A stretch of DNA of 64,000 nt from Pseudomonas triticicola (GTDB lineage Bacteria; Pseudomonadota; Gammaproteobacteria; Pseudomonadales; Pseudomonadaceae): assembly GCF_019145375.1 (NCBI RefSeq), contig NZ_JAHSTX010000001.1, forward strand, positions 528,501 through 592,500, written 5' to 3'. The translations under genes were made by a program, and so were the position numbers. How positions within the stretch are numbered: position 1 is the first letter of the stretch; each line of letters opens with the position of its first letter. Positions 1 through 64,000 of the stretch are shown piece by piece. The notes under the pieces are model-generated. The model searched no databases, was not told where the DNA came from, and worked only from the letters and a program-made list of their open reading frames with translations.

Positions 1-873
1 CAACAGGCTGTGACTGACGAACAGTTGCAGGTCGATCAGCATGCCGATGCTGACGAAGAACACGCCGAGCAGAATGTCGCGAAAGGGCCGGATATCAGCT
101 TCGATCTGGTGCCGGTAATGGCTTTCCCCGAGCAACATGCCGGCGAGGAAAGCGCCGAGTGCAGGCGACAGCCCCAACAAATGCGTGAGCCAGGCTGTCA
201 GCAGCACGATCACCAGCGCCAGCAGGACGAACAGCTCCGCAGAGCGCGAAGCCGCCACCTCATGAAACAGCCGTGGCAATAACCAGCGACTGGCGAGCAG
301 CAGGCCGAAGAACAGCACCACGGTTTTGCCCAGGGTCAACGGCAAGGCCCAGTACCAGGGCTGCTCGCTGTTCCCGGCGAACACTGGCACCAGTGTCAGC
401 AGCAATACCGCGACAACGTCCTGAAACAGCAACACGCCGACCGCGTTCTGGCCGTGGCTGCTGAATACTTCACCAAGACTGCCCAGCTCCTTGGTCACGA
501 TCGCCGTGGATGACAGCGATAACCCTGCACCGAGCAACAGCGCCGGCATCAGCGGCATGCCCAGGCCCATCAACAGTGTGCCGAGCAAGGCTGTGCTGAT
601 GAGCACTTGCTGACTGCCGAGGCGAAACACCACCTGACGCAGCGCAATCATCTTCGACAGGGAGAACTCCAGGCCTAGCGAAAACAGCAGAAACACCACG
701 CCCAGCTCGGCGACATCCGGCAGATGTTCGCTCTCGTTGACCCAGTCGAAAGCGTTCGGCCCGACCAGTAATCCCACGCACAGGTAACCCAGCACCGGCG
801 GCAGTCGCAGGCGCCGGAACAGGGCAATCACCACCAGGGATGAGGCGAGGATGATCAACAGATTTGCAAACAC
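1..873 (-). CDS. KefB-like monovalent cation:proton antiporter (CPA2), 3' end cut by window
   Basis: Reading from a GTG at 873 toward the window start gives 291 codons without a stop. The product is a very hydrophobic, multi-span membrane protein of the CPA2 (Kef/GerN) exchanger type, which swaps K+ or Na+ for protons across the inner membrane. Diagnostic stretches are LPPVLGYLCVGLLVGPNAF near residue 25 and LGLEFSLSKM near residue 67. A SSTAIVTKELGSLGE stretch and LSPALGAFLAGMLLGES follow further on. No ATG fits the N-terminus, so GTG is chosen; this is why ATG-based scans miss the gene. The C-terminal part, including any TrkA-N regulatory domain, lies outside the window, so KefB, KefC or a plain exchanger cannot be separated. 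Confidence 0.85.
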   Translation of the reverse strand, partial: MFANLLIILASSLVVIALFRRLRLPPVLGYLCVGLLVGPNAFDWVNESEHLPDVAELGVVFLLFSLGLEFSLSKMIALRQVVFRLGSQQVLISTALLGTLLMGLGMPLMPALLLGAGLSLSSTAIVTKELGSLGEVFSSHGQNAVGVLLFQDVVAVLLLTLVPVFAGNSEQPWYWALPLTLGKTVVLFFGLLLASRWLLPRLFHEVAASRSAELFVLLALVIVLLTAWLTHLLGLSPALGAFLAGMLLGESHYRHQIEADIRPFRDILLGVFFVSIGMLIDLQLFVSHSLL

Positions 874-1071
874 GGGACACTCCGCTGTCAGGGCGTTGGC
901 CTCTGAAGCGTAGAGGCAAAAAGTCCGCGAGGATGACGCATTTGCAATTTGCGCTGAATGATTTGCGTCAGGATTTTGCGCCGGCAGCGTTCGGGCCTTT
1001 GGGCGGCGCCGGGTCGACGAGGGTTCGGCGGCGTCCTAGAATGGGCTCACCTGTTTTCCGGTAACGCCGTC

Positions 1072-1311
1072 ATGCCTCCAGAATGTCAGCTGTTCGGCAC
1101 CCTCGGGTGTCATCTGTGTGAAGTCGCCGAAGCCGAGCTGATGCCCTTCGTCGAGCATGGTCTGCTGGTAGAACTGGTGGACATTGCCGACGACGAATCG
1201 TGGTTCGAAAAATACGGCTTGCGCATCCCGGTACTGCGGCGCGTTGACACTGGCGCGGAGCTGGATTGGCCCTTCAGCGCCGACCAGGTGGTGGCATTTT
1301 TAGGCTGTTGA
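1072..1311 (+). CDS. Glutaredoxin/thioredoxin-fold small protein (DUF836-like)
   Basis: A 79-residue protein begins MPPECQLFGTLGCHLC. The CHLC motif at about residues 14-17 sits right after the first beta strand, as in glutaredoxin-like DUF836 proteins, and RIPVLRR near residue 53 supplies the cis-proline that follows in thioredoxin folds. A cytosolic dithiol redox role is likely; the substrate is unknown. A longer reading frame from 958 exists, but its N-terminus is arginine-rich and unlike the family, so the internal ATG at 1072 is preferred. The gene is transcribed toward the LexA-box gene 110 nt downstream but looks like a separate unit. Confidence 0.75.
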   Translation: MPPECQLFGTLGCHLCEVAEAELMPFVEHGLLVELVDIADDESWFEKYGLRIPVLRRVDTGAELDWPFSADQVVAFLGC

Positions 1312-1381
1312 TTTTGCCTTGATCCTTCCGCTGGTCGCAGCAATACATCCTTGCGTTGGCGCTCGCTGACTTCTTCGGTTA

Positions 1382-1397
1382 CTGTATGTCCATACAG
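1382..1397 (+). promoter_or_regulatory. LexA (SOS) box
   Basis: CTGTATGTCCATACAG is a perfect 16-bp match to the gammaproteobacterial LexA form CTGT-N8-ACAG. The arms extend symmetrically as CTGTAT/ATACAG. It ends 23 nt before the GTG start of the next gene, a normal position for repression. This predicts DNA-damage induction of that gene. Confidence 0.85.
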
Positions 1398-1420
1398 CAA
1401 TCGAGTCAGAGGGATGAACC

Positions 1421-1738
1421 GTGGTCAATGTCGAACAGTTGAAGAGCAGCGTTAACCGGATGTCGGTCGACGTGGTGCGCGAGGCCGTCCTCGAATTGCG
1501 CCTGGACGGGCTGGTCACGGAAGGCAAGACGCCGTTCAACAAGCTGCATTTCAACACCTGCTTTGCCGAGATCGAAGCCCTGTTTCAGCGCGCCGGTTAT
1601 CACAAGCAGCTGGATGTGGTCGGTTATCAGGGCCTGCTGTATGCCTTGTACGATCCGGGTCGCTGGGAGGCGGTCGATGTCTTGCGCTGGCTGAAGGAGT
1701 TCACCGAAGCGGCCGCCCTCAAGTCGATTCCGGCCTGA
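1421..1738 (+). CDS. Conserved hypothetical protein, predicted LexA-regulated
   Basis: A 105-residue soluble, mostly helical protein with no signal peptide, membrane span or motif that I recognise. It starts with VNVEQLKSSVNRM (GTG start) and is rich in leucine-patterned helices up to WLKEFTEAAALKSIPA at the C-terminus. The decisive context is the perfect LexA box 23 nt upstream, which makes it a probable SOS-induced gene. P. aeruginosa has LexA-regulated genes of unknown function, but I cannot confirm orthology from sequence alone. No function is assigned. Confidence 0.75.
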   Translation: MVNVEQLKSSVNRMSVDVVREAVLELRLDGLVTEGKTPFNKLHFNTCFAEIEALFQRAGYHKQLDVVGYQGLLYALYDPGRWEAVDVLRWLKEFTEAAALKSIPA

Positions 1739-1808
1739 TCAAACTGCGCTAGGTGGCTTTGCCTCACTGTTGGATAATGCCGGCCTGCATTGAGGAATTC
1801 TGTTTCGT

Positions 1809-2699
1809 ATGACCAGCCCCGTATTTTCCGCTGCGCACAATCAGGCCAGCACCTTGTATCTGCCGCCCGGTCCCTGGCTGACGGTACTCGATTGCCTGTG
1901 CGAGCACTTCAGTGCCATCGGCCGCGAACAGTGGCTCGACCGCATTGCTCGGGGTAGGGTGCTGGATGCTCAGGGCCAGCCGATTGCGCTGGACCTGCGG
2001 TACAAGGAAGGTTTGCGCATTCATTATTTTCGCGAAGTGCCGGACGAGAAACCGATCCCGGTGCTCGAGTCGATTCTCTACGCCGATGAACATCTGGTGG
2101 TGGCCGACAAACCTCACTTTCTGCCAGTCACCCCGGCCGGGGAGTATGTCGAACAAACCCTGCTGCGCCGGTTGATCCGTCGGCTGGACAATCCGCATCT
2201 GGTGCCGCTGCACCGCATTGACCGGCACACCGCAGGGCTGGTGATCTTCTCGGCCAATCCGCAGACCCGCTCGGCCTATCAGTCATTGTTTCCGACCCGG
2301 CAGATCGACAAGCGCTACGAAGCGATTGCCCCGGCGTTGCCCGAGCTGAATTTCCCTTTGGTGCACAAGAGCCGTTTGGTCGATGGCGAGCCGTTTTTCC
2401 GCATGCAAGAAGGGTTTGGAGCCAGCAACACCGAAACGGCGGTCGAGGTGCGTGAGAAGAATGGTGATCTGTGGCGCTATGGTCTGTATCCCGTGACCGG
2501 CAAAAAGCATCAGTTGCGGGTGCACATGACGGCGCTGGGCGCGAGTATTTGCAACGATCCGTTTTATCCGACTGTGTTGAAAGATGTCGAGGACGATTAC
2601 GCCAACCCGTTGAAGCTGCTTGCACAAGGCCTGCGCTTCATTGACCCGGTGACCGGTGAATTACGGGAGTTCGAGAGTCAAATCACCTTGCAGTGGTAA
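1809..2699 (+). CDS. RluA-family RNA pseudouridine synthase
   Basis: A 296-residue protein that converts uridine to pseudouridine in rRNA or tRNA. The catalytic motif HRIDRHTAGL (about residues 138-147) contains the invariant aspartate. A substrate-binding stretch VTGKKHQLRVHM near residue 231 and a preceding LHVEDKPH-like segment (LVVADKPHFLPV, near residue 99) complete the family signature. The N-terminal 50 residues could be a short S4-like region. The exact RNA target (RluA, RluC, TruC type) cannot be decided. It is monocistronic and ends before a bidirectional hairpin terminator. Confidence 0.88.
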   Translation: MTSPVFSAAHNQASTLYLPPGPWLTVLDCLCEHFSAIGREQWLDRIARGRVLDAQGQPIALDLRYKEGLRIHYFREVPDEKPIPVLESILYADEHLVVADKPHFLPVTPAGEYVEQTLLRRLIRRLDNPHLVPLHRIDRHTAGLVIFSANPQTRSAYQSLFPTRQIDKRYEAIAPALPELNFPLVHKSRLVDGEPFFRMQEGFGASNTETAVEVREKNGDLWRYGLYPVTGKKHQLRVHMTALGASICNDPFYPTVLKDVEDDYANPLKLLAQGLRFIDPVTGELREFESQITLQW

Positions 2700-2728
2700 T
2701 GCTGAAACTGCTTTCCGAGCGCCCATGA

Positions 2729-2756
2729 AAAAGCCCGCATGACCATGCGGGCTTTT
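2729..2756. terminator. Bidirectional rho-independent terminator
   Basis: A 12-bp perfect stem AAAAGCCCGCAT / ATGCGGGCTTTT with a 4-nt loop GACC has A and T tracts on both sides. It therefore serves the rluA-type gene on the plus strand and the lipoprotein gene converging from the minus strand. Confidence 0.9.
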
Positions 2757-2781
2757 CTGTATCCGGTAACGACGCGGAGCC

Positions 2782-3003
2782 TTACAGCTCTTTGACGGTA
2801 CGAACCTGATCCTTGTTGATGCGGGTCTCTTTGCCGTCCAGCTGCTGGAACTCGTAGAAGCCCGAATCATCATCGTATTTCGGGGTGTCGACGGCCTGGA
2901 TTTCGCGACCGTCATTCAAGGTGATCACTGTCGGCGAGGAGCAACCGGCGAGGGTTGCCAGGCCCAGTGCGAGCATGAAAGTGGCGAGGGTCCGTTGAGT
3001 CAT
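2782..3003 (-). CDS. YgdI/YgdR-type small lipoprotein (DUF903)
   Basis: A 73-residue lipoprotein. The signal peptide ends in the lipobox LAGC (cysteine near residue 21), and the mature part is a single SH3-like fold: VITLNDGREIQAVDTPKYDDDSGFYEF followed by DGKETRINKDQVRTVKEL, as in DUF903. It is probably anchored in the outer membrane; its role is unknown in all species I know of. It converges on the preceding pseudouridine synthase across a shared terminator. Confidence 0.85.
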   Translation of the reverse strand: MTQRTLATFMLALGLATLAGCSSPTVITLNDGREIQAVDTPKYDDDSGFYEFQQLDGKETRINKDQVRTVKEL

Positions 3004-3081
3004 GAGTGTGTCTCCGAATGGGAAATCTTCTGGTTACTGAGCTTGAGACGTAAACAAGGCGTGAGAGTTCCTTGCATGGTG

Positions 3082-3684
3082 TCAGTCTGACACAGTGTTG
3101 TGCAGATGTAACAATTCCGGGGTGTTGAGGTTGGCCAGTCGCGGGTCGTTGTCAGGACATTGCAATGCAACGGCACCGAGGCTGCGCATCACCCGACCCG
3201 GGCTGCGCTCGCCTGCATTCCAGGCTGCTTCGAATGCCGGCAACAGCGCCACGGGAATCACGCACAGCAGCGGTTCCCAGTGCTCGCCGTGGCGCAACAT
3301 TAAAGGTTTTTCACGTTGCAGATCGGCAGTCATCAGCATGTCTTCGAGCAAGGCCTTGTCGATTCGCGGCACATCACATGGCAACACCAGCAGATGCGCA
3401 TGGCGCGCCGCTTTCAGCCCGGCACGAATACCGGCCAGCGGCCCGGGGAAATCGCCTTCATCATCCATCACCAACTGATCGGCAAACCCGGCATAACGCT
3501 CGCGATTGCGGTTGCACGAGATGATCAGATCGTCGGTCAACGGCCGTACCTTGCGCTGCAGATGCGCTATCAAAGGCTCGCCCAGCCACTCAATAAGCCC
3601 CTTGTCCTGACCGCCCATGCGCTGGCCGCGTCCACCCGCCAGAAGCAGGACGGAGCAGGGCGGCAATTGACTGTTCGACGGCAT
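3082..3684 (-). CDS. mobA: Molybdenum cofactor guanylyltransferase MobA
   Basis: A 200-residue cytosolic enzyme that links GMP from GTP to molybdopterin, forming the bis-MGD cofactor of DMSO-reductase-family enzymes such as nitrate reductase and formate dehydrogenase. The nucleotide-binding signature [18 protein letters not shown] (about residues 13-30) is intact, as are PCDVPRI near residue 103 and the LNTPELL end motif near 189. Length is normal. It is divergent from moaB-moeA across 81 nt, so the three cofactor genes share one control region. A small palindrome, GTGTCAGTCTGACAC at 3079-3093, covers its stop codon. Confidence 0.93.
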
Positions 3685-3765
3685 GACGACTCTCCAGAGG
3701 GGCGGCGGAAAAATGGGCCGCTGTGATATAACACCGGGCTGTCTCCCCTACAACTGGAAGAGCCT

Positions 3766-4305
3766 ATGAAAGCCAAGGCTGATGTACCTTTCGTGCCGCT
3801 CAATATTGCGGTGCTGACTGTCAGCGACACCCGGACCCTGGAAACCGATACGTCCGGCCAGGTCTTCGTTGACCGCTTGATCGCGGCCGGCCACGCGCTG
3901 GCCGAGCGCGTTCTGCTTAGAGATGATCTCTACAAAATTCGTGCGCAAGTCGCCAACTGGATTGCCGACGATGTGGTTCAGGTCGTGCTGATCACCGGCG
4001 GCACCGGCTTCACCGGGCGTGACAGCACGCCGGAAGCGGTGGCATGCCTGCTCGACAAGCAGGTCGACGGGTTCGGCGAACTGTTCCGCCAGATCTCCGT
4101 GGCCGATATCGGCACTTCGACTGTGCAGTCCCGGGCCTTGGCTGGTCTGGCCAACGGCACGCTGGTGTGCTGCCTGCCGGGTTCGACCAATGCGGTGCGC
4201 ACCGGCTGGGATGGCATCCTCGCTGAGCAACTGGACGCTCGTCATCGTCCGTGCAACTTCGTCACCCACCTGAAGCAGGCGGCGCCTTGTGAATCCCGTG
4301 GGTAA
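3766..4305 (+). CDS. moaB: Molybdenum cofactor biosynthesis protein MoaB
   Basis: A 179-residue MogA/MoaB-fold protein that adenylates molybdopterin, the step before molybdate insertion. Visible motifs are LTVSDTR near residue 15, ITGGTGFTGRDSTPEA (about residues 76-91) and LPGSTNAVRTGWDGIL near residue 139. The start is fixed by a GGAAGAG Shine-Dalgarno sequence just upstream. It overlaps moeA by 17 nt, indicating translational coupling in a two-gene unit. Confidence 0.93.
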   Translation: MKAKADVPFVPLNIAVLTVSDTRTLETDTSGQVFVDRLIAAGHALAERVLLRDDLYKIRAQVANWIADDVVQVVLITGGTGFTGRDSTPEAVACLLDKQVDGFGELFRQISVADIGTSTVQSRALAGLANGTLVCCLPGSTNAVRTGWDGILAEQLDARHRPCNFVTHLKQAAPCESRG

Positions 4306-5515
4306 GCCGGGCAAGACCGGCAGTTTGCTGCCTGTCGAAACGGCGCTCGAGCGTTTGCTGGCCATGGCCGATGCGTCGCGCATTGTCGAGCGCGAGCACT
4401 TGCCGCTGGCTCAAGTCGAAGGGCGGGTGCTGGCGGAAGATCTGATCTCGACACTGGATCTGCCGCCGTGGCCGAACAGCGCCATGGACGGCTACGCCTT
4501 GAACCTGGCGGATTGGCAAGGCGAGCCGCTGCCGGTCAGTCAAAAGGTCTTCGCCGGGCAATCTCCACAACCTTTGGAGCCAGGCACCTGCGCACGCATC
4601 TTCACCGGGGCACCGCTGCCGCCGGGCGCCGACTGTGTCGAGATGCAGGAAAACGCTGAAGTTCAGGCCGACGGCCGAGTGCGCTTCCTCGAGCCTTTAA
4701 AGGCCGGGCAGAACATTCGTCCGCAGGGCCAGGAAACTACGGTCGGCGAATTGGTGCTGCAAGCTGGCACCCGGCTCGGACCGATTGAGCAGGGCCTGGC
4801 TGCTTCGCTTGGCTGTGCCGGCCTCAATGTCGTGCGCAAACCTCGCGTCGCTGTTTTGTCCACCGGCGACGAGCTGGTTGAACCCGGCCAGGCATTGGGT
4901 CCGGGCCAGATCTACAACAGCAACCGCGTGCTTCTGTGCAGTTGGCTGCAGCGTCTGGGCTGCGAAGTCATTGATGGCGGAATTCTCCCGGATGATCTGC
5001 CCACCACGCGGGCGCGGTTGGGCGAGCTGCAAAATGTCGATCTGATTCTGTCTACCGGCGGTGTCTCGGTCGGTGAGGCGGATTTCCTCGGCATTGCCCT
5101 GCGTGAAGAAGGCGAGTTGGCCCTGTGGAAGCTGGCCATCAAGCCCGGGAAGCCGTTGACGTTCGGCCATTTTCGCAACGTGCCGGTGATTGGCCTGCCC
5201 GGCAATCCCGCCTCCACGCTGGTGACGTTCGCCCTGCTGACGCGGCCTTATCTTTTGCGTCGCCTGGGTGTGCAAGCCGTCGAACCGCTCAAGTTTGCAG
5301 TGCCAGCAGGCTTTGTCTGGCCGGTGGCCGGCAACCGCCGAGAATATCTGCGCGGGCGTCTGGAGCAGGGCCGCGCAATCATTTATCGCAACCAGAGTTC
5401 GGGTGTGCTGCGCAGCGCCGCGTGGGCCGACGGGTTGGTGGAAGTCCGAGAGGGCCGCACGCTGAGCGAGGGTGATGAAGTGAGCTTCATTCCCCTCAGT
5501 GACCTGCTGGGGTAG
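4289..5515 (+). CDS. moeA: Molybdopterin molybdenumtransferase MoeA
   Basis: A 408-residue enzyme that inserts molybdenum into adenylated molybdopterin. The order is typical: PPWPNSAMDGYAL near residue 63, FTGAPLPPGADCVEMQE near residue 105, the MoCF-binding stretch VAVLSTGDELVEPG near residue 187, LILSTGGVSVGEADF near residue 253, and KPGKPLTFG plus VIGLPGNPAS at about 287-310. The GTG start lies inside moaB, giving a 17-nt overlap. Together with moaB and the divergent mobA it supplies active cofactor. Confidence 0.93.
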   Translation: MNPVGKPGKTGSLLPVETALERLLAMADASRIVEREHLPLAQVEGRVLAEDLISTLDLPPWPNSAMDGYALNLADWQGEPLPVSQKVFAGQSPQPLEPGTCARIFTGAPLPPGADCVEMQENAEVQADGRVRFLEPLKAGQNIRPQGQETTVGELVLQAGTRLGPIEQGLAASLGCAGLNVVRKPRVAVLSTGDELVEPGQALGPGQIYNSNRVLLCSWLQRLGCEVIDGGILPDDLPTTRARLGELQNVDLILSTGGVSVGEADFLGIALREEGELALWKLAIKPGKPLTFGHFRNVPVIGLPGNPASTLVTFALLTRPYLLRRLGVQAVEPLKFAVPAGFVWPVAGNRREYLRGRLEQGRAIIYRNQSSGVLRSAAWADGLVEVREGRTLSEGDEVSFIPLSDLLG

Positions 5516-5574
5516 CCCATCTTGCCCATGCACGCGTCGGCGGGTAAGCACGGCGCGTGCAACAATTGATTCGG

Positions 5575-5769
5575 TCAGTTGCTGATCAACGTCACCAACT
5601 GGTCGAATCGGCTGTTGGCCACCCAGCCCAGCAGTCCGAGGATGACAGCGGTGGCACCCGCCGAATACGCCAGACGGTGTTTGATCGTCCGGACATCATT
5701 GAGCACTTCGTCCATATCGCGGCGCATGTATTTGAAGTGAGTCTCCAGCTCGCTGACTCGGGGTTCCAT
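5575..5769 (-). CDS. Small membrane-anchored coiled-coil protein, unknown function
   Basis: A 64-residue protein: about 32 charged, helical residues (MEPRVSELETHFKYMRRDMD onward, heptad-like) followed by a single membrane span AYSAGATAVILGLLGWV and a short tail. This layout resembles XhlA-like or small phage-type accessory membrane proteins, but no family can be named. The start at 5769 has a GGAGAG ribosome site six bases upstream. An in-frame extension to ATG 5883 (MHNHETKTPVSP...) is possible but has a weaker site. The protein would sit in the inner membrane with its coiled coil on one side. Confidence 0.65.
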   Translation of the reverse strand: MEPRVSELETHFKYMRRDMDEVLNDVRTIKHRLAYSAGATAVILGLLGWVANSRFDQLVTLISN

Positions 5770-6197
5770 ATCAAACTCTCCAGGGGTCTTGGCGCTGTTA
5801 CAGAAGTCTGGCTTCTTGCTGGCACGACTTTCGGCAAGAGCGGCGACCGGGCTCACCGGTGTCTTGGTTTCATGGTTGTGCATGGAAGTTCTCGCCGATC
5901 GTATCAACTGCACGCTTGCTGGTTCTTCCATTGCTCGATTCATGAAAATAAATCGCGGGGTATCCGTTCATTACCGGCACATCCTTGTGTTATTGGGTTA
6001 AAGGTTGATGCTGCCGGCACACGGTGACCCATGGGGTGGGCGGGGTCAATTAAGCCGATTCCTCTTGTTTCGTAAGAAAAAATACCGCTGTGTAGGACAC
6101 CTGCTGTTGGAAGAGGAATTAATTGCCATTCCCGTGGCTTTTTCGAGGCGCGCAGTGGTCAAGATGTTTCAACCGATTCAATTCTTGGAGTGACGTT
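5770..6197. other. Intergenic region upstream of yegS and the small membrane protein
   Basis: About 430 bases with no convincing gene. It contains the possible 38-codon upstream extension of the minus-strand small membrane protein (to 5883) and must hold divergent promoters. It is AT-richer than its surroundings around 5930-6120. I found no strong operator or hairpin. Confidence 0.5.
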
Positions 6198-7115
6198 ATG
6201 AGTGAACGCCGGGCACTGCTGATCCTGCATGGCAAACAGGCACTCAACGAGGATGTCCGCGCTGCCGTCGAAGCCAGGCGCGAGCAAGGCTGGGAGCTTG
6301 CGGTGCGAGTGACCTGGGAAGCCGGCGACGCCCAGCGTCTGGTTGAAGAAGCGCTGGCAGCGGGTTACACGAAAATCATCGCTGGCGGTGGCGATGGCAC
6401 CTTGCGTGATATCGCCGAAGCGCTGGCTCAGCACCCGAAAAAAGCCAGCCTCGTCTTGCTCCCATTGGGGACCGCCAACGATTTTTCCCGTGCCGCCGGT
6501 ATTTCGCTGGAGCCTGCCGAAGCCCTTGAGCTACTGGACGTTCAGCCCTCGGATATCGACTTGGGCGAAGTGGGCGGGCAGATTTTCCTCAACATGGCGA
6601 CCGGCGGTTTCGGTAGCCAGGTGACCGCCAATACTTCGGAAGACTTGAAAAAGGTCTTGGGCGGCGCCGCTTATCTGTTTACCGGCCTGACCCGGTTCAG
6701 CGAGCTGCATGCCGCTTATGGCGAGTTGCAGGGGCCGGACTTTCATTGGCAGGGTGAGCTGCTGGCGCTGGGCATCGGTAACGGCCGGCAGGCGGGTGGC
6801 GGCCATGTGCTGTGCCCCGAGGCGCAAGTCGACGATGGTTTGCTGGACATCAGTATCCTGCCGGCACCGCAAGAACTGGTCGGCACGCTGAAGAATCTGC
6901 TGAGCGAGGGCTTCGGCCTCGACAACATGTTCGTGCGGGCGCGATTGCCGTGGGTCGAGATCAAGGTCGCCGAAGGGCTGAGCATCAATCTCGATGGCGA
7001 GCCGCTGGAGGGCGACAGTCTGCGATTTGTTGCGAAACCTGCAGCGTTGCAGGTGCACCTGCCAAAGGACTCGCCGTTATTGGGCCAACAGCCCTCAATC
7101 AGTCATCAAGACTGA
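6198..7115 (+). CDS. yegS: Lipid kinase YegS-like (diacylglycerol kinase catalytic domain)
   Basis: A 305-residue cytosolic kinase that phosphorylates phosphatidylglycerol or another lipid. The kinase signature IIAGGGDGTLRDIAEAL lies near residue 60, followed by LPLGTANDFSRA (about residue 90), the metal/lipid loop GEVGGQIFLNMATGGFG (about 125-141) and the C-terminal NLDGEPLEGD near 263. The ATG at 6198 fits the family start (MSERRALLILHGK); the longer frame upstream is unlike the family. Its last 17 bases overlap the convergent response-regulator gene, so the two mRNAs are antisense at their ends. Confidence 0.9.
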   Translation: MSERRALLILHGKQALNEDVRAAVEARREQGWELAVRVTWEAGDAQRLVEEALAAGYTKIIAGGGDGTLRDIAEALAQHPKKASLVLLPLGTANDFSRAAGISLEPAEALELLDVQPSDIDLGEVGGQIFLNMATGGFGSQVTANTSEDLKKVLGGAAYLFTGLTRFSELHAAYGELQGPDFHWQGELLALGIGNGRQAGGGHVLCPEAQVDDGLLDISILPAPQELVGTLKNLLSEGFGLDNMFVRARLPWVEIKVAEGLSINLDGEPLEGDSLRFVAKPAALQVHLPKDSPLLGQQPSISHQD

Positions 7116-7758
7116 TGATCTGCTCACGCACGGCGAACAGCACCAAGCCCGCCACGTCATAGATCTGCAAGCGCTTCATGATCTGTGCGCGGTGGGTTTC
7201 AACGGTCTTGACGCTCAAGCCCAGGCCGTTGGCGATTTCCCGGGTCGATTTGCCGCGCACGATCAGGCGAAGGATTTCCAGCTGGCGCGCGGTCAGATTG
7301 TGCGAATCGGCGACGTCCGGCTGGCTCTTCTGGTTTCGCGTCAGTGCCTGATTGATCACCGTATGAGCAATGGCCGGGCTGAGGTAGCGCTCGTTGTTGC
7401 GCAGGGCCTCCAGCGCATGCTCGAGTTCGGTTGCGGTGGTGTCCTTGAGCAGGTAGCCATGGGCACCGGACTCCAGCGCCTGCATGATCAGTGCCGGATC
7501 GGTGTGCATCGACAGGATCAGCACTTTGCTCTGCGGCCGCACGCGCTTGAGGCGTTGCAGCGCTTCCAGGCCACCGGTTTCTCTCATCGAGATGTCCAGC
7601 AATACGATGTCCGGGCTCAGTTGCTCGACCATTTCAAGCAATTGCGAACCATCACTGGCTTCGCCGATTACCGCGTAACCGGGAATATCCAGTACCAGAG
7701 CGCGCACGCCGGCTCTGATCAGCGAGTGGTCATCCACCAGAAGTAAGTTACAAGTCAA
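7099..7758 (-). CDS. NarL/LuxR-type response regulator
   Basis: A 219-residue DNA-binding regulator. The receiver domain (about 1-120) has the acidic pocket VDDH and phospho-acceptor D55 in VLLDISM. The C-terminal LuxR helix-turn-helix (about 150-210) has LTARQLEILRLIVRGKSTREIA and LSVKTVETHRAQIMKRL. It follows the histidine kinase gene with a 4-base ATGA overlap, so the pair is translated together. The stimulus and targets cannot be read from the sequence. It overlaps the convergent yegS end by 17 nt. Confidence 0.9.
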   Translation of the reverse strand: MTCNLLLVDDHSLIRAGVRALVLDIPGYAVIGEASDGSQLLEMVEQLSPDIVLLDISMRETGGLEALQRLKRVRPQSKVLILSMHTDPALIMQALESGAHGYLLKDTTATELEHALEALRNNERYLSPAIAHTVINQALTRNQKSQPDVADSHNLTARQLEILRLIVRGKSTREIANGLGLSVKTVETHRAQIMKRLQIYDVAGLVLFAVREQIISLDD

Positions 7759-8726
7759 CGCATAACCTTATTCGTACTGGCCCGTTCGAGCGCTCGCGGC
7801 GCCCAGGGGAAAAGTGCTTCGATTCGAGTACCTTTGCCCGGCTCGCTGATAACGCTCAATGTGCCGCCCAACTGTTCGATACGCTCGGCCATTCCGGCCA
7901 TGCCGCGTTGGCCTTCTCTGGCCGGGTCGGCCGCCGGGGCAAAACCCAGGCCGTCATCACTGATCAACAGCGTCAGACCTTGCGGCAATCGCTGTACCCG
8001 AATCAACAGGTTTTTTGCCTGTGCGTGGCGCAGGATGTTGGTCACCGCTTCCTGGGCGATGCGAAACGCGGCGACGGCCATTTCCTCGGGGATGCCGTTG
8101 AGCCGTTGCTGGCAATCGAGACTCCAGTTGACCGGCGTGTTGGCCAGTGTCTTGAGCAAGTGCGCACGCAGGCTGGCTTCTAGGCCCAGGCTGGTCAATT
8201 GACGTGGATTGAGAATCGCCGAGACGTCACGCACCTTGTTCAGGGTTTCATCCAGCGTGTCGCAGAGCACCTTGCATTGTTCCTGCAGATCCTCCGGCAG
8301 GCGGCGTTTGAGCCAGTCACTTTGCAGCTTGGCGGCAGTGAGCAACTGGCCGATATCGTCGTGCAATTCACGGCTGAGGCGATGACGCTCGTTTTCCTGA
8401 ACTTGCAGAAGTCGATCAGCCAACTCTTGTGGCTGAAACTTGATCGATTTGCGTGACAAGCGATATTGCACCCAGACGCACGCGGTGGCGGCGATGTCGA
8501 GCGCCAGCAATCCCAAAGGAAGGCGTGCGGAAACAACATACGCCAGCAGACTGCCCAAGGTCGCCAGAACACACAGGACAAGTGTGAAGCGCCGGGCGTT
8601 TTCCCGCGAGGGTGGCCATGTGATAAGTGACTTGAGACTGGCGTACATAACGGATGGAGCCAATGGATGTTCGCTGCGGGCAGACCGACCGGTGACTGGC
8701 AGATCTCTGTGTGGAAATACTGTCAT
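7755..8726 (-). CDS. NarL-family sensor histidine kinase (HisKA_3)
   Basis: Up to 323 residues; a second start at 8648 (MYASLKSL...) would give 297. Two hydrophobic segments (FTLVLCVLATLGSLLAYVV and LGLLALDIAATACVWV) form a short membrane anchor with almost no periplasmic loop, so sensing is probably intramembrane or cytosolic. The HisKA_3 box RHRLSRELHDDIGQLL holds the phosphorylated histidine, encoded at 8361-8363. The HATPase_c motifs AFRIAQEAVTNILRHAQA, LLISDDGLGF and GQRGMAGMAERIEQLGG follow. Neither start has a good ribosome site. Confidence 0.88.
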   Translation of the reverse strand: MTVFPHRDLPVTGRSARSEHPLAPSVMYASLKSLITWPPSRENARRFTLVLCVLATLGSLLAYVVSARLPLGLLALDIAATACVWVQYRLSRKSIKFQPQELADRLLQVQENERHRLSRELHDDIGQLLTAAKLQSDWLKRRLPEDLQEQCKVLCDTLDETLNKVRDVSAILNPRQLTSLGLEASLRAHLLKTLANTPVNWSLDCQQRLNGIPEEMAVAAFRIAQEAVTNILRHAQAKNLLIRVQRLPQGLTLLISDDGLGFAPAADPAREGQRGMAGMAERIEQLGGTLSVISEPGKGTRIEALFPWAPRALERASTNKVMR

Positions 8727-9109
8727 TTATGTTATTGATTCAAACCGCATTCATTAAGCGATCATTGACTCGCAATAACATCGAAAAGGTAACACTGAAG
8801 TCAGTATGCCATTAACCGGCAGGCAACTAACCGGCGGCATAATACCACTTAACATACCGTTGGTCGCGGGTGCTATATATGTCCATTCAGTCAGGAAATA
8901 GCGGATCGTGGACGCAAGTTCCATATTGGAAAAGTTTGAGTTGTTGTATTTGGGCCACTTCGATGTACCGGGAAGTGCCGCTGGGTCCACACAGGGAAAC
9001 CCTGATGCGGGCACTTGGAAATTAACCGTTGGTCGGGCTGATTATTTGCCCCGGATTGTCGCTTTCAGGCACGAACTATTCATTTACGACAATATTGCGA
9101 CTGACAGGC
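8727..9109. other. AT-richer intergenic stretch with direct repeat
   Basis: This segment is lower in GC than its neighbours. It contains a direct repeat TAACCGGC at 8813-8820 and 8828-8835 (15-nt period), a possible regulator site for the histidine kinase promoter. A doubtful short reading frame (8908-9129) lies on the plus strand. Nothing else is supported. Confidence 0.4.
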
Positions 9110-9129
9110 TCAAGCCTGGCGCGCGGTAA
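8908..9129 (+). CDS. Doubtful small hypothetical ORF
   Basis: A 73-codon frame from GTG 8908 (VDASSILEKFELLYLGHFDV...). It has plausible amino-acid composition but no family I recognise and only a weak ribosome site. It is AT-richer than its neighbours and its last 20 bases overlap the end of the convergent Hpt-like gene. It could be a small native gene, a remnant of an acquired gene, or chance. Listed only so that the region is not left blank. Confidence 0.25.
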   Translation: MDASSILEKFELLYLGHFDVPGSAAGSTQGNPDAGTWKLTVGRADYLPRIVAFRHELFIYDNIATDRLKPGAR

Positions 9130-9580
9130 AGGGCGAAGAGAGCAAACGTTTGCTCACCACCTTCGGCTCGAACGAGGATTGGCCCATTTGTGCGGCGAAG
9201 GCTTCGAGCAGATCTGTCTGTTCACTTTTATCCAGAGTCAGCTGCCCGGTCTTGTGGTCGACCAGCTCAAGCTGCCATGCCATCAGGGTGAAACAGTCTC
9301 GCAAGGCATCGAGTGCCTGTTCGTGCAGGTCGACGCGATCCTGGGTCAGATTGAGCAGACTGTAGATGTGCAGGGAAAACTCGGAGATTGCTTCCAGTGC
9401 CAAGGCTTCGGCGCGGCCCGCCAGCTTCAGCAGAGTGCCGAGCATGCAGTCGATGGCATCCTTGTCATTGCTGATCAGTTGCAGATGGCTCAGGCATTCT
9501 TCGGACTTGGCGAGAAGCGTTTCGGCCTCGACCAGAAATTCGGGGAAGCGTTGCGCCCAGTCTTTACGGTCGATTGGCAT
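9110..9580 (-). CDS. Hpt-like helical protein lacking the phospho-acceptor histidine
   Basis: 156 residues from the ATG at 9580, chosen because GGAG lies six bases upstream; longer in-frame starts up to 9763 give an N-terminus of low plausibility. The protein is all-helical and resembles a CheA P1/Hpt domain: FLVEAETLLAKSEECLSHL corresponds to helix A, and GTLLKLAGRAEALALEAI to the AHTLKG-S-A phosphorylation helix. At the histidine position there is a threonine, so classical phosphotransfer is unlikely. The CheV-like gene starts divergently about 450 bases away, suggesting a chemotaxis or receiver-binding role. This is inference from pattern only. Confidence 0.6.
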   Translation of the reverse strand: MPIDRKDWAQRFPEFLVEAETLLAKSEECLSHLQLISNDKDAIDCMLGTLLKLAGRAEALALEAISEFSLHIYSLLNLTQDRVDLHEQALDALRDCFTLMAWQLELVDHKTGQLTLDKSEQTDLLEAFAAQMGQSSFEPKVVSKRLLSSPFTARQA

Positions 9581-10034
9581 GTTCATCTCCACCACGTCGT
9601 GTTGGTTGACGGATGGCCGTGTGTGGCGACGATCGTGAATCGTCGGCAGATCGCGCCCGGCGGTGCAGGTGCACGGACCGAGGGGTTCCAGAGGGTGGGT
9701 TGCCACTGAATTGCGATCGCACACAATAGCCTGACTCCGTTCATGCAATGAGAATGGCGTCACAGTAATGGCTATTGGAAATGGCGAATATCAGGTTGGG
9801 CCTGATTGATCCTAGGGGAATCCCTTAGGCGCGGGAACCTAACGTGCAAACCGAGGTCGCGCCGCAATGAATCTAGCAGATGAAATCACGATTGCCAGTA
9901 AAGCATGATGTCAGTGTGACATCAATGGCCGTTTGTGGCATTTTTAGCGGCGCGCTTTACAGCAATCAAGATTAGCTGAATGCAGCCGATAAACACCCAT
10001 AGTGAATTCATCAGAACAAGCCCAGGAGTCATTG
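9581..10034. other. Divergent control region between Hpt-like gene and cheV-like gene
   Basis: About 450 non-coding bases. The clearest element is a perfect palindrome TGATGTCAGTGTGACATCA at 9906-9924 (8-bp arms, 3-nt spacer), listed separately. A weaker imperfect dyad (CCTAGGGGAATCCCTTAGG) lies near 9811-9829. No convincing gene is seen. Confidence 0.5.
9906..9924. promoter_or_regulatory. Perfect 19-bp palindrome, candidate operator
   Basis: TGATGTCA-GTG-TGACATCA has two perfect 8-bp arms, about 110 bases before the CheV-like start codon. It has no T tract, so it is more like a protein-binding site than a terminator. The binding protein is unknown. Confidence 0.45.
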
Positions 10035-10970
10035 ATGGCCGGCATTCTCGACACGGTAGACCAACGCACGCAACTGGTGGGTGAGAATCGCCTGGAAATC
10101 CTCATGTTTCGCCTGGCCGGACGCCAGCTGTTCGCGATCAACGTGTTCAAGGTTCAGGAAGTGCTGCAGTTGCCCAAGCTGACCCTGATGCCGCAGCGTC
10201 ATCCTTTCGTCTGCGGCGTGGTCAATCTGCGCGGGCAGACCCTGCCGGTGATCGACCTGTCCCAGGCAATCGGCATGCGCCCACTGGTGCCGGGCCCGAA
10301 CAGCACGATCATCGTCACCGAATACAACCGTTCGGTGCAGGCCTTCCTCGTCGGCGGTGTCGACCGCATCGTCAACATGAACTGGGAAGCCATTCTGCCG
10401 CCGCCGACCAGTGCTGGCCGTCAGCATTATCTGACCGCGATCAGCAAGGTCGACGATCAACTGGTGGAGATCATCGACGTCGAGAAAGTCCTCGCTGAAA
10501 TCGTCCCGTACAACGCCAAGGTCTCGCGCGAGAAACTCGACGATCCGGTACTGGAGCGCGCCCGTGGCCGCGAAGTCTTGCTGGTGGACGACTCCAATGT
10601 AGCGCTCTCGCAATTGCGCGATACCCTCGGACAGCTCGGGGTGAAAATGCACATTGCCAGCGACGGTCTGAAAGCCTTGAACATGCTCAAGGCCTGGGCC
10701 GATACCGGCGTGCACATGACCGACAAACTGCTGATGATTTTCACCGACGCGGAAATGCCGGAAATGGACGGTTATCGCCTGACCACGGAGATCCGCAACG
10801 ACCCTCGCCTGCGTGGCCTGTACGTCGTACTGCACACCTCGCTATCGGGCAGTTTCAACGACTCAATGGTGAAGAAGGTCGGCTGCGACAACTTCCTTTC
10901 CAAATTCCAGCCGGACAAACTGGTCGACGTGGTGCGCCAGCGTCTGATGCTCGACGCCGTGCCGGCCTGA
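10035..10970 (+). CDS. cheV: CheV-like chemotaxis coupling protein (CheW + receiver)
   Basis: 311 residues from the ATG at 10035, preceded by AGGAG. The N-terminal CheW domain (about 20-165) has MFRLAGRQLFAINVFKVQEVL and VVNLRGQTLPVIDLSQA. The C-terminal receiver (about 180-305) has LLVDDSNVA and the phospho-acceptor in MIFTDAEMPEMDGY. CheV couples chemoreceptors to CheA and adapts signalling through phosphorylation. Pseudomonads carry several CheV paralogues, so the exact number is not assigned. The divergent Hpt-like gene nearby may be a partner. A REP pair follows the stop codon. Confidence 0.9.
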   Translation: MAGILDTVDQRTQLVGENRLEILMFRLAGRQLFAINVFKVQEVLQLPKLTLMPQRHPFVCGVVNLRGQTLPVIDLSQAIGMRPLVPGPNSTIIVTEYNRSVQAFLVGGVDRIVNMNWEAILPPPTSAGRQHYLTAISKVDDQLVEIIDVEKVLAEIVPYNAKVSREKLDDPVLERARGREVLLVDDSNVALSQLRDTLGQLGVKMHIASDGLKALNMLKAWADTGVHMTDKLLMIFTDAEMPEMDGYRLTTEIRNDPRLRGLYVVLHTSLSGSFNDSMVKKVGCDNFLSKFQPDKLVDVVRQRLMLDAVPA

Positions 10971-10990
10971 AACACGCACATTTTGCTTCC

Positions 10991-11079
10991 TGTGGGAGCG
11001 AGCCTGCTCGCGAAAGCGCAGGGTCTGACACATCGATGGTGAATGTGCCGGCCTCTTCGCGAGCAGGCTCGCTCCCACA
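10991..11079. repeat. Inverted REP pair (REPIN) 1
   Basis: Two head-to-head copies of GTGGGAGCGAGCCTGCTCGC (10992-11014 and its complement 11056-11078) with a 41-nt middle. This is the P. fluorescens-type REP and lies between the cheV-like and MOSC genes. Seven such pairs occur in this window. Confidence 0.92.
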
Positions 11080-11160
11080 GAAGTGCATTTACATTAATGA
11101 CGGCTTTGATTCGGTATTGAAGCTCGTATAGGGTGGCGTTTTTCCATCAGGGAGCTGGCC

Positions 11161-11967
11161 ATGCTGCGTCTGAGCGCGCTTTATCGTTACCCGTTGAAAT
11201 CCGGCAAGGGCGAAATCCTGCAAAGCATTGAGCTGGACAAGCTCGGGCTGGCGGGCGACCGACGCTGGATGCTGGTGGACGAGGCCAGCGGGCGCTTTCT
11301 GACCCAGCGTGCCGAAGCGAAGATGAGTCAGTTGTCGGCGTTATGGAATGCCGGCGGCGGTCTGACCCTCAGCGCTCCAGAGCAGGGTGCTATCGAAGTC
11401 GCGCTGCCCGCTGCCGACGCCGAGCTGCGCGGTGTGACGATCTGGCGTGACACCCTGCGGGTGCCGGACGCCGGTGATCAAGCCGCGCGGTTTGTCAGCG
11501 ACTTCCTCGGCAAGCCGACACGCCTGGTGCAGATGCCGCTGGAGCGGGCACGTACCACGCAAGCGGGTTTCGGCAAGGATGACGATCAAGTGGCGTTCGC
11601 CGACGGTTATCCATTGCTGCTGATCGGCGAAGCCTCGCGGCTGGCGCTCTCGGAAGCGGTAGGGCGAGAGCTGGAGATGCTGCGCTTTCGCCCGAATCTG
11701 GTCATCGAAGGCAGCGCACCTTACGCCGAGGACAACTGGAAACGTATTCGCATCGGCGATATCGAGTTTCGCGTGGTCAAGCCGTGCGCGCGTTGCATCA
11801 TGACCACTGTCGACCCGCAAACCGGTGAGCGCAGCGCCGATCGCGAGCCGTTCGCGACGTTACAGAAACATCGCTCAACCGCCGATGGCGCGATGTTCGG
11901 ACAGAATCTGGTCAACGACGGCAAAGGCCGCCTGGAAGTCGGCATGCCGGTGGAAATCCTCGAATAG
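11161..11967 (+). CDS. MOSC-domain protein (YcbX-like, molybdenum cofactor binding)
   Basis: 268 residues: an N-terminal MOSC_N beta-barrel (about 1-120, LSALYRYPLKSGKGE) and a MOSC domain (about 125-265). The conserved cysteine that binds the molybdenum cofactor lies in VVKPCARCIMTTVDPQTGE near residue 203. Relatives such as YcbX and mARC reduce N-hydroxylated compounds with cofactor made by the mobA/moaB/moeA pathway found earlier in this window. It lacks the C-terminal ferredoxin domain of YcbX, so electrons must come from a separate protein. Monocistronic, ending at a hairpin terminator. Confidence 0.88.
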   Translation: MLRLSALYRYPLKSGKGEILQSIELDKLGLAGDRRWMLVDEASGRFLTQRAEAKMSQLSALWNAGGGLTLSAPEQGAIEVALPAADAELRGVTIWRDTLRVPDAGDQAARFVSDFLGKPTRLVQMPLERARTTQAGFGKDDDQVAFADGYPLLLIGEASRLALSEAVGRELEMLRFRPNLVIEGSAPYAEDNWKRIRIGDIEFRVVKPCARCIMTTVDPQTGERSADREPFATLQKHRSTADGAMFGQNLVNDGKGRLEVGMPVEILE

Positions 11968-11982
11968 GTTGTCGCTGAAACG

Positions 11983-12019
11983 AAAAATGCCCGGGTCTTT
12001 TGGACACGGGCATTTTTTT
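11983..12019. terminator. Bidirectional rho-independent terminator
   Basis: AAAAATGCCCG and CGGGCATTTTT form an 11-bp stem around a 13-nt loop, with a run of seven T. It separates the MOSC gene (plus) from the convergent ppnP (minus). Confidence 0.88.
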
Positions 12020-12039
12020 GCGCTGTGAAACCGGCGGGA

Positions 12040-12324
12040 TCAGCCGCGGTATTCGCACAGGTAAGCGGTATCCACTTCGACTTTCAGCTGGAACTTGCTG
12101 TTGGCCGGGACGTTGAACTGGCTGCCGGCGGCGAAGGTTTCCCAGTCGCTGCTGTCTGGCAGTTTTACGCTCAGCGCGCCGGACACCACGTGCATGATCT
12201 CGCGCTGGCTGGTGCCGAATTCGTATTCGCCCGGGGCCATGACGCCAATGGTCGCCGGACCTTCAGCGGTGCCAAAGGCGATCGACTTGACGGTGCCGTC
12301 GAAGTACTCGTTGACTTTAAACAT
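12040..12324 (-). CDS. ppnP: Pyrimidine/purine nucleoside phosphorylase PpnP
   Basis: A 94-residue single-domain cupin (formerly DUF1255/YaiE) that phosphorolyses many nucleosides to free bases and ribose-1-phosphate. Family signatures seen: [13 protein letters not shown] at the start, [15 protein letters not shown] near residue 26, and [11 protein letters not shown] near residue 47, then [13 protein letters not shown]. Full length, cytosolic, monocistronic. Confidence 0.92.
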
Positions 12325-12395
12325 GGGCGGATTCCTCGAAAAGGGCTTAAAAGGGGGCGGCCAGTATGCACAAGGCTTTTCGCGCCGTCACGCGC

Positions 12396-12938
12396 CTATA
12401 GCGGCAGAACCAATGGCAACAACCGTGCAGTATTGCGGGCATCTTCCAGCGCGCGATGTTGTTGGCCGTTGAACTGCATGCCCGCCAGTTGCAACGCGGC
12501 GTTGAGCCCCAGCGGTCGTTCCAGGCGGCGGGCCTTGGCGAAGCGCTGTTTGAGGTTCATGTGCGGGACTTTGCTCAGGCCGCTGTCGATGTGCAGGCGC
12601 TGCCACTCCTGCAGCAACTGCTGGCGATCGTAACCGCCCCAACTGGCCCAGCCGTCAAGGCGAGCCTGATGCTGTGCCAGCCAACGCTCAAAGGCTGGCC
12701 AGACGTCGCTCAGCGGTTGCGCCGAATCGATATTGGCCTGGCTGATGTGCGTCAGCTCCCGACAGAATGGCGTCAGCAATGGCCGGCGGGTCGGTTTGAC
12801 GAAGCGCTGGAAGTGATCCTGCTCGCGCCCGGCGCGGTCGACCAGGGTCGCACCGATCTCGATAATTTCCATTTCCGTGACCGGCCAGCCACCCTCGTCT
12901 GTGGTGGCTTCCAGATCTATGACCAGCCAATGGGGCAT
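12396..12938 (-). CDS. DEDDh 3'-5' exonuclease (RNase T/KapD-like)
   Basis: A 180-residue DnaQ-fold exonuclease. The metal-binding residues are visible: Exo I WLVIDLEATTD (D8 and E10), Exo II in the GGYDRQQLLQEW stretch near residue 101, and Exo III HRALEDARNTARL with the general-base histidine near residue 160. The nucleic-acid substrate cannot be told. The wide ELTHISQANIDSA segment near residue 61 is typical of the ERI-1/KapD branch. It lies 72 bases beyond ppnP on the same strand and probably has its own promoter. Confidence 0.88.
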   Translation of the reverse strand: MPHWLVIDLEATTDEGGWPVTEMEIIEIGATLVDRAGREQDHFQRFVKPTRRPLLTPFCRELTHISQANIDSAQPLSDVWPAFERWLAQHQARLDGWASWGGYDRQQLLQEWQRLHIDSGLSKVPHMNLKQRFAKARRLERPLGLNAALQLAGMQFNGQQHRALEDARNTARLLPLVLPL

Positions 12939-13008
12939 CGCAGGGTTCCTGATTTCCGCGTTCTGATTTATCAGAGCGTAGTCAAACCCCGCGCTTGTGC
13001 CCGGGCGA

Positions 13009-14970
13009 CTACTCGACCTGCAACAGAACCTGACGATTTTTTACCTGATCGCCGACCTTCACTTGCACCCGTTTGAGCACGCCATCGATGCCGGCCTTCA
13101 ACGGATGCTCCATTTTCATTGCCTCCAGCACCACCAGCAATTGACCCTTGCTGACCGTACTGCCTTCGCTGACCAGCACGTCGACAATGGCACCGTCCAT
13201 CGGGGCTTTGAGGGTGCCGGAGGCGACGCTGGTCTGACTGTCGATCGGCGCATGAGTTCGATCCTCCAGGCGCAGGCTGCCCGGATGGGTGAACAGCCAC
13301 AGCTGCTGATCGTGCAGACGATAGGCGTGGCGCTGGCGCAGACCATCAACTTCGATGGTGATCGATTGCGCGGCGTGCTCAATGATTTTCACCTCCACAG
13401 TGCTTTCGCCAGCCTGCACGACCAACTCGCCGGTTTTGCGCGCCAGCACCGACAGCGTCCAGTCCTGTTCGTCACTGCCGAGTCGATAGTGCAACGGCAC
13501 GCTGGCGTTGTTGCGCCAGCCATTCAACGGGGCGCGATGGGGCAGGGCGCTGGCCTGATAGAACAACGCCACGGCAATCGCCAGTTGCGCCGTCGTCGGC
13601 ACATAAGTGTTGAGGCAGGCATGGCTGGAAAAATGTTGCTGGATGAAAGCGGTGCTGAAGTCGCCGCTGATGAACTGCGGATGTTGCAGCAGGCCTTCGA
13701 GCAAGCGTTGGTTGCTTTGCACGCCAAGCAGCACGGTGTCCTGCACCGCTCGCAACAATTTGCGCCGCGCCTCTTCGCGGGTTGCGCCGTGGGCGATCAG
13801 TTTGCCCAGCAGCGGGTCGTAGAACGGGCTCACCGACTGGCCTTCAAGCAGACCGTGATCGATCCGTGCGCCGTGATCCGAAGCCGGTTGCCATGCGGCA
13901 ATTCGGCCGGTTTGCGGAAGAAAATCCGCAGCGGGATCTTCAGCGTAGAGGCGCACTTCCATGGCGTGACCGTCGAGACGGATCTGCTCCTGCGTCAGCG
14001 GTAGCGGCTGGCCCTCGGCAACCAGCAACTGCCATGCGACCAGATCCAGCCCGGTGATCAATTCCGTCACCGGATGCTCGACCTGCAGACGGGTGTTCAT
14101 CTCCAGAAAGTAGAACTGCCCGCACGCGTCGAGGAGGAACTCCACGGTGCCAGCGCCGACGTAATCCACCGCGCGCCCGGCCTTGAGCGCCGCTTCGCCC
14201 ATGGCCTGGCGCAGCTCGGCGGTCATCACCGGGCACGGCGCTTCTTCGATGACTTTCTGATGGCGGCGCTGGATCGAGCAATCGCGTTCGCCGAGGTAGA
14301 CCAGATTGCCGTGCTGGTCGCCGAATAGCTGCACTTCGACATGGCGTGGCTCGACCAACGCTTGCTCGAGAATCAACTCGTCACTGCCGAAACCGTTCAT
14401 TGCTTCGGACCGCGCGGTGCGCAGTTGCGCCGCCAGTTCGCTGGCCTCGTGCACCAGACGCATGCCACGTCCACCGCCGCCGGCGCTGGCCTTGATCATC
14501 AGCGGATAGCCGATGCGTTCGGCTTCGGCCAGCAGCGTCGCGTCGTCCTGCGCTGCGCCTTGATAGCCGGCAATGCACGGCACGCCGGCGTCAAGCATGG
14601 CGATTTTCGACAGGCGTTTGCTGCCCATCAGTTCGATCGCTTCGACGCTGGGGCCGATGAAAGTCAGCCCGGCTTTGGCGCAGGCGCGGGCGAAATCGGC
14701 GTTTTCCGAGAGAAAGCCGTAGCCCGGGTGAATCGCGTCGGCGCCGCTGCGGCGGGCGGCGTCGAGGATCGCCGCAATGTTGAGGTACGACTGCTGCACC
14801 GGCGCCGGGCCGATGTGCACGGCTTGGTCGGCCATTTGCACGTGTAGCGCATCGGCGTCGGCGTCGCTGAACACGGCGACGGTGCGATAACCCAGCGCCT
14901 GGGCCGTGCGCTGGATGCGGCAGGCGATTTCACCGCGGTTGGCGATCAGGATTTTGTGGAGGGTGGGCAT
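13009..14970 (-). CDS. atuF: Geranyl-CoA carboxylase alpha (biotin) subunit AtuF
   Basis: 653 residues from the ATG at 14970. It has a biotin carboxylase (about 1-450) with ILIANRGEIACRI, the ATP-grasp loop KASAGGGGRGMRLV and EMNTRLQVEHPVTE. A linking BT domain follows, then a C-terminal biotinyl domain with EAMKMEH; K619 is the biotinylated lysine. It carboxylates biotin for AtuC to act on geranyl-CoA in citronellol/geraniol breakdown. On its own it could be the LiuD methylcrotonyl-CoA carboxylase subunit, but the atuA-type operon context favours AtuF. A REP pair lies in the 112-base gap between atuE and atuF. Confidence 0.87.
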   Translation of the reverse strand: MPTLHKILIANRGEIACRIQRTAQALGYRTVAVFSDADADALHVQMADQAVHIGPAPVQQSYLNIAAILDAARRSGADAIHPGYGFLSENADFARACAKAGLTFIGPSVEAIELMGSKRLSKIAMLDAGVPCIAGYQGAAQDDATLLAEAERIGYPLMIKASAGGGGRGMRLVHEASELAAQLRTARSEAMNGFGSDELILEQALVEPRHVEVQLFGDQHGNLVYLGERDCSIQRRHQKVIEEAPCPVMTAELRQAMGEAALKAGRAVDYVGAGTVEFLLDACGQFYFLEMNTRLQVEHPVTELITGLDLVAWQLLVAEGQPLPLTQEQIRLDGHAMEVRLYAEDPAADFLPQTGRIAAWQPASDHGARIDHGLLEGQSVSPFYDPLLGKLIAHGATREEARRKLLRAVQDTVLLGVQSNQRLLEGLLQHPQFISGDFSTAFIQQHFSSHACLNTYVPTTAQLAIAVALFYQASALPHRAPLNGWRNNASVPLHYRLGSDEQDWTLSVLARKTGELVVQAGESTVEVKIIEHAAQSITIEVDGLRQRHAYRLHDQQLWLFTHPGSLRLEDRTHAPIDSQTSVASGTLKAPMDGAIVDVLVSEGSTVSKGQLLVVLEAMKMEHPLKAGIDGVLKRVQVKVGDQVKNRQVLLQVE

Positions 14971-15011
14971 GGTGGGGTTCCTGAAATGATAGCGGTGAAT
15001 GGGATGGCCGC

Positions 15012-15079
15012 ATCGCGAGCAGGCTCGCTCCCACATTCGGAATGCATTTCGACCTGTGGGAGCGAGCCTGCTCGCGAAG
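15012..15079. repeat. Inverted REP pair 2, inside the atu operon
   Basis: Two REP copies (15013-15035 and 15055-15078) in opposite orientation fill most of the 112-base gap between atuE and atuF. The stem-loop could stabilise the upstream mRNA or reduce atuF translation. Confidence 0.9.
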
Positions 15080-15082
15080 CTT

Positions 15083-15880
15083 TTAGCTGACCCACCGAGG
15101 TTTGCGTTTCTGCATAAAAGCCATGGTCCCCTCGACTCCCTCGCCTCCGGTTACCGCCGCGCTGAACCACTGCGCCGCCTCATCGAGCAATTCACTCGAA
15201 GGCTGCCCGGCGCTGGCCAATAACAATTTTTTCGTCATCGCATTCGCTTCGGGTGCGCAGCGCAGCACCTGTTGCAAGACCTCATCCAGTTGCTCGGCCA
15301 ACGCTTGCGCATCCTGTTCAACGAAATGCACCAGCCCCAAACGATGCGCCTCGTGGCCATCGAAACGCGCTGCGGTCAGGGCCAGTCGGCGGGTTTCGGT
15401 CAGGCCTATCCGTTGCACCACAAACGGTGCGATTTGCGCCGGGATCAGGCCAAGGCTGGTTTCCGGCAAGCCGAACTGCGCCTGGTGATCGCTAATCGCA
15501 ATATCGCTGACGCAAGCCAGGCCGAAGCCGCCGCCGAGCACGGCGCCTTGCAGCACAGTGATCAGCACTTGCGGCGCATGTTGGGCTTGTTCCAGTAACG
15601 CGCCAAACGCCCGGTTCAACTCACGGTAAGCGTCCGCGCCCTGAGCCCGGGCACTGGCCATGTCCTTGATGTCGCCGCCGGCACAAAAATGCCCGCCGGC
15701 ACCGCTGAGCACCAAGGCCCGCACTGTGCGGTCATCGTGCACCGCCGCCAGCACCGCGCGCAGTTCGGCGACCATTTGCAGGCTCATCGCGTTGCGGCTG
15801 TCCGGGCGGTTGAGGGTGATGTGCAGCACGCCGCCATGCAGTTCCAGCAACAGCGTCTGGCAATCGGGCAGGCTGCTCAT
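15083..15880 (-). CDS. atuE: Isohexenylglutaconyl-CoA hydratase AtuE (crotonase family)
   Basis: 265 residues of the enoyl-CoA hydratase fold. The oxyanion-hole segments are GAGGHFCAGGDIKDM near residue 60 and GAVLGGGFGLACVSDIAI near residue 113; the catalytic-acid region is FGLPETSLGLIPAQ near residue 140. It hydrates the product of geranyl-CoA carboxylation. Start ATG 15880 overlaps the atuD stop by 4 bases (ATGA); an open frame runs on upstream inside atuD but is spurious. Methylglutaconyl-CoA hydratase (LiuC) is the close alternative; context decides. Confidence 0.86.
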   Translation of the reverse strand: MSSLPDCQTLLLELHGGVLHITLNRPDSRNAMSLQMVAELRAVLAAVHDDRTVRALVLSGAGGHFCAGGDIKDMASARAQGADAYRELNRAFGALLEQAQHAPQVLITVLQGAVLGGGFGLACVSDIAISDHQAQFGLPETSLGLIPAQIAPFVVQRIGLTETRRLALTAARFDGHEAHRLGLVHFVEQDAQALAEQLDEVLQQVLRCAPEANAMTKKLLLASAGQPSSELLDEAAQWFSAAVTGGEGVEGTMAFMQKRKPRWVS

Positions 15881-17034
15881 TTCTTTTTCCCCGGCAGGGT
15901 GCCCATCAGTTTGCAGATGATCCCCAGCATGATTTCGTCGGCGCCGCCGCCAATCGATACCAGGCGCACATCGCGATAGGCGCGGGCCACCGGGTTGTCC
16001 CACATGAAGCCCATGCCGCCCCAATATTGCAGGCAGCTGTCGCTGACTTCCCGGCCCAAGCGTCCGGCCTTGAGCTTGGCCATCGACGCCAGGCGCGTGA
16101 CGTCCTGGCCTTTGATGTACTGCTCGGTGGCCTGATAGACCAGTGCGCGCAGGCATTCGATTTCGGTCTGCAATTCGGCGAGGCGGAAGTGGATCACCTG
16201 GTTGTCGATCAGCGCGTTGCCGAAGGTCTTGCGCTCCTTGCAGTACTCGATGGTGCTGTCGATGCAATATTCCAGGCCCTTGATCATGTTCGCCGCGCCG
16301 AACAGGCGTTCTTCCTGGAACTGCAGCATCTGCATCATGAACCCGGCGCCTTCATGGCCGATGCGATTGCGCTGCGGCACGCGCACGTTGTCGAAGAACA
16401 CCTGCGCGGTTTCCGAGCTGCGCATGCCGAGCTTGTCCAGGTGCGAACTGAGGCTGATCCCCGGGGTGTTCATCGGCACCATGATCAGCGACTTGTTGAT
16501 GTGTGGCTTGTCGTCCGAAGTGTTGGCCAGCAGGCAGATGAAATCGGCGCTCGGCGAGTTGGTGATCCACATTTTGCTGCCGTTGATCACATAGTCGTCG
16601 CCGTCCTTGCGCGCAGTGGTTTTCAGCCCGGCGACATCGGAACCGGCGCCGACTTCAGAGACGCCGATGCAGCCGACCTGTTCGCCCGTGATGGCCGGGC
16701 GCAGGAATTCTTCGCGCAATTCATCGGAGCCGAAGCGGGCGAGGGCGGGTGTGCACATGTCGGTCTGCACGCCGATCGACATCGGAATCCCGCCGCAATG
16801 AATGGTGCCGAACTCTTCGGCGGCGACGATCGAATAGCTGTAGTCGAGGCCCATGCCACCGAATTTTTCCGGCTTGGAAATGCCCAGCAGACCCAGTTCG
16901 CCGGCCTTGCGGAAAATCTCGTGGATGGGGAAGCGTCCGGCCTTTTCCCACTCTTCGACGTGCGGGTTGATCTCGTGCGTGACGAACTGGCGGACGGTGC
17001 GGCGCAGGGCTTCGTGTTCCGGGGTGAAGATCAT
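15877..17034 (-). CDS. atuD: Citronellyl-CoA dehydrogenase AtuD (acyl-CoA dehydrogenase)
   Basis: A 385-residue FAD-dependent acyl-CoA dehydrogenase that oxidises citronellyl-CoA to geranyl-CoA. Motifs: IGVSEVGAGSDVAGLKTTA near residue 137 (FAD and substrate site), the QERLFGAANMI region near residue 240, and the C-terminal QYWGGMGFMWDNPVARAYRD near residue 340. Full length. It lies 30 bases behind atuC and is coupled to atuE by an ATGA overlap. Confidence 0.88.
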   Translation of the reverse strand: MIFTPEHEALRRTVRQFVTHEINPHVEEWEKAGRFPIHEIFRKAGELGLLGISKPEKFGGMGLDYSYSIVAAEEFGTIHCGGIPMSIGVQTDMCTPALARFGSDELREEFLRPAITGEQVGCIGVSEVGAGSDVAGLKTTARKDGDDYVINGSKMWITNSPSADFICLLANTSDDKPHINKSLIMVPMNTPGISLSSHLDKLGMRSSETAQVFFDNVRVPQRNRIGHEGAGFMMQMLQFQEERLFGAANMIKGLEYCIDSTIEYCKERKTFGNALIDNQVIHFRLAELQTEIECLRALVYQATEQYIKGQDVTRLASMAKLKAGRLGREVSDSCLQYWGGMGFMWDNPVARAYRDVRLVSIGGGADEIMLGIICKLMGTLPGKKK

Positions 17035-17064
17035 TGTTGTTGTTCTCCGTAGGATCCGTGGCGG

Positions 17065-18681
17065 TCAGAAGCGGCTGACGCCGAAGCTGTTGGGTTGCAG
17101 CGTGCGCATGTCGGCTTCGTGGCAGATATCCAGCAAGTAACCGAGCAGGGTGCGGGTGTCGCGCGGGTCGATCAGGCCGTCGTCCCACAGATTGGCGCTG
17201 CCGTACAGTGCGGTGGATTGGCTGTCGAGTTTCTGCGCGGTCATCTGTTCGAGCATGTCGAGCATTTTCGGATCAGGCTCGATGCCGTCCTTGAGCTGTT
17301 TGGCCTCAGTGACGATGCGCAGAACCTTGCCGGCCTGAGCGCCACCCATCACTGCCGTTCGGCTGTTGGGCCAGGCGAAGATGAAGCGCGGATCGAGCCC
17401 GCGCCCGCACATGGCGTAGTTGCCGGCGCCGTAGGAACCGCCGACGACGATGGTCAGTTTAGGCACCCGTGCGTTGGCCACCGCCTGGATCAGTTTCGAG
17501 CCGTGCTTGATCACGCCTTGCTGTTCCGATTCGGTGCCGACCATGAAACCCGTGGTGTTGTGGAAAAACAGCAGCGGCGTCTGGCTCTGGTCGCACAACT
17601 GGATGAACTGCGCCGCCTTGCTCGCACCTTGCGGGGTGATCGGTCCGTTGTTGCCAATGAAGCCGCAGGCGCGGCCCTGGATTTTCAACTGGCCGCAAAG
17701 GGTTTGCTGATCGAACTCGCCTTTGAATTCGAGAAAGTCCGATTCATCGGCAATCCGCGCGATGATTTCGCGCACATCGTAGGGCTTTTTTGCATCGTCC
17801 GGGATCAGCCCGAGCAGTTCGTCGATGGGGTAGAGCGGTTCTTTGAATTGCGGCTGCGGCAGCCACGGCAGCTGCTCGTTCCAGGGCAACATGCGCATGA
17901 TGTCGCGGACCTGGCGTATGCCGTCAGCGTCGTTTTCGGCGAGATATTCGGCAGTGCCGGCGACCTGCGCGTGCATCTCGGCGCCACCGAGTTCTTCATC
18001 GGTGGCCACTTCGCCGGTCGCCGCTTTGAGCAATGGCGGGCCGGCGAGAAACAGCTTGGCCTTGCCGCGCACCACCACCACGTAATCCGACAACCCCGGT
18101 TGATAGGCGCCGCCCGCCGTGGCCGAGCCGTGTACCACGGTGATCTGCGGCAAACCCATGGCTGACATGCGCGCCTGATTGGCGAAACTGCGCGCGCCTT
18201 CGACAAAAATCTCCGCCGCGTAGTTGAGATTGGCGCCGCCGCTTTCGGCGAGGGTGATCATCGGCAGTTTGTTTTCCCGCGCGATCTGTTGCAGGCGCAG
18301 AGACTTTTTCAGGCCGCTCGGCGAGATCGTGCCGCCCTTGATCGCGCTGTTGTTGGCGACCACCATCGCGCGGATGCCGCAGACATAACCGATGCCGGCA
18401 ATCAGCCCGCCACCGGCCGAACTGCCGTCCTTGTCGTCATGCAATTTGTAGCCGGCGAGGCTGGCCAGTTCGAGGAACGGCGCGCCGGGGTCGAGCAAAA
18501 GGTTCAGGCGCTCGCGGGGCAACAGTTGCCCGCGTTTGCTGAATTTGTCTTTGGCTTCGGCGGCCTTGTTCAGCAGGTTCTGTTCGAGCTGCTGCACCTG
18601 CTCGATGGCGGCGAGCATGGCCGCGCGGTTGCGCGCGAACGCTTCGCTGTGCGGATCGAGTTGCGACTGAATCTGCGCCAT
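17065..18681 (-). CDS. atuC: Geranyl-CoA carboxylase beta (carboxyltransferase) subunit AtuC
   Basis: A 538-residue carboxyltransferase with two crotonase-like halves. The N half has the oxyanion stretch GGGLIAGIGYVCG near residue 90 and VVHGSATAGGAYQPGLSDY near residue 183. The C half has RACGFIGNNGPITPQGASKA near residue 335 and VVGGSYGAGNYAMCGRG near residue 415. It transfers CO2 from biotinylated AtuF to geranyl-CoA. The LiuB methylcrotonyl subunit is the close paralogue; a comparison of the acyl-pocket residues would settle specificity. It starts only 3 bases after atuB ends. Confidence 0.88.
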   Translation of the reverse strand: MAQIQSQLDPHSEAFARNRAAMLAAIEQVQQLEQNLLNKAAEAKDKFSKRGQLLPRERLNLLLDPGAPFLELASLAGYKLHDDKDGSSAGGGLIAGIGYVCGIRAMVVANNSAIKGGTISPSGLKKSLRLQQIARENKLPMITLAESGGANLNYAAEIFVEGARSFANQARMSAMGLPQITVVHGSATAGGAYQPGLSDYVVVVRGKAKLFLAGPPLLKAATGEVATDEELGGAEMHAQVAGTAEYLAENDADGIRQVRDIMRMLPWNEQLPWLPQPQFKEPLYPIDELLGLIPDDAKKPYDVREIIARIADESDFLEFKGEFDQQTLCGQLKIQGRACGFIGNNGPITPQGASKAAQFIQLCDQSQTPLLFFHNTTGFMVGTESEQQGVIKHGSKLIQAVANARVPKLTIVVGGSYGAGNYAMCGRGLDPRFIFAWPNSRTAVMGGAQAGKVLRIVTEAKQLKDGIEPDPKMLDMLEQMTAQKLDSQSTALYGSANLWDDGLIDPRDTRTLLGYLLDICHEADMRTLQPNSFGVSRF

Positions 18682-18684
18682 GGC

Positions 18685-19569
18685 TTATTCCTTGTCCTTG
18701 AGCACTTCGGGACGCAACACTTCTGGTAAATACGCGCGGTGGAAACCGTTGAACGATTCGCTGTGGCTCGCCTTGTGCAGCGGCCAGGCGCGACTGCCGA
18801 GGCTGGCGGCGCCGTCGATTTTCAATGTGGTGCCGCTGATGAACGCTGCCGCCGGGCTGAGCAGAAACACGATCGCCGCACTGACTTCCGATTCGGTGCC
18901 GATACGCTTGAGCGGCACATGCTCGCGCAGGGTCGGAATCACTGCTTTGAATGCGCCCTCGTAAGTGTCCATGCCGCTGGAGGCGATCCAGCCCGGCGCC
19001 ACCGCGTTGACCCGGACCCCGGCGTAACCCCACTCGAACGCAGCAGTCTTGGTGAAGTTGTCCATGCCTGAACGCGCGGCGCCCGAGTGGCCCATGCCGG
19101 GCATGCCGCCCCACATATCGGCAAGCATGTTGACGATGCTGCCGCCGTGTTTGCTCATCGACTGGTTGAACACTTCGCGGGCCATCAGAAAGCCGCCGAC
19201 CAGATTGGTCCGCAGCACGGTTTCAAAGCCCTTCTGATTGATCGAGGCCAAGGGCGACGGGTATTGGCCGCCGGCGTTGTTGACCAGGCCGTGGATCGGC
19301 CCGTGTTCGGCGATCAGCTCTTTGACCAGTGGCTTGACCGCTTCTTCATCGCGGATATCGCAGGCCTTCCAGTGCGCGCGGCCGCCGTCCTCGGCGATTT
19401 CGGCGGCGACTTTTTCCAGCTTTTCCGGCTTGCGCCCGACCAGCAGCACATTGGCGCCGAGGGCCGCCAGTTCATGGGCGGTGCAGCGACCGATGCCGCT
19501 GCCGCCACCGGTGACAATCAGGTTCTGGCCGCTGAACAGATCGGCGCGAAAAATCGACGCGTAAGCCAT
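18685..19569 (-). CDS. atuB: Short-chain dehydrogenase AtuB
   Basis: 294 residues from ATG 19569, which has GAGG nine bases upstream. The Rossmann motif is VTGGGSGIGRCTA (about residues 19-31) and the NNAGG loop is near residue 98. The usual YxxxK active site is replaced by HSGAAR (GHSGAARSGMDNF, near residue 163), as in dienoyl-CoA-reductase-like SDRs. In the P. aeruginosa pathway AtuB is thought to oxidise terpene alcohols or aldehydes; the missing tyrosine makes a CoA-ester reductase role also possible. It is tightly spaced between atuA and atuC. Confidence 0.85.
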   Translation of the reverse strand: MAYASIFRADLFSGQNLIVTGGGSGIGRCTAHELAALGANVLLVGRKPEKLEKVAAEIAEDGGRAHWKACDIRDEEAVKPLVKELIAEHGPIHGLVNNAGGQYPSPLASINQKGFETVLRTNLVGGFLMAREVFNQSMSKHGGSIVNMLADMWGGMPGMGHSGAARSGMDNFTKTAAFEWGYAGVRVNAVAPGWIASSGMDTYEGAFKAVIPTLREHVPLKRIGTESEVSAAIVFLLSPAAAFISGTTLKIDGAASLGSRAWPLHKASHSESFNGFHRAYLPEVLRPEVLKDKE

Positions 19570-19581
19570 GCACACCATCCT

Positions 19582-21366
19582 CTAGTCGAGCTGTTCGGCG
19601 ATGCTCTGCGGCACCGGGATCTGGATTTCCAATAGTTGCTGGGCGAAGGCTTTGCCATGCGGGTCGATGCGCAGACTGGCGACACCGCCACCGCCGAGGG
19701 CGTTTTCCAAAAGAAAGTTGAGGCTGTGGGTGCCGGGCAGATACCAGCGTTCGACACGCCCGAGAAGCGGATCGAGGACGTGGCGCATCCAGTCGACCAC
19801 CACCGAAGGGGTCAGCGCTTCGGCGATCCATGGCAGGTAATCGGGATGGCGCGGCATCACGCCGATATTGCTGTGGTTGCCCTTGTCGCCGGAGCGCGCC
19901 ACCGCCAGTTTCACCAGCGGCACACTGGCATCGGCGCGGCCTTGGGGTTTGGGTGGCTGATGGGCGAGCGGCAAATCTGCGCTGTCGAGGGCCACTGGGT
20001 CGGGTAGGGCGCAAGGATGACGTTCGCCTGCGATGTCGACTTGCAGGGCGCAGGCGCTTTTATCGACGAGGAACGAGAACAAGCGGATGACTGGGTACAC
20101 GGTCGGACGTCCGCCGACAATGCCGGTCAGACCGGGCGCCATACCGGTCGCGGCCTGGGCGATCTCTTTGGAAAACAGCACCAGCGCGCGTTTGTCAGGA
20201 TGGCGTACGGCGATTTTGATCACCACTTCACGGCTGTCGCGGCGCTGGCCGTGGGGGCCGTAGGTGGCTTCGCTGCCGAGCAGTTCGACATGGGTTTCGC
20301 TGTACGGCGCCCAGCCGCGCAGGCTGAACATCTCGGCGGTCTTGTCGATGATCGCCTGACTGACCCGCCGCGCCTTGTCCACCGCGTCGATGCCGGCCAT
20401 CAGGCAACTGGCGGTGCAGCGAAAACCGTCCGGGTACGTGGCGCTGACCTTGTATTTGTCGCTGGGCGGCAGGCCTTTGGCACCGTGCACCTGCACGACG
20501 TTTTTGCCTTGTTGCTGAAGTTTGACCTGAGTGAAATCGCAGATCACATCGGGTAACAGATAGGCCTGCGGATCGCCGATTTCGTAGAGCATCTGCTCGC
20601 CGACGGTCAGCGGCGTGACCAGGCCGCCGGAGCCTTCGGGTTTGCTGACGAGGAACTGGCCATCGGCGCTGACCTCGACGATCGGAAAACCGATGTGCTC
20701 GTAATCCGGCACCTCGCGCCAGTCGGTGAAATTACCGCCGGTGCACTGCGCGCCGCATTCGATGATGTGCCCGGCCAGCGCGGCATGGGCGAGTTTGTCG
20801 TAGTCATGCCACGACCAGCCAAATTCGTGGACCAGCGCCGCGCTGACTACGGCGCTGTCGACCACCCGGCCGGTGATGACAATGTCGGCACCCAGGCGCA
20901 ACGCTTCGACAATTCCCGGCGCGCCGAGGTAGGCGTTGGTCGACACGCACATGCGCGGAAGCGGCGCGCCGCTGAACATTTCGCGGATATCGGCGGGGTT
21001 TTTGAGCTGTCCTTGCAAGTCGTCGCCGAGCAACACGGCGATCTTCAGCTGGACCCCAGCCTGGTCACAGGCCGCTTGCAGGGCCGCCGCGCAAGCCTGC
21101 GGATTGACCCCGCCGGCATTGCTGATCACGCGGATGTTCTGTTCGGCCAGTTGCGTCAGCAGCGGCGCCAGCACTTCAACGAAGTCACCCGCGAACCCGG
21201 CCTGCGGGTCTTTCAGGCGCGCGCCGGCCATCAGCGACATGGTGATCTCGGCCAGATAATCGAACACCAGATAATCCAGGTTTCCGCCGGAGACAAGCTG
21301 GGCGGCAGCAGTGGAAGTGTCGCCCCAAAAAGCACTGGCGCAGCCGATTCGCACGGTGGTTGGCAT
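19582..21366 (-). CDS. atuA: Acyclic terpene utilisation protein AtuA (DUF1446)
   Basis: 594 residues from ATG 21366, with GGAGAT upstream. It begins PTTVRIGCASAFWGDTSTAAAQLV, the hallmark of DUF1446/AtuA, and includes GGVNPQACAAALQAACDQAG near residue 102 and VITGRVVDSAVVSAALVHEF near residue 170. A C-terminal extension has KLAVARSGDKGNHSNIGVMPR. The exact reaction is not established, but the gene is required for citronellol growth in P. aeruginosa. It is first in the operon and faces atuR across 184 bases that hold two operator copies. Confidence 0.92.
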   Translation of the reverse strand: MPTTVRIGCASAFWGDTSTAAAQLVSGGNLDYLVFDYLAEITMSLMAGARLKDPQAGFAGDFVEVLAPLLTQLAEQNIRVISNAGGVNPQACAAALQAACDQAGVQLKIAVLLGDDLQGQLKNPADIREMFSGAPLPRMCVSTNAYLGAPGIVEALRLGADIVITGRVVDSAVVSAALVHEFGWSWHDYDKLAHAALAGHIIECGAQCTGGNFTDWREVPDYEHIGFPIVEVSADGQFLVSKPEGSGGLVTPLTVGEQMLYEIGDPQAYLLPDVICDFTQVKLQQQGKNVVQVHGAKGLPPSDKYKVSATYPDGFRCTASCLMAGIDAVDKARRVSQAIIDKTAEMFSLRGWAPYSETHVELLGSEATYGPHGQRRDSREVVIKIAVRHPDKRALVLFSKEIAQAATGMAPGLTGIVGGRPTVYPVIRLFSFLVDKSACALQVDIAGERHPCALPDPVALDSADLPLAHQPPKPQGRADASVPLVKLAVARSGDKGNHSNIGVMPRHPDYLPWIAEALTPSVVVDWMRHVLDPLLGRVERWYLPGTHSLNFLLENALGGGGVASLRIDPHGKAFAQQLLEIQIPVPQSIAEQLD

Positions 21367-21411
21367 TTTTATCTCCGACTCAGGGACCTGCGACAGAAGT
21401 GTCTGGAGGCT

Positions 21412-21428
21412 ACCAAGCAAGCGCTTGG
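21412..21428. promoter_or_regulatory. Candidate AtuR operator, copy 1
   Basis: ACCAAGCAAGCGCTTGG lies 46 bases upstream of the atuA start. Its exact reverse complement recurs at 21457-21473. Published work on P. aeruginosa describes AtuR binding two inverted repeats in the atuA-atuR gap; this pair matches that arrangement. Confidence 0.8.
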
Positions 21429-21456
21429 TTTGTAAACAGGCGAAACATTCTTCTGC

Positions 21457-21473
21457 CCAAGCGCTTGCTTGGT
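21457..21473. promoter_or_regulatory. Candidate AtuR operator, copy 2 (mirror image)
   Basis: CCAAGCGCTTGCTTGGT is the exact reverse complement of copy 1. The copies are centred about 44 bp apart, four helical turns, so two dimers could lie on the same face of the DNA and block both atuA and atuR promoters. Confidence 0.8.
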
Positions 21474-21550
21474 GCCCGCGCGCGGCTTAAATTGCGCGCA
21501 ACCCTGCGGTTACAGGGGGCAACACACTGATCGACTGTAGGAGAGAACGG

Positions 21551-22174
21551 GTGGACGAGCAAAAAGCCCTGCGGGTCATGCGCGAACTGGTCGACCAAGG
21601 CCAGTTGACCGACCCGGACAGCGCCCGCGGCAAATTGCTGCAAGTGGCGGCTCACCTGTTTCGCAACAAAGGCTACGAGCGCACCACGGTGCGCGATCTG
21701 GCCAGCGCTGTGGGCATCCAGTCGGGCAGTATTTTTCATCACTTCAAAAGCAAGGATGAAATTCTCCGCGCGGTGATGGAGGAAACCATCCGCTACAACA
21801 CCGCGCTGATGCGCGCAGCCCTGGCCGAAGCCGGTGACGTGCGCGAGAAAGTGCTGGCGCTGATTCGCTGCGAATTGCAGTCGATCATGGGCGGCAGTGG
21901 CGAGGCGATGGCGGTGCTGGTGTACGAATGGCGCTCATTGTCCGAAGACGGCCAGGCTAAAGTCCTTGCTTTACGTGACGTTTATGAAGACATCTGGCTG
22001 CAGGTTCTGGGCGAGGCCAAGGACGCCGGCTATATTCGCGGCGACGTTTTTATTACCCGACGTTTCCTTACCGGCGCACTGTCCTGGACCACCACCTGGT
22101 TCCGTGCCGGCGGCAGTTTGAGCCTCGATCAGCTCGCCGATGAAGCGCTGATTCTGGTCCTCGAAGCGCGTTGA
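21551..22174 (+). CDS. atuR: TetR-family repressor AtuR
   Basis: 207 residues from a GTG at 21551 preceded by GGAGAG. The helix-turn-helix is typical of TetR: AAHLFRNKGYERTTVRDLASAVGIQSGSIFHHFKSKDEIL (about 36-75). The C-terminal ligand domain is of the FadR/AtuR type. It is divergent from atuA and predicted to repress the operon and itself until an acyl-CoA terpene intermediate binds. A short hairpin, TTGTCGG-ACCGG-CCGACAA at 22179-22197 without a T tract, lies just after the stop. Confidence 0.88.
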   Translation: MDEQKALRVMRELVDQGQLTDPDSARGKLLQVAAHLFRNKGYERTTVRDLASAVGIQSGSIFHHFKSKDEILRAVMEETIRYNTALMRAALAEAGDVREKVLALIRCELQSIMGGSGEAMAVLVYEWRSLSEDGQAKVLALRDVYEDIWLQVLGEAKDAGYIRGDVFITRRFLTGALSWTTTWFRAGGSLSLDQLADEALILVLEAR

Positions 22175-22267
22175 ACGGTTGTCGGACCGGCCGACAAACT
22201 GGCTAAGTCGGCGAAACCGCCTAGCTTGAATGCATTGATCGCTATTTTTTTCGGGGAGTGGGGTGTT

Positions 22268-23065
22268 TTGAAGTCTTCGCCAATTCGGACAGCCGCCGGG
22301 CTGATGCTCGCTGCGCTGGCTGCGTTATGGGTATTGCCCGCTCAGTCAGCGCAATTGGTCCGGGTCGGCGCCGCGCATTTCCCGCCCTACACGATTCGCC
22401 CGGAAAACGGCGCCGATACCGGCCTGTTGCCGCAATTGATCGAGGCGCTGAACCACTCGCAGAGCGACTATCAGTTCGTCCTGGTGCCAACCTCGATCCC
22501 GCGCCGCTTCGGTGATTTCAAGCAGGGCCGCATCGATATGGCGATCTTCGAGAACCCCGAGTGGGGCTGGAAGGACATTCCCCACGACGACGTCGACATG
22601 GGCCTGGAAGACGCCGAGATTTTCGTCGCGCAACGCGAAGACGGCCGCCAGCAAAACTACTTCTCGAGCCTGTCGGGCAAACGTCTGGCGCTGTTCAGCG
22701 GTTATCACTACGAATTCGCCGACTTCAACGCCGACCCGAAATACCTCGCGCACAACTACAACGCCACGCTGACCTATTCCCACGACAGCAACCTGCTGAT
22801 GGTCCTGCGCGGGCGCGCCGACATTGCCCTGGTGACCCGCTCCTATCTGTTCGATTACCTGCTGCGCAACGAGAAGGTCCGCGATGAACTGCTGGCGTCG
22901 CAGCGTACCGATCAGATCTATCACCATTACGCGATTCTGCGGCCAAACGCTCCGATCACCGGCGAAGCCTTCGGCAACCTGTTGCAGCGTTTGCGCGACA
23001 ACGGCGAATTGCTGAGGATTTTCGAGCCCTACAGGATTGCCGTGATGCCGGCGCCTCATCACTGA
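22268..23065 (+). CDS. Periplasmic amino-acid-type substrate-binding protein (SBP_bac_3)
   Basis: About 265 residues. A start at TTG 22268 gives a clean signal peptide LKSSPIRTAAGLMLAALAAL...AQSAQL; the longer ATG frame from 22226 puts FFGEWGVL in front and is less likely. The mature part begins VRVGAAHFPPYTIRP and has LLPQLIEAL and FKQGRIDMAIFENPEWGW, typical of family-3 binding proteins. No permease or ATPase genes are beside it, so it may be an orphan receptor for a transporter elsewhere or a sensor. The ligand is unknown. Confidence 0.8.
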   Translation: MKSSPIRTAAGLMLAALAALWVLPAQSAQLVRVGAAHFPPYTIRPENGADTGLLPQLIEALNHSQSDYQFVLVPTSIPRRFGDFKQGRIDMAIFENPEWGWKDIPHDDVDMGLEDAEIFVAQREDGRQQNYFSSLSGKRLALFSGYHYEFADFNADPKYLAHNYNATLTYSHDSNLLMVLRGRADIALVTRSYLFDYLLRNEKVRDELLASQRTDQIYHHYAILRPNAPITGEAFGNLLQRLRDNGELLRIFEPYRIAVMPAPHH

Positions 23066-23087
23066 AGCGCTAATTGCCTCTCGCGCT

Positions 23088-23111
23088 TAAATTTCCCCTC
23101 CCGGCTCACGT
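23088..23111 (+). promoter_or_regulatory. PvdS-dependent promoter (IS box) of the pvdYII-like gene
   Basis: TAAAT (23088-23092), exactly 16 bases, then CGT (23109-23111): a perfect match to the iron-starvation box. CGT ends 39 bases before the gene start. This ties the acetylase gene to the PvdS regulon. Confidence 0.85.
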
Positions 23112-23150
23112 CACTTCGTTGAACTGTCGACGATTACGTGAGCCTGACCC

Positions 23151-24164
23151 ATGTCCAATCTGAATGACCTGACTGCTCTGGCGTTGCCCTCGGGCAGTCA
23201 ATTGATCGCTGATGCTACCGAGAGCCGGCTGAGCCTGAGCCTGGACGGGCAACCGTTGATTCGTCTGCGCCTGGACCGCGAGGCCAATGGCCCGATCCAG
23301 CTTGATGAGCGTTTTGCCCTGCCGCACGGGCAAGCCTTGTGGGCCGCCTGTTATTGGCTGTTCGCCCGTGATCCGGCGTGCCAGCAATTGACCTGGCAAC
23401 TCGATCAGCCGCCGACCGAAGCCTTATTCAGTGGTTTGCTGATCAACACCGAAGTCGCCGGCGAGTATCGCTGCGAGCGCACGCTGTTCTGGCAATTGCC
23501 GCAGCCGTGGCTGGGCACTTCACTGACCGGCAGCTATCCGCAGCAAATGGTCATCAGCCAGGGCAAGCGCCATCCGTTGCGACCGGTGAAGCCGCGCGGT
23601 GAAGTCTATCGGCGTTTCGATGCACGGCTCGGCGCGTGGATTTCCTTGCGTACGCTGGAAATTGAAGAAGATCTGTCGCGCTTCAATCGCTGGCAGAACA
23701 GCCCGCGCGTGGCGAGTTTCTGGCAGGAGGAGGGCAGCCTTGAGCAGCATCGCGACTATCTCAACAAGCTCGATGCCGATCCGCACACGCTGACGCTGAT
23801 CGGCTGTTTTGATGATCAGCCATTCGCCTATTTCGAAGCCTACTGGGCCAAGGAAGATCGCATCGCGCCGTTCTACGATGCCGGCGATTACGACCGTGGC
23901 ATTCACATGCTGGTCGGCGAGGAAAGTCATCGCGGCCCGCACAAAGTGGCGAGCTGGTTATCGGCGCTGGTGCATTACCTGTTTCTCGATGATCCACGCA
24001 CCCAGCGCGTGGTCGCCGAGCCACGTGCCGACAACGCGAAGATGATCGGGCATATGCACAACCAGTGCTTTCACTGCGAGAAGGAATTCGATTTTCCGCA
24101 CAAGCGCGCGGCGCTGATGATTCTGGGGCGGGAGCGGTTTTTTGATCGGTGCCCATTGGCCTGA
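23151..24164 (+). CDS. pvdYII: IucB/PvdYII-like siderophore acetylase (GNAT fold)
   Basis: 337 residues. The C-terminal 190 residues match the IucB/AlcB acetylase type: FNRWQNSPRVASFWQEE, DYDRGIHMLVGEESHRGPH, HYLFLDDPRTQRVVAEPRADN and EFDFPHKRAALM. Such enzymes acetylate N-hydroxy-ornithine or -lysine on the way to hydroxamate siderophores. The N-terminal 140 residues form a second, poorly conserved half. A perfect IS box lies 39 bases upstream and pvdS converges 122 bases downstream, so a pyoverdine role is well supported; the name pvdYII rests on similarity plus context. Confidence 0.75.
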   Translation: MSNLNDLTALALPSGSQLIADATESRLSLSLDGQPLIRLRLDREANGPIQLDERFALPHGQALWAACYWLFARDPACQQLTWQLDQPPTEALFSGLLINTEVAGEYRCERTLFWQLPQPWLGTSLTGSYPQQMVISQGKRHPLRPVKPRGEVYRRFDARLGAWISLRTLEIEEDLSRFNRWQNSPRVASFWQEEGSLEQHRDYLNKLDADPHTLTLIGCFDDQPFAYFEAYWAKEDRIAPFYDAGDYDRGIHMLVGEESHRGPHKVASWLSALVHYLFLDDPRTQRVVAEPRADNAKMIGHMHNQCFHCEKEFDFPHKRAALMILGRERFFDRCPLA

Positions 24165-24188
24165 TATCGCATCAAGCAAAAGATCGTC

Positions 24189-24267
24189 CGATCGCGGCCC
24201 GAGCCTTCGGCAGCTCCTACAGAGGAATGCATTCTCATGTAGGAGCCGCCGAAGGCTGCGATCTTTT
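24189..24267. repeat. Inverted REP pair of a second family, possible terminator
   Basis: GAGCCTTCGGCAGCTCCTAC and its imperfect complement TGTAGGAGCCGCCGAAGGCT form a long stem-loop that ends in ATCTTTTTT. It belongs to a different REP class from the seven GTGGGAGCGAGC pairs. It lies between convergent pvdYII and pvdS and could terminate both. Confidence 0.8.
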
Positions 24268-24286
24268 TTGATCAGACGACGCGGTC

Positions 24287-24841
24287 TCAGCGACGCCCCG
24301 CAATCACCGCATCCCGCCGACTGCCCGAGACCTTGCGGCAGTGCACCAGCGCATCACGAATCATGAAGTTGACCAGGGTGGGTGATACGCCCAGTTCCTT
24401 GGCGATGTCTTTCTGCGGCACGCCGTGCAAGCGGTACATCTCGAAGGCATAACGGGTGCGGCTGGGCAGCTCAGTCAGCGCATCGGCGATGTGTTCGAGG
24501 GTCGAGAAGTTGATGTGCGAAGTTTCCGGCGAAGCGCCCTGAATCACCACGTTCAAGCCTTCCTCTTCCGGGCCTGAGTATTTCTGTTCGAGCGCCTGCT
24601 TGCGGTAGTGATCGATGGCGAGGTTGCGCACGATCTGGAACAGGTAGCTCAGCTGAGCCTTGATCGACGACGTGATCGGCGGCGCCGATTGCAGTCGGAA
24701 AAACGCATCCTGAACCACATCTTCGGCACGAGACCTGCAACCGGTAATGCGGGCTGCAATCTTGACCAGAATCAGTCGATTGTCGACGAATGCCTGAAGT
24801 AGCGGTGAATCGCACCTGCTTGTGGATACTTGTTCCGTCAT
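24287..24841 (-). CDS. pvdS: Iron-starvation ECF sigma factor PvdS
   Basis: 184 residues from ATG 24841, with AAGGTGA six bases upstream. Region 2 is CRSRAEDVVQDAFFRLQS...YLFQIVRNLAIDHYRK (about 37-80). Region 4 is IADALTELPSRTRYAFEMYRLHGVPQKDIAKELGVS (about 119-155). The sequence is almost identical to PvdS of P. aeruginosa as I recall it. It directs RNA polymerase to IS-box promoters of pyoverdine genes; four such boxes are in this window. A Fur box sits upstream, so it is made in low iron. Confidence 0.96.
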   Translation of the reverse strand: MTEQVSTSRCDSPLLQAFVDNRLILVKIAARITGCRSRAEDVVQDAFFRLQSAPPITSSIKAQLSYLFQIVRNLAIDHYRKQALEQKYSGPEEEGLNVVIQGASPETSHINFSTLEHIADALTELPSRTRYAFEMYRLHGVPQKDIAKELGVSPTLVNFMIRDALVHCRKVSGSRRDAVIAGRR

Positions 24842-24926
24842 GGAAATCACCTTGCTGCCAATAGGTTAGTGGGAGGGCCTCGGGGGACGGCGCCGTCCTA
24901 CACATCGAGCGACAAATTATGTTGAA

Positions 24927-24941
24927 TGATAATGATTGTCA
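24927..24941 (-). promoter_or_regulatory. Fur box of pvdS
   Basis: TGATAATGATTGTCA matches the 7-1-7 Fur consensus TGATAATGATTATCA at 14 of 15 positions, about 86 bases upstream of the pvdS start. Iron-loaded Fur is expected to repress pvdS here. Confidence 0.85.
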
Positions 24942-25035
24942 AATGAGAAAGAGAGGTATTGCTGTAAGGCGATGTGTTTTGCCAACTGCGACACGCCGCC
25001 GCACCCCAGCCCCGCTGGACGTCGCGCCTGCCGAC

Positions 25036-25059
25036 TAATTATTTCCCTACTCCATCCGT
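25036..25059 (+). promoter_or_regulatory. PvdS-dependent promoter (IS box variant) of pvdL
   Basis: TAATT (one mismatch to TAAAT), exactly 16 bases, then CGT at 25057-25059. It is the only such arrangement between pvdS and pvdL. Confidence 0.7.
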
Positions 25060-25211
25060 TCTCATTGGTGAATGGCCCGGGTGCAGATCCCCGGCCTCAG
25101 CGCATTCCGATGCCCAGCGTGGTCGGCACAGACCGCGCCCCGCACGCCTCTCGACAGGTGTGACGCAGCCACCCGATTCCACTTGCAAGCCGAATTCAGG
25201 CAGGAAACCTC

Positions 25212-28200
25212 ATGACCGACGCGTTCGAACTCCCCAGCACCCTGGTCCATGCCCTCAAGCGTCGCGCGGCCCTGACGCCGGACCGACTGGCCTTGCGTTT
25301 TCTCGCCGAAAACCCGGAGCAGGCTGTGGTGCTTAGCTATCGGGAACTGGATCAACGCGCGCGCACCATCGCCGCTGCGTTGCAGGCTCAGGCTGGATTC
25401 GGTGAGCGTGCGGTGCTGCTGTTTCCCAGTGGCGCGGATTACGTCGCGGCGTTTTTCGGCTGCCTGTATGCCGGTGTGATTGCGGTGCCGGCCTATCCGC
25501 CGGAATCCGCGCGTCGTCATCATCAGGAGCGTTTGCTGTCGATCATCGCCGACGCCGAGCCCACGCTGTTGCTGACCAGCGCCGACCTGCGCGATGCCTT
25601 GCAACAAATCGACGGCGCGCCGCCGCTGTTGTGTGTCGACACCCTCGACAGCGCACTGGCTGAACGCTGGATTGAGCCGAGCCTGCCGCCCGAACACATC
25701 GCCTTTCTGCAATACACTTCCGGCTCCACCGCGCTGCCCAAGGGCGTGCAGGTCAGCCACGGCAATCTGGTCGCCAACGAACTGCTGATCCGTCACGGTT
25801 TCGGCATCGACGTCAACCCGGACGACGTCATCGTCAGCTGGTTGCCGCTGTATCACGACATGGGTTTGATCGGTGGCCTGCTGCAACCGATTTTCAGCGG
25901 CGTGCCGTGCATTCTGATGTCGCCGGCCTACTTCCTCGGCCGGCCGTTGCGCTGGCTGGAAGCGATTGCCGAATACGGCGGCACCATCAGCGGCGGCCCG
26001 GATTTCGCCTACCGTTTGTGCAGTGAGCGGGTCAGCGAATCGGCCCTTGAGCGCCTCGATCTGAGCCGTTGGCGCGTGGCCTATTCCGGTTCCGAGCCGA
26101 TCCGTCTCGATACCCTCGAGCGCTTCGCCGAAAAATTCGCTGCTTGCGGTTTCAGCGACAACAGTTTCATGGCCTCGTACGGTCTGGCCGAGGCGACCCT
26201 GTTTGTCGCTGGCACACCGCGCGGCACCGGCATCCCGGCGTTGCGTGTGGACGATCAGGCGCTGGCGCAAAACCGCGCCGAGCCGGGCGACGGCAGCGCG
26301 GTCATGAGTTGCGGCATCAGCCAGCCTGAGCACGCGGTGCTGATCGTCGAACCCAATACCCTCGAAGAACTCGCCGATAACGCCGTCGGCGAAGTCTGGG
26401 CCGCCGGCCCGAGCATCGCCCACGGTTACTGGCGCAACCCCGAAGCCAGCGCCAAGACTTTTGTTCAGCACGCCGGCCGCACCTGGTTGCGCACCGGCGA
26501 CTTGGGTTTTATCCGTGAGGGCGAACTGTTCGTCACCGGGCGCCTGAAAGATATGCTCATCGTCCGTGGCCACAACCTCTACCCGCAGGACATCGAGCAG
26601 ACCGTCGAGCGCGAAGTCGAAGTGGTGCGCAAGGGCCGCGTGGCGGCGTTCGCGGTCAACCACAACGGCGAAGAGGGCATTGGCATCGCTGCGGAAATCA
26701 GCCGTAGCGTGCAGAAAATCCTTGCGCCAGATGCGCTGATCAAAGCCATTCGCCAAGCCGTGGCCGAGGCGTATCAGGAGGCGCCAAGCGTGGTGGTGCT
26801 GCTCAATCCGGGCGCGTTGCCGAAAACCTCCAGCGGCAAACTGCAGCGCTCGGCGTGCCGCAACCGTCTGGCCGATGGCGGTCTCGACAGTTACGCGCTG
26901 TTCCCTCCGATCACAGCCGCAACGGAAACCGCGACCAGCAGCACTTCGGATCTTGAGGCGTTGATCGGGCAAATCTGGGCCGAGCAACTCAACGTCAAGC
27001 AGGTCAGTGGCGACGACCATTTCTTCCTGCTAGGCGGCAACTCGATCGCCGCCACGCAAGTGGTCGCGCGGGTTCGCGAAGCACTCGGTGTCGAGCTGAG
27101 CCTGCGCCTGCTGTTCGAAGCGCCAACCCTCTCCGCTTTCGCCGCCGGCCTGGCGCAGCAGCAACAGACTGGCGGCAGCGCCCAAGATGCAATCAGCACG
27201 TTGTCGCGCAGTGAGCCGATGCCGCAGTCGCTGGCACAAAACCGTCTGTGGATCACTTGGCAACTCGATCCACAGAGCAGCGCCTACAACATTCCCGGCG
27301 GCCTGCGCCTGCGTGGCGAGCTGGACGAAGATGCCGTGCGCAGCAGCTTCCAGCAACTGATCGAACGCCATGAATCACTGCGCACACGTTTCTTCGAACG
27401 CGACGGTGTGGCATTGCAGCAAGTGCTTGCCGCTGCCGAATTCGACCTGCAACTGATCGACATCAGCGACCTGCCAGCGCCCGAGCGTGAAGCCTGTGCC
27501 GAGCAGATTCGCGAAGACGAGGCGCGCACTCGGTTCGATCTGGAAAAAGGCCCGTTGCTGGCGGTGACACTGGTGCGTCTCGATGATGAAGAGCATCAGT
27601 TGCTGGTGACCCTGCATCACATCATCGCTGACGGCTGGTCGCTGAATATCCTCCTCGACGAATTCTCGCGCCTCTATGCCGCCGCTACCCAAGGTGCAAC
27701 GGCGACGCTGGCAGCGCTGCCGGTGCAATACGCCGACTACGGCAACTGGCAGCGGCAATGGCTGGCGCAAGGCGAGGGCGAGCGGCAACTGGCGTACTGG
27801 AAAGCGCAGTTGGGCGAACAACATCCGCCATTGGAACTGGCTACCGATCACCCGCGCTCGGCCAGACACAACCACAGCGCCGCGCGCCACAGCGTGCGCT
27901 TGAGTAGCAAACTCAGCGAGGCGATTCGCCAGACTGCGCAGGCCCACGAAGCCACGCCGTTCATGCTTCTGCTCGCTGCGTTGCAAAGTTTGCTGCACCG
28001 CTACAGTGGTCAGCGCGACATTCGCATCGGCGTGCCCAACGCCAACCGTCCGCGCCTGGAAACCCAAAGCCTGATCGGCTTCTTCATCAATACCCAGGTG
28101 TTGCGTGCGCAAATCGATTCGCGCCTGACATTTGCCGAGTTGCTGAACCAGACCCGCCAGGCCGCACTCGGCGCCCAGGCCCATCAGGATCTGCCCTTCG

Positions 28201-31200
28201 AACAACTGCTCGAAGCTTTCCCGCAGGCCCGCGAACAGGGACTGTTCCAGGTCATGTTCAACCATCAGCAGCGCGACCTCAGTGCACTCAAGCGCCTGCC
28301 GGGTCTGCTCGCCGAAGAACTGCCGTGGCACAGCCGCGAGGCCAAGTTCGATCTGCAATTGCACAGCGAAGAGGATCGCAACGGCCGCCTGAGCTTGGCG
28401 TTCGACTACGCCAGCGAACTGTTCGATGCTGCGACCATCGAGCGCCTGGCCGAGCATTTCCACAATCTGCTCAGCGAGGTCTGCGAACAGCCACAGCAGG
28501 CCATCGGCGATCTGCGCTTGCCGACCGCCGCCGAGCAGAATCAGCAGAAGGACTGGAGCGTCGCTCCGTGCACCCCGGCGCAACACTGGCTGCCGGAACT
28601 GCTCGAGCAACAATTGCGCAACACCCCGCAACGCACCGCGCTGGTGTGGGACGGCGGTAGTCTGGATTTTGCCGAGCTGCACGCGCAAGCCAACCGCCTC
28701 GCCCATTACCTGCGCGACAAAGGCGTTGGCCCGGACGTGTGCGTGGCCATTGCCGCCGAGCGTTCGCCGCAACTGCTGATCGGTCTACTGGCGATCATCA
28801 AGGCCGGCGGCGCCTATGTGCCGCTTGATCCGGATTATCCGGCCGAACGCCTCGCCTACATGCTCCGCGACAGCGGCGTCGAACTGCTCCTGACCCAGAC
28901 GCAATTGCTCGAGCGTTTGCCGGCCAGCGACGGCGTCAGCGTGATCGCCATGGATGCGCTGCACCTGGATAAATGGCCGAGCCAGGCACCGGGCCTGCAC
29001 CTGCACGGCGACAACCTCGCCTACGTGATTTACACCTCGGGTTCCACCGGGCAACCGAAAGGCGTCGGCAACACCCACGCCGCGCTGGCCGAGCGCCTGC
29101 AATGGATGCAGGACAGTTACCGCCTCGACGAAACCGACGTGCTGATGCAAAAAGCGCCGATCAGTTTCGACGTCTCGGTGTGGGAATGCTTCTGGCCGCT
29201 GATCACCGGCGCGCGTCTGCTGCTTGCCGCCCCCGGCGAGCACCGCGACCCGCATCGCATCGCGCAACGGGTCCAGCAATACGGCGTGACCACGCTGCAC
29301 TTCGTTCCGCCGCTGCTGGCGCTGTTCATCGACGAGCCGCTGAGTGCCGAGTGTACGAGCCTGCGCCGGGTGTTTTCCGGCGGTGAAGCCTTGCCCGCCG
29401 AGTTGCGCAACCGTGTGCTGACGCAACTGCCGGCGGTGCAGTTACACAACCGCTACGGCCCGACCGAAACCGCGATCAACGTCACCCATTGGCATTGCAG
29501 TGCCGCCGATGGCGAGCGCTCGCCGATTGGCCGGCCGCTGGGCAATGTGATCTGCCGCATTCTCGATGCCGATCTCAATCCAGTACCGGCGGGCGTGCCG
29601 GGCGAACTGTGCATCAGCGGCATCGGTCTGGCCCGTGGTTATCTCGGCCGGCCGGCGTTGACCGCTGAACGCTTCGTCGTCGACCCACTGGGCGAGCAGG
29701 GCGCCCGCTTGTACCGCACCGGCGACCGTGCGCGCTGGTCCTCGGATGGCGTGATCGAATACCTCGGCCGTCTCGATCAGCAGGTCAAACTGCGTGGCTT
29801 TCGCGTCGAACCGGAAGAAATCCAGGCGCGACTGCTGGCGCAAAATGGCGTCGCCCAGGCCGTGGTGCTGGTGCGCGAAACCGCTGCCGGTGGACAACTG
29901 ATCGGCTACTTCACGGCGAGCGATCCGCAGGAAAATGCCGACCAACAAATCGCTCGATTGAACAACGCTTTGGCCGCTGAGCTGCCGGAATACATGGTGC
30001 CCGCACAATTGCTGCGCCTTGATGCGATGCCGTTGAGTCCCAGCGGCAAACTCGATCGCCGCGCCTTGCCCGAGCCGCAATGGCAGGTGCGTGAACACGT
30101 CGAACCGGTCAGCGAACTGGAGCAACAAATCGCCGCGATCTGGCGCGAAGTGCTGGGTCTGAAGCAGGTTGGCCTGCTTGATGATTTCTTCGCCCTCGGC
30201 GGTCACTCGCTACTGGCCACGCAAATCATTTCGCGCACACGTCAGGCCTGTGACGTCGAACTGCCGCTGCGCACATTGTTCGAGCACAGCGAATTGGGCG
30301 ATTACGCCGAACAGATTCGCCTGATCCAGGTCAGCGGCCGCACCAACCAACAGTTGCCGATCGGCACAGTCGACCGCAGCCAAGCGGTGCCGCTGTCCTA
30401 TTCGCAGCAGCGCATGTGGTTCCTCTGGCAGATGGAACCGGACAGCCCGGCGTACAACGTCGGCGGCATGGCGCGCTTGCGCGGCGTGCTGCATGTCGAG
30501 CATTTCGAGGCGGCGTTGCAGGCGCTGATCCTGCGCCACGAAACCCTGCGCACCACATTCCCAAGTGTCGATGGCGTCGCCCGCCAACAGGTGCATGCCG
30601 AGACCGGCGTGCGCATGGGCTGGAAGGATTTCTCCAGCCTGCCGGCAGAAGTCCGGGAGCTACAAGTCCAGCAACTGGCCGATGCAGAAGCGCACCAGCC
30701 GTTCAATCTGGAAACCGGACCGCTGCTGCGCGCCTGCCTGGTCAAGACTGCCGAGCACGAGCATTACTTCGTCCTGACCCTGCACCACATCGTCACCGAA
30801 GGCTGGGCGATGGACATCTTTGCCCGCGAACTCAGTGCGCTGTATGAAGCGTTCGTCGATGAGCGCGAATCACCGCTCGCGCCGCTGCCGGTGCAATACC
30901 TCGACTACAGCGTCTGGCAGCGTCAGTGGCTGGAGTCCGGCGAGCGCCAGCGCCAGCTCGATTACTGGACCGCGCAACTCGGTCGCGAACATCCGCTGCT
31001 GGAACTGCCCGGCGACCGTCCGCGTCCACCGGTGCAGAGCCATCAGGGCGAGCTGTTCCGTTTCGATCTGAGCGACGATCTCGCTGCGCGGGTGCGGGCG
31101 TTCAATGCGCAAAACGGTCTGACCCTGTTCATGACCATGACCGCCGCGCTCGCCACATTGCTCTACCGCTACAGCGGCCAGACCGACCTGCGCATCGGCG

Positions 31201-34200
31201 CGCCGGTGGCCAACCGCATCCGCCCGGAAAGCGAAGGGCTGATCGGTGCGTTTCTCAACACCCAGGTGCTGCGTTGCCAGCTCGATGGGCAGATGTCGGT
31301 CGGCGAACTGTTCGAGCAGGTGCGCCACACCGTGATCGAAGGCCAGTCCCATCAGGATCTGCCGTTCGATCATCTGGTCGAAGCCTTGCAGCCGCCACGC
31401 AGCGCGGCTTACAACCCGCTGTTCCAGGTGATGTGCAACGTGCAGCGCTGGGAATTCCAGCAGAGCCGCACGCTCGCTGGGATGACAGTCGAGTATCTGG
31501 CCAACGATGCGCGGGCGACCAAGTTCGATCTCAATCTGGAAGTCACCGACCTCGACCATCGCCTCGGCTGCTGCCTGACTTACAGCACCGATCTGTTCGA
31601 CGAACCGACCATCGAACGCATGGCCAGGCATTGGCGCAACCTGCTTGAAGCGTTGATCGCTGATCCGCAGCAACGCCTCAGCGAACTGCCGTTGCTCGAC
31701 AACACCGAGCAACAGCACCTGCTCGACAGCCTTGGCGTCGAGCCGGGCGAACATCGTCTCGACCAGTGCATCCATCATCTGTTTGCCGAACAGGCACTGG
31801 CGCGCAAAGACGCGCCGGCGCTGACCTTCGCCGGGCAGACCCTGAGCTACGCCGAACTCGATGCCCGGGCCAATCGTCTGGCCTGGGCGCTGCGTGAGCG
31901 CGGCGTCGGCCCGCAAGTGCGGGTCGGTCTGGCGCTGGAGCGTTCGCTGGAAATGGTCATCGGCCTGCTGGCGATTCTCAAGGCTGGCGGCGCCTATGTG
32001 CCGCTGGATCCGGAGTACCCGCTCGACCGTCTGCATTACATGATCGAAGACAGCCGCATCGGTCTGCTGCTCAGCGATCGGGCGATGCTCCAGGCCCTGG
32101 GTGATTTGCCATCGGGCGTGGCGCGCTGGTGTCTGGAAGACGACAGCCCGGGATTGGCCGACTATCCGGCCAGCGAGTTGCCGTTTATCAGCCTGCCGCA
32201 ACATCAGGCCTACTTGATTTACACCTCGGGCTCGACCGGCAAACCGAAAGGCGTGGTGGTCTCCCACGGCGAAATTGCCATGCACTGCCAAGCCGTGATC
32301 GAACGCTTCGGCATGCGCCCGGACGACTGTGAACTGCATTTCTATTCGATCAACTTCGACGCCGCCACCGAACGTTTGCTGGTGCCGCTGCTCAGCGGTG
32401 CGCAGGTGGTGCTGCGGGCGCAAGGGCAGTGGGACGCGGAAGAAATCTGCGGTTTGATTCGCACGCATCGAATCAACGTCCTCGGCTTCACGCCGAGCTA
32501 CGGCAGCCAGTTGGCGCAGTTCCTTGCCACGCAGAATGACGTCCTGCCGGTGCGCATGATCATCACCGGCGGTGAAGCGCTGACGGGCGAGCATCTACAG
32601 CGCATCCGCGCGGCATTCCAACCGGCGCAGTTTTTCAATGCTTACGGCCCGACTGAAACCGTGGTCATGCCGCTGGCCAGTCTGGCGCCGCAGGTACTGG
32701 AAGAGGGCGCCGGCAGTGTGCCGATCGGTAGCGTGATCGGGTCGCGAGTCGCCTACATTCTCGACGCCGATCTGGCCTTGGTGCCGCAAGGCGCGACCGG
32801 TGAATTGTTTGTCGGCGGCGCCGGTCTGGCCCAGGCCTATCACGACCGTCCGGGCATCAGCGCAGAGCGTTTTGTCGCTGACCCGTTTGCCGCTGATGGC
32901 GGGCGCATGTATCGCACCGGCGACCTGGTGCGCCAGCGTGCCGATGGTCTGGTCGAGTATCTGGGCCGGATAGACCATCAAGTAAAAATCCGTGGTTTCC
33001 GCATCGAACTGGGCGAAATCGAAACGCGCCTGCTCGATCATCCTTCGGTCCGCGAAGCAGTGGTGCTGGCGCTGGATGCGCCGAGTGGCAAGCAGTTGGT
33101 GGGTTACCTCGTTACCGATGTCGCCGGACACGGCGAAGCGCAACAGGCGGAACTGCGCGAAGCGCTCAAGTCGCACCTCAAGGCGCAACTGCCGGACTAC
33201 ATGGTTCCGACCCACCTGATGCTGCTGGCAAGCATGCCGCTGACCGCCAACGGCAAACTCGACCGCCGCGCTTTGCCGGCGCCCGATCCCGAGTTGAATC
33301 GTCAGGACTACGTTGCGCCAAGTAACGAGCTGGAGCAGACCCTGGCGCAGATCTGGTGCGATGTGCTTAACGTCAGGCAGGTCGGCCTCAACGATAACTT
33401 CTTCGAACTCGGCGGCGACTCGATTCTGTCGATTCAGGTGGTCAGCCGCGCGCGTCAGCAGGGCATTCATTTCAGCCCGCGCGACCTGTTCCAGCATCAG
33501 ACCGTGCAAACGCTCGCCGCCGTGGCCAGCCGCACCCAGCAAGTGACGGCCGAGCAGGGCCTGGTGGTCGGCGAGTCGCGCCTGACACCGATTCAGCACT
33601 GGTTCTTCGATACGGACATTCCCCAGCGTCAGCACTGGAATCAGGCGCTGTTGCTGGAACCGACTGTGCGCCTCGAGCCGCAACGATTGCAGCAAGCTTT
33701 GCTGGCCGTGACCGAGCAGCACGATGCGCTGCGTCTGCGTTTCACTGAAACCGATGATGCATGGCAAGCGACGCATCAAGCGCTGACGAATGAGGATGTG
33801 CTCAGGCAAGTCGGCGTCGATTCGCTGGATCGGTGCGAATCTCTGTTCGCCGACGCGCAACGCAGTCTGCATCTGCGCAACGGCCCGTTACTGCGCGCGG
33901 TGCTGGTCGATGTTGCGGATGTTCAGCAACGCCTGTTCATCGCCATCCACCACTTGGTCGTCGACGGCGTTTCCTGGCGCGTGTTGCTGGATGATCTGCA
34001 AACCGCTTATCGCCAACTCGACGCTGCGCAACCGCTGAAACTGCCGGCGAAAACCAGCGCCTTCAAGGACTGGGCCGCGCGTTTGCAGGCTTATGCCGGC
34101 AGCGAATCCCTGCGTGAAGAACTCGGTTGGTGGCAAGCGCAACTGGCCGGGCCAAGCGCTGATCTGCCTTGCGAAAACCCGCAGGGCGGCAGGCAGAATC

Positions 34201-37200
34201 GCCATGCGCAAACCGTCAGCGTACGCCTCGATGCCGAGCGCACCCGACAGTTGCTGCAACAGGCACCGAGCGCTTATCGCACTCAGGTCAACGACCTGCT
34301 GCTGACCGCGCTGGCCCGTGTGCTGTGCCGCTGGAGCGGCCAGCCCTCGGCACTGATTCAACTGGAAGGCCACGGTCGCGAAACCCTGTTCGACGAGATC
34401 GACCTGACCCGCACCGTCGGTTGGTTCACCAGCGCTTATCCGCTGCGCCTGACTCCGCAAAATATCGAAGAGGCCGCCGGGCAGGGCGCTTCGATCAAGG
34501 CGATCAAAGAACAATTGCGCGCCGTTCCGCACAAAGGTCTCGGTTATGGCGTGTTGCGTTATCTGGCCGATGACGGCTGCCGGCAGAGCATGGCCGCGCT
34601 GCCGCAGGCGCAGGTCACCTTCAACTACCTCGGCCAGTTCGACCAGAGCTTCGGCAGCGATGCGCTATTCCGTCCGCTGGATGAGCCAATCGGTGCAGCC
34701 CACGATCCGCAGGCGCCGTTGCCCAACGAGCTGAGTGTCGACAGTCAGGTTTACGGTGGAGAACTGCTGCTGCGCTGGACTTTCAGTGCCAAGCGTTATG
34801 AGGCGCAAACCATTAACGATCTGGCCGACGCCTACCTCGGTGAGTTGCAAAGCCTGATCGCCCATTGTCTGCAAGACGAAGCCGGCGGCCTGACGCCATC
34901 GGACTTCCCGCTGGCCAGACTGACTCAGGCGCAACTCGATGCGCTGCCGGTGCCAGCCGCGCACATCGAAGATGTCTACCCGCTGACACCGATGCAGGAA
35001 GGCATGCTCCTGCATACCTTGCTCGAGCCGGGCACCGGTCTGTACTACATGCAGGATCGATATCGCATCAACAGCGAGCTCGACCCCGAGCGTTTCGCCC
35101 AGGCCTGGCAAGCGGTGGTCGCTCGTCATGAAGCATTGCGCGCTTCGTTCTGCTGGAACGTTGGCGAAGACATGCTGCAAGTGATCCACACGCCGGGGCG
35201 CACGCCGATCGAGTATCTGGACTGGAGCGCCGTCGCCGAAACCGAGCAGGAACCACAGCTGCAAGCGCTGCTGAAAAGCGAGCGCGAAGCCGGGTTCGAT
35301 CTGCTCAATCAGGCGCCGTTCCACCTGCGCCTGATCAAGGTCGGCGCGGCGCGTTACTGGTTCATGATGAGCAACCACCACATCCTCATCGACGCCTGGT
35401 GCCGTTCGCTGCTGATGAACGACTTCTTCGAGATCTATACCGCCCTCGGTGAAGGTCGCGAAGCGCAGTTGAGCGTGCCGCCGCGTTATCGCGATTACAT
35501 CGGCTGGCTGCAACGCCAGAACCTGGCCGAGGCGCGGCAGTGGTGGCGGCAGAATCTGCAAGGCTTCGAGCGCACCACGCCGATCCCGAGCGACCGGCCG
35601 TTCCTGCGCGAACACGCTGGTGAAAGCGGCGGCATGATCGTCGGCGACCGCTACACCCGCCTCAATGTCGAGGACGGCGCACGGCTGCGGGAACTGGCGC
35701 AGGCACATCAACTGACCGTCAACACTTTCGCCCAGGCTGCGTGGGCTCTGGTTTTGCGGTGCCTGAGCGGCGATCGCGACGTGCTCTTCGGCGTGACTGT
35801 GGCCGGGCGGCCGGTGGAGATGCCGGAAATGCAGCGCACCGTCGGCCTGTTCATCAACAGCATCGCCCTGCGCGTGAAGATGCCGGCGGACGATCAGCGC
35901 AGCAGTGTGCGTCAATGGCTCAGCGCGTTGCTCGACAGCAACATGCAACTGCGCGAGTACGAATACCTGCCGCTGGTGAATATCCAGGAACAGAGCGAAT
36001 TGCCCAAAGGCCAGCCGCTGTTCGACAGCCTCTTCGTGTTCGAAAACGCCCCGGTGGAAGTCTCGGTGCTTGATCGTGCACAGAGCCTGAATGCGAGCTC
36101 GGATTCCGGCCGCACCCACACCAATTTCCCGCTGACGGCGGTGTGTTACCCGGGCGACGACCTTGGCCTGCATTTGTCGTATGACCAGCGCTACTTCGAC
36201 GAATCGACGGTCGAGCGCATGCTCAGTGAGTTCAAGCGCCTGCTGCTGGCGCTGGTCGACGGCTTCCATGGCGACATGGCCGATTTGCCGCTGCTGGGCG
36301 ACGAAGAGCGCGACTTCCTGCTGCACGGTTGCAACCAGAGCGGCCATGACTATCCGCTGGAGCAAAGCTACGTGGCGTTGTTCGAAGCGCAGGTCGCGGC
36401 GCATCCGCAGCGCGTTGCCGCCAGTTGCCTTGACGAGCAACTTAGCTACGCCGAGCTGAACCACAACGCCAACCGCCTCGGCCATGCCCTGGTCGCTGCC
36501 GGTGTGCGCATGGATCAACCGGTGGCGCTGCTGGCCGAGCGTAATCTCGACCTGCTCGGCATGATCATCGGCAGCTTCAAGGCCGGTGCCGGTTACCTGC
36601 CGCTGGACCCGGGTCTGCCGAGCCAGCGCCTGAGCCGCATCATCGAGCTGAGCCGCACGCCGTTGCTGGTGTGCAGCGCAGCCTGCCTTGAGCAGGCGCA
36701 GACCTTGCTCGAAGAGTTTGGCTGTTCGAATCGTCCGCGCCTGCTGATATGGGAAGAGGTCCAGGCATCGGTGGCAGCGACGCACAATCTCGGTATTCAC
36801 AGCGGCCCGGACAATCTCGCTTACGTGATCTATACCTCGGGTTCGACCGGGCTGCCAAAAGGCGTGATGGTCGAGCAGCGCGGCATGCTCAACAATCAGT
36901 TGAGCAAACGTCCGTACCTCGACTTGAGCGCGGCCGATGTGATCGCGCAGACCGCCTCGCAAAGCTTCGACATTTCCGTCTGGCAGTTCCTCGCCGCGCC
37001 GTTGTTCGGCGCGCGGGTCGACATCGTACCGAATGCGATTGCCCACGATCCGCAAGGTCTGCTGGCACATGTACAGGCGCAGGGCATCACCGTGCTGGAA
37101 AGTGTGCCGTCGCTGATTCAGGGCATGCTCGGCTCCGAGCGCCTGAGCCTCGACGGCTTGCGCTGGATGTTGCCGACCGGTGAAGCGATGCCGCCGGAAC

Positions 37201-38210
37201 TGGCCCATCAATGGCTGCTGCGTTACCCGGACATTGGTCTGGTCAATGCTTACGGCCCGGCGGAATGCTCCGATGACGTGGCGTTCTTCCGTGTCGACAT
37301 GGCGTCGACGCGCGGCAGCTATTTGCCGATTGGCACGCCGACCGACAATAACTTGCTGTTCCTGGTCGATGGCGCGCTGGAACTGGTGCCTTTGGGCGCG
37401 GTGGGTGAGTTGTGTGTCGCCGGGACCGGCGTCGGTCGCGGTTATGTCAGCGATCCGCTGCGCACCGCGCCGGTGTTTGTGCCGAATCCGTTCGGCGCGC
37501 CGGGCGAACGCCTGTACCGCACCGGTGACCTGGCACGGCGGCGCACCGACGGCGTGCTGGAATACGTCGGCCGGGTCGATCATCAAGTGAAGATTCGCGG
37601 TTACCGCATCGAGCTCGGTGAAATCGAAGCGCGCCTGCATGAACAGCCGGAAGTGCGCGAAGCGGCGGTGGGTGTGCAGGAGGGCGTCAACGGCAAGCAT
37701 CTGGTGGGCTACCTGGTCGCGGCCGATGCAGCGCTCAATCCGGGTGAACGCCTGGAGCGGATCAAGCAGCGCCTGCGCGCCGAACTGCCGGAATACATGG
37801 TGCCGCTGCACTGGCTGTGGCTGGAGCAGATGCCACTCAACGCTAACGGCAAACTCGACCGCAAAGCCTTGCCAACGCTGGAGATCGGTCAGTTGCAGAG
37901 CGAGGATTATCTGGCCCCGCGCAACGAGCTGGAGCAGACCCTGGTTGATATCTGGGCTGAGGTGCTGAAAGTGGAAAAGGTCGGCGTGCGCGACAATTTC
38001 TTCGAACTGGGCGGGCATTCGCTGCTGGCTACGCAAATTGCATCGCGGGTACAAAAAGCCCTGCAACGCAACGTGCCGCTGCGCGCAATGTTCGAATGCA
38101 GCACGGTGGAGGAACTGGCCGAATACATTGATGGACTGGCGGCCAGCGACATTACGGAGGAGAAGGTTGATCGGTTGAATGATCTGATGGCGGAGTTGGA
38201 GGGGTTGTAG
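25212..38210 (+). CDS. pvdL: Pyoverdine chromophore NRPS PvdL (4 modules)
   Basis: 4332 residues, close to the usual PvdL size. Domains in order: fatty acyl-AMP ligase (about 20-560; [11 protein letters not shown] near 166), carrier (S611), C (HHIIADG at 802), A (core near 1275), carrier (S1666), C (HHIVTEG at 1858), A (near 2338), carrier (S2737), epimerase (HHLVVDG at 2913), C (HHILIDA at 3389), A (near 3874) and carrier (S4270). It ends in a short helix without thioesterase. This matches acyl, L-Glu, D-Tyr and L-Dab loading, the chromophore precursor of pyoverdine, handed on to another NRPS outside the window. Substrates are from the known family, not read from the pockets. Dab is supplied by PvdH and A-domain activation by the MbtH-like protein. 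Confidence 0.96.
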
Positions 38211-38234
38211 TTCTTCAGCGCCTGGGCCGGCCTC

Positions 38235-38309
38235 TTCGCGAGCAGGCTCGCTCCCACACGGGATCTGTGGTGTTCACAAATCCCGTGTGGGAGCGAGCCT
38301 GCTCGCGAA
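38235..38309. repeat. Inverted REP pair 3
   Basis: Two REP copies in opposite orientation (38235-38258, 38285-38309) just after the pvdL stop. They may protect the 3' end of the long pvdL mRNA. Confidence 0.92.
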
Positions 38310-38353
38310 TGGCGTCTGTACATTGCTGTACATTTCCATCCTTGACGATCAAC

Positions 38354-38386
38354 AACCGGCAGCTCAGTCTGCCGGTTCTGTTTTTT
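38354..38386 (+). terminator. Rho-independent terminator after pvdL
   Basis: AACCGGCAG / CTGCCGGTT forms a perfect 9-bp stem with a 6-nt loop, followed by CTGTTTTTT. It lies between the pvdL REP pair and the next gene. Confidence 0.85.
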
Positions 38387-38402
38387 CTCGCGGAGGTGGT
38401 CG

Positions 38403-39215
38403 ATGCCCTTTTTCACGGTTGACGGACAAGCACTGCACTACATTGATCAAGGCACCGGCCCCGCCGTGTTGCTGGCCGGCAGTTACCTTTGGGACCAGGC
38501 GATGTGGGCGCCGCAGATCGCCGCGCTGACCCCGCACTATCGCGTCATTGCCGTGGATCTGTGGGGGCATGGCGAGTCCGGCAAGTTACCCGAAGGCACC
38601 ACCTCGCTGGACGACATTGCCCGACAGGCGCAGGCCTTGCTTGATCATCTGGACATTGATCGCGTCACCCTCGTCGGACTATCCGTCGGCGGCATGTGGG
38701 GCGCGCGTTTGGCACTGTCCGCACCGCAACGTCTCAACGGCCTGGTGCTGATGGACACCTACGTCGGCGTCGAACCGGAACCGACCCGGCAGTATTACTT
38801 CTCGCTGTTCAAGCAGATCGAAGACTGCGGCACCATCTCCGAACAACTGCTCGACATCGTCGTGCCGATCTTCTTCCGCCCGGGCATCGACCCGCAGTCG
38901 GCGCTGTATCAGGACTTCCGCGCAAAACTGCAGGGCTATTCGCCAGAGCGTCTGCGCGACAGCATCGTGCCTATGGGCCGCATCACGTTTGGCCGCAACG
39001 ATCTGTTGCCACGCCTGAGCGAGCTGAACCCGGAGACGACACTGGTGCTCTGCGGCGATCAGGACAAACCGCGACCACCCTCGGAAGCCCGGGAAATGGC
39101 TGAATTGATCGGTTGCCCGTGCGTGCTGGTACCGGAGGCGGGGCATATCTCCAATCTGGAGAATCCCGGGTTTGTGACTGAGGCACTGCTGGCGTTTCTG
39201 GCCGAGCGCAACTGA
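38403..39215 (+). CDS. Alpha/beta-fold hydrolase
   Basis: A 270-residue cytosolic alpha/beta hydrolase of the enol-lactonase/esterase type. The nucleophile elbow is GLSVGG (serine near residue 98), the catalytic histidine is in AGHISN near residue 246, and the oxyanion region is LLAGSYLWDQAMW near residue 20. It is not a type II thioesterase of the PvdG kind by motif (those have GHSMGA), so a pyoverdine editing role is unlikely. GGAGGT lies ahead of the start. A terminator separates it from pvdL, so it is an independent unit. Confidence 0.8.
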   Translation: MPFFTVDGQALHYIDQGTGPAVLLAGSYLWDQAMWAPQIAALTPHYRVIAVDLWGHGESGKLPEGTTSLDDIARQAQALLDHLDIDRVTLVGLSVGGMWGARLALSAPQRLNGLVLMDTYVGVEPEPTRQYYFSLFKQIEDCGTISEQLLDIVVPIFFRPGIDPQSALYQDFRAKLQGYSPERLRDSIVPMGRITFGRNDLLPRLSELNPETTLVLCGDQDKPRPPSEAREMAELIGCPCVLVPEAGHISNLENPGFVTEALLAFLAERN

Positions 39216-39233
39216 CACACCAAGTGAGCTTCA

Positions 39234-39315
39234 TTCGCGAGCAGGCTCGCTCCCACAGTTAATCGCATTCCTTCAGCATGAATGCAATTTCTGTGGGAGC
39301 GAGCCTGCTCGCGAA
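39234..39315. repeat. Inverted REP pair 4
   Basis: Two REP copies (39234-39257, 39291-39315) between the convergent hydrolase and dsbG genes. Confidence 0.92.
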
Positions 39316-39340
39316 GGGGCCGGTTCAGGCAAAGGAAAAA

Positions 39341-40111
39341 CTACTTAGGCCCGAGAATCTTCACCAGCTTGTCCGGCGAAGGCGCGCCTTGCTGTTGTTG
39401 CAGTTCGCCTTTGTCGTCCAGGTAGAAAATCGCCGGGGTGGCTTGCAGTTCGAGGTCTTCCATCAACTGCATGTTGGCCGCGAGTTTGCTTTGCACGGCG
39501 ACCGGAATGTCTTTCAAGGCCTTGAGCGCGCTGCCCTTGCCGGCCTTTTCATGATCTTCCAGGGCCTTGGCCGGGTCTTTCGCCGCCAGCAGTGCGGCTG
39601 ATTTGCCCGGGCTGTCTTCGCGGATGATGCCGACCATGATGTGGCGCAATTGCACTTTGCCGGCCTTGACCCATGGCCGCGCCTGTTCCCAGAACATGTT
39701 GCAGTACGGGCAGTTCGGATCGCTGAACAGGTACACCGTGCGCGGTGCATCCTTGTTGCCGTCCTGAATCCAGTTGCTCGCCTCGAACTTGCCCCAGACT
39801 TCCTTGGACATCGGCGCGTAGACCAGTTTCTGCAAAGGCTCGCTGCTCAGGTCCTTGCCGTCGGCGTCGTACAGATTACCCACGAGGACGTGTTTGCCGT
39901 CCGGGGTCAGGTATAGCGCCATGCCGCGATTCTGGTATTGCGCGGCGTACCCGCGCAGGCCATCGGGGGCGTCGAACTGGCCGACGATTTTCGCGCCCTT
40001 GGCTTCGATCTTTTTGATTGCGGCGGGCAGTTCTTCAGCAGCCTGCACCGACGGCAAGTGCAGCAGGGCAGTGCCCAGAGTCAGCGTCAGCAGGTGGCGG
40101 AGGCGGGGCAT
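39341..40111 (-). CDS. dsbG: Thiol:disulfide interchange protein DsbG
   Basis: 256 residues: signal peptide to about AEEL (residue 25), an N-terminal dimerisation domain, then a thioredoxin fold with the active site CPYC near residues 133-136 in VYLFSDPNCPYCNMF and the cis-proline in ATPAIFYLDDKG near 230. It reduces or isomerises oxidised cysteines of periplasmic proteins and is kept reduced by DsbD. It overlaps the tlpA-like gene by 25 bases; the three genes form one operon. Confidence 0.93.
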   Translation of the reverse strand: MPRLRHLLTLTLGTALLHLPSVQAAEELPAAIKKIEAKGAKIVGQFDAPDGLRGYAAQYQNRGMALYLTPDGKHVLVGNLYDADGKDLSSEPLQKLVYAPMSKEVWGKFEASNWIQDGNKDAPRTVYLFSDPNCPYCNMFWEQARPWVKAGKVQLRHIMVGIIREDSPGKSAALLAAKDPAKALEDHEKAGKGSALKALKDIPVAVQSKLAANMQLMEDLELQATPAIFYLDDKGELQQQQGAPSPDKLVKILGPK

Positions 40112-40968
40112 GGCAGTTTCCTTGCAGAGTTGGCCGGGGCAACGGCCTGATTCGGGCTTGAAGGCGAAGTGTCGAAGGTTTCCAGGGCGCGGGCGAGGCT
40201 GGCGTTCGACAGTTCACCGAGATGACTGGTCAGCAAGCGACCGTCCGGGCTATAGAACAGCGTAGTCGGTAACGCCATGGAGCCCACGGCCTGACCGAGA
40301 CGGCCGCGGCGGTCGAACAGCACGTTGTTCAGGCTCAGGCCTTGGGTTTCCAGGAACGTGGCCACGCTTTGCATGCTCTCGGCCTGATTGACGAACAAGA
40401 ACGTCAGATCAGGGCGCTGTTGCTGGGCGTTTTCCAGCACCGGCATTTCTCGCCGGCACGGCGGGCACCAGGTCGCCCAGAGGTTGATCACCAGCGGGCC
40501 GCCCTGATACTCACTGAGCTTGATGGTTTCGCCAGCGGCGTTGCGCAGGGATATATCCGGCAGGCGCGTACCCTGTTCGTAGATATTCAGCGACAGGGTG
40601 GCAAGCAGCCAGAACGCCACGCCACTGACCACGCCGAAGCCCAACGGTCGACGCAAAGCGGGCCGGCGCCAGCCGCGATACAACGCCGCCAGCAGCAGCA
40701 CGATCACTCCGGGCCAAGCGAGGAAACCGCCGTCGCGCAGATCGATGATCTGCCACGGGTCATTGCGATAGTGCGACCAGTACAGCGCGACAAACGCAAT
40801 GCGCGCCGCGAGCATGCCCAGCAAGAACAGGCTGAACAGCGCTGACTCGGGGTTATCGCCGCCGCGCTTGGCCACTCGCCAGCCGACAAATGTCGCCAGC
40901 GCCAGAGCACTGATCAGCAGCAGGTGGTTGAGCGCGATGGCGAAGGTGCCGAGGGTGAACGTCAGCAT
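40087..40968 (-). CDS. TlpA/DsbE-like thioredoxin with N-terminal membrane domain
   Basis: 293 residues. The first 130 form four or five membrane spans (LLLISALALATFVGWRV, LFLLGMLAARIAFVAL, PGVIVLLLAALY, GVAFWLLATLSL) resembling a reduced Lgt-like segment. A periplasmic thioredoxin domain follows with WATWCPPC near residue 167 and cis-proline ALPTTLFYSPDG. It probably passes electrons from DsbD to substrates. It overlaps dsbD by one base (TGATG) and dsbG by 25. The corresponding P. aeruginosa gene is called dsbE in the dsbDEG operon. Confidence 0.88.
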   Translation of the reverse strand: MLTFTLGTFAIALNHLLLISALALATFVGWRVAKRGGDNPESALFSLFLLGMLAARIAFVALYWSHYRNDPWQIIDLRDGGFLAWPGVIVLLLAALYRGWRRPALRRPLGFGVVSGVAFWLLATLSLNIYEQGTRLPDISLRNAAGETIKLSEYQGGPLVINLWATWCPPCRREMPVLENAQQQRPDLTFLFVNQAESMQSVATFLETQGLSLNNVLFDRRGRLGQAVGSMALPTTLFYSPDGRLLTSHLGELSNASLARALETFDTSPSSPNQAVAPANSARKLPCPASATC

Positions 40969-42701
40969 CAGTTGGCATCTCGGGTGGCGGACCAGCGTTG
41001 CAGGAAGGTATCGGCATCGACCTCGCCGGTGATGCGCTGGCTGCGGCGTTCTTCGCCGTCAGCGCCGATCCAGATGAACGTCGGCGGCCCCGGCACTTTA
41101 TAGCGACTGAGCAGCTCACGGCTCGCAGCGTTGTCGGCGGTCACATCCAGGCGCAGCAGGCGCACATCGCTCAGGGCCTGCATGACCTTGGCCTCACCGA
41201 ACACCTTCTTCTCCATGACCTTGCACGACACGCACCAGTCGGCGTAGTAATCGAGCAACACCCACTGGCCCTGAGCCTTGGCCGCGTCGAGTTCGCGTTG
41301 CAGGGCGGCCGGTTCCTTGATTGTGCTGAAGGCATCGTGACCCGTCGGCGCCGCGCTGGCGACAGGGCCGGCGCTGTAGACCTGTAATGGCTGATACGGA
41401 TCATCGCTGCCGCCCGCCGCACCGATCACTAACAAGCTGCCCCACAAACCGAGCAGCAAGGACAGGGCGCCAAACATCTGCGCGACGCGGCCAAACCCTG
41501 CGGATTGTTTCCAGGCGCTGTAAGCGGCGATCAACAGCAGAGCGCCGCACAGCCCCAGCCACAACGACGGATCCAGTACCGGGCGCAGCATCAACAATGC
41601 AGTGGCAAGAAAGAGGAAGCCGAATATGCCCTTGAGCAGATTCATCCACGCGCCGGGTTTTGGCAGGAAACGGTTGCCCACAGTGACCAGCAGCAACAGC
41701 GGCACACCGATGCCGATGCCCAGTGCAAACAGAATCAGACCGCCGTGCAACGCGTTACCGCTCTGCGCGATGTATAGCAGCGCGCCCGCCAGTGGCGCGG
41801 TCATGCACGGCCCGACCAACAGACCGGACAATGCGCCCAGCACACCGGCGCCGATCAGGCTGCCGCCGCTGCGGCTGCGCGACGCATGTTCAATGCGATC
41901 ACGCAGGGCCACCGGCAGTTGCAGCTCGAAGAAGCCGAACATCGGCAATGCCAGCACTACGAAAATGGCGGCAAACGCACCGAGCAACCAAGGATTCTGC
42001 AACCACGCCTGCAGGTTCGCACCGAGCAGCGCAGCAATCACGCCCATCGCCGCATAGACCAGTGCCATGCAGATCACGTAGCTGCTGGCCAAGGCAAACC
42101 CGCGCCGTGGTGTGGCGCCACTGCCGACAATCATCCCGGCGAGAATCGGCAGCATCGGCAGCGAACACGGAGTAAACGCCAACAGCAGGCCGAGTCCGAA
42201 GAACACCAGCAGACTCCAGCCCAGCGCCCGTTGTTGCAGACTGCTGGCCAAAGCCTGATCCGGGGCTTCAGCGCCTGTTGTTGCTGCGGCTTTGCCACCC
42301 AGGTCAATCACCCGGGTTTGCGGTGGATAGCACAGACCGGCATCGGCGCAGCCCTGATAACTGACCTTGATCTGCCCGCTGGCCGCCGCCGGGATTTTCA
42401 CTTCCAGGCCTTGGCGATAGACCGGCTGCTCGCCGAAAAACTCATCGCTGTGGGATTCGCCTTCAGGCAACACTGGCTGCTGGTCGGCGGCCAGTCCGTC
42501 GAATTTCAGGCGTTTCTGATACAGGTAGTAGCCGTCAGTGATCTGCCAGAACAGCTGGGTTTCGCCCGAGTCCAGACGCTCTGAGGTGAGTACGAATGCC
42601 TTGTCGACGGGTAAAAAGTCCGGCTTGGACTCGAACGGATTGTTTCCGGCCTGAGCCAGACCGGAAACCAGTAGAGCAAACAGAAGAAAAAAATGACGCA
42701 T
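40968..42701 (-). CDS. dsbD: Thiol:disulfide interchange protein DsbD
   Basis: 577 residues with the three DsbD parts. There is a signal peptide and N-terminal alpha domain (about 20-150) with CADAGLCYPP, and eight membrane spans (about 165-440) with FTPCSLPMLPILAG and GPCMTAPLAG carrying the two membrane cysteines. The C-terminal thioredoxin domain has YADWCVSCKVM near residue 487. It moves electrons from cytosolic thioredoxin to periplasmic DsbG and the TlpA-like protein. It is first in the operon; 49 bases upstream lies an ATTAACC direct repeat that may bind the adjacent OmpR-type regulator. Confidence 0.93.
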   Translation of the reverse strand: MRHFFLLFALLVSGLAQAGNNPFESKPDFLPVDKAFVLTSERLDSGETQLFWQITDGYYLYQKRLKFDGLAADQQPVLPEGESHSDEFFGEQPVYRQGLEVKIPAAASGQIKVSYQGCADAGLCYPPQTRVIDLGGKAAATTGAEAPDQALASSLQQRALGWSLLVFFGLGLLLAFTPCSLPMLPILAGMIVGSGATPRRGFALASSYVICMALVYAAMGVIAALLGANLQAWLQNPWLLGAFAAIFVVLALPMFGFFELQLPVALRDRIEHASRSRSGGSLIGAGVLGALSGLLVGPCMTAPLAGALLYIAQSGNALHGGLILFALGIGIGVPLLLLVTVGNRFLPKPGAWMNLLKGIFGFLFLATALLMLRPVLDPSLWLGLCGALLLIAAYSAWKQSAGFGRVAQMFGALSLLLGLWGSLLVIGAAGGSDDPYQPLQVYSAGPVASAAPTGHDAFSTIKEPAALQRELDAAKAQGQWVLLDYYADWCVSCKVMEKKVFGEAKVMQALSDVRLLRLDVTADNAASRELLSRYKVPGPPTFIWIGADGEERRSQRITGEVDADTFLQRWSATRDAN

Positions 42702-42749
42702 GGAGGAGCCTTGTCCCTGTGCAAGTGGGGTGCAGGATGGGCGGCGGCG

Positions 42750-42767
42750 ATTAACCGATAATTAACC
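42750..42767 (-). promoter_or_regulatory. 11-bp-phased direct repeat, candidate DsbR binding site
   Basis: ATTAACC at 42750-42756 repeats at 42761-42767, an 11-bp period. OmpR-type regulators bind such tandem half-sites as head-to-tail dimers. It lies 49 bases before the dsbD start, and the OmpR-type regulator gene is about 1 kb away. Confidence 0.6.
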
Positions 42768-42798
42768 CTATCCTACTAGGCTCGCCGGGATTGACCAA

Positions 42799-43491
42799 TC
42801 AGCCACGCAGCAGGCCGGGCCAATTACCGTCATCAATGGTTCTGGGGCCGGCAACGAGTCGGTCGGACTGAATGTTGTAAGTGAGGTACTGATTGTTGGT
42901 CAGGAAGATATACCAGTAACTGTCTGCAAATGTCCGGTCATTCTGCGCCGCTGTGATTATCCGGTCCTTGTAAGGTTTCAGCGCGCCCAGCTGATATTCG
43001 CCGAAAGGGTTGTACTTGACGGTCTTGGCCTTGTAGTCGAAAGACAAGTAGTGGCCGTCATCGAGGATGAATCGAAACAGGAAAGGGTGGCCGGTCAGTT
43101 GAAACCAGGTGCCGGCGATGATCTTGTCAAAATATGGGAGAATCGGCTTCCATACCGAGTCGGCTACCTTGTAGAACGCGGCAACTTTATCGCTGTCCTG
43201 ATCGTATTTGCAGACCATCGGAGTTGTTCCGTCATAAAAGAAAAGCCAAGCAATATCCTCGTCACTTCCGGCGTTCCAGCCGAAGGAAGTGGTAGTCAGG
43301 CCAAAGCGCAGATCTTTGGTATGCGGGGCAAAGTTGTCCCAGTTGCCTGCCGTGGCGGCTGGATAATTGGACGGGACACTATTGTCGCCAAGATCAAAGC
43401 GCGAATAGGTATCGGTGTCCTTGAAGAAAAAATAAATTCGATCAGGGCCGGAGCGCCAGTCTATGGCAACAAGGTTATTCAAGTTGGTCAT
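42799..43491 (-). CDS. Hemopexin-repeat protein (photopexin-like)
   Basis: 230 residues without signal peptide, built from four repeats of about 50-60 residues (near 1-58, 59-122, 123-176, 177-230). Each has an aromatic-rich strand such as DRIYFFFKDTDTYSRFDL, AWLFFYDGTTPMVCKYD, HPFLFRFILDDGHYLSFDY or SYWYIFLTNNQYLTYNI, and most end near a Trp, as in the four-bladed hemopexin propeller. Bacterial examples are the photopexins of Photorhabdus. Function in bacteria is unclear; binding of haem, metals or proteins has been suggested for the fold. Composition is AT-richer than its neighbours, which suggests acquisition. It lies 97 bases ahead of dsbD on the same strand. Confidence 0.72.
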   Translation of the reverse strand: MTNLNNLVAIDWRSGPDRIYFFFKDTDTYSRFDLGDNSVPSNYPAATAGNWDNFAPHTKDLRFGLTTTSFGWNAGSDEDIAWLFFYDGTTPMVCKYDQDSDKVAAFYKVADSVWKPILPYFDKIIAGTWFQLTGHPFLFRFILDDGHYLSFDYKAKTVKYNPFGEYQLGALKPYKDRIITAAQNDRTFADSYWYIFLTNNQYLTYNIQSDRLVAGPRTIDDGNWPGLLRG

Positions 43492-43744
43492 GTTTAAAAG
43501 TCCATTTAAGTGCGGGGTTGAAGTTGCCGGTTGAAACTAGATTAAGTTGCGTTGGCGATAAAGGCTGGAATTGTTTCCGGATGGGTGACGGGATAATAAA
43601 GTTTGCATGGCAGGCTCGCGTGGGTTGCTGGGCTGCGACAACCTCACTGCATTCTCGTGCAGCTTTGCGAAGTCAACGTGTGCCGCCATAATTGCCCCTT
43701 AATCCTTGCCTGCTTCACTCGCCTTTTTTATTTCCGGAGCCCCT

Positions 43745-44425
43745 ATGCACGTACTGGTTTGCGAAGACGATGAGCTGATCGCCAGCGGCATCGTCGCCGG
43801 GCTCAAGGCACAGGGCCTGACCGTCGAGCACGTCAACACCGCGTCCAAGGCGCGGGCTATGCTCAAGGTCGCCGAATTCGACGTGATGGTTCTCGATCTC
43901 GGGTTGCCCGACGAAGATGGCCTAAAGTTGCTCCAACAGTTACGGCAGAGCGGCCTGGAAATCCCCGTGTTGATCCTCACCGCGCGCGATTCGGTGACCG
44001 ATCGTGTCGACGGTCTGCAGGCTGGCGCCGACGACTACCTGCTCAAGCCTTTCGACCTGCGCGAACTGTTCGCTCGCCTGCAAACGCTGTTGCGCCGAGT
44101 GGCCGGGCGCAGTGTCAATCTGATCGAGCATGGCGCGCTTACTTACGACCCGAGCAGCCGGGAAACCCGCCTCGCCGGGCAACCGGTGGACCTGTCGCGC
44201 CGCGAGCAGTCGCTGTTGCAGGCATTGCTGCACAATCGCGGCCGGGTGCTGTCCACCGAGCAACTGAAGGACAGCGTCTACGGCTTCAACGACGAACTGG
44301 AAAGCAACGCACTGAACGTGCATATCCATCATCTGCGCAGCAAGCTTGGCAAAGGCATCGTCGAAACCGTGCGTGGTCTGGGCTATCGCCTTGGGCCTGC
44401 CGATGGCGGAGAGCAAGGCAAGTGA
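43745..44425 (+). CDS. OmpR-type response regulator, DsbR-like
   Basis: 226 residues. The receiver domain has CEDDE and phospho-acceptor D51 in VMVLDLGLPDEDG. The C-terminal winged helix (about 130-222) has LSRREQSLLQALLHNRGRVLSTEQL and NALNVHIHHLRSKLG. The start is fixed by GGAG before ATG 43745. With the next gene it makes a QseBC/PmrAB-like pair. Its place beside dsbD-tlpA-dsbG matches the copper-responsive DsbRS system described in P. aeruginosa, so DsbR is the likely identity; this is from context. Confidence 0.88.
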   Translation: MHVLVCEDDELIASGIVAGLKAQGLTVEHVNTASKARAMLKVAEFDVMVLDLGLPDEDGLKLLQQLRQSGLEIPVLILTARDSVTDRVDGLQAGADDYLLKPFDLRELFARLQTLLRRVAGRSVNLIEHGALTYDPSSRETRLAGQPVDLSRREQSLLQALLHNRGRVLSTEQLKDSVYGFNDELESNALNVHIHHLRSKLGKGIVETVRGLGYRLGPADGGEQGK

Positions 44426-45747
44426 TGAGTCTGCGCCTGCGCCTGAGTCTGACGCTCGGCGCTGCCTTCGCGCTGATCTGGGCGCTGGCGGCGGCGTGGA
44501 TGCTCAGCGATCTGCGCAATCAGATGATGTTCTCCCTCGACCAGCGTCTGGTCGCTTCGGCGCGCATGGTCGCCGGTTTGCTTGAGCAATTGCCGACGCT
44601 GCCGAGCAAGGGCGAGGGCACCCACTTCAGTGCTGAACAGCTGAACATTCCCGGCGGCATGGCCTGTCAGGTCAGCTCATTGCGCGGCGAGATTCTTGCG
44701 CGAAGCCATAACAACCCCGAGCAAGCGCTGGAAGCCGAGAAAATGGGCTTTCACGATCAGATGATCGACGGCGCCCCGTGGCGCAGTTTCACCCTGGCCC
44801 GCGGCGATGTGCGCATCACTACGGCGGATCGGCAGATTGAGCGCGAAGCCTTGAACATGTCGATTCTGCTCGCTGCTTCGGTGCCGGTCGGTGTGGCCTT
44901 GCTGGGCTGCCTGTGTTTGTTGTGGCTGGGCATCGGTCAGGGTCTTGCACCACTCAATCGTCTGCGCGAGGCGCTGATGCGGCGCAATGCCGATTCCCTT
45001 GAGCCCTTGCAGTTGCAGGCGTTTCCCAGCGAATTGAAGCCGTTGCTGGAAACCCAGAATCAATTGTTCCAGCGCATCGGCAAGACCATCGAGCGTGAAC
45101 GTCGCTTGACCGGTGACGCCGCGCATGAACTGCGCAGTCCGCTGACGGCGATCAAGACCCACCTGCAAGTCGCGCGCATGACCGACGGCAGCGCCCGCGA
45201 TCAATCGCTGGCCCGCGCCGAGGAGGGCGCCGATCGCCTGCACCGCACTCTTGAACAGTTGCTGCTGCTGGCGCGGGTCGAAGGCAGCCTGTCGTTCGAT
45301 GACGGCTCGCAATGCAGCGCCGAGCAAGTGGCCCGACTGGCGATCCAGGACGCCACTGGCGGCGAGCGGCTGCGGATCAAACTGCACGTGCCGGACGACC
45401 TTTCCGCCGCACCGCTGCAAATGCCTGCCGTGCTGGCGATTGCTGCATTGCGCAACCTGCTCGACAACGCCCTGCGCCATACGCCTGAAGATTGCGCGGT
45501 CGAGGTCCATTTGGAAAACATCGGCAATCGCGTGCGTTTTGTCGTGCGAGACCATGGTCCTGGCATTGCGCCAGATGATTTGCAGCATCTGACCCAACGC
45601 TTCTGGCGCAACGGCCAGAGCACCGGTTGCGGCTTGGGGCTGGCAATTGTCCAGGCGATTGTTCAGCGCTGTGACTGTGCCCTGCATTTTGACAGCCGCC
45701 CGGATGGCTTGCGGGTCGAACTGACCATGCCGTTGCAAGCCCTCTGA
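44422..45747 (+). CDS. Sensor histidine kinase, DsbS-like
   Basis: 441 residues from GTG 44422, or 440 from ATG 44425 (TGATG junction with the regulator). Spans LGAAFALIWALAAAWML (about 12-28) and ILLAASVPVGVALLGCLCLLWLG (about 150-172) bracket a periplasmic sensor domain of about 120 residues with a single cysteine at position 81 or 82 (GGMACQVSS). HAMP-like region, then the H-box DAAHELRSPLTAIK with H234/235, N-box LRNLLDNALRHTP and G-boxes RDHGPGIAP and GCGLGLAIVQ. The cysteine agrees with the copper-sensing residue I recall for DsbS. Confidence 0.88.
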   Translation: MMSLRLRLSLTLGAAFALIWALAAAWMLSDLRNQMMFSLDQRLVASARMVAGLLEQLPTLPSKGEGTHFSAEQLNIPGGMACQVSSLRGEILARSHNNPEQALEAEKMGFHDQMIDGAPWRSFTLARGDVRITTADRQIEREALNMSILLAASVPVGVALLGCLCLLWLGIGQGLAPLNRLREALMRRNADSLEPLQLQAFPSELKPLLETQNQLFQRIGKTIERERRLTGDAAHELRSPLTAIKTHLQVARMTDGSARDQSLARAEEGADRLHRTLEQLLLLARVEGSLSFDDGSQCSAEQVARLAIQDATGGERLRIKLHVPDDLSAAPLQMPAVLAIAALRNLLDNALRHTPEDCAVEVHLENIGNRVRFVVRDHGPGIAPDDLQHLTQRFWRNGQSTGCGLGLAIVQAIVQRCDCALHFDSRPDGLRVELTMPLQAL

Positions 45748-45755
45748 CCGTCCCC

Positions 45756-45845
45756 TGTGGGAGCGAGCCTGCTCGCGAATGCGGTAACTCCCTCAACATC
45801 GACGTTGACTGGTCCGACGCTTTCGCGAGCAGGCTCGCTCCCACA
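45756..45845. repeat. Inverted REP pair 5
   Basis: Two REP copies (45756-45779, 45822-45845) directly after the sensor kinase stop codon. Confidence 0.92.
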
Positions 45846-45954
45846 AAAAAACATGTTCTGCCACATCAAATGTAACTTCTCGGCGTTCGCTATCCGCCAG
45901 GGTTGGGGCTAAGGTCAACCCAGCTTTGACTCAATGGATTGAGGGAACTGCGCC

Positions 45955-46476
45955 ATGGAAGCACCCGTCTGCATACGTCCGGCCACCCTGGCCGACACCG
46001 GCATCATCAACCGTATTGTCGAGCGCTCGATCCGCATCGGATGTGCACTCGATCACCGCAACCATCCACTTCTCGTCAGCGACTGGCTCAGCCGCTCCTC
46101 CGCCGATTTCATCAGTAGCCGGCTCGCCGACCCGCATTTCTATCTCTGCGTCGCTGTGCTTGATGACAAACCGGTTGGTGTCGGCATGGCCCGGGTCAGT
46201 GGCGAAATCCTGCTGTGTTACGTCCAGCCGGAATCCTTCCGCCGAGGCGTCGGTCGGGCGCTGATGCAGAATCTCGAAGGCTGGTTGCGGGTTCGCGATG
46301 TGCGCAATGCTCACCTCAACAGCACGCGCACCGCCGAGGGGTTCTATCGGCACCTGGGTTACCAACAGGCAGCGCTACCCGGTCTCTGCAACGGCTTGCA
46401 AACCGTGCCGCTGCGCAAACCTTTGTCCTCACCGGCCGGACAACTCGATCAAGGGTGTAAATCCGCACCGCGCTGA
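45955..46476 (+). CDS. GNAT-family N-acetyltransferase
   Basis: A 173-residue acetyltransferase. The acetyl-CoA loop is VQPESFRRGVGRALM near residue 90, followed by AHLNSTRTAEGFYRHLGY near residue 121, which fits the C-terminal GNAT strands. The substrate is unknown. The last 30 residues are unstructured, and the gene's final codons overlap the pvdH promoter box (46458-46481). It is not clearly part of the pyoverdine pathway, though its position between dsbS and pvdH makes a link possible. Confidence 0.8.
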   Translation: MEAPVCIRPATLADTGIINRIVERSIRIGCALDHRNHPLLVSDWLSRSSADFISSRLADPHFYLCVAVLDDKPVGVGMARVSGEILLCYVQPESFRRGVGRALMQNLEGWLRVRDVRNAHLNSTRTAEGFYRHLGYQQAALPGLCNGLQTVPLRKPLSSPAGQLDQGCKSAPR

Positions 46477-46481
46477 AGCGT
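46458..46481 (+). promoter_or_regulatory. PvdS-dependent promoter (IS box) of pvdH
   Basis: TAAAT (46458-46462), exactly 16 bases, CGT (46479-46481): a perfect match. It begins inside the last codons of the upstream GNAT gene, and CGT ends 102 bases before the pvdH start. Confidence 0.85.
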
Positions 46482-46583
46482 TTCCAGAACAGGAAAACCT
46501 GCAAGTGCGCCCCGCGACCGGAACGCGCACCTGTCGGTGTGCAGTTTCTGGTCATTATCCATAGCGAATTGAGGGGTCGAGAG

Positions 46584-47996
46584 ATGTCAGTCGCCACCAG
46601 TCTTATCGAAGCGTCGTCGGCCCGGGTCGCCTCGGCGCCGGCAGAAACGTTGTTCGAATTCAACGAATCACCGTTGTTGGCGCGGCAGAGCCGGCAGGAG
46701 TCCAACGCGCGCAGTTATCCTCGGCGTATTCCCTTGGCGCTCAAGCGTGCCAAGGGCTTGTATGTCGAGGATGTTGAAGGACGTACATTCATCGACTGCC
46801 TGGCCGGCGCCGGCACGCTGGCGCTGGGGCACAACCACCCGGTAGTGATCGAGGCGATCCAGCAAGTGCTGGCCGACGAGCTGCCGCTGCACACCCTCGA
46901 CCTGACCACGCCGGTCAAGGATCAATTCGTCCAGGACCTGTTCGGGCTGCTGCCGACGGAGTTGGCGGCGCAAGCGAAGATCCAGTTTTGTGGCCCGACT
47001 GGCACCGACGCCGTGGAAGCAGCGCTGAAACTGGTGCGCACCGCAACCGGGCGCAGCACCGTGCTGTCATTTTCCGGCGGTTATCACGGCATGAGCCAAG
47101 GTGCGTTGAGCCTGATGGGCAGCCTGGGACCGAAAAAACCACTGGGTGCGTTGCTCAGCAACGGCGTGCAATTCATGCCCTTTCCCTACGACTACCGCTG
47201 CCCGTTTGGCCTCGGCGGCGCGGCGGGCGTCAACGCCAATCTGAGCTACCTGGAAAACCTGCTCAACGATCCCGAGGCCGGGGTGCAGTTGCCGGCGGCG
47301 GTGATTGTCGAGGCGGTGCAGGGCGAGGGCGGCGTGATACCAGCGGATGTCGAGTGGTTGCGCGGCTTGCGCCGGATCACCGAGAAGGCTGGTGTGGCGC
47401 TGATCGTCGATGAGATCCAGAGCGGTTTCGCCCGTACCGGCAAGATGTTTGCCTTTGAACACGCGGGTATCGTTCCGGATGTGGTTGTACTGTCCAAAGC
47501 CATCGGCGGCAGCCTGCCGTTGGCGGTGGTGGTTTACCGTGACTGGCTCGACACTTGGCAACCGGGTGCCCATGCCGGCACGTTCCGCGGCAATCAGATG
47601 GCCATGGCCGCCGGTTCAGCGGTAATGCGCTATCTGGTGGAGCACAAGGTTTGCGAGCACGCAGCCGCCATGGGTGATCGACTCAGCGAGCATCTGCACA
47701 TCCTGCAACGCGACTTCCCGCAGCTGGGCGATATTCGTGGTCGCGGCCTGATGCTCGGCGTTGAACTGGTCGACCCGAACGGCGCGCCCGACGCGCTCGG
47801 TCATCCGCCAGCGTTTGCGCGTCTGGCGCCGCTGGTCCAGCGTGAATGCCTCAAGCGTGGCCTGATTCTGGAGTTGGGCGGTCGGCATGGCGCAGTGGTG
47901 CGCTTCCTGCCGCCGCTGGTGATCACTGCCGCGGAAATCGACCGGGTGGCCGAGATCTTCGGTCGCGCATTGGCCGCTGCCACCACCGCGCTGTAA
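46584..47996 (+). CDS. pvdH: Diaminobutyrate-2-oxoglutarate aminotransferase PvdH
   Basis: 470 residues, a class III PLP aminotransferase. ATG 46584 follows GAGGGG. Motifs: [21 protein letters not shown] near residue 70, [16 protein letters not shown] near residue 134, the acidic site [18 protein letters not shown] near residue 271, and the PLP lysine in [16 protein letters not shown] near residue 303. It makes L-2,4-diaminobutyrate from aspartate semialdehyde and glutamate, the substrate of the last PvdL module. Controlled by its own perfect IS box. Confidence 0.92.
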
Positions 47997-48017
47997 ATTT
48001 TTCCGCGCGGCGAACGT
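47994..48017 (+). promoter_or_regulatory. PvdS-dependent promoter (IS box) of the MbtH-like gene
   Basis: TAAAT at 47994-47998 includes the pvdH stop codon TAA. It is followed by exactly 16 bases and CGT at 48015-48017. The downstream start is 61 bases further. This predicts an independent PvdS promoter within the pvdH-mbtH junction. Confidence 0.82.
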
Positions 48018-48078
48018 TCTTTCTACATACCCGGCTGCATTCCTTTTGCAGCCGACCTTACAACGATGGAGAACCAGC

Positions 48079-48303
48079 ATGACGTCAGTATTCGACCGCG
48101 AGGACATCCTCTTTCAGGTCGTGGTCAACCACGAAGAGCAATACTCGATCTGGCCCGATTACAAAGCCGTGCCGGAAGGCTGGCGCACCGTGGGCAAGAG
48201 CGGCCTGAAAAAGGAATGCCTGGCCTACATCGAAGAAGTCTGGACCGACATGCGCCCATTGAGCCTGCGCCAGAAGATGGATGCACAAGTCGCGGCGCAA
48301 TAA
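48079..48303 (+). CDS. MbtH-like NRPS accessory protein
   Basis: A 74-residue protein with the full MbtH signature: [15 protein letters not shown], then [34 protein letters not shown], including the conserved tryptophans. MbtH proteins bind NRPS adenylation domains and are needed for their solubility or activity; PvdL and the other pyoverdine synthetases are the likely clients. It is the counterpart of PA2412 next to pvdH in P. aeruginosa. It has its own IS box and is followed by a strong terminator. Confidence 0.93.
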
Positions 48304-48315
48304 GCGACCGGGCAT

Positions 48316-48354
48316 AAAAAACCCGCTGGACCATTGATGGTCAGCGGGTTTTTT
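48316..48354. terminator. Rho-independent terminator after the MbtH-like gene
   Basis: AAAAAACCCGCTG... pairs with ...CAGCGGGTTTTTT, including an inner CCAT/ATGG extension with one bulged G, flanked by A and T tracts. It closes the pvdH-mbtH unit. Confidence 0.92.
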
Positions 48355-48389
48355 CATGTCTGGAGAGTGACGTTGTGGGCGCGGGCCTC

Positions 48390-48454
48390 TTCGTGAGCAG
48401 GCTCGCTCCCACAATTGAAATGCGATTCCCTGTGGGAGCGAGCCTGCTCGCGAA
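48390..48454. repeat. Inverted REP pair 6
   Basis: Two REP copies (48390-48413 with one changed base, TTCGTGAGC, and 48431-48454) between convergent mbtH and fpvF. Confidence 0.9.
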
Positions 48455-48479
48455 GAACGATAACGCGGATTTACTGGAA

Positions 48480-49385
48480 CTACGCTCCGCTCAACCCCTT
48501 GAGCAACAAGTCCACATTCCCCTCCAGCTCCGCCAGCGGATCCGCCGCATCGGTACTCAACACCACCAGACGGCTGCCGGATTCGGCAATCGCCGCTTTC
48601 ACCGGCTCCGCTGGCTGGCGATGGTGTAGCACCACCGCCACGTCATTGTCCTTAAGCGTCGCCGTCAGCTTCTTCAACTCATCTGGCGTCCACTCGGCAT
48701 CAGGCCTCGCATCCTGTCCCGCCAGTTCAAGGTTGAGGCTGCCAATCAGATAGCCGAAGTGATCGCTCAGGCTCATCACGCTCAGGTTGTCCGCCTCGGC
48801 CAGACGCGCTTCGGTGTCCGCGCTGAGTTTCAGCAAACGCTGTTTCAACGCCGCCAGGTTGGCCTCGATCGCAGGCTTGGCGCTCGGCGCCAGGCGCACC
48901 AGGTCTGCGGCCATCACATCGGCCATGCGCCCCATGTTGTTGCTCGCCAGCCATGGCTGACTGTTCAGGCCATCAACCTGCAGGCCCGGCTGCACGGCGA
49001 TGCCGGGCAGGGCGCCGTCGACCGGGCGCGCAGCGTCGACTTCGACGATACGGATATTGCTGCGCCGCGCGATCGGGTACAGCGGATCATCGGTCCACAG
49101 CGAACGCAGACCGATTACCGCGTCCGCGTCGGCGGCCAGTTTGCTCAGCGCCGGAGCGCCACGGCCGGTGAAATACGCAGTCTGACGGCTACCCGGAAGG
49201 TTGGCCGGCGCCGCACGTTCGAGTTTGACGTCGGTACCCTTGAGCAATACTTCGCCCAATCCATAGGTGATCGGTAACGAGGCCAGAACGCGCAACGGTT
49301 TCGCAGTTTCAGCCGCCATCAACGGAGTGCAGACCACGCCACACAGGGCCATGGCCAGAGTCAGGTTACGCAATGAAAAAGCCAT
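48480..49385 (-). CDS. fpvF: Periplasmic metal-binding protein FpvF
   Basis: 301 residues with signal peptide (to AAETAK, about residue 25) and a ZnuA/cluster-9 binding-protein fold: LRVLASLPITYGLGEVLLKGTDVKLERAAPAN and a late VAVVLHHRQPAEPVK. It lacks the His-rich loop of true zinc binders. In P. aeruginosa FpvF and FpvC act together as the periplasmic partners of the FpvDE transporter, taking part in iron release from ferripyoverdine. It is the last of eight genes in the operon and starts right after fpvE. Confidence 0.85.
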   Translation of the reverse strand: MAFSLRNLTLAMALCGVVCTPLMAAETAKPLRVLASLPITYGLGEVLLKGTDVKLERAAPANLPGSRQTAYFTGRGAPALSKLAADADAVIGLRSLWTDDPLYPIARRSNIRIVEVDAARPVDGALPGIAVQPGLQVDGLNSQPWLASNNMGRMADVMAADLVRLAPSAKPAIEANLAALKQRLLKLSADTEARLAEADNLSVMSLSDHFGYLIGSLNLELAGQDARPDAEWTPDELKKLTATLKDNDVAVVLHHRQPAEPVKAAIAESGSRLVVLSTDAADPLAELEGNVDLLLKGLSGA

Positions 49386-50285
49386 TTATCCAAGGTTCCC
49401 TTTCAGGCTGGGGACGACGCCGCGCGCGATGGCGGCGAGGGCGAAAGCGATGCCGGCGACCAGAATGATCGCGGCGCCGGACGGGATCGGCAGGTCGAAC
49501 ACGATCGGCGCAAGAATCCCGCACAGGGTGCTGGCGGTAGCGATCAGCACCGAGCACCAGAAAAAGCCTTTCAGCGACTGACTGAGCAAGCGCGCCGCCG
49601 CCGCAGGAATCACCAGCAAGGCACCGACCAGAATCGCGCCAATCACCTTCACTGCCGCGACGGTGATCAAGGTCACCAGGATCACGAACAGGTAATCCAG
49701 GGTCTTCACCGCTACGCCACGCACCGCCGCCAGTTGCGGATTGAAACTGGCGAGCATGATGCGGTTGTACAGCGGCAGGGCGAGGGCCATGACCAGCGAA
49801 CCGACGATGGCCAGCACCGCCAGATCATTGCCGTTGACGGTCAACACCGAACCGAACAGCACGTTTTCCAGAATGTGCACGTTGATCTTGCCGGCGAGAA
49901 TCAGCAGCAGGCTCGCGCCCAGCGCCAGTGACACCGAGAGAAACACGCCGATCAGCGTATCCGGTGCCAGTCCGGTGCGGTTGCGCAGGTAATTGAGCAG
50001 GATGCCGAACAGCAGGCAGTAACCGAACAGGCTGCCGTACGGGCCGGTGTAGGGTTCGCCGAGCAGGATGCCGATGGCGACACCGGTCAACGCGGCATGG
50101 CCGACTGCTTCGGAAAAGAACGCGAAGCGCTTGACCACCACCAGCGTGCCGAGCCCGCCGAGCACGGGGCCGATCAGCAGGCCGGCGAGCAGCGCATTGA
50201 CCACAAAACCGTAGGCCAGCGCCTCGGGCAGATAACCGGAAGACGCCCAACCCTGGACCATCAAACGAAAGGCTTCGTAATTCAT
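49386..50285 (-). CDS. fpvE: ABC transporter permease FpvE
   Basis: 299 residues, eight or nine membrane spans of the ABC-3 (ZnuB-type) family: ALLAGLLIGPVLGGLGTLVVVKRFAFFSEAVGHAALTGVAIG is the coupling segment near residue 30, and VKVIGAILVGALLVIPAAAARLL near 210 is diagnostic. It forms the membrane channel with FpvD. Its start overlaps the fpvD stop by one base. Confidence 0.88.
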   Translation of the reverse strand: MNYEAFRLMVQGWASSGYLPEALAYGFVVNALLAGLLIGPVLGGLGTLVVVKRFAFFSEAVGHAALTGVAIGILLGEPYTGPYGSLFGYCLLFGILLNYLRNRTGLAPDTLIGVFLSVSLALGASLLLILAGKINVHILENVLFGSVLTVNGNDLAVLAIVGSLVMALALPLYNRIMLASFNPQLAAVRGVAVKTLDYLFVILVTLITVAAVKVIGAILVGALLVIPAAAARLLSQSLKGFFWCSVLIATASTLCGILAPIVFDLPIPSGAAIILVAGIAFALAAIARGVVPSLKGNLG

Positions 50286-51136
50286 CAGACCGCGCTCCGT
50301 GGATGGGTGGAAAACAGCGTCAGCAGACGCTCCGGAGTCAGCGCCTGTTGCGGTGTGGCATCGAACAGCACGCGGCGGTTGAGACCGGTAACCCGATCGG
50401 CCAGCCGACCCACCGCTTCCAGGTCATGCTCGATCCACAGCACCGTGACTCCCGCCGCGCGCCAGTCAGTCAGCAGACGTTCGAACACTTGGATCCCGGC
50501 CTCATCGAGGGCCGACATCGGCTCGTCGAGCACCAGCAGTTGCGGCGCCGGAATCAAGCCCTGCGCGAGCAGCACCCGCTGCCGCTCGCCGCCGGACAGC
50601 GCGCCCATGCGGCGCTTGCGCTTGTCCTGCATGCCGACCCGCTCCAGTGCCTCGCCGATGGCGCCGGCGTAGTGTTTGCTCAAACCGAGAAAGGCTGGGC
50701 GGCGCTGACACATCGCCGCCATGAAATCGTCGACGGTCATCGGCAAGCCGCGATCGAACTCCAGCGCCTGCGGGACGTAACCAATGGTGCCGGGCTCGCC
50801 GGGCCAGTGCAGGCTGAGCTGGCCCTGATGCGGCATTTGCCCGAGCAGGGTCTTGATCAGCGAACTCTTGCCACCGCCGTTGGGGCCGACCAGCGCATGC
50901 ACGCTGCCGGGCTGCACCTGGAAGCTGACCTTGTCGAGAATCGTCGTGCGCCCCAGGGTAAGGCTCACTTCCGCAAACTCCAGCGATGGCCCGGTTATCC
51001 CCTGTGGGAGCGAGCCTGCTCGCGATTGCGGAGTGTCATTCAACAAAGATGTCGCCTGATCCGGCGCCTTCGCGAGCAGGCTCGCTCCCACAGGCGGTTC
51101 GGCGTGATCGGCGAGCAAGGTTTCTTTCGACGTCAT
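50285..51136 (-). CDS. fpvD: ABC transporter ATPase FpvD with REP-derived N-terminal insert
   Basis: 283 residues, with Walker A GPNGGGKSS near residue 78, the signature LSGGERQRVLLAQ near residue 182, and Walker B LLVLDEPMSALD near residue 202. The ATPase fold begins only at LEFAEVSLTL near residue 51. Before that, residues about 15-45 (VGASLLAK...SRAGSLPQG) are encoded by an inverted REP pair of 90 bases, kept in frame. The ATG at 51136 overlaps the fpvC stop (ATGA). No other good start exists after the repeat. It powers the FpvCDEF transporter in ferripyoverdine iron recovery. Confidence 0.87.
   Translation of the reverse strand: MTSKETLLADHAEPPVGASLLAKAPDQATSLLNDTPQSRAGSLPQGITGPSLEFAEVSLTLGRTTILDKVSFQVQPGSVHALVGPNGGGKSSLIKTLLGQMPHQGQLSLHWPGEPGTIGYVPQALEFDRGLPMTVDDFMAAMCQRRPAFLGLSKHYAGAIGEALERVGMQDKRKRRMGALSGGERQRVLLAQGLIPAPQLLVLDEPMSALDEAGIQVFERLLTDWRAAGVTVLWIEHDLEAVGRLADRVTGLNRRVLFDATPQQALTPERLLTLFSTHPRSAV
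51003..51092. repeat. Inverted REP pair 7, inside the fpvD reading frame
   Basis: REP copies at 51003-51025 and 51070-51092 in opposite orientation. The 90-base unit is a multiple of three and is translated as about residues 15-45 of FpvD. Confidence 0.92.
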
Positions 51137-52062
51137 GCCCCCGACTCCTGAATCGCCCGAACCACGGTGTTGAGGTTGCCGGTCATTTCCTTTTCGTACT
51201 TGTCGGCGGTGTATTGGCCGTAGGAAATGTGCGACAGCGGGTACAGCTTCACCCCGGATTCGCGCTGGATGGTGTCGACGTAGCTGGAGGGGAAATCCAT
51301 CTCGGAGAAGATCACTTTGACGTCGAGTTCACGCAACTGGTCGATGGTTTTTTTCAGCTGGCTCGGGCTTGGCTCGATGCCGTGGGCCGGCTCGACCACG
51401 GCCGTCACTTCCAGACCGAATTCACGCAACAGATAGTCGTAAGCCGCATGCACTGTGGCCACGCGCAGTTCGGCGTTCGGTGCCTGGGTCAGTTTGGCCA
51501 AGGCGTCGGCGCGCATCTGCCGCAGGCGTTTGCCGTAAGCGCGGGCGTTTTGCGTGTAGGTCTTGGCATTGTCCGGATCGATCTTGCCCAGCTCGCGGGC
51601 GATGTTGTTGACCTGGGCGATGGAGGCGCTGATCGACAGGAACGTGTGCGGATTGACCACTTTGCCAGCGCCGCGCGCAGCGACACCGGTGGCCGCCAGC
51701 AATGGCACGTTCTCGTTGGCTTCGATGGTTTTGACGTTGGGTGTTTCGCTGGCGGCGATCATCCGGTCGGCGAAGTCGTCATGACCGACGCCGTTGAGCA
51801 CGATCACGTCCAGTCCGCTGATGCGCTTGATGTCTTCGGCGCGCGGTTCGTAGGCGTGCGGATTAAAGCCCGCAGGAATCAGCGGCACCACTTCGGCCTT
51901 GTCGCCAACGATGTTGGCGACGTAGCTGTAATACGGATGCAGAGTGATGCCGATACGCAGGCGTTTGCCTTGCTCGGCGCTGGCCAACGGACTCAGCAGG
52001 CAGGCGCACAGGCCAAGCAGAAACAGGCGTAACAAGGGACGGCGAGGAGATGAAATGGACAT
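51133..52062 (-). CDS. fpvC: Periplasmic metal-binding protein FpvC
   Basis: 309 residues from ATG 52062 (a TTG at 52101 is an alternative). Signal peptide RRPLLRLFLLGLCACLLSPLASAEQ. Cluster-9 binding protein motifs: RIGITLHPYYSYVANIVGDKAEV, PAGFNPHAYEPRAEDIKRI, KVVNPHTFLSISA and VVEPAHGIEPSPSQLK, with the histidines that hold metal. In P. aeruginosa it takes part in iron removal from pyoverdine in the periplasm. It overlaps fpvD by four bases. Confidence 0.88.
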   Translation of the reverse strand: MSISSPRRPLLRLFLLGLCACLLSPLASAEQGKRLRIGITLHPYYSYVANIVGDKAEVVPLIPAGFNPHAYEPRAEDIKRISGLDVIVLNGVGHDDFADRMIAASETPNVKTIEANENVPLLAATGVAARGAGKVVNPHTFLSISASIAQVNNIARELGKIDPDNAKTYTQNARAYGKRLRQMRADALAKLTQAPNAELRVATVHAAYDYLLREFGLEVTAVVEPAHGIEPSPSQLKKTIDQLRELDVKVIFSEMDFPSSYVDTIQRESGVKLYPLSHISYGQYTADKYEKEMTGNLNTVVRAIQESGA

Positions 52063-52097
52063 GGGCAAGCAGTCTTCTCTCGGATAAAGGCGAGGAA

Positions 52098-52673
52098 TCA
52101 ATGGCGATGTTCGCGGGTAACCCCGGCATCGAATTGCGCGACGATCTGTTTCCAGCCAGCGGCGGACAGCGCGGCGTCAGACAGATCTTCAGCAGGCGCG
52201 GGATCGGCGCTGCGCTTGAGCCAGATGTCCGGCGCCGCGTTGGCGTCAGTGCCGACACGCATCAGAAATGAACCGGCGACATCAGGCGTCGCACTACGGC
52301 CGAAATAGGCGCGTTCGGCGAGCATCTGCCATGCGTGACCGCCACGGCTGACCGAGCTGGCGTCCTGGGCGAACGGCGCGAAGCCTTCGTTGGCCAGCAT
52401 CTGTGGCGTCGGCAGGGCTTGTTGCTCTTCGCGCAGCAGGCGGATTTCGTCGAGGGTCACTCGCAGGTCGGCATAGATGCCTTGCTCGGCGGCGCTGAGA
52501 TCGCGGCGGGCGTCGTACTGGTTGCTCGCGACCGGCTCCGGTTCATGGGAAACCCCGCGCCACGCCACCACCGAGCCGGCGACCGCGAGGATCAGCAGGC
52601 ACGACAGCAGCACGTTGAGGGTTTCATGGCCGGCGCCGGCCGGGCGTACCACTTGCGTCGTCGGGCTACTCAT
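52098..52673 (-). CDS. fpvK: FpvK-like membrane-anchored protein
   Basis: 191 residues: a short cytosolic N-terminus, one span (LNVLLSCLLILAVAGSVVAW, about 19-38), and a periplasmic part with a helical segment (YADLRVTLDEIRLLREEQQAL) and a histidine-rich end (REHRH). No enzymatic motif is seen. Its position between fpvJ and fpvC matches fpvK (PA2406). It overlaps fpvJ by four bases. Role: part of the FpvGHJK reductase complex. Confidence 0.8.
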   Translation of the reverse strand: MSSPTTQVVRPAGAGHETLNVLLSCLLILAVAGSVVAWRGVSHEPEPVASNQYDARRDLSAAEQGIYADLRVTLDEIRLLREEQQALPTPQMLANEGFAPFAQDASSVSRGGHAWQMLAERAYFGRSATPDVAGSFLMRVGTDANAAPDIWLKRSADPAPAEDLSDAALSAAGWKQIVAQFDAGVTREHRH

Positions 52674-53008
52674 GGGGCTTCGATATCCGCCTGGTCGATT
52701 TCCACCACGTGGCCTGGGCCGGCATCGAATAGCACATAGAACTCACTGCCGGGTTTCTTGAACGTCAGCGTCGAGTCATCACCCAATTTGCCCGGCACCA
52801 GAATGGTTTCGTCGTAGCCGATCACGTCGAGGGTCACCCCCGGCGCGCCGCTGCCGTCGGAAAAACCGCCGGTGCATTTGATCTGTTCGGCATCGATGGC
52901 TTTGCATTCGCACATCGGGTTGTGCGCCTGGGCGCTGGCGCTGAAACCGGCGCTCAGCAGCAGCGCGGCGCTGGCGAGCAAACGGGTATGAAGGGGTGAG
53001 CGAGTCAT
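52670..53008 (-). CDS. fpvJ: FpvJ-like periplasmic protein
   Basis: 112 residues from ATG 53008, with signal peptide LLASAALLLSAGFSASAQAH. The mature part has three cysteines (NPMCECKAIDAEQIKCTGG) and a small beta fold (TLDVIGYDETILVPG, STLTFKKPGSEFYVLFDAG). It matches fpvJ (PA2405) by place and layout. It overlaps both fpvH and fpvK by four bases. Likely a periplasmic partner of the FpvG reductase. Confidence 0.8.
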   Translation of the reverse strand: MTRSPLHTRLLASAALLLSAGFSASAQAHNPMCECKAIDAEQIKCTGGFSDGSGAPGVTLDVIGYDETILVPGKLGDDSTLTFKKPGSEFYVLFDAGPGHVVEIDQADIEAP

Positions 53009-53547
53009 GGTTTGGCTCCTTGTTTGTTCAGCCACGCAACCGTAGCGGGGGAGGCTTGGCTCAGGGGAATCGCGGCCTGGTGCATGCTGCCGTCCCAGCC
53101 TTCCATGGTGATCCACAGCTCGGCGTCAGGTTTGGTCTTTGCCGGGATCGGCATTTGCGTGCCCATGCGATAAGGCGTACCGAAGAAGATCGTGCCAGCG
53201 GCGCGCAGACTGCGCGGCTTGCCGATGCGCAGGTAAGTAGCCTTGACCTGTTCGACGCAGGTATCGCAGACGGCAGCAGTGAAATCCTTCATATAACCGG
53301 CCGGCCCGCTCAGGTGCGGCGCCTCGTCACGCAGTTCGGCCAAGCGCAGGCTCCACGGGCCGACCTGAACGGTGCCTACTTCACGCTGGCCCAGGCCACT
53401 GTCGCCGCGAAACAGCGAGGCATCGGCAAAGTATTTCGGCATGAAGCCCAGCGGGATCAGCAACAGCAGGACATTGATGTGGAAACGCCACTTGTGCCAG
53501 AAACGCGACAGGCGCGACGGCGGTGTGACCGAGATGGCTTTGTTCAC
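53005..53547 (-). CDS. fpvH: FpvH-like membrane-anchored protein
   Basis: 180 residues: one N-terminal span (HINVLLLLIPLGFMPKYFA, about 23-41) and a periplasmic domain containing VCDTCVEQVKATYLRIGKP, a CxxC-like pair near residue 93, and a GWDGSMHQAAIPL end. It matches fpvH (PA2404) by position. It overlaps fpvG and fpvJ by four bases each. Predicted member of the inner-membrane complex that reduces ferric iron from pyoverdine. Confidence 0.8.
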   Translation of the reverse strand: MNKAISVTPPSRLSRFWHKWRFHINVLLLLIPLGFMPKYFADASLFRGDSGLGQREVGTVQVGPWSLRLAELRDEAPHLSGPAGYMKDFTAAVCDTCVEQVKATYLRIGKPRSLRAAGTIFFGTPYRMGTQMPIPAKTKPDAELWITMEGWDGSMHQAAIPLSQASPATVAWLNKQGAKP

Positions 53548-54743
53548 AGGCTCGCCTCCGAAGGTTCACGGCGCAGCGCCGGTTGGGCGGTGACGCGGTT
53601 TTTCTTGTCCTCGCGTTTCAGCGCATTGGCGGTGGCCAACGCGGTGCGCTTGGTCCAGATCAGCAGGCCGCTGAGGATCATCATGCTCAGCAACAGACCG
53701 AAGAAGAACCAGATCAATTTGATCCAGATGCCGCCGAAGTCGCCGGTGTGCAGCGGGCGCATGGATTCGGTGACGAATTCCAGCGAGGAGCGGTCGGACA
53801 GCAACCGTGAGGAAGCCATTTCGCCGTTGTACGGGTTGAGTGTCGCGGTCTGGTACATCAGCGGATACCAGCCACGGCCGCTGACGCTCATGTGCGAGTA
53901 GGCATTGCCAGGCAGATTGACGTAACTGGCTTCCAGGCCCGGAATCTTCTGCTGGGCGATTTCGATGGCGCGGTCCAGGCTGATGCGCGGCGGCGGGGTG
54001 CCAGCGGCCGAAATCGGCACGCTTTCGCGGGACATCGCTGGAATGATCGGTTCGCTGGAAATGGAAATCTGGTTATCGAACAGGATCGCCTTGATCAGGA
54101 ACCAGATGCCGGTGATGGAAATCACCGCGATGAACCAGATCGACCAGATGCCGCACAGGCGATGAAAGTCGCCCCAGAAAATCCGCGCGCCGTGGCGCAC
54201 GCGCAGTGTCGGGCGCAGGAAACCTTTCCAGAAGCGTTTGTACACCACCAGCCCGGTAATCAGCGACACCAGCATCGGCACGCCGAGCAGCGACACCAGG
54301 TACCAGCCCCAGCTGTAGCCATTGGTGAACGGCACCAGCCACCAGCCATGCAGGGCGCGGGTGAACGCTTTGAAATCAAAGGCTGGCGCGGTGCCCTGGA
54401 TGACCCCGGTGTACGGATTGACATACACCGTCAGCGAGCGCCCGTCGGGGTAGCTGACTTCGACATCGAGGGCAAAGTGCGACTCGTCCGGACGATTGAT
54501 GCTCTGCACCAGGGTTTGCGGCTCGGCCTGTTTGATCGCGGCGAGAATCTGGTCGTAGCTAAGTCGCGGCGCATCGTCCGACGGCTGACTGGCGCGCATT
54601 TGCGGGTTGGCCAGCCAGACAATCTCCTGGCTGACCACCGCCAGCGTGCCGGTGACACAGACGATCAGCACAAAGAACCAGATCGGCAACGCCAGCCAGC
54701 TATGCACCAGGAACCACAGTTTGGAACGGGATTTCTTCGACAT
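53544..54743 (-). CDS. fpvG: PepSY-family membrane reductase FpvG
   Basis: 399 residues from ATG 54743. PepSY_TM architecture with four spans: WLALPIWFFVLIVCVTGTLAVV (about 14-35), a central pair around LVSLLGVPMLVSLITGLVVY and WSIWFIAVISITGIWFLIKA, and LIWFFFGLLLSMMILSGLLIW near the C-terminus. Conserved haem-ligand-type histidines occur in VHSWLALP, RALHGWWLVPF and GDFHRLCGIW. FpvG is the inner-membrane reductase that converts Fe(III)-pyoverdine iron to Fe(II) in the periplasm. First gene of the eight-gene operon. Confidence 0.9.
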   Translation of the reverse strand: MSKKSRSKLWFLVHSWLALPIWFFVLIVCVTGTLAVVSQEIVWLANPQMRASQPSDDAPRLSYDQILAAIKQAEPQTLVQSINRPDESHFALDVEVSYPDGRSLTVYVNPYTGVIQGTAPAFDFKAFTRALHGWWLVPFTNGYSWGWYLVSLLGVPMLVSLITGLVVYKRFWKGFLRPTLRVRHGARIFWGDFHRLCGIWSIWFIAVISITGIWFLIKAILFDNQISISSEPIIPAMSRESVPISAAGTPPPRISLDRAIEIAQQKIPGLEASYVNLPGNAYSHMSVSGRGWYPLMYQTATLNPYNGEMASSRLLSDRSSLEFVTESMRPLHTGDFGGIWIKLIWFFFGLLLSMMILSGLLIWTKRTALATANALKREDKKNRVTAQPALRREPSEASL

Positions 54744-54960
54744 GATTGCGCGTCTTGATTTCGGTGGAAGGGGCCGGGCTACGGGCTTCGCAGCACGGAA
54801 CTCCCCGGGAGGCCGTTCGTGGCTTTTGCCTACGCGAACGGCCTGCATTCCTATAAGACGGATGAGCGAAGAAAATCCCGACAGCGGATATGAAAGTAAA
54901 TGTTTCGCAATTACATCGGCAGTGCCTTTTTGCCGGGGGTCGATCCCAAGCAAAAAGCCC
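54744..54960. other. fpvG upstream region with a perfect hairpin
   Basis: 217 bases. A 10-bp perfect stem (AGGCCGTTCG at 54810-54819, CGAACGGCCT at 54835-54844) lies 67 bases before the fpvG start and could be a leader hairpin or operator. I searched for an IS box in this strand's orientation and found none; a Fur-like stretch near 54895-54915 is too weak to claim. Confidence 0.5.
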
Positions 54961-55419
54961 TCAGCCTTGGCTGAACATCTCCATCGCACGCTGGCGAATC
55001 TGCTCTTCGCTCAGATCCTCTTTGTGCGTGGCGAGAAACCACAGATGGCCGAACGGATCTCTCAGCGTGCCGCTGCGGTCACCGTAAAACTGGTCTTTGA
55101 CCTCGGAGACGCTTTGCGCCCCTGCATCCAGCGCTTGTTGAAAGGACTGGTCGACATCGGTGACATACAGGTGCAAGCCGATCGACACTGCCTGCTGCGG
55201 ATTGCTCAGCGGCCCTTGGTCGCAAGGCGTGCCAAGCATGATCGCGCTGTCGCCAATGCGCAGCTCGGCATGGCCGATGTTGCCGTCGGGCATGGTCAGG
55301 CGCATGACTTCGCTGGCATTGAAGGCTTTCTTGTAGAAATCGATGGCCTCGGCAGCCTGTCGGATGCCGAGATACGGGGTAATGCTGTGATACCCCTCGG
55401 GAATGGGTTTGACGCTCAT
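54961..55419 (-). CDS. VOC/glyoxalase-superfamily protein (PhnB-like)
   Basis: 152 residues from ATG 55419, preceded by GGGAG. The PhnB-type vicinal-oxygen-chelate fold is seen in HSITPYLGIRQAAEAIDFYKKAFNA, HAELRIGDSAIMLG and the end DPFGHLWFLATHKEDLSEEQIRQR. These proteins use a divalent metal or act as binding proteins; no substrate can be given. A longer frame runs upstream to 55569 but has no family support. Confidence 0.85.
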   Translation of the reverse strand: MSVKPIPEGYHSITPYLGIRQAAEAIDFYKKAFNASEVMRLTMPDGNIGHAELRIGDSAIMLGTPCDQGPLSNPQQAVSIGLHLYVTDVDQSFQQALDAGAQSVSEVKDQFYGDRSGTLRDPFGHLWFLATHKEDLSEEQIRQRAMEMFSQG

Positions 55420-55531
55420 GACGTTCTCCCTGTTTTTGTTTTCAACAGATGTGGTTACACCGGATTTACCCGGAGCAATCACTATAGAACCGTCCTTGCT
55501 GCGCAGATTGTTCGCCGACGAGCAGCAATCA

Positions 55532-55984
55532 TCATTCATCGCGAAAGTGCGCGCCTGGGCCTCGGTCACCGAGCATGTCGCCTTTATTGCGTAATGGACA
55601 CGCTTCCATGGACAGACAGCCGCAGCCGATGCACCCGGTGAGCTGATCGCGCATCAGCGTAAGTTGCCTGATCCGTTCATCGAGCTCGCGTTGCCATTGT
55701 TCAGACAGAATCTTCCAGTCCGCCGCTGATGGCGCGCGATCCTGCGGCAGGATTTTCAGCGCTTCGCCGATCTCCGCCAGCGGTATCCCCAACCGTTGCG
55801 CGACTTTGATCAACGCCACCCGGCGCAGGACGGCGCGCGGATAGCGGCGCTGATTGCCGGCATTGCGCTCACTCTTGATCAAACCTTTGGCTTCATAAAA
55901 ATGCAGCGCGGTGACCGCGACGCCACTGCGCGCCGCAACCTCGCCCACGGTGAGAGGCTTGTGCACCTGCTCCTTGCTGATCAT
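55532..55984 (-). CDS. soxR: Redox-sensitive MerR-family regulator SoxR
   Basis: 150 residues. MerR helix-turn-helix [26 protein letters not shown] (about 11-36), a dimer helix, and the [2Fe-2S] motif with C118, C121, C123 and C129 (CX2CXCX5C), exactly the SoxR spacing. In Pseudomonas SoxR responds to redox-cycling compounds such as phenazines rather than controlling soxS. A SoxR-type box lies 17 bases upstream, facing the divergent monooxygenase-like gene. Confidence 0.95.
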
Positions 55985-56000
55985 GCGGAAAATACTCTTG

Positions 56001-56020
56001 ACCTTGACTTAACTAGAGGT
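56001..56020 (+). promoter_or_regulatory. SoxR box
   Basis: ACCTTGACTTAACTAGAGGT is a dyad with outer arms ACCT/AGGT around CTTAAC, like known SoxR sites. It lies 57 bases before the divergent monooxygenase-like gene, so oxidised SoxR should activate that gene. Confidence 0.75.
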
Positions 56021-56077
56021 TTTACCCTGCAGCTCTTCGGGTCGCAAGGCTCGCTTCAACATGAGTGGGGGCTTTCC

Positions 56078-56440
56078 ATGAGCAATCGCAGCTTTACCCA
56101 ATTGATCGAATTCGAAATCGAACCCCGCCAGCAAGCAGCGCTGGTCACGGCACTGGCCACGCAGACCGAGGGGCTGGCCCAGCGTTACGACGGGTTTCTC
56201 AGCGCCAGCGTGCAGGCCAGCGACGACGGCCGCCGCGTGCTGAGCTTTTTGCAATGGCAGAGCCGCGAAGCGGGGGAGGCGGCGTTTCGCAGTTTCGAAA
56301 GCGGCGAGGAGGATTTCTGGCAATTGATCCGTACCCATCGGGCGAAAAACGTGACCTTCAACTCGTTCCAGGTGCACAGCAGTATCGCCCGCAGCCACGA
56401 CGACGCGCTGCACTGCCGTTTGCCGCTCAGCCAGTATTAG
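56078..56440 (+). CDS. Antibiotic-biosynthesis-monooxygenase-like protein, SoxR target
   Basis: 120 residues of the dimeric ferredoxin-like ABM fold: FTQLIEFEIEPRQQAALVTALA, a YDGFLSASVQAS strand and VLSFLQWQSREAGEAAFRSFE. Such small cofactor-free enzymes oxidise or dismantle aromatic or quinone compounds. Its place next to soxR and behind a SoxR box matches PA2274, a known SoxR-activated gene in P. aeruginosa. An out-of-frame ATG at 56061 precedes the real start. Confidence 0.85.
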   Translation: MSNRSFTQLIEFEIEPRQQAALVTALATQTEGLAQRYDGFLSASVQASDDGRRVLSFLQWQSREAGEAAFRSFESGEEDFWQLIRTHRAKNVTFNSFQVHSSIARSHDDALHCRLPLSQY

Positions 56441-56541
56441 CGCAAAGCTGATAGCCACTATTGAGAGCGTTGATTTCTGCGCGAGCGTGCCCGGGCGTAG
56501 CCTTTCTCCATCGACCCCACATTGCTCGCCAGGACGCTCCC

Positions 56542-56811
56542 ATGAACCGTTTACTGACTGTTTCGCTGATGCTCGCTGTTTCCGTACTCGCCGGTTGTGC
56601 CGGCCATGTTTCGCCCGAGCTGCGCCCTTACACCGCTGAAGAATCCCGCGAACTGGCGCTGGAAGCGCTGAACCGCAGCGGCTTGTCATTCGACGAATAC
56701 CACGCGAAAAAAGCGCAATTGCTCGGCCAGCCGCAGAAGACTTTCGGCTTCGACCAACAGGGTGAGATGAGCGCCGAACGTGCCATACAGCTGCACGGTC
56801 GTCCGAGCTGA
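56542..56811 (+). CDS. Small lipoprotein, unknown function
   Basis: 89 residues with a clear lipoprotein signal (LLTVSLMLAVSVLAGCAGH; cysteine at about residue 19) and a short, charged, helical mature part (YTAEESRELALEALNRSGLSFDEYHAKKAQLLG). No enzymatic motif. Likely inner- or outer-membrane anchored. Monocistronic. Confidence 0.75.
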   Translation: MNRLLTVSLMLAVSVLAGCAGHVSPELRPYTAEESRELALEALNRSGLSFDEYHAKKAQLLGQPQKTFGFDQQGEMSAERAIQLHGRPS

Positions 56812-56912
56812 AAGCAAACTGTACTGCTTGAAGTTTTCCCTAACTGTCCGTGGGTTTGCCGGGCCGTGTGGGATAGGGTCAACAGCTGAACGACCCTGGA
56901 TGGACTGCCTCG

Positions 56913-57527
56913 ATGAACCTCTCGCTTGATCTGCTGTTGGGCTTTGCCCTGTTTGCCCTTGTCACCTCGATCACACCGGGGCCGAACAACACCATGTTGC
57001 TGGCGTCCGGAGTGAATTTCGGTTTCAACCGCACCATTCCGCACATGCTCGGCATCAGCTGCGGCTTCTTCCTGTTGGTGGTAGCGGTGGGCTTCGGCCT
57101 TGGCGCGGTGTTTCAGGCCTATCCGATTCTGTATACGGTGCTGCGATATGTCGGCGCGGCGTATTTGTTGTATCTGGCGTGGAAGATCGCCCACTCCGGC
57201 CCGGTCGGCGACAGTGCCCACGGCGAGGCGAAACCGATCAGCTATCTGGGCGCCGCGGCGTTCCAGTGGGTCAATCCAAAGGCGTGGATCATGGCCATCG
57301 GCGCCATCAGCACGTACACGCCGATGCAGGGTTATTTCTATAACGTCGTGATCATCGCGGCGGTATTCGCCATCATCAATCTGCCCAGTGTCGGCCTGTG
57401 GGCGGCGTGCGGCACGCTGTTGCGCAATGTGCTTAAAGATCCGCGCTGGTTGCGAGTGTTCAATTGGGGCATGGCCGCGCTGTTGGTGATCTCGCTGTAT
57501 CCGTTACTTCTCGAAAGCTTTCACTGA
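56913..57527 (+). CDS. LysE/RhtB-family exporter
   Basis: 204 residues with five or six membrane spans. The LysE signature SITPGPNNTMLLASGVNFGFNRTIPHMLGI (about residues 19-48) is intact, followed by YVGAAYLLYLAWKI and AFQWVNPKAWIMAIGAI. It exports amino acids or related small molecules; the substrate is not predictable. Confidence 0.9.
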   Translation: MNLSLDLLLGFALFALVTSITPGPNNTMLLASGVNFGFNRTIPHMLGISCGFFLLVVAVGFGLGAVFQAYPILYTVLRYVGAAYLLYLAWKIAHSGPVGDSAHGEAKPISYLGAAAFQWVNPKAWIMAIGAISTYTPMQGYFYNVVIIAAVFAIINLPSVGLWAACGTLLRNVLKDPRWLRVFNWGMAALLVISLYPLLLESFH

Positions 57528-57653
57528 CGCATTGCTTCAATCGCCGGCCCGATGCCTGTTAAGCTCGGTTTCAGGAGCGTTCCTACGCACTTTTAAATGA
57601 AGCCCTACTTCTTTAACGGCATCCGATCAGGTATTGATGACGCTCTCGAACCC

Positions 57654-57678
57654 ATGCACAGCTCACGAGGCTGTGCAT
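57654..57678 (+). promoter_or_regulatory. Leader hairpin upstream of the cysteine desulfurase gene
   Basis: ATGCACAGC / GCTGTGCAT is a perfect 9-bp stem with a 7-nt loop TCACGAG, about 55 bases before the start codon. There is no T tract, so it is a leader structure or operator rather than a terminator. Confidence 0.4.
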
Positions 57679-57732
57679 CGTCGTTTGCAGACACGAGCCT
57701 CCTGATCCCGGAACACGCTCTGCGAGTCCTTT

Positions 57733-58899
57733 ATGAACACACGTCCGCTGTATTTCGATTACGCCGCCACCACCCCGGTGGACGAGCGGGTCATCCAGGT
57801 GATGATCGAATGTCTGGGTTTTCACGGTAACTTCGGTAACCCGGCGTCCAGCTCCCACGCCTTCGGCCAGCAGGCCCGGCAGACGGTCGAGCAGGCACGT
57901 CGGCAAGTTGCCGATCTGGTCGGCGCGCAGCCTGAGCAGATTGTCTGGACCTCCGGTGCCACCGAATCCAACAACCTCGCCCTCAAAGGCGTCGCCCAGG
58001 CCCGTGGCGTTTCCGGCGGGCACATCATTACCAGCCAGATTGAACACAAGGCGATCCTCGACACCGCCCGGCAATTACAGGATTCAGGCATTGCCGTGAC
58101 CTATCTGGTGCCGGACGCAGAAGGCCTGATCACGCCGCAAGCGGTCAGTGAAGCCATGCGTGACGACACCTTTCTGGTGTCGCTGATGCTGGTCAACAAT
58201 GAGTTGGGCACGGTCAACGATGTCGAGGCGATTGGCGAAGTGGTGCGCAGTCGGCAGGCGTTGTTTCATGTTGATGCGGCGCAAGGCGCGGGCAAAGTCG
58301 CGATCGACCTGAGCCGCTGGCCGGTGGATCTGATGTCGTTTTCCGCACACAAACTCTACGGCCCCAAGGGCATCGGTGCCTTGTATGTCGGCCCGCAGGC
58401 GCAGCAACGCTTGCAGGCACAGATCCACGGCGGCGGTCATGAAGGTGGCCTGCGCTCCGGAACCCTGGCGACTCATCAGATTGCCGGGATGGGCGCTGCT
58501 TTCGCTTTGGCCGCCGACGCATTCGATGAAGAGAAAAAATCCATCATCGCTTTGCGCGAACGCTTGCTCGAACAGCTTTTGAAGTTGCCCGGCGTGCGCC
58601 TCAATGGCAGTGCCTCGCAACGTATTCCGCACACCCTGAGCCTGACCTTCAGCGAGGGCGAGTTCAACAGCGCCGCATTGAGCCATTCGATCGCGTTTTC
58701 CGCGACGTCGGCGTGTAATTCCGCAAGTAATGCACCGTCCCACGTGCTGCTCGCGCTCGGACACGATGCGCGGCTGGCGGGGCGCACCATTCGCTTGAGC
58801 CTCGGGCGGTTTACCACCGTCGAGGATGTCGACAAGGCCGTTGACCTGATCACAACCGCCTGCGCCAGTGCCCCGGCATTCTGGGCGACAGGGCTCTAA
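57733..58899 (+). CDS. IscS/NifS-like cysteine desulfurase
   Basis: 388 residues, class V PLP enzyme. N-terminal YFDYAATTPVDERV, WTSGATESNNLALKG near residue 76, the PLP lysine K207 in SFSAHKLYGPKGIGALYV, and the active cysteine C328 in SACNSAS. Both positions are almost those of E. coli IscS. It releases sulfur from cysteine for Fe-S clusters or thiolation. It stands alone without iscU or iscR, so it is a second desulfurase rather than the main isc operon copy. Confidence 0.9.
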   Translation: MNTRPLYFDYAATTPVDERVIQVMIECLGFHGNFGNPASSSHAFGQQARQTVEQARRQVADLVGAQPEQIVWTSGATESNNLALKGVAQARGVSGGHIITSQIEHKAILDTARQLQDSGIAVTYLVPDAEGLITPQAVSEAMRDDTFLVSLMLVNNELGTVNDVEAIGEVVRSRQALFHVDAAQGAGKVAIDLSRWPVDLMSFSAHKLYGPKGIGALYVGPQAQQRLQAQIHGGGHEGGLRSGTLATHQIAGMGAAFALAADAFDEEKKSIIALRERLLEQLLKLPGVRLNGSASQRIPHTLSLTFSEGEFNSAALSHSIAFSATSACNSASNAPSHVLLALGHDARLAGRTIRLSLGRFTTVEDVDKAVDLITTACASAPAFWATGL

Positions 58900-58967
58900 A
58901 CAGCAGACGCTTTCCATGGCCGCGAAGGCTACGAACAATAACGATGACGCGATTAGCAGGAGACATG

Positions 58968-60776
58968 ATGAGTTCCTACACCTTGACCGAAGGATCGGTG
59001 CCTCAGCGCCTGGCGCATACCCGTGAACTGATGCGCCGCGAAGGCATCCATGCGCTGCTGGTGCCGTCCGCCGACCCGCATCTGTCGGAATACCTGCCGG
59101 GTTACTGGCAGGGCCGGCAATGGTTGTCGGGTTTCCACGGTTCGGTCGGTACGCTGATCGTCACTGCTGATTTCGCTGGCGTGTGGGCCGACAGTCGTTA
59201 CTGGGAACAGGCGACCAAGGAGCTCAACGGCAGCGGCATCGAACTGGTCAAACTGCAACCGGGGCAGCCGAGCCCGCTGGACTGGCTGGCCGAGCATACC
59301 CCCGAGGGCGGCGTGGTTGCGGTGGATGGTGCGGTAATGGCGGTGGCTTCGGCGCGCACACTGAGCAGCAGGCTCGAGGCACGCGGTGCTCGCCTGCGCA
59401 CCGATATCGACCTGTTGCAGGAAGTCTGGCGTGATCGCCCGAGCCTGCCGAACGCGCCGATCTATCAGCATCTGCCGCCACAAGCGACCGTCAGCCGTGG
59501 CGAGAAACTCGCGAAATTGCGCGAAACCTTGCAAGAGCGTGGCGCCGATTGGCATTTCATCGCCACCCTGGATGACATCGCCTGGCTGTTCAACCTGCGC
59601 GGTGGTGATGTTTCGTTCAATCCGGTGTTTGTTTCGTTCGCCTTGATCAATCAGCAACAGGCCACGCTGTTTGTGGCGCTGAGCAAGGTCGATGCCGATC
59701 TGCGCGCGGTACTGGAGCAGGATGGCGTGACGCTGCGTGACTACAGCGAAGTGGCCGATGCGTTGCGTGCTGTGCCGAGTGACGCGAGCCTGCTGGTCGA
59801 TCCGGCGCGAGTGACCACGGGGTTGCTGGATAACCTGGACAGTGGCGTGAAACTGGTCGAGGGTCTCAACCCGACTACGTTGGCCAAATCGCAGAAAAGC
59901 GAAACCGACGCTCAACACATCCGTAAAGCCATGGAGCAGGATGGCGCGGCGTTGTGCGAATTCTTTGCCTGGCTGGAGTCAGCGTGGGGACGCGAGCGCA
60001 TCACCGAACTGACCATCGACGAGAAACTTACCGCTGCCCGTGAGCGGCGTCCCGATTACGTTTCGCTGAGCTTCAACACGATTGCCGCGTTCAACGCCAA
60101 TGGCGCGATGCCGCACTATCACGCTACCGAAGAAGAGCATGCGGTGATCGAGGGTGATGGTCTGTTGCTCATCGACTCCGGTGGCCAGTACCTCGGCGGT
60201 ACCACAGACATCACGCGCATGGTCCCGGTGGGTACGCCGACTCAGGAGCAGAAACAGGATTGCACGCGCGTGTTGAAAGGCGTGATTGCGCTGTCGCGGG
60301 CACGATTTCCGAAAGGCATTCTGTCGCCGCTGCTCGACGCCATCGCTCGTGCGCCGATCTGGGCTGACAACGTCGACTACGGTCACGGCACCGGTCATGG
60401 CGTGGGCTATTTCCTCAACGTTCACGAAGGTCCGCAAGTGATCGCTTATCAAGCGGCACCGGCACCGCAGACGGCGATGCAGCCGGGGATGATTACCTCG
60501 ATCGAACCCGGCACTTATCGCCCGGGCCGCTGGGGCGTGCGCATCGAGAACCTGGCGATGAACCGCGAGGCCGGCAGCAGCGAATTCGGCGACTTCCTCA
60601 AGTTCGAAACCCTGACGCTGTGCCCGATCGATACCCGCTGCCTGATTGCCGACCTGCTGACTCAGGAAGAAAAGCAGTGGCTCAATGCTTATCACAGTGA
60701 AGTACGGGAGCGTCTGAGTCCGTTGCTGGATGGCGCGGCGCTGAGCTGGCTGAACGAGCGCACTGTGGCCATTTGA
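58968..60776 (+). CDS. Aminopeptidase P-family metallopeptidase (M24B)
   Basis: 602 residues from ATG 58968, chosen because AGGAG is five bases away. Two N-terminal creatinase-like domains (about 1-310, e.g. RELMRREGIHALLVPSADPHLSEYLPG), then the pita-bread catalytic domain with metal ligands LLLIDSGGQYLGGTTDITR (two Asp), DYGHGTGHGVGYFLNVHEGP (His) and MITSIEPGTYRPGRWGVRIEN (Glu). It cuts the residue before proline in peptides. The three-domain, long form resembles eukaryotic XPNPEP. It follows the desulfurase by 68 bases. Confidence 0.92.
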   Translation: MSSYTLTEGSVPQRLAHTRELMRREGIHALLVPSADPHLSEYLPGYWQGRQWLSGFHGSVGTLIVTADFAGVWADSRYWEQATKELNGSGIELVKLQPGQPSPLDWLAEHTPEGGVVAVDGAVMAVASARTLSSRLEARGARLRTDIDLLQEVWRDRPSLPNAPIYQHLPPQATVSRGEKLAKLRETLQERGADWHFIATLDDIAWLFNLRGGDVSFNPVFVSFALINQQQATLFVALSKVDADLRAVLEQDGVTLRDYSEVADALRAVPSDASLLVDPARVTTGLLDNLDSGVKLVEGLNPTTLAKSQKSETDAQHIRKAMEQDGAALCEFFAWLESAWGRERITELTIDEKLTAARERRPDYVSLSFNTIAAFNANGAMPHYHATEEEHAVIEGDGLLLIDSGGQYLGGTTDITRMVPVGTPTQEQKQDCTRVLKGVIALSRARFPKGILSPLLDAIARAPIWADNVDYGHGTGHGVGYFLNVHEGPQVIAYQAAPAPQTAMQPGMITSIEPGTYRPGRWGVRIENLAMNREAGSSEFGDFLKFETLTLCPIDTRCLIADLLTQEEKQWLNAYHSEVRERLSPLLDGAALSWLNERTVAI

Positions 60777-60782
60777 TCGATT

Positions 60783-60815
60783 AGCCCAAGGCACTGCTCG
60801 CGGTGCCTTGGGGCT
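60783..60815. terminator. Hairpin between convergent genes
   Basis: AGCCCAAGGCAC / GTGCCTTGGGGCT gives a stem of about 12 bp with a short loop between two convergent stops. It lacks a long T tract, so it is a probable but not certain terminator. Confidence 0.65.
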
Positions 60816-60820
60816 CGGCT

Positions 60821-61417
60821 TCAATCCTGGCGCAATGCCTCTTCTACGAAGTCGAGTCGATCCTGACCGAAGAACAACTGATCGCCAATGAACATGCTGG
60901 GGGCACCGAAAACGCCGCGCTTGATCGCGGCTTCGGTGTTTTCCTTGAGTGCGGCTTTTACTGATTCATCGTTGGTCAGCGCCATTATCTCTTGGGGGTC
61001 GAAGCCGTTTTCAGTCAGCACGGCGGCAACGGTTTGCGGATCGTTGAGGTTACGGCCTTCTACCCAAAGCGCCTTGAACAGGCAATCGACGAACTCGGCG
61101 AAACGCTGCGGCTGGCGCATCTGCATGCCAGTGACGGCACGCATCAATATCAGCGTGTTGATTGGAAAGTGCGGATTGAATCTGAGCTGGACGCCGTAGC
61201 GTTTGGCGAAGCGATCGAGGTCCTGAAACATGTAGCGGCCCTTGGCCGGAATCATTGCCGGCGAAGCGTTGCCGGTGGCTTTGAACACGCCACCCAACAG
61301 CATCGGGATGTAGATCAGTTCGCTCTGGGTATCGGCGCAGATTTTCGCTAGCTGGGTGTGCGCCAGATAGGTGGTGGGGCTGCCGAGGTCGAAATAGAAT
61401 TCCACGGTTTTCGTCAT
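60821..61417 (-). CDS. 2-hydroxychromene-2-carboxylate isomerase family (DsbA-like fold)
   Basis: 198 residues. Kappa-GST/HCCA isomerase motifs: VEFYFDLGSPTTYLAHTQL with the catalytic serine near residue 13, IPMLLGGVFKATGN, and RGVFGAPSMFIGDQLFFGQDRL with cis-proline near residue 172. It uses glutathione to isomerise aromatic-degradation products or acts on other thioesters. It is downstream of the SDR gene by 41 bases on the same strand, so both are probably controlled by the divergent TetR protein. Confidence 0.88.
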   Translation of the reverse strand: MTKTVEFYFDLGSPTTYLAHTQLAKICADTQSELIYIPMLLGGVFKATGNASPAMIPAKGRYMFQDLDRFAKRYGVQLRFNPHFPINTLILMRAVTGMQMRQPQRFAEFVDCLFKALWVEGRNLNDPQTVAAVLTENGFDPQEIMALTNDESVKAALKENTEAAIKRGVFGAPSMFIGDQLFFGQDRLDFVEEALRQD

Positions 61418-61458
61418 GATCAAATCGCTCTCTTATTGTTGTAATGAGGGGGGAGGGC

Positions 61459-62187
61459 TTACCAGCGTTCGTTCCATGGGCGCAGGTCCAGCTCGAAGGT
61501 CCAGGCATCCCGTGGCTGACTGTGCAGATACCAATAGTTTTCGGCGATGTGCTCTGGATCGAGAATGCCGTCCTGATCCTTGGTCGCGTATTTCTCGGGA
61601 AAGCTGTTGCGGATGAAGTCGGTATCGATCGCACCATCAACTACGACGTGGGCGACATGAATGTTCATCGGCCCCAACTCTCTCGCCATGCTTTGCGCCA
61701 GTGCGCGGATGCCGTGTTTGGCTCCGGCGAAAGCGGCAAATCCAGAAGCACCGCGCAGCCCGGCCGTGGCACCAGTGAACAGAATCGTGCCGCGCTGCCG
61801 AGTGACCATGCGCTTGGCCACTTCACGGGCATTGAGAAAACCGGAGAAGCAGGCCATCTCCCAGATCTTGAAATATTTGCGCGCGGTTTCTTCGAGAATG
61901 CTGCAGGGCACGTTGGCGCCGATGTTGAAGACAAAGGCCTCAATCGGGCCGACGCGGGTTTCGATGTCTTCGATCAAGGCGATGACGTCATCTTCCTTGC
62001 GCGCATCGCAGGCAAAACCATGGGCCTCACCGCCCTCAGCGATGATTTCGTCAACCAGAGGCTGCAATTTGTCGGCGCTGCGCCGGGTCACGCAGGCTAT
62101 AAACCCCTCACTGGCAAAGCGCTTGGCAATGGCCCCGCCGGTGGCATCGCCAGCACCTACGACCAACACGACCTTCTTGTTATTCAT
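61459..62187 (-). CDS. Atypical SDR oxidoreductase
   Basis: 242 residues. Glycine motif LVVGAGDATGGAIAKRF (about 8-24), the NIGAN loop near residue 88, and SDR active-site helix GASGFAAFAGAKHGIRALAQ. The catalytic tyrosine of YxxxK is phenylalanine (FAGAK), so the enzyme may be a non-classical reductase or a binding protein. Divergent from tetR, upstream of the HCCA isomerase gene. Confidence 0.82.
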   Translation of the reverse strand: MNNKKVVLVVGAGDATGGAIAKRFASEGFIACVTRRSADKLQPLVDEIIAEGGEAHGFACDARKEDDVIALIEDIETRVGPIEAFVFNIGANVPCSILEETARKYFKIWEMACFSGFLNAREVAKRMVTRQRGTILFTGATAGLRGASGFAAFAGAKHGIRALAQSMARELGPMNIHVAHVVVDGAIDTDFIRNSFPEKYATKDQDGILDPEHIAENYWYLHSQPRDAWTFELDLRPWNERW

Positions 62188-62204
62188 GGGTGAATCCCTT
62201 TGGG

Positions 62205-62232
62205 TTAACGATCGTTTAGTTAACGAACGTTA
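62205..62232. promoter_or_regulatory. Candidate TetR operator (tandem palindromes)
   Basis: Two palindromic copies AACGATCGTT (62207-62216) and AACGAACGTT (62222-62231), 15 bases apart, both extended by GTTA. They sit between the divergent SDR and tetR starts, the usual site for autoregulated TetR control. Confidence 0.65.
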
Positions 62233-62278
62233 TGCTAGGATTCGGGCAGCGTCAAGGCGATCTACTTCAGGAGATGAC

Positions 62279-62848
62279 ATGCGTTATTCGGCCGGACACA
62301 AATCGGAAACCCGCGAACGATTGCTGCAAAGCAGCGCGCTGTCGGCAAAGAAATCGGGGTTTTCCACGGTGGGCGTGGATGGCCTGATGAAAGCCATCGG
62401 TTTGAGTGGCGCCGCGTTCTACAGCCACTTTTCATCCAAGGATGCGTTGTTCGCTGCCATCGTCGAGCGAGAGTTGAGTGAAAGTCTTGAGCGCCTTGGT
62501 GGCCAGGGCGGTGCAGATCGGCAGCGGCTGGAGCGTTGTCTGAAGCAGTACCTGAGCATGGCCCATGTCGAGCAACCCGAGGCCGGTTGCGCGCTGCCGA
62601 CATTGGGCGCAGAGATTGCCCGTGCCGATGTACAGGTGCGTGAGCAGGCTGAAGATTGGATCTGCCGTCTTCAGCAGGGCTGGGCCGAGATACTGGAAAG
62701 CGAGAGTCTGGCCTGGTCGGTGCTGTCGCAATGCGTGGGTGCATTGGTGGTCGCGCGGATGCTTGCAACACCGGACGTGCAGCGTACGGTGTTGCGCTCG
62801 AGTCACGAGGAAATTACACGTCAGCTCGCTTTGCCACGAGCCGAGTAG
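62279..62848 (+). CDS. TetR-family transcriptional regulator
   Basis: 189 residues from ATG 62279, preceded by CAGGAG. TetR helix-turn-helix ALSAKKSGFSTVGVDGLMKAIGLSGAAFYSHFSSKDALFAAI (about 20-61), and a C-terminal domain ending ARMLATPDVQRTVLRSSHEEI. It is likely to repress the divergent SDR/HCCA-isomerase operon. Ligand unknown. A much longer frame upstream on this strand is antisense to the SDR and not real. Confidence 0.88.
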   Translation: MRYSAGHKSETRERLLQSSALSAKKSGFSTVGVDGLMKAIGLSGAAFYSHFSSKDALFAAIVERELSESLERLGGQGGADRQRLERCLKQYLSMAHVEQPEAGCALPTLGAEIARADVQVREQAEDWICRLQQGWAEILESESLAWSVLSQCVGALVVARMLATPDVQRTVLRSSHEEITRQLALPRAE

Positions 62849-63130
62849 TTATTTGCAGATGACGATCATGCTGCGGCTGGTATAACCGGCGGGGTTCAAG
62901 CCGAACGGATAATCGCCAGGTTCTTCGACGGCGTCCCCGGATTTGGCGATCACCTTGTAACCCTTGGGTGCGCAGGAATTGGCGGCGCTGGTGTAGCACT
63001 TGTCCCATGAGGATGAAAGTCCGGAACAGTTGATGTGCAGCCCCTTCTTGCCGCGTTTGACCTGGGTTTCCGAGGTCGCTGCGCAACTCGCGATCGCCAG
63101 CAGGGCGATCAATAGCAAAATTCGTTTCAT
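62849..63130 (-). CDS. Small secreted or lipoprotein, unknown function
   Basis: 93 residues from ATG 63130. Signal MKRILLLIALLAIASCAATSE with a likely lipobox (IASC, cysteine near residue 16). The mature part holds four more cysteines (INCSG, DKCYT, NSCAP, VICK), suggesting two disulfides. It abuts the end of tetR with no gap. Not recognised as a family. Confidence 0.7.
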   Translation of the reverse strand: MKRILLLIALLAIASCAATSETQVKRGKKGLHINCSGLSSSWDKCYTSAANSCAPKGYKVIAKSGDAVEEPGDYPFGLNPAGYTSRSMIVICK

Positions 63131-63299
63131 TACCATCCTTAATAGCGGCCACGAGTCTGGTGCTCGGGTCTGCCTGTATTCGCTCGCGTTTGCAGCGTTG
63201 TGCCGTCCTTTGCGAAAAAATCCATGCCTGGCGATGGGTTACGAAGCTAAACATGGCCTAAATGAGCGCCAATTACCAGACCCCGCTTTCTATTACGCT

Positions 63300-64000
63300 T
63301 CAGTCAGCAGCGACAGCAGGCTTTGCTCCGCTGCCCATGGTCATGGTTGCGCCCACTGACGCCAGAATAATGCACAGGATGGCCAGCCATTGTGACAATG
63401 ACAGGTATTCCTGGAGAAAAAGCAGACCTGATAGTGCTCCGAAGGCCGGTTCGATACTCATGAGCGTGCCGAAGGTGCGCGCGGGCATACGCGTCAGGGC
63501 GACCATCTCCAGGGTATAGGGCAGGGCGGTGGACAGAATGGCGACGCCGATAGCGATCGGAATCAGCGATGGTGTAAGCAGCGCAGCGCCGGCATGAACG
63601 ATTCCGATCGGCGCCACGAACAGCGCGGCGATCATCACGCCGAGGGCTGCCGTCGTCACCCCGTTGTCGGCGCCGGCCTTTTGCCCGAACAGAATGTACA
63701 GCGCCCAGCACACTCCGGCGCCCAGCGCATAACCCGCTCCGACCAGATCAATGCCGGCAGTGGTTGCCCCGGTAGGTATCAATAGAAGCAAGCCGGCCGC
63801 AGCAAGCGCAATCCATACAAAATCGATGGCTCGGCGAGAGGCATATATAGCTACAGCCAGAGGGCCGGTGAATTCCAGCGCAACGGCGATGCCCAGCGGC
63901 ACTGTGCGCAACGACATATAGAAGAGGAAGTTCATTCCACCCAATGCCATTCCGTAGACGATCACGGTACGTAGAGACTTGGCGGTCAGCTTTGCACGCC
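63300..64000 (-). CDS. EamA/RhtA-like inner-membrane transporter, 5' end cut by window
   Basis: The frame runs past the window end, with at least 233 codons inside. Visible spans include YGMALGGMNFLFYMSLRTVPLGIAVALEFTGPLAVAIYAS, FVWIALAAAGLLLLIP and the second EamA half GVCWALYILFGQKAG... to LFLQEYLSLSQWLAILCIILASVG. The pattern fits RhtA-type drug/metabolite exporters of threonine, homoserine or other small molecules. The N-terminal half is missing. Confidence 0.85.
   Translation of the reverse strand, partial: RAKLTAKSLRTVIVYGMALGGMNFLFYMSLRTVPLGIAVALEFTGPLAVAIYASRRAIDFVWIALAAAGLLLLIPTGATTAGIDLVGAGYALGAGVCWALYILFGQKAGADNGVTTAALGVMIAALFVAPIGIVHAGAALLTPSLIPIAIGVAILSTALPYTLEMVALTRMPARTFGTLMSIEPAFGALSGLLFLQEYLSLSQWLAILCIILASVGATMTMGSGAKPAVAAD

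Follow-up and report, generated by a model that had tools for sequence, protein, structure and literature searches.

Can a mobile repeat that normally lies between genes become part of a protein and stay there? The question is raised by a 64,000-nucleotide stretch of Pseudomonas triticicola DNA (contig NZ_JAHSTX010000001.1, positions 528,501 to 592,500), hereafter the window, in which an inverted pair of REP units sits near the start of fpvD. Our preferred reading, to which we give a probability of about 0.7, is that an old in-frame REPIN insertion is translated, is tolerated as a disordered tail and is probably still being homogenised with the REPINs of the genome.

A REPIN inside the reading frame of fpvD

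The fpvD open reading frame (50285..51136, minus strand) has an ATG start and 283 codons for the ABC ATPase of a predicted FpvCDEF iron transporter. Upstream lies fpvC (51133..52101, minus strand), which encodes a ZnuA-like periplasmic binding protein (PF01297), and the fpvC stop overlaps the fpvD start in an ATGA at 51133..51136 on the minus strand, a junction that the earlier note had already described as kept. fpvD ends where an ABC-3 permease gene begins (49386-50285), and a second gene for a ZnuA-like protein lies at 48480-49385, both assigned by open reading frame and domain match. The name fpvD was chosen because of this gene order (ZnuA-like, permease, ZnuA-like) together with the description of an fpvGHJKCDEF order and an FpvCDEF transporter in P. 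aeruginosa, as given in excerpts of PMC6954188. The likeness to that system is one of gene names and neighbourhood; what would set the FpvD of the clade studied here apart is its N-terminal tail, which derives from a repeat. ABC_tran (PF00005) matches FpvD at residues 67-207, placing an ABC ATPase within an fpvC-fpvD-fpvE-fpvF operon order, and none of the best 25 of 188 NCBIfam families reaches its cut-off for the protein.

The repeat occupies 51001..51094, with codon 15 of the minus-strand gene beginning at 51094 and codon 46 at 51001, and was recognised from its inverted repeat and its exact REP 22-mers. One REP unit forms the 5' arm in the mRNA (51070..51091, minus strand) and the other the 3' arm (51004..51025, plus strand), both as exact 22-mers, separated by a protein-coding spacer or loop (51026..51069, minus strand). 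The whole palindrome (51001-51045 against 51050-51094) has arms that are 80% complementary. Two inverted REP units flank a spacer and can pair into a hairpin, so that by sequence the fpvD repeat is a normal REPIN; what is unusual is its location. The fpvD frame is open across all of it, and residues 15-46 are encoded by the repeat, close to the residues of about 15-45 proposed earlier. Thirteen leader codons, 2-14 (51095..51133, minus strand), delimited by sequence and by comparison between species, precede it.

The repeat had been described as 90 bases long and a multiple of three, which does not hold: the palindrome measures 94 nt, or 88 nt from GTG to CAC, and neither length is divisible by three. 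The frame is kept because the gene is, on balance, longer than its empty counterpart by whole codons: the ATG and the ATPase core are 174 nt apart in the window, whereas 50 of the 51 empty rows have 66 nt and the remaining one 57 nt.

The ATPase fold probably begins after the repeat, with a first strand at about residue 51 and the fold extending over 50285..50986 (minus strand). This placement draws on a low-confidence structure model built from an alignment (mean pLDDT 51), in which a strand spans residues 51-61 and residues 1-40 have a pLDDT of about 30, both values giving weak support, and on PDB alignments. The closest metal transporter chains, 7kyo_B and 9oko_D, align from FpvD residues 57 and 54, while more distant chains start elsewhere, between residues 38 and 179.

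Related copies in the window and the genome

Seven REP pairs occur in the window, comprising 14 matches to the 22-mer (13 exact, one with a single mismatch), and 100 shuffles gave none. Judged from open reading frames, the other six pairs are all intergenic; the fpvD REPIN lies within a reading frame and is hence a variant copy. The type is abundant, with 305 full REPINs in the P. triticicola genome against 0 for the reversed control. Among 20 further REPIN stretches from this genome, read by eye and mostly picked for long open frames, we found no clear second coding case. A search for proteins containing the peptide of FpvD residues 11-51, weakened by its word filter, gave four matches among seven candidates; three are fpvD, and the fourth (P0121) is a hypothetical protein composed of several REPs.

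The same REPs lie on both flanks of a RAYT-like Y1_Tnp gene (L201, G000:C1:2769293-2769586), which has a TAA inside the match; this candidate cognate transposase may be inactive. A second Y1 transposase (L200, G000:C2:782230-782553) has none of these REPs nearby and adjoins an array of another repeat family, whose translation gives a recurring peptide in several frames. Elsewhere, five REPINs follow each other at a spacing of about 135 bp (G000:C1:1490887-1491513).

The mRNA hairpin

The fpvD REPIN is predicted to fold into a very stable hairpin, at -77.8 kcal/mol with a z score of -10.85, or -6.88 in its context. The earlier note had placed it right after the start codon; its first base is in fact nt +43, 42 nt past the A of the ATG. 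Nucleotide +43 falls beyond the ribosomal initiation footprint, and an effect on initiation is therefore unlikely. A predicted hairpin at this place could possibly act on elongation or on mRNA decay.

The reading frame is kept across relatives

All 137 retained insert rows (107 distinct segments) have a length that is a multiple of three and a frame 0 that is open, with no stop; of the two alternative forward frames, one is open in none of the 137 and the other in 8. This count excludes L019 and L025 (both broken), L023, L144, L145, L114, L133, L153/L228 and L164, the last of which has an N in the insert; L083 was dropped by the motif filter although its frame is open. Lengths are far from fixed: the leader takes seven values with at least 39 changes on the tree, and the insert six values with at least 28. 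The less biased subset gave the same picture, with 59 of 59 rows in frame through at least 26 leader and at least 15 insert length changes. The leader sits past the fpvC stop, so fpvC does not account for its frame. Since the frame is kept through so many length changes in both leader and insert, the REPIN is almost certainly translated as part of fpvD, as far as comparative sequence can tell.

Were the repeat untranslated, FpvD would start inside or after the REPIN and the upstream frame would be incidental. Some database proteins (P0049, P0053-P0055) do begin at a methionine in the loop, the window has a GTG at codon 57, and an in-frame ATG, GTG or TTG occurs past the REPIN in 44 of the 137 rows. 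The remaining 93 have none, the codon-57 GTG recurs in 4 of 96 rows, and the ATGA start is common to the empty form as well; together with the leader's length changes, this leaves an untranslated repeat very improbable. There is no conserved start beyond the repeat of the kind that could have overturned the earlier proposal. In the 10 of 96 rows that have a methionine in the loop, its ATG could serve as an internal start.

Distribution across Pseudomonas

In a protein search, the best 120 of 6,734 matches were, for fpvD, mainly insert forms of about 282 amino acids and empty forms of about 248. We then sampled 398 Pseudomonas genomes and recovered an fpvD orthologue, at 1e-118, from 296 of them. 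Among the 150 orthologue rows listed, 61 match through the insert and 89 without it or only partly. DNA was read for 116 of these rows, namely all 61 insert-matching ones and 55 of the 89 others, giving 60 with an in-frame REPIN, 49 empty and seven otherwise. The seven comprise a broken gene (G034), a diverged in-frame remnant (G391), a run of N (G440) and four genes from which the REPIN is wholly or largely deleted, in frame in G021, G319 and G149 and out of frame in G046. Two orthologues beyond the 150 listed, in G035 and G044, are empty.

A scan of named genomes added 80 loci with the insert in whole or part, in P. koreensis, P. jessenii, P. frederiksbergensis, P. umsongensis, P. lini, P. 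migulae and P. siliginis among others. These loci were picked by score and are thus biased towards intact inserts, the 398-genome sample being less biased, and the two sets partly overlap in species and genomes. Short orthologues do exist, as the earlier account needed: 51 of the 171 loci compared have the empty form, in sister species. In-frame, open rows on one side and empty orthologues on the other bear out its central proposal that a mobile, normally extragenic repeat has turned into protein sequence. Five of the 171 loci (L023, L025, L144, L145 and L114) are without one or both arms.

Some single loci deserve mention. In L025 (G046), a frame-shifting deletion breaks the fpvD N-terminus, with fpvC and fpvE open. 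The N-terminus is likewise broken in L019 (G034), by a TGA and two small homopolymer indels, again with fpvC and fpvE open; the homopolymer indels may be sequencing errors. In L133 (G298), the end of fpvC and the start of fpvD appear to be duplicated in tandem, with a second REPIN-bearing leader upstream in the same open frame.

History of the insertion

In a tree of 169 loci, built from the fpvC-fpvD region with the insert excluded (a region that may itself recombine), one clade with an SH-aLRT of 97 contains all 114 insert-class rows, together with 16 empty rows and four that derive from the insert form by deletion; the 114 include the broken L019, the partial L114 and the diverged L153. Outside this clade the remaining 35 rows are all empty. 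On the main tree, with just 41 of 151 inner branches starred, the empty label requires 14 changes, at least seven of them forced by starred branches. At residue 4, 136 of the 139 insert rows have K, R or N and the other three Q, whereas all 16 empty rows of the same clade have Q, a split that favours two allele lineages over repeated excision. The data fit, and do not prove, a single insertion on one allele lineage, followed by allele exchange between species and by secondary deletions that left REP remnants.

Several independent insertions of a resident REPIN at one spot, in place of one insertion and later conversion, would also account for the 14 changes in the empty label. Yet the insert rows have a common leader haplotype, seen at residue 4, the retained rows have the same place and reading frame, and allele exchange can explain the empty rows within the clade; we regard independent insertions as rather unlikely. 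In our preferred account, a complete REPIN would have inserted, most likely once, near fpvD codon 10, in frame and in a stop-free reading, in the common ancestor of a large group within the P. fluorescens complex.

Selection on the peptide and on the DNA

Rates were taken as uncorrected pairwise counts over 96 distinct rows of 111, duplicates being removed for this purpose only, after exclusion of L019, L164, L133, L114 and L153. pN/pS was 0.055-0.067 in the ATPase core, 0.26-0.32 in the left arm, 0.37-0.60 in the leader, 0.64-0.82 in the right arm and 0.64-0.88 in the REPIN loop, which appears to evolve nearly neutrally as protein.

If the encoded peptide had a selected function in iron uptake, its retention across many species would be expected, and the arms are indeed conserved as protein too (VGASLLAK, SRAGSLPQ), the left arm with a low pN/pS. 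The values for the loop and right arm speak against such a function, as do partial in-frame deletions (L144, L145 and L114; proteins P0046 and P0052). Moreover, protein cluster P0060, with 498 member sequences, is an fpvD that reads the REPIN in another frame and meets no stop there; which amino acids the repeat encodes thus seems to be of no importance. A function of this kind is, in our estimate, improbable. The repeat peptide would instead be a disordered, nearly neutral N-terminal tail, presumably tolerated because the ATPase fold begins after it.

At the DNA level the arms behave differently from the core. Over all pairs, pS is 0.16-0.17 in the arms versus 0.44 in the core, and over the closest 10 pairs 0.05-0.07 versus 0.13. 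Codon use in the arms is nearly fixed, with CGA for arginine in 94 of 96 rows and TCG for serine in 93 of 96. Few synonymous changes and nearly fixed codons indicate conservation of the arms at the level of DNA (or RNA), beyond their protein sequence. Opposite positions in the two arms also covary, agreement being commoner than mismatch. Across the 96 rows, the C/T site reads C-G in 43, T-A in 26, C-A in 16, T-G in 9 and otherwise in 2, and the A/G site A-T in 70, G-C in 11, A-C in 8, G-T in 5 and A-G in 2; T-G and G-T can form wobble pairs in RNA.

The arms could therefore be kept by selection on the mRNA hairpin, through slower elongation or protection of the mRNA between fpvC and fpvDEF, and not by contact with other REPINs. 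The stability of the fold, the scarcity of synonymous changes and the covariation all agree with this, nine of the 25 unmatched C/T-site rows being T-G, an RNA wobble pair. But the true C-A mismatches at that site, the five loci that lost one or both arms and the lack of any prediction that the arm variant should follow the REP type of the host make hairpin selection an unlikely explanation, if one to be taken seriously.

The arms tend to match the REP type of the host

Three REP variants were counted, forward plus reverse, in 61 whole genomes, a fourth variant being left out. The fpvD arm sites agree with the commonest host variant at 51 of 57, 46 of 59, 49 of 58 and 45 of 59 called sites; the left A/G site is uncalled in the long-arm rows L218, L219 and L225, and single sites are uncalled or outside the two letters in L126, L217, L228, L221 and L020. 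In five genomes the leading REP type accounts for no more than roughly half of the copies of these three variants. Phylogenetically independent pairs gave 6:0 (136 of 200 pairings) or 6:1 (64 of 200) for the left A/G site and 5:0 to 8:0 for the right one, each with a median p of 0.03. For the C/T site the trend was alike but not significant in these pairs (median p 0.22 left, 0.125 right).

The host REP population switches type at least 13 times on the tree, so simple descent is not expected to keep the fpvD arms in step with it. Because the arms are REP-like at synonymous sites and tend toward the dominant host variant, the fpvD copy is probably still coupled to the host REPIN population at the DNA level, a moderately supported step, and most simply through short gene-conversion tracts. 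Matching of host type would also result from repeated insertion, the main rival here; the simplest account is that resident copies convert the one in fpvD. It does not extend to every feature of the arms. A 15-bp long-arm form differs between near relatives, in one arm only, and exact copies of it number one in the G264 genome (fpvD itself), none in G243 and G005, and 55 in G381, counting exact matches only. As the form is rare in most fpvD carriers, its presence is not accounted for by conversion from donors in high copy number. A bolder version, in which conversion from hundreds of resident REPINs rewrites the FpvD N-terminus again and again, in frame, and a host protein thus evolves in concert with selfish DNA, is tentative, and we put it at somewhat short of even odds.

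Relation to known systems

The fpvD REPIN is real and widespread in one clade; as protein it is most likely a neutral tail, and its DNA probably stays coupled to the REPINs of the genome. Palindromic elements inside protein genes have a precedent in Rickettsia, reportedly described by Ogata et al. in 2000 and 2002. In-frame coding palindromes of that genus are known also from a review (excerpts of PMC10969869), and the likeness is that a mobile palindrome has entered protein genes without breaking their frame; the fpvD case too is an in-frame insertion in a conserved gene with an empty orthologue. The Rickettsia elements occupy many genes per genome, whereas the REPIN shows here one clear case, with signs of continued homogenisation with resident copies. 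We treat the two as presumably different element families.

REPINs themselves were defined as extragenic doublets, 14 of 1,067 16-mers overlapping genes in strain SBW25 (Bertels and Rainey 2011, excerpts of PMC3116915). To the P. fluorescens REPIN/RAYT system of that source, as far as the excerpts describe it, the elements studied here are alike in the inverted REP pair, spacer, hairpin, high copy number and REP-flanked Y1-type transposase gene; compared with its extragenic REPINs, the fpvD copy differs as an in-frame coding segment kept across species. A partial literature search, covering titles and the openings of abstracts, found no description of an in-frame REP or REPIN case like fpvD.

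A REPIN that is read as protein across a large group of species means that REPINs can be tolerated inside genes. The fpvD copy may serve as a natural record of how REPINs turn over, since each event that survives must keep the frame, and it makes gene conversion between REPIN copies testable. For annotation it is a warning that REP-derived peptides can be real.

Two other places bring REPs close to gene starts. At 15013-15077 of the window, a REP 22-mer lies beside the mechanical ATG of a long open reading frame (13009-15036), whose real start is likely downstream (MPTLHKILIANRGE), a misannotation hazard. In L199 (G000:C1:4144000-4146000), a lipoprotein-like open reading frame continues in frame, ahead of its signal peptide, into an immediately adjacent REPIN.
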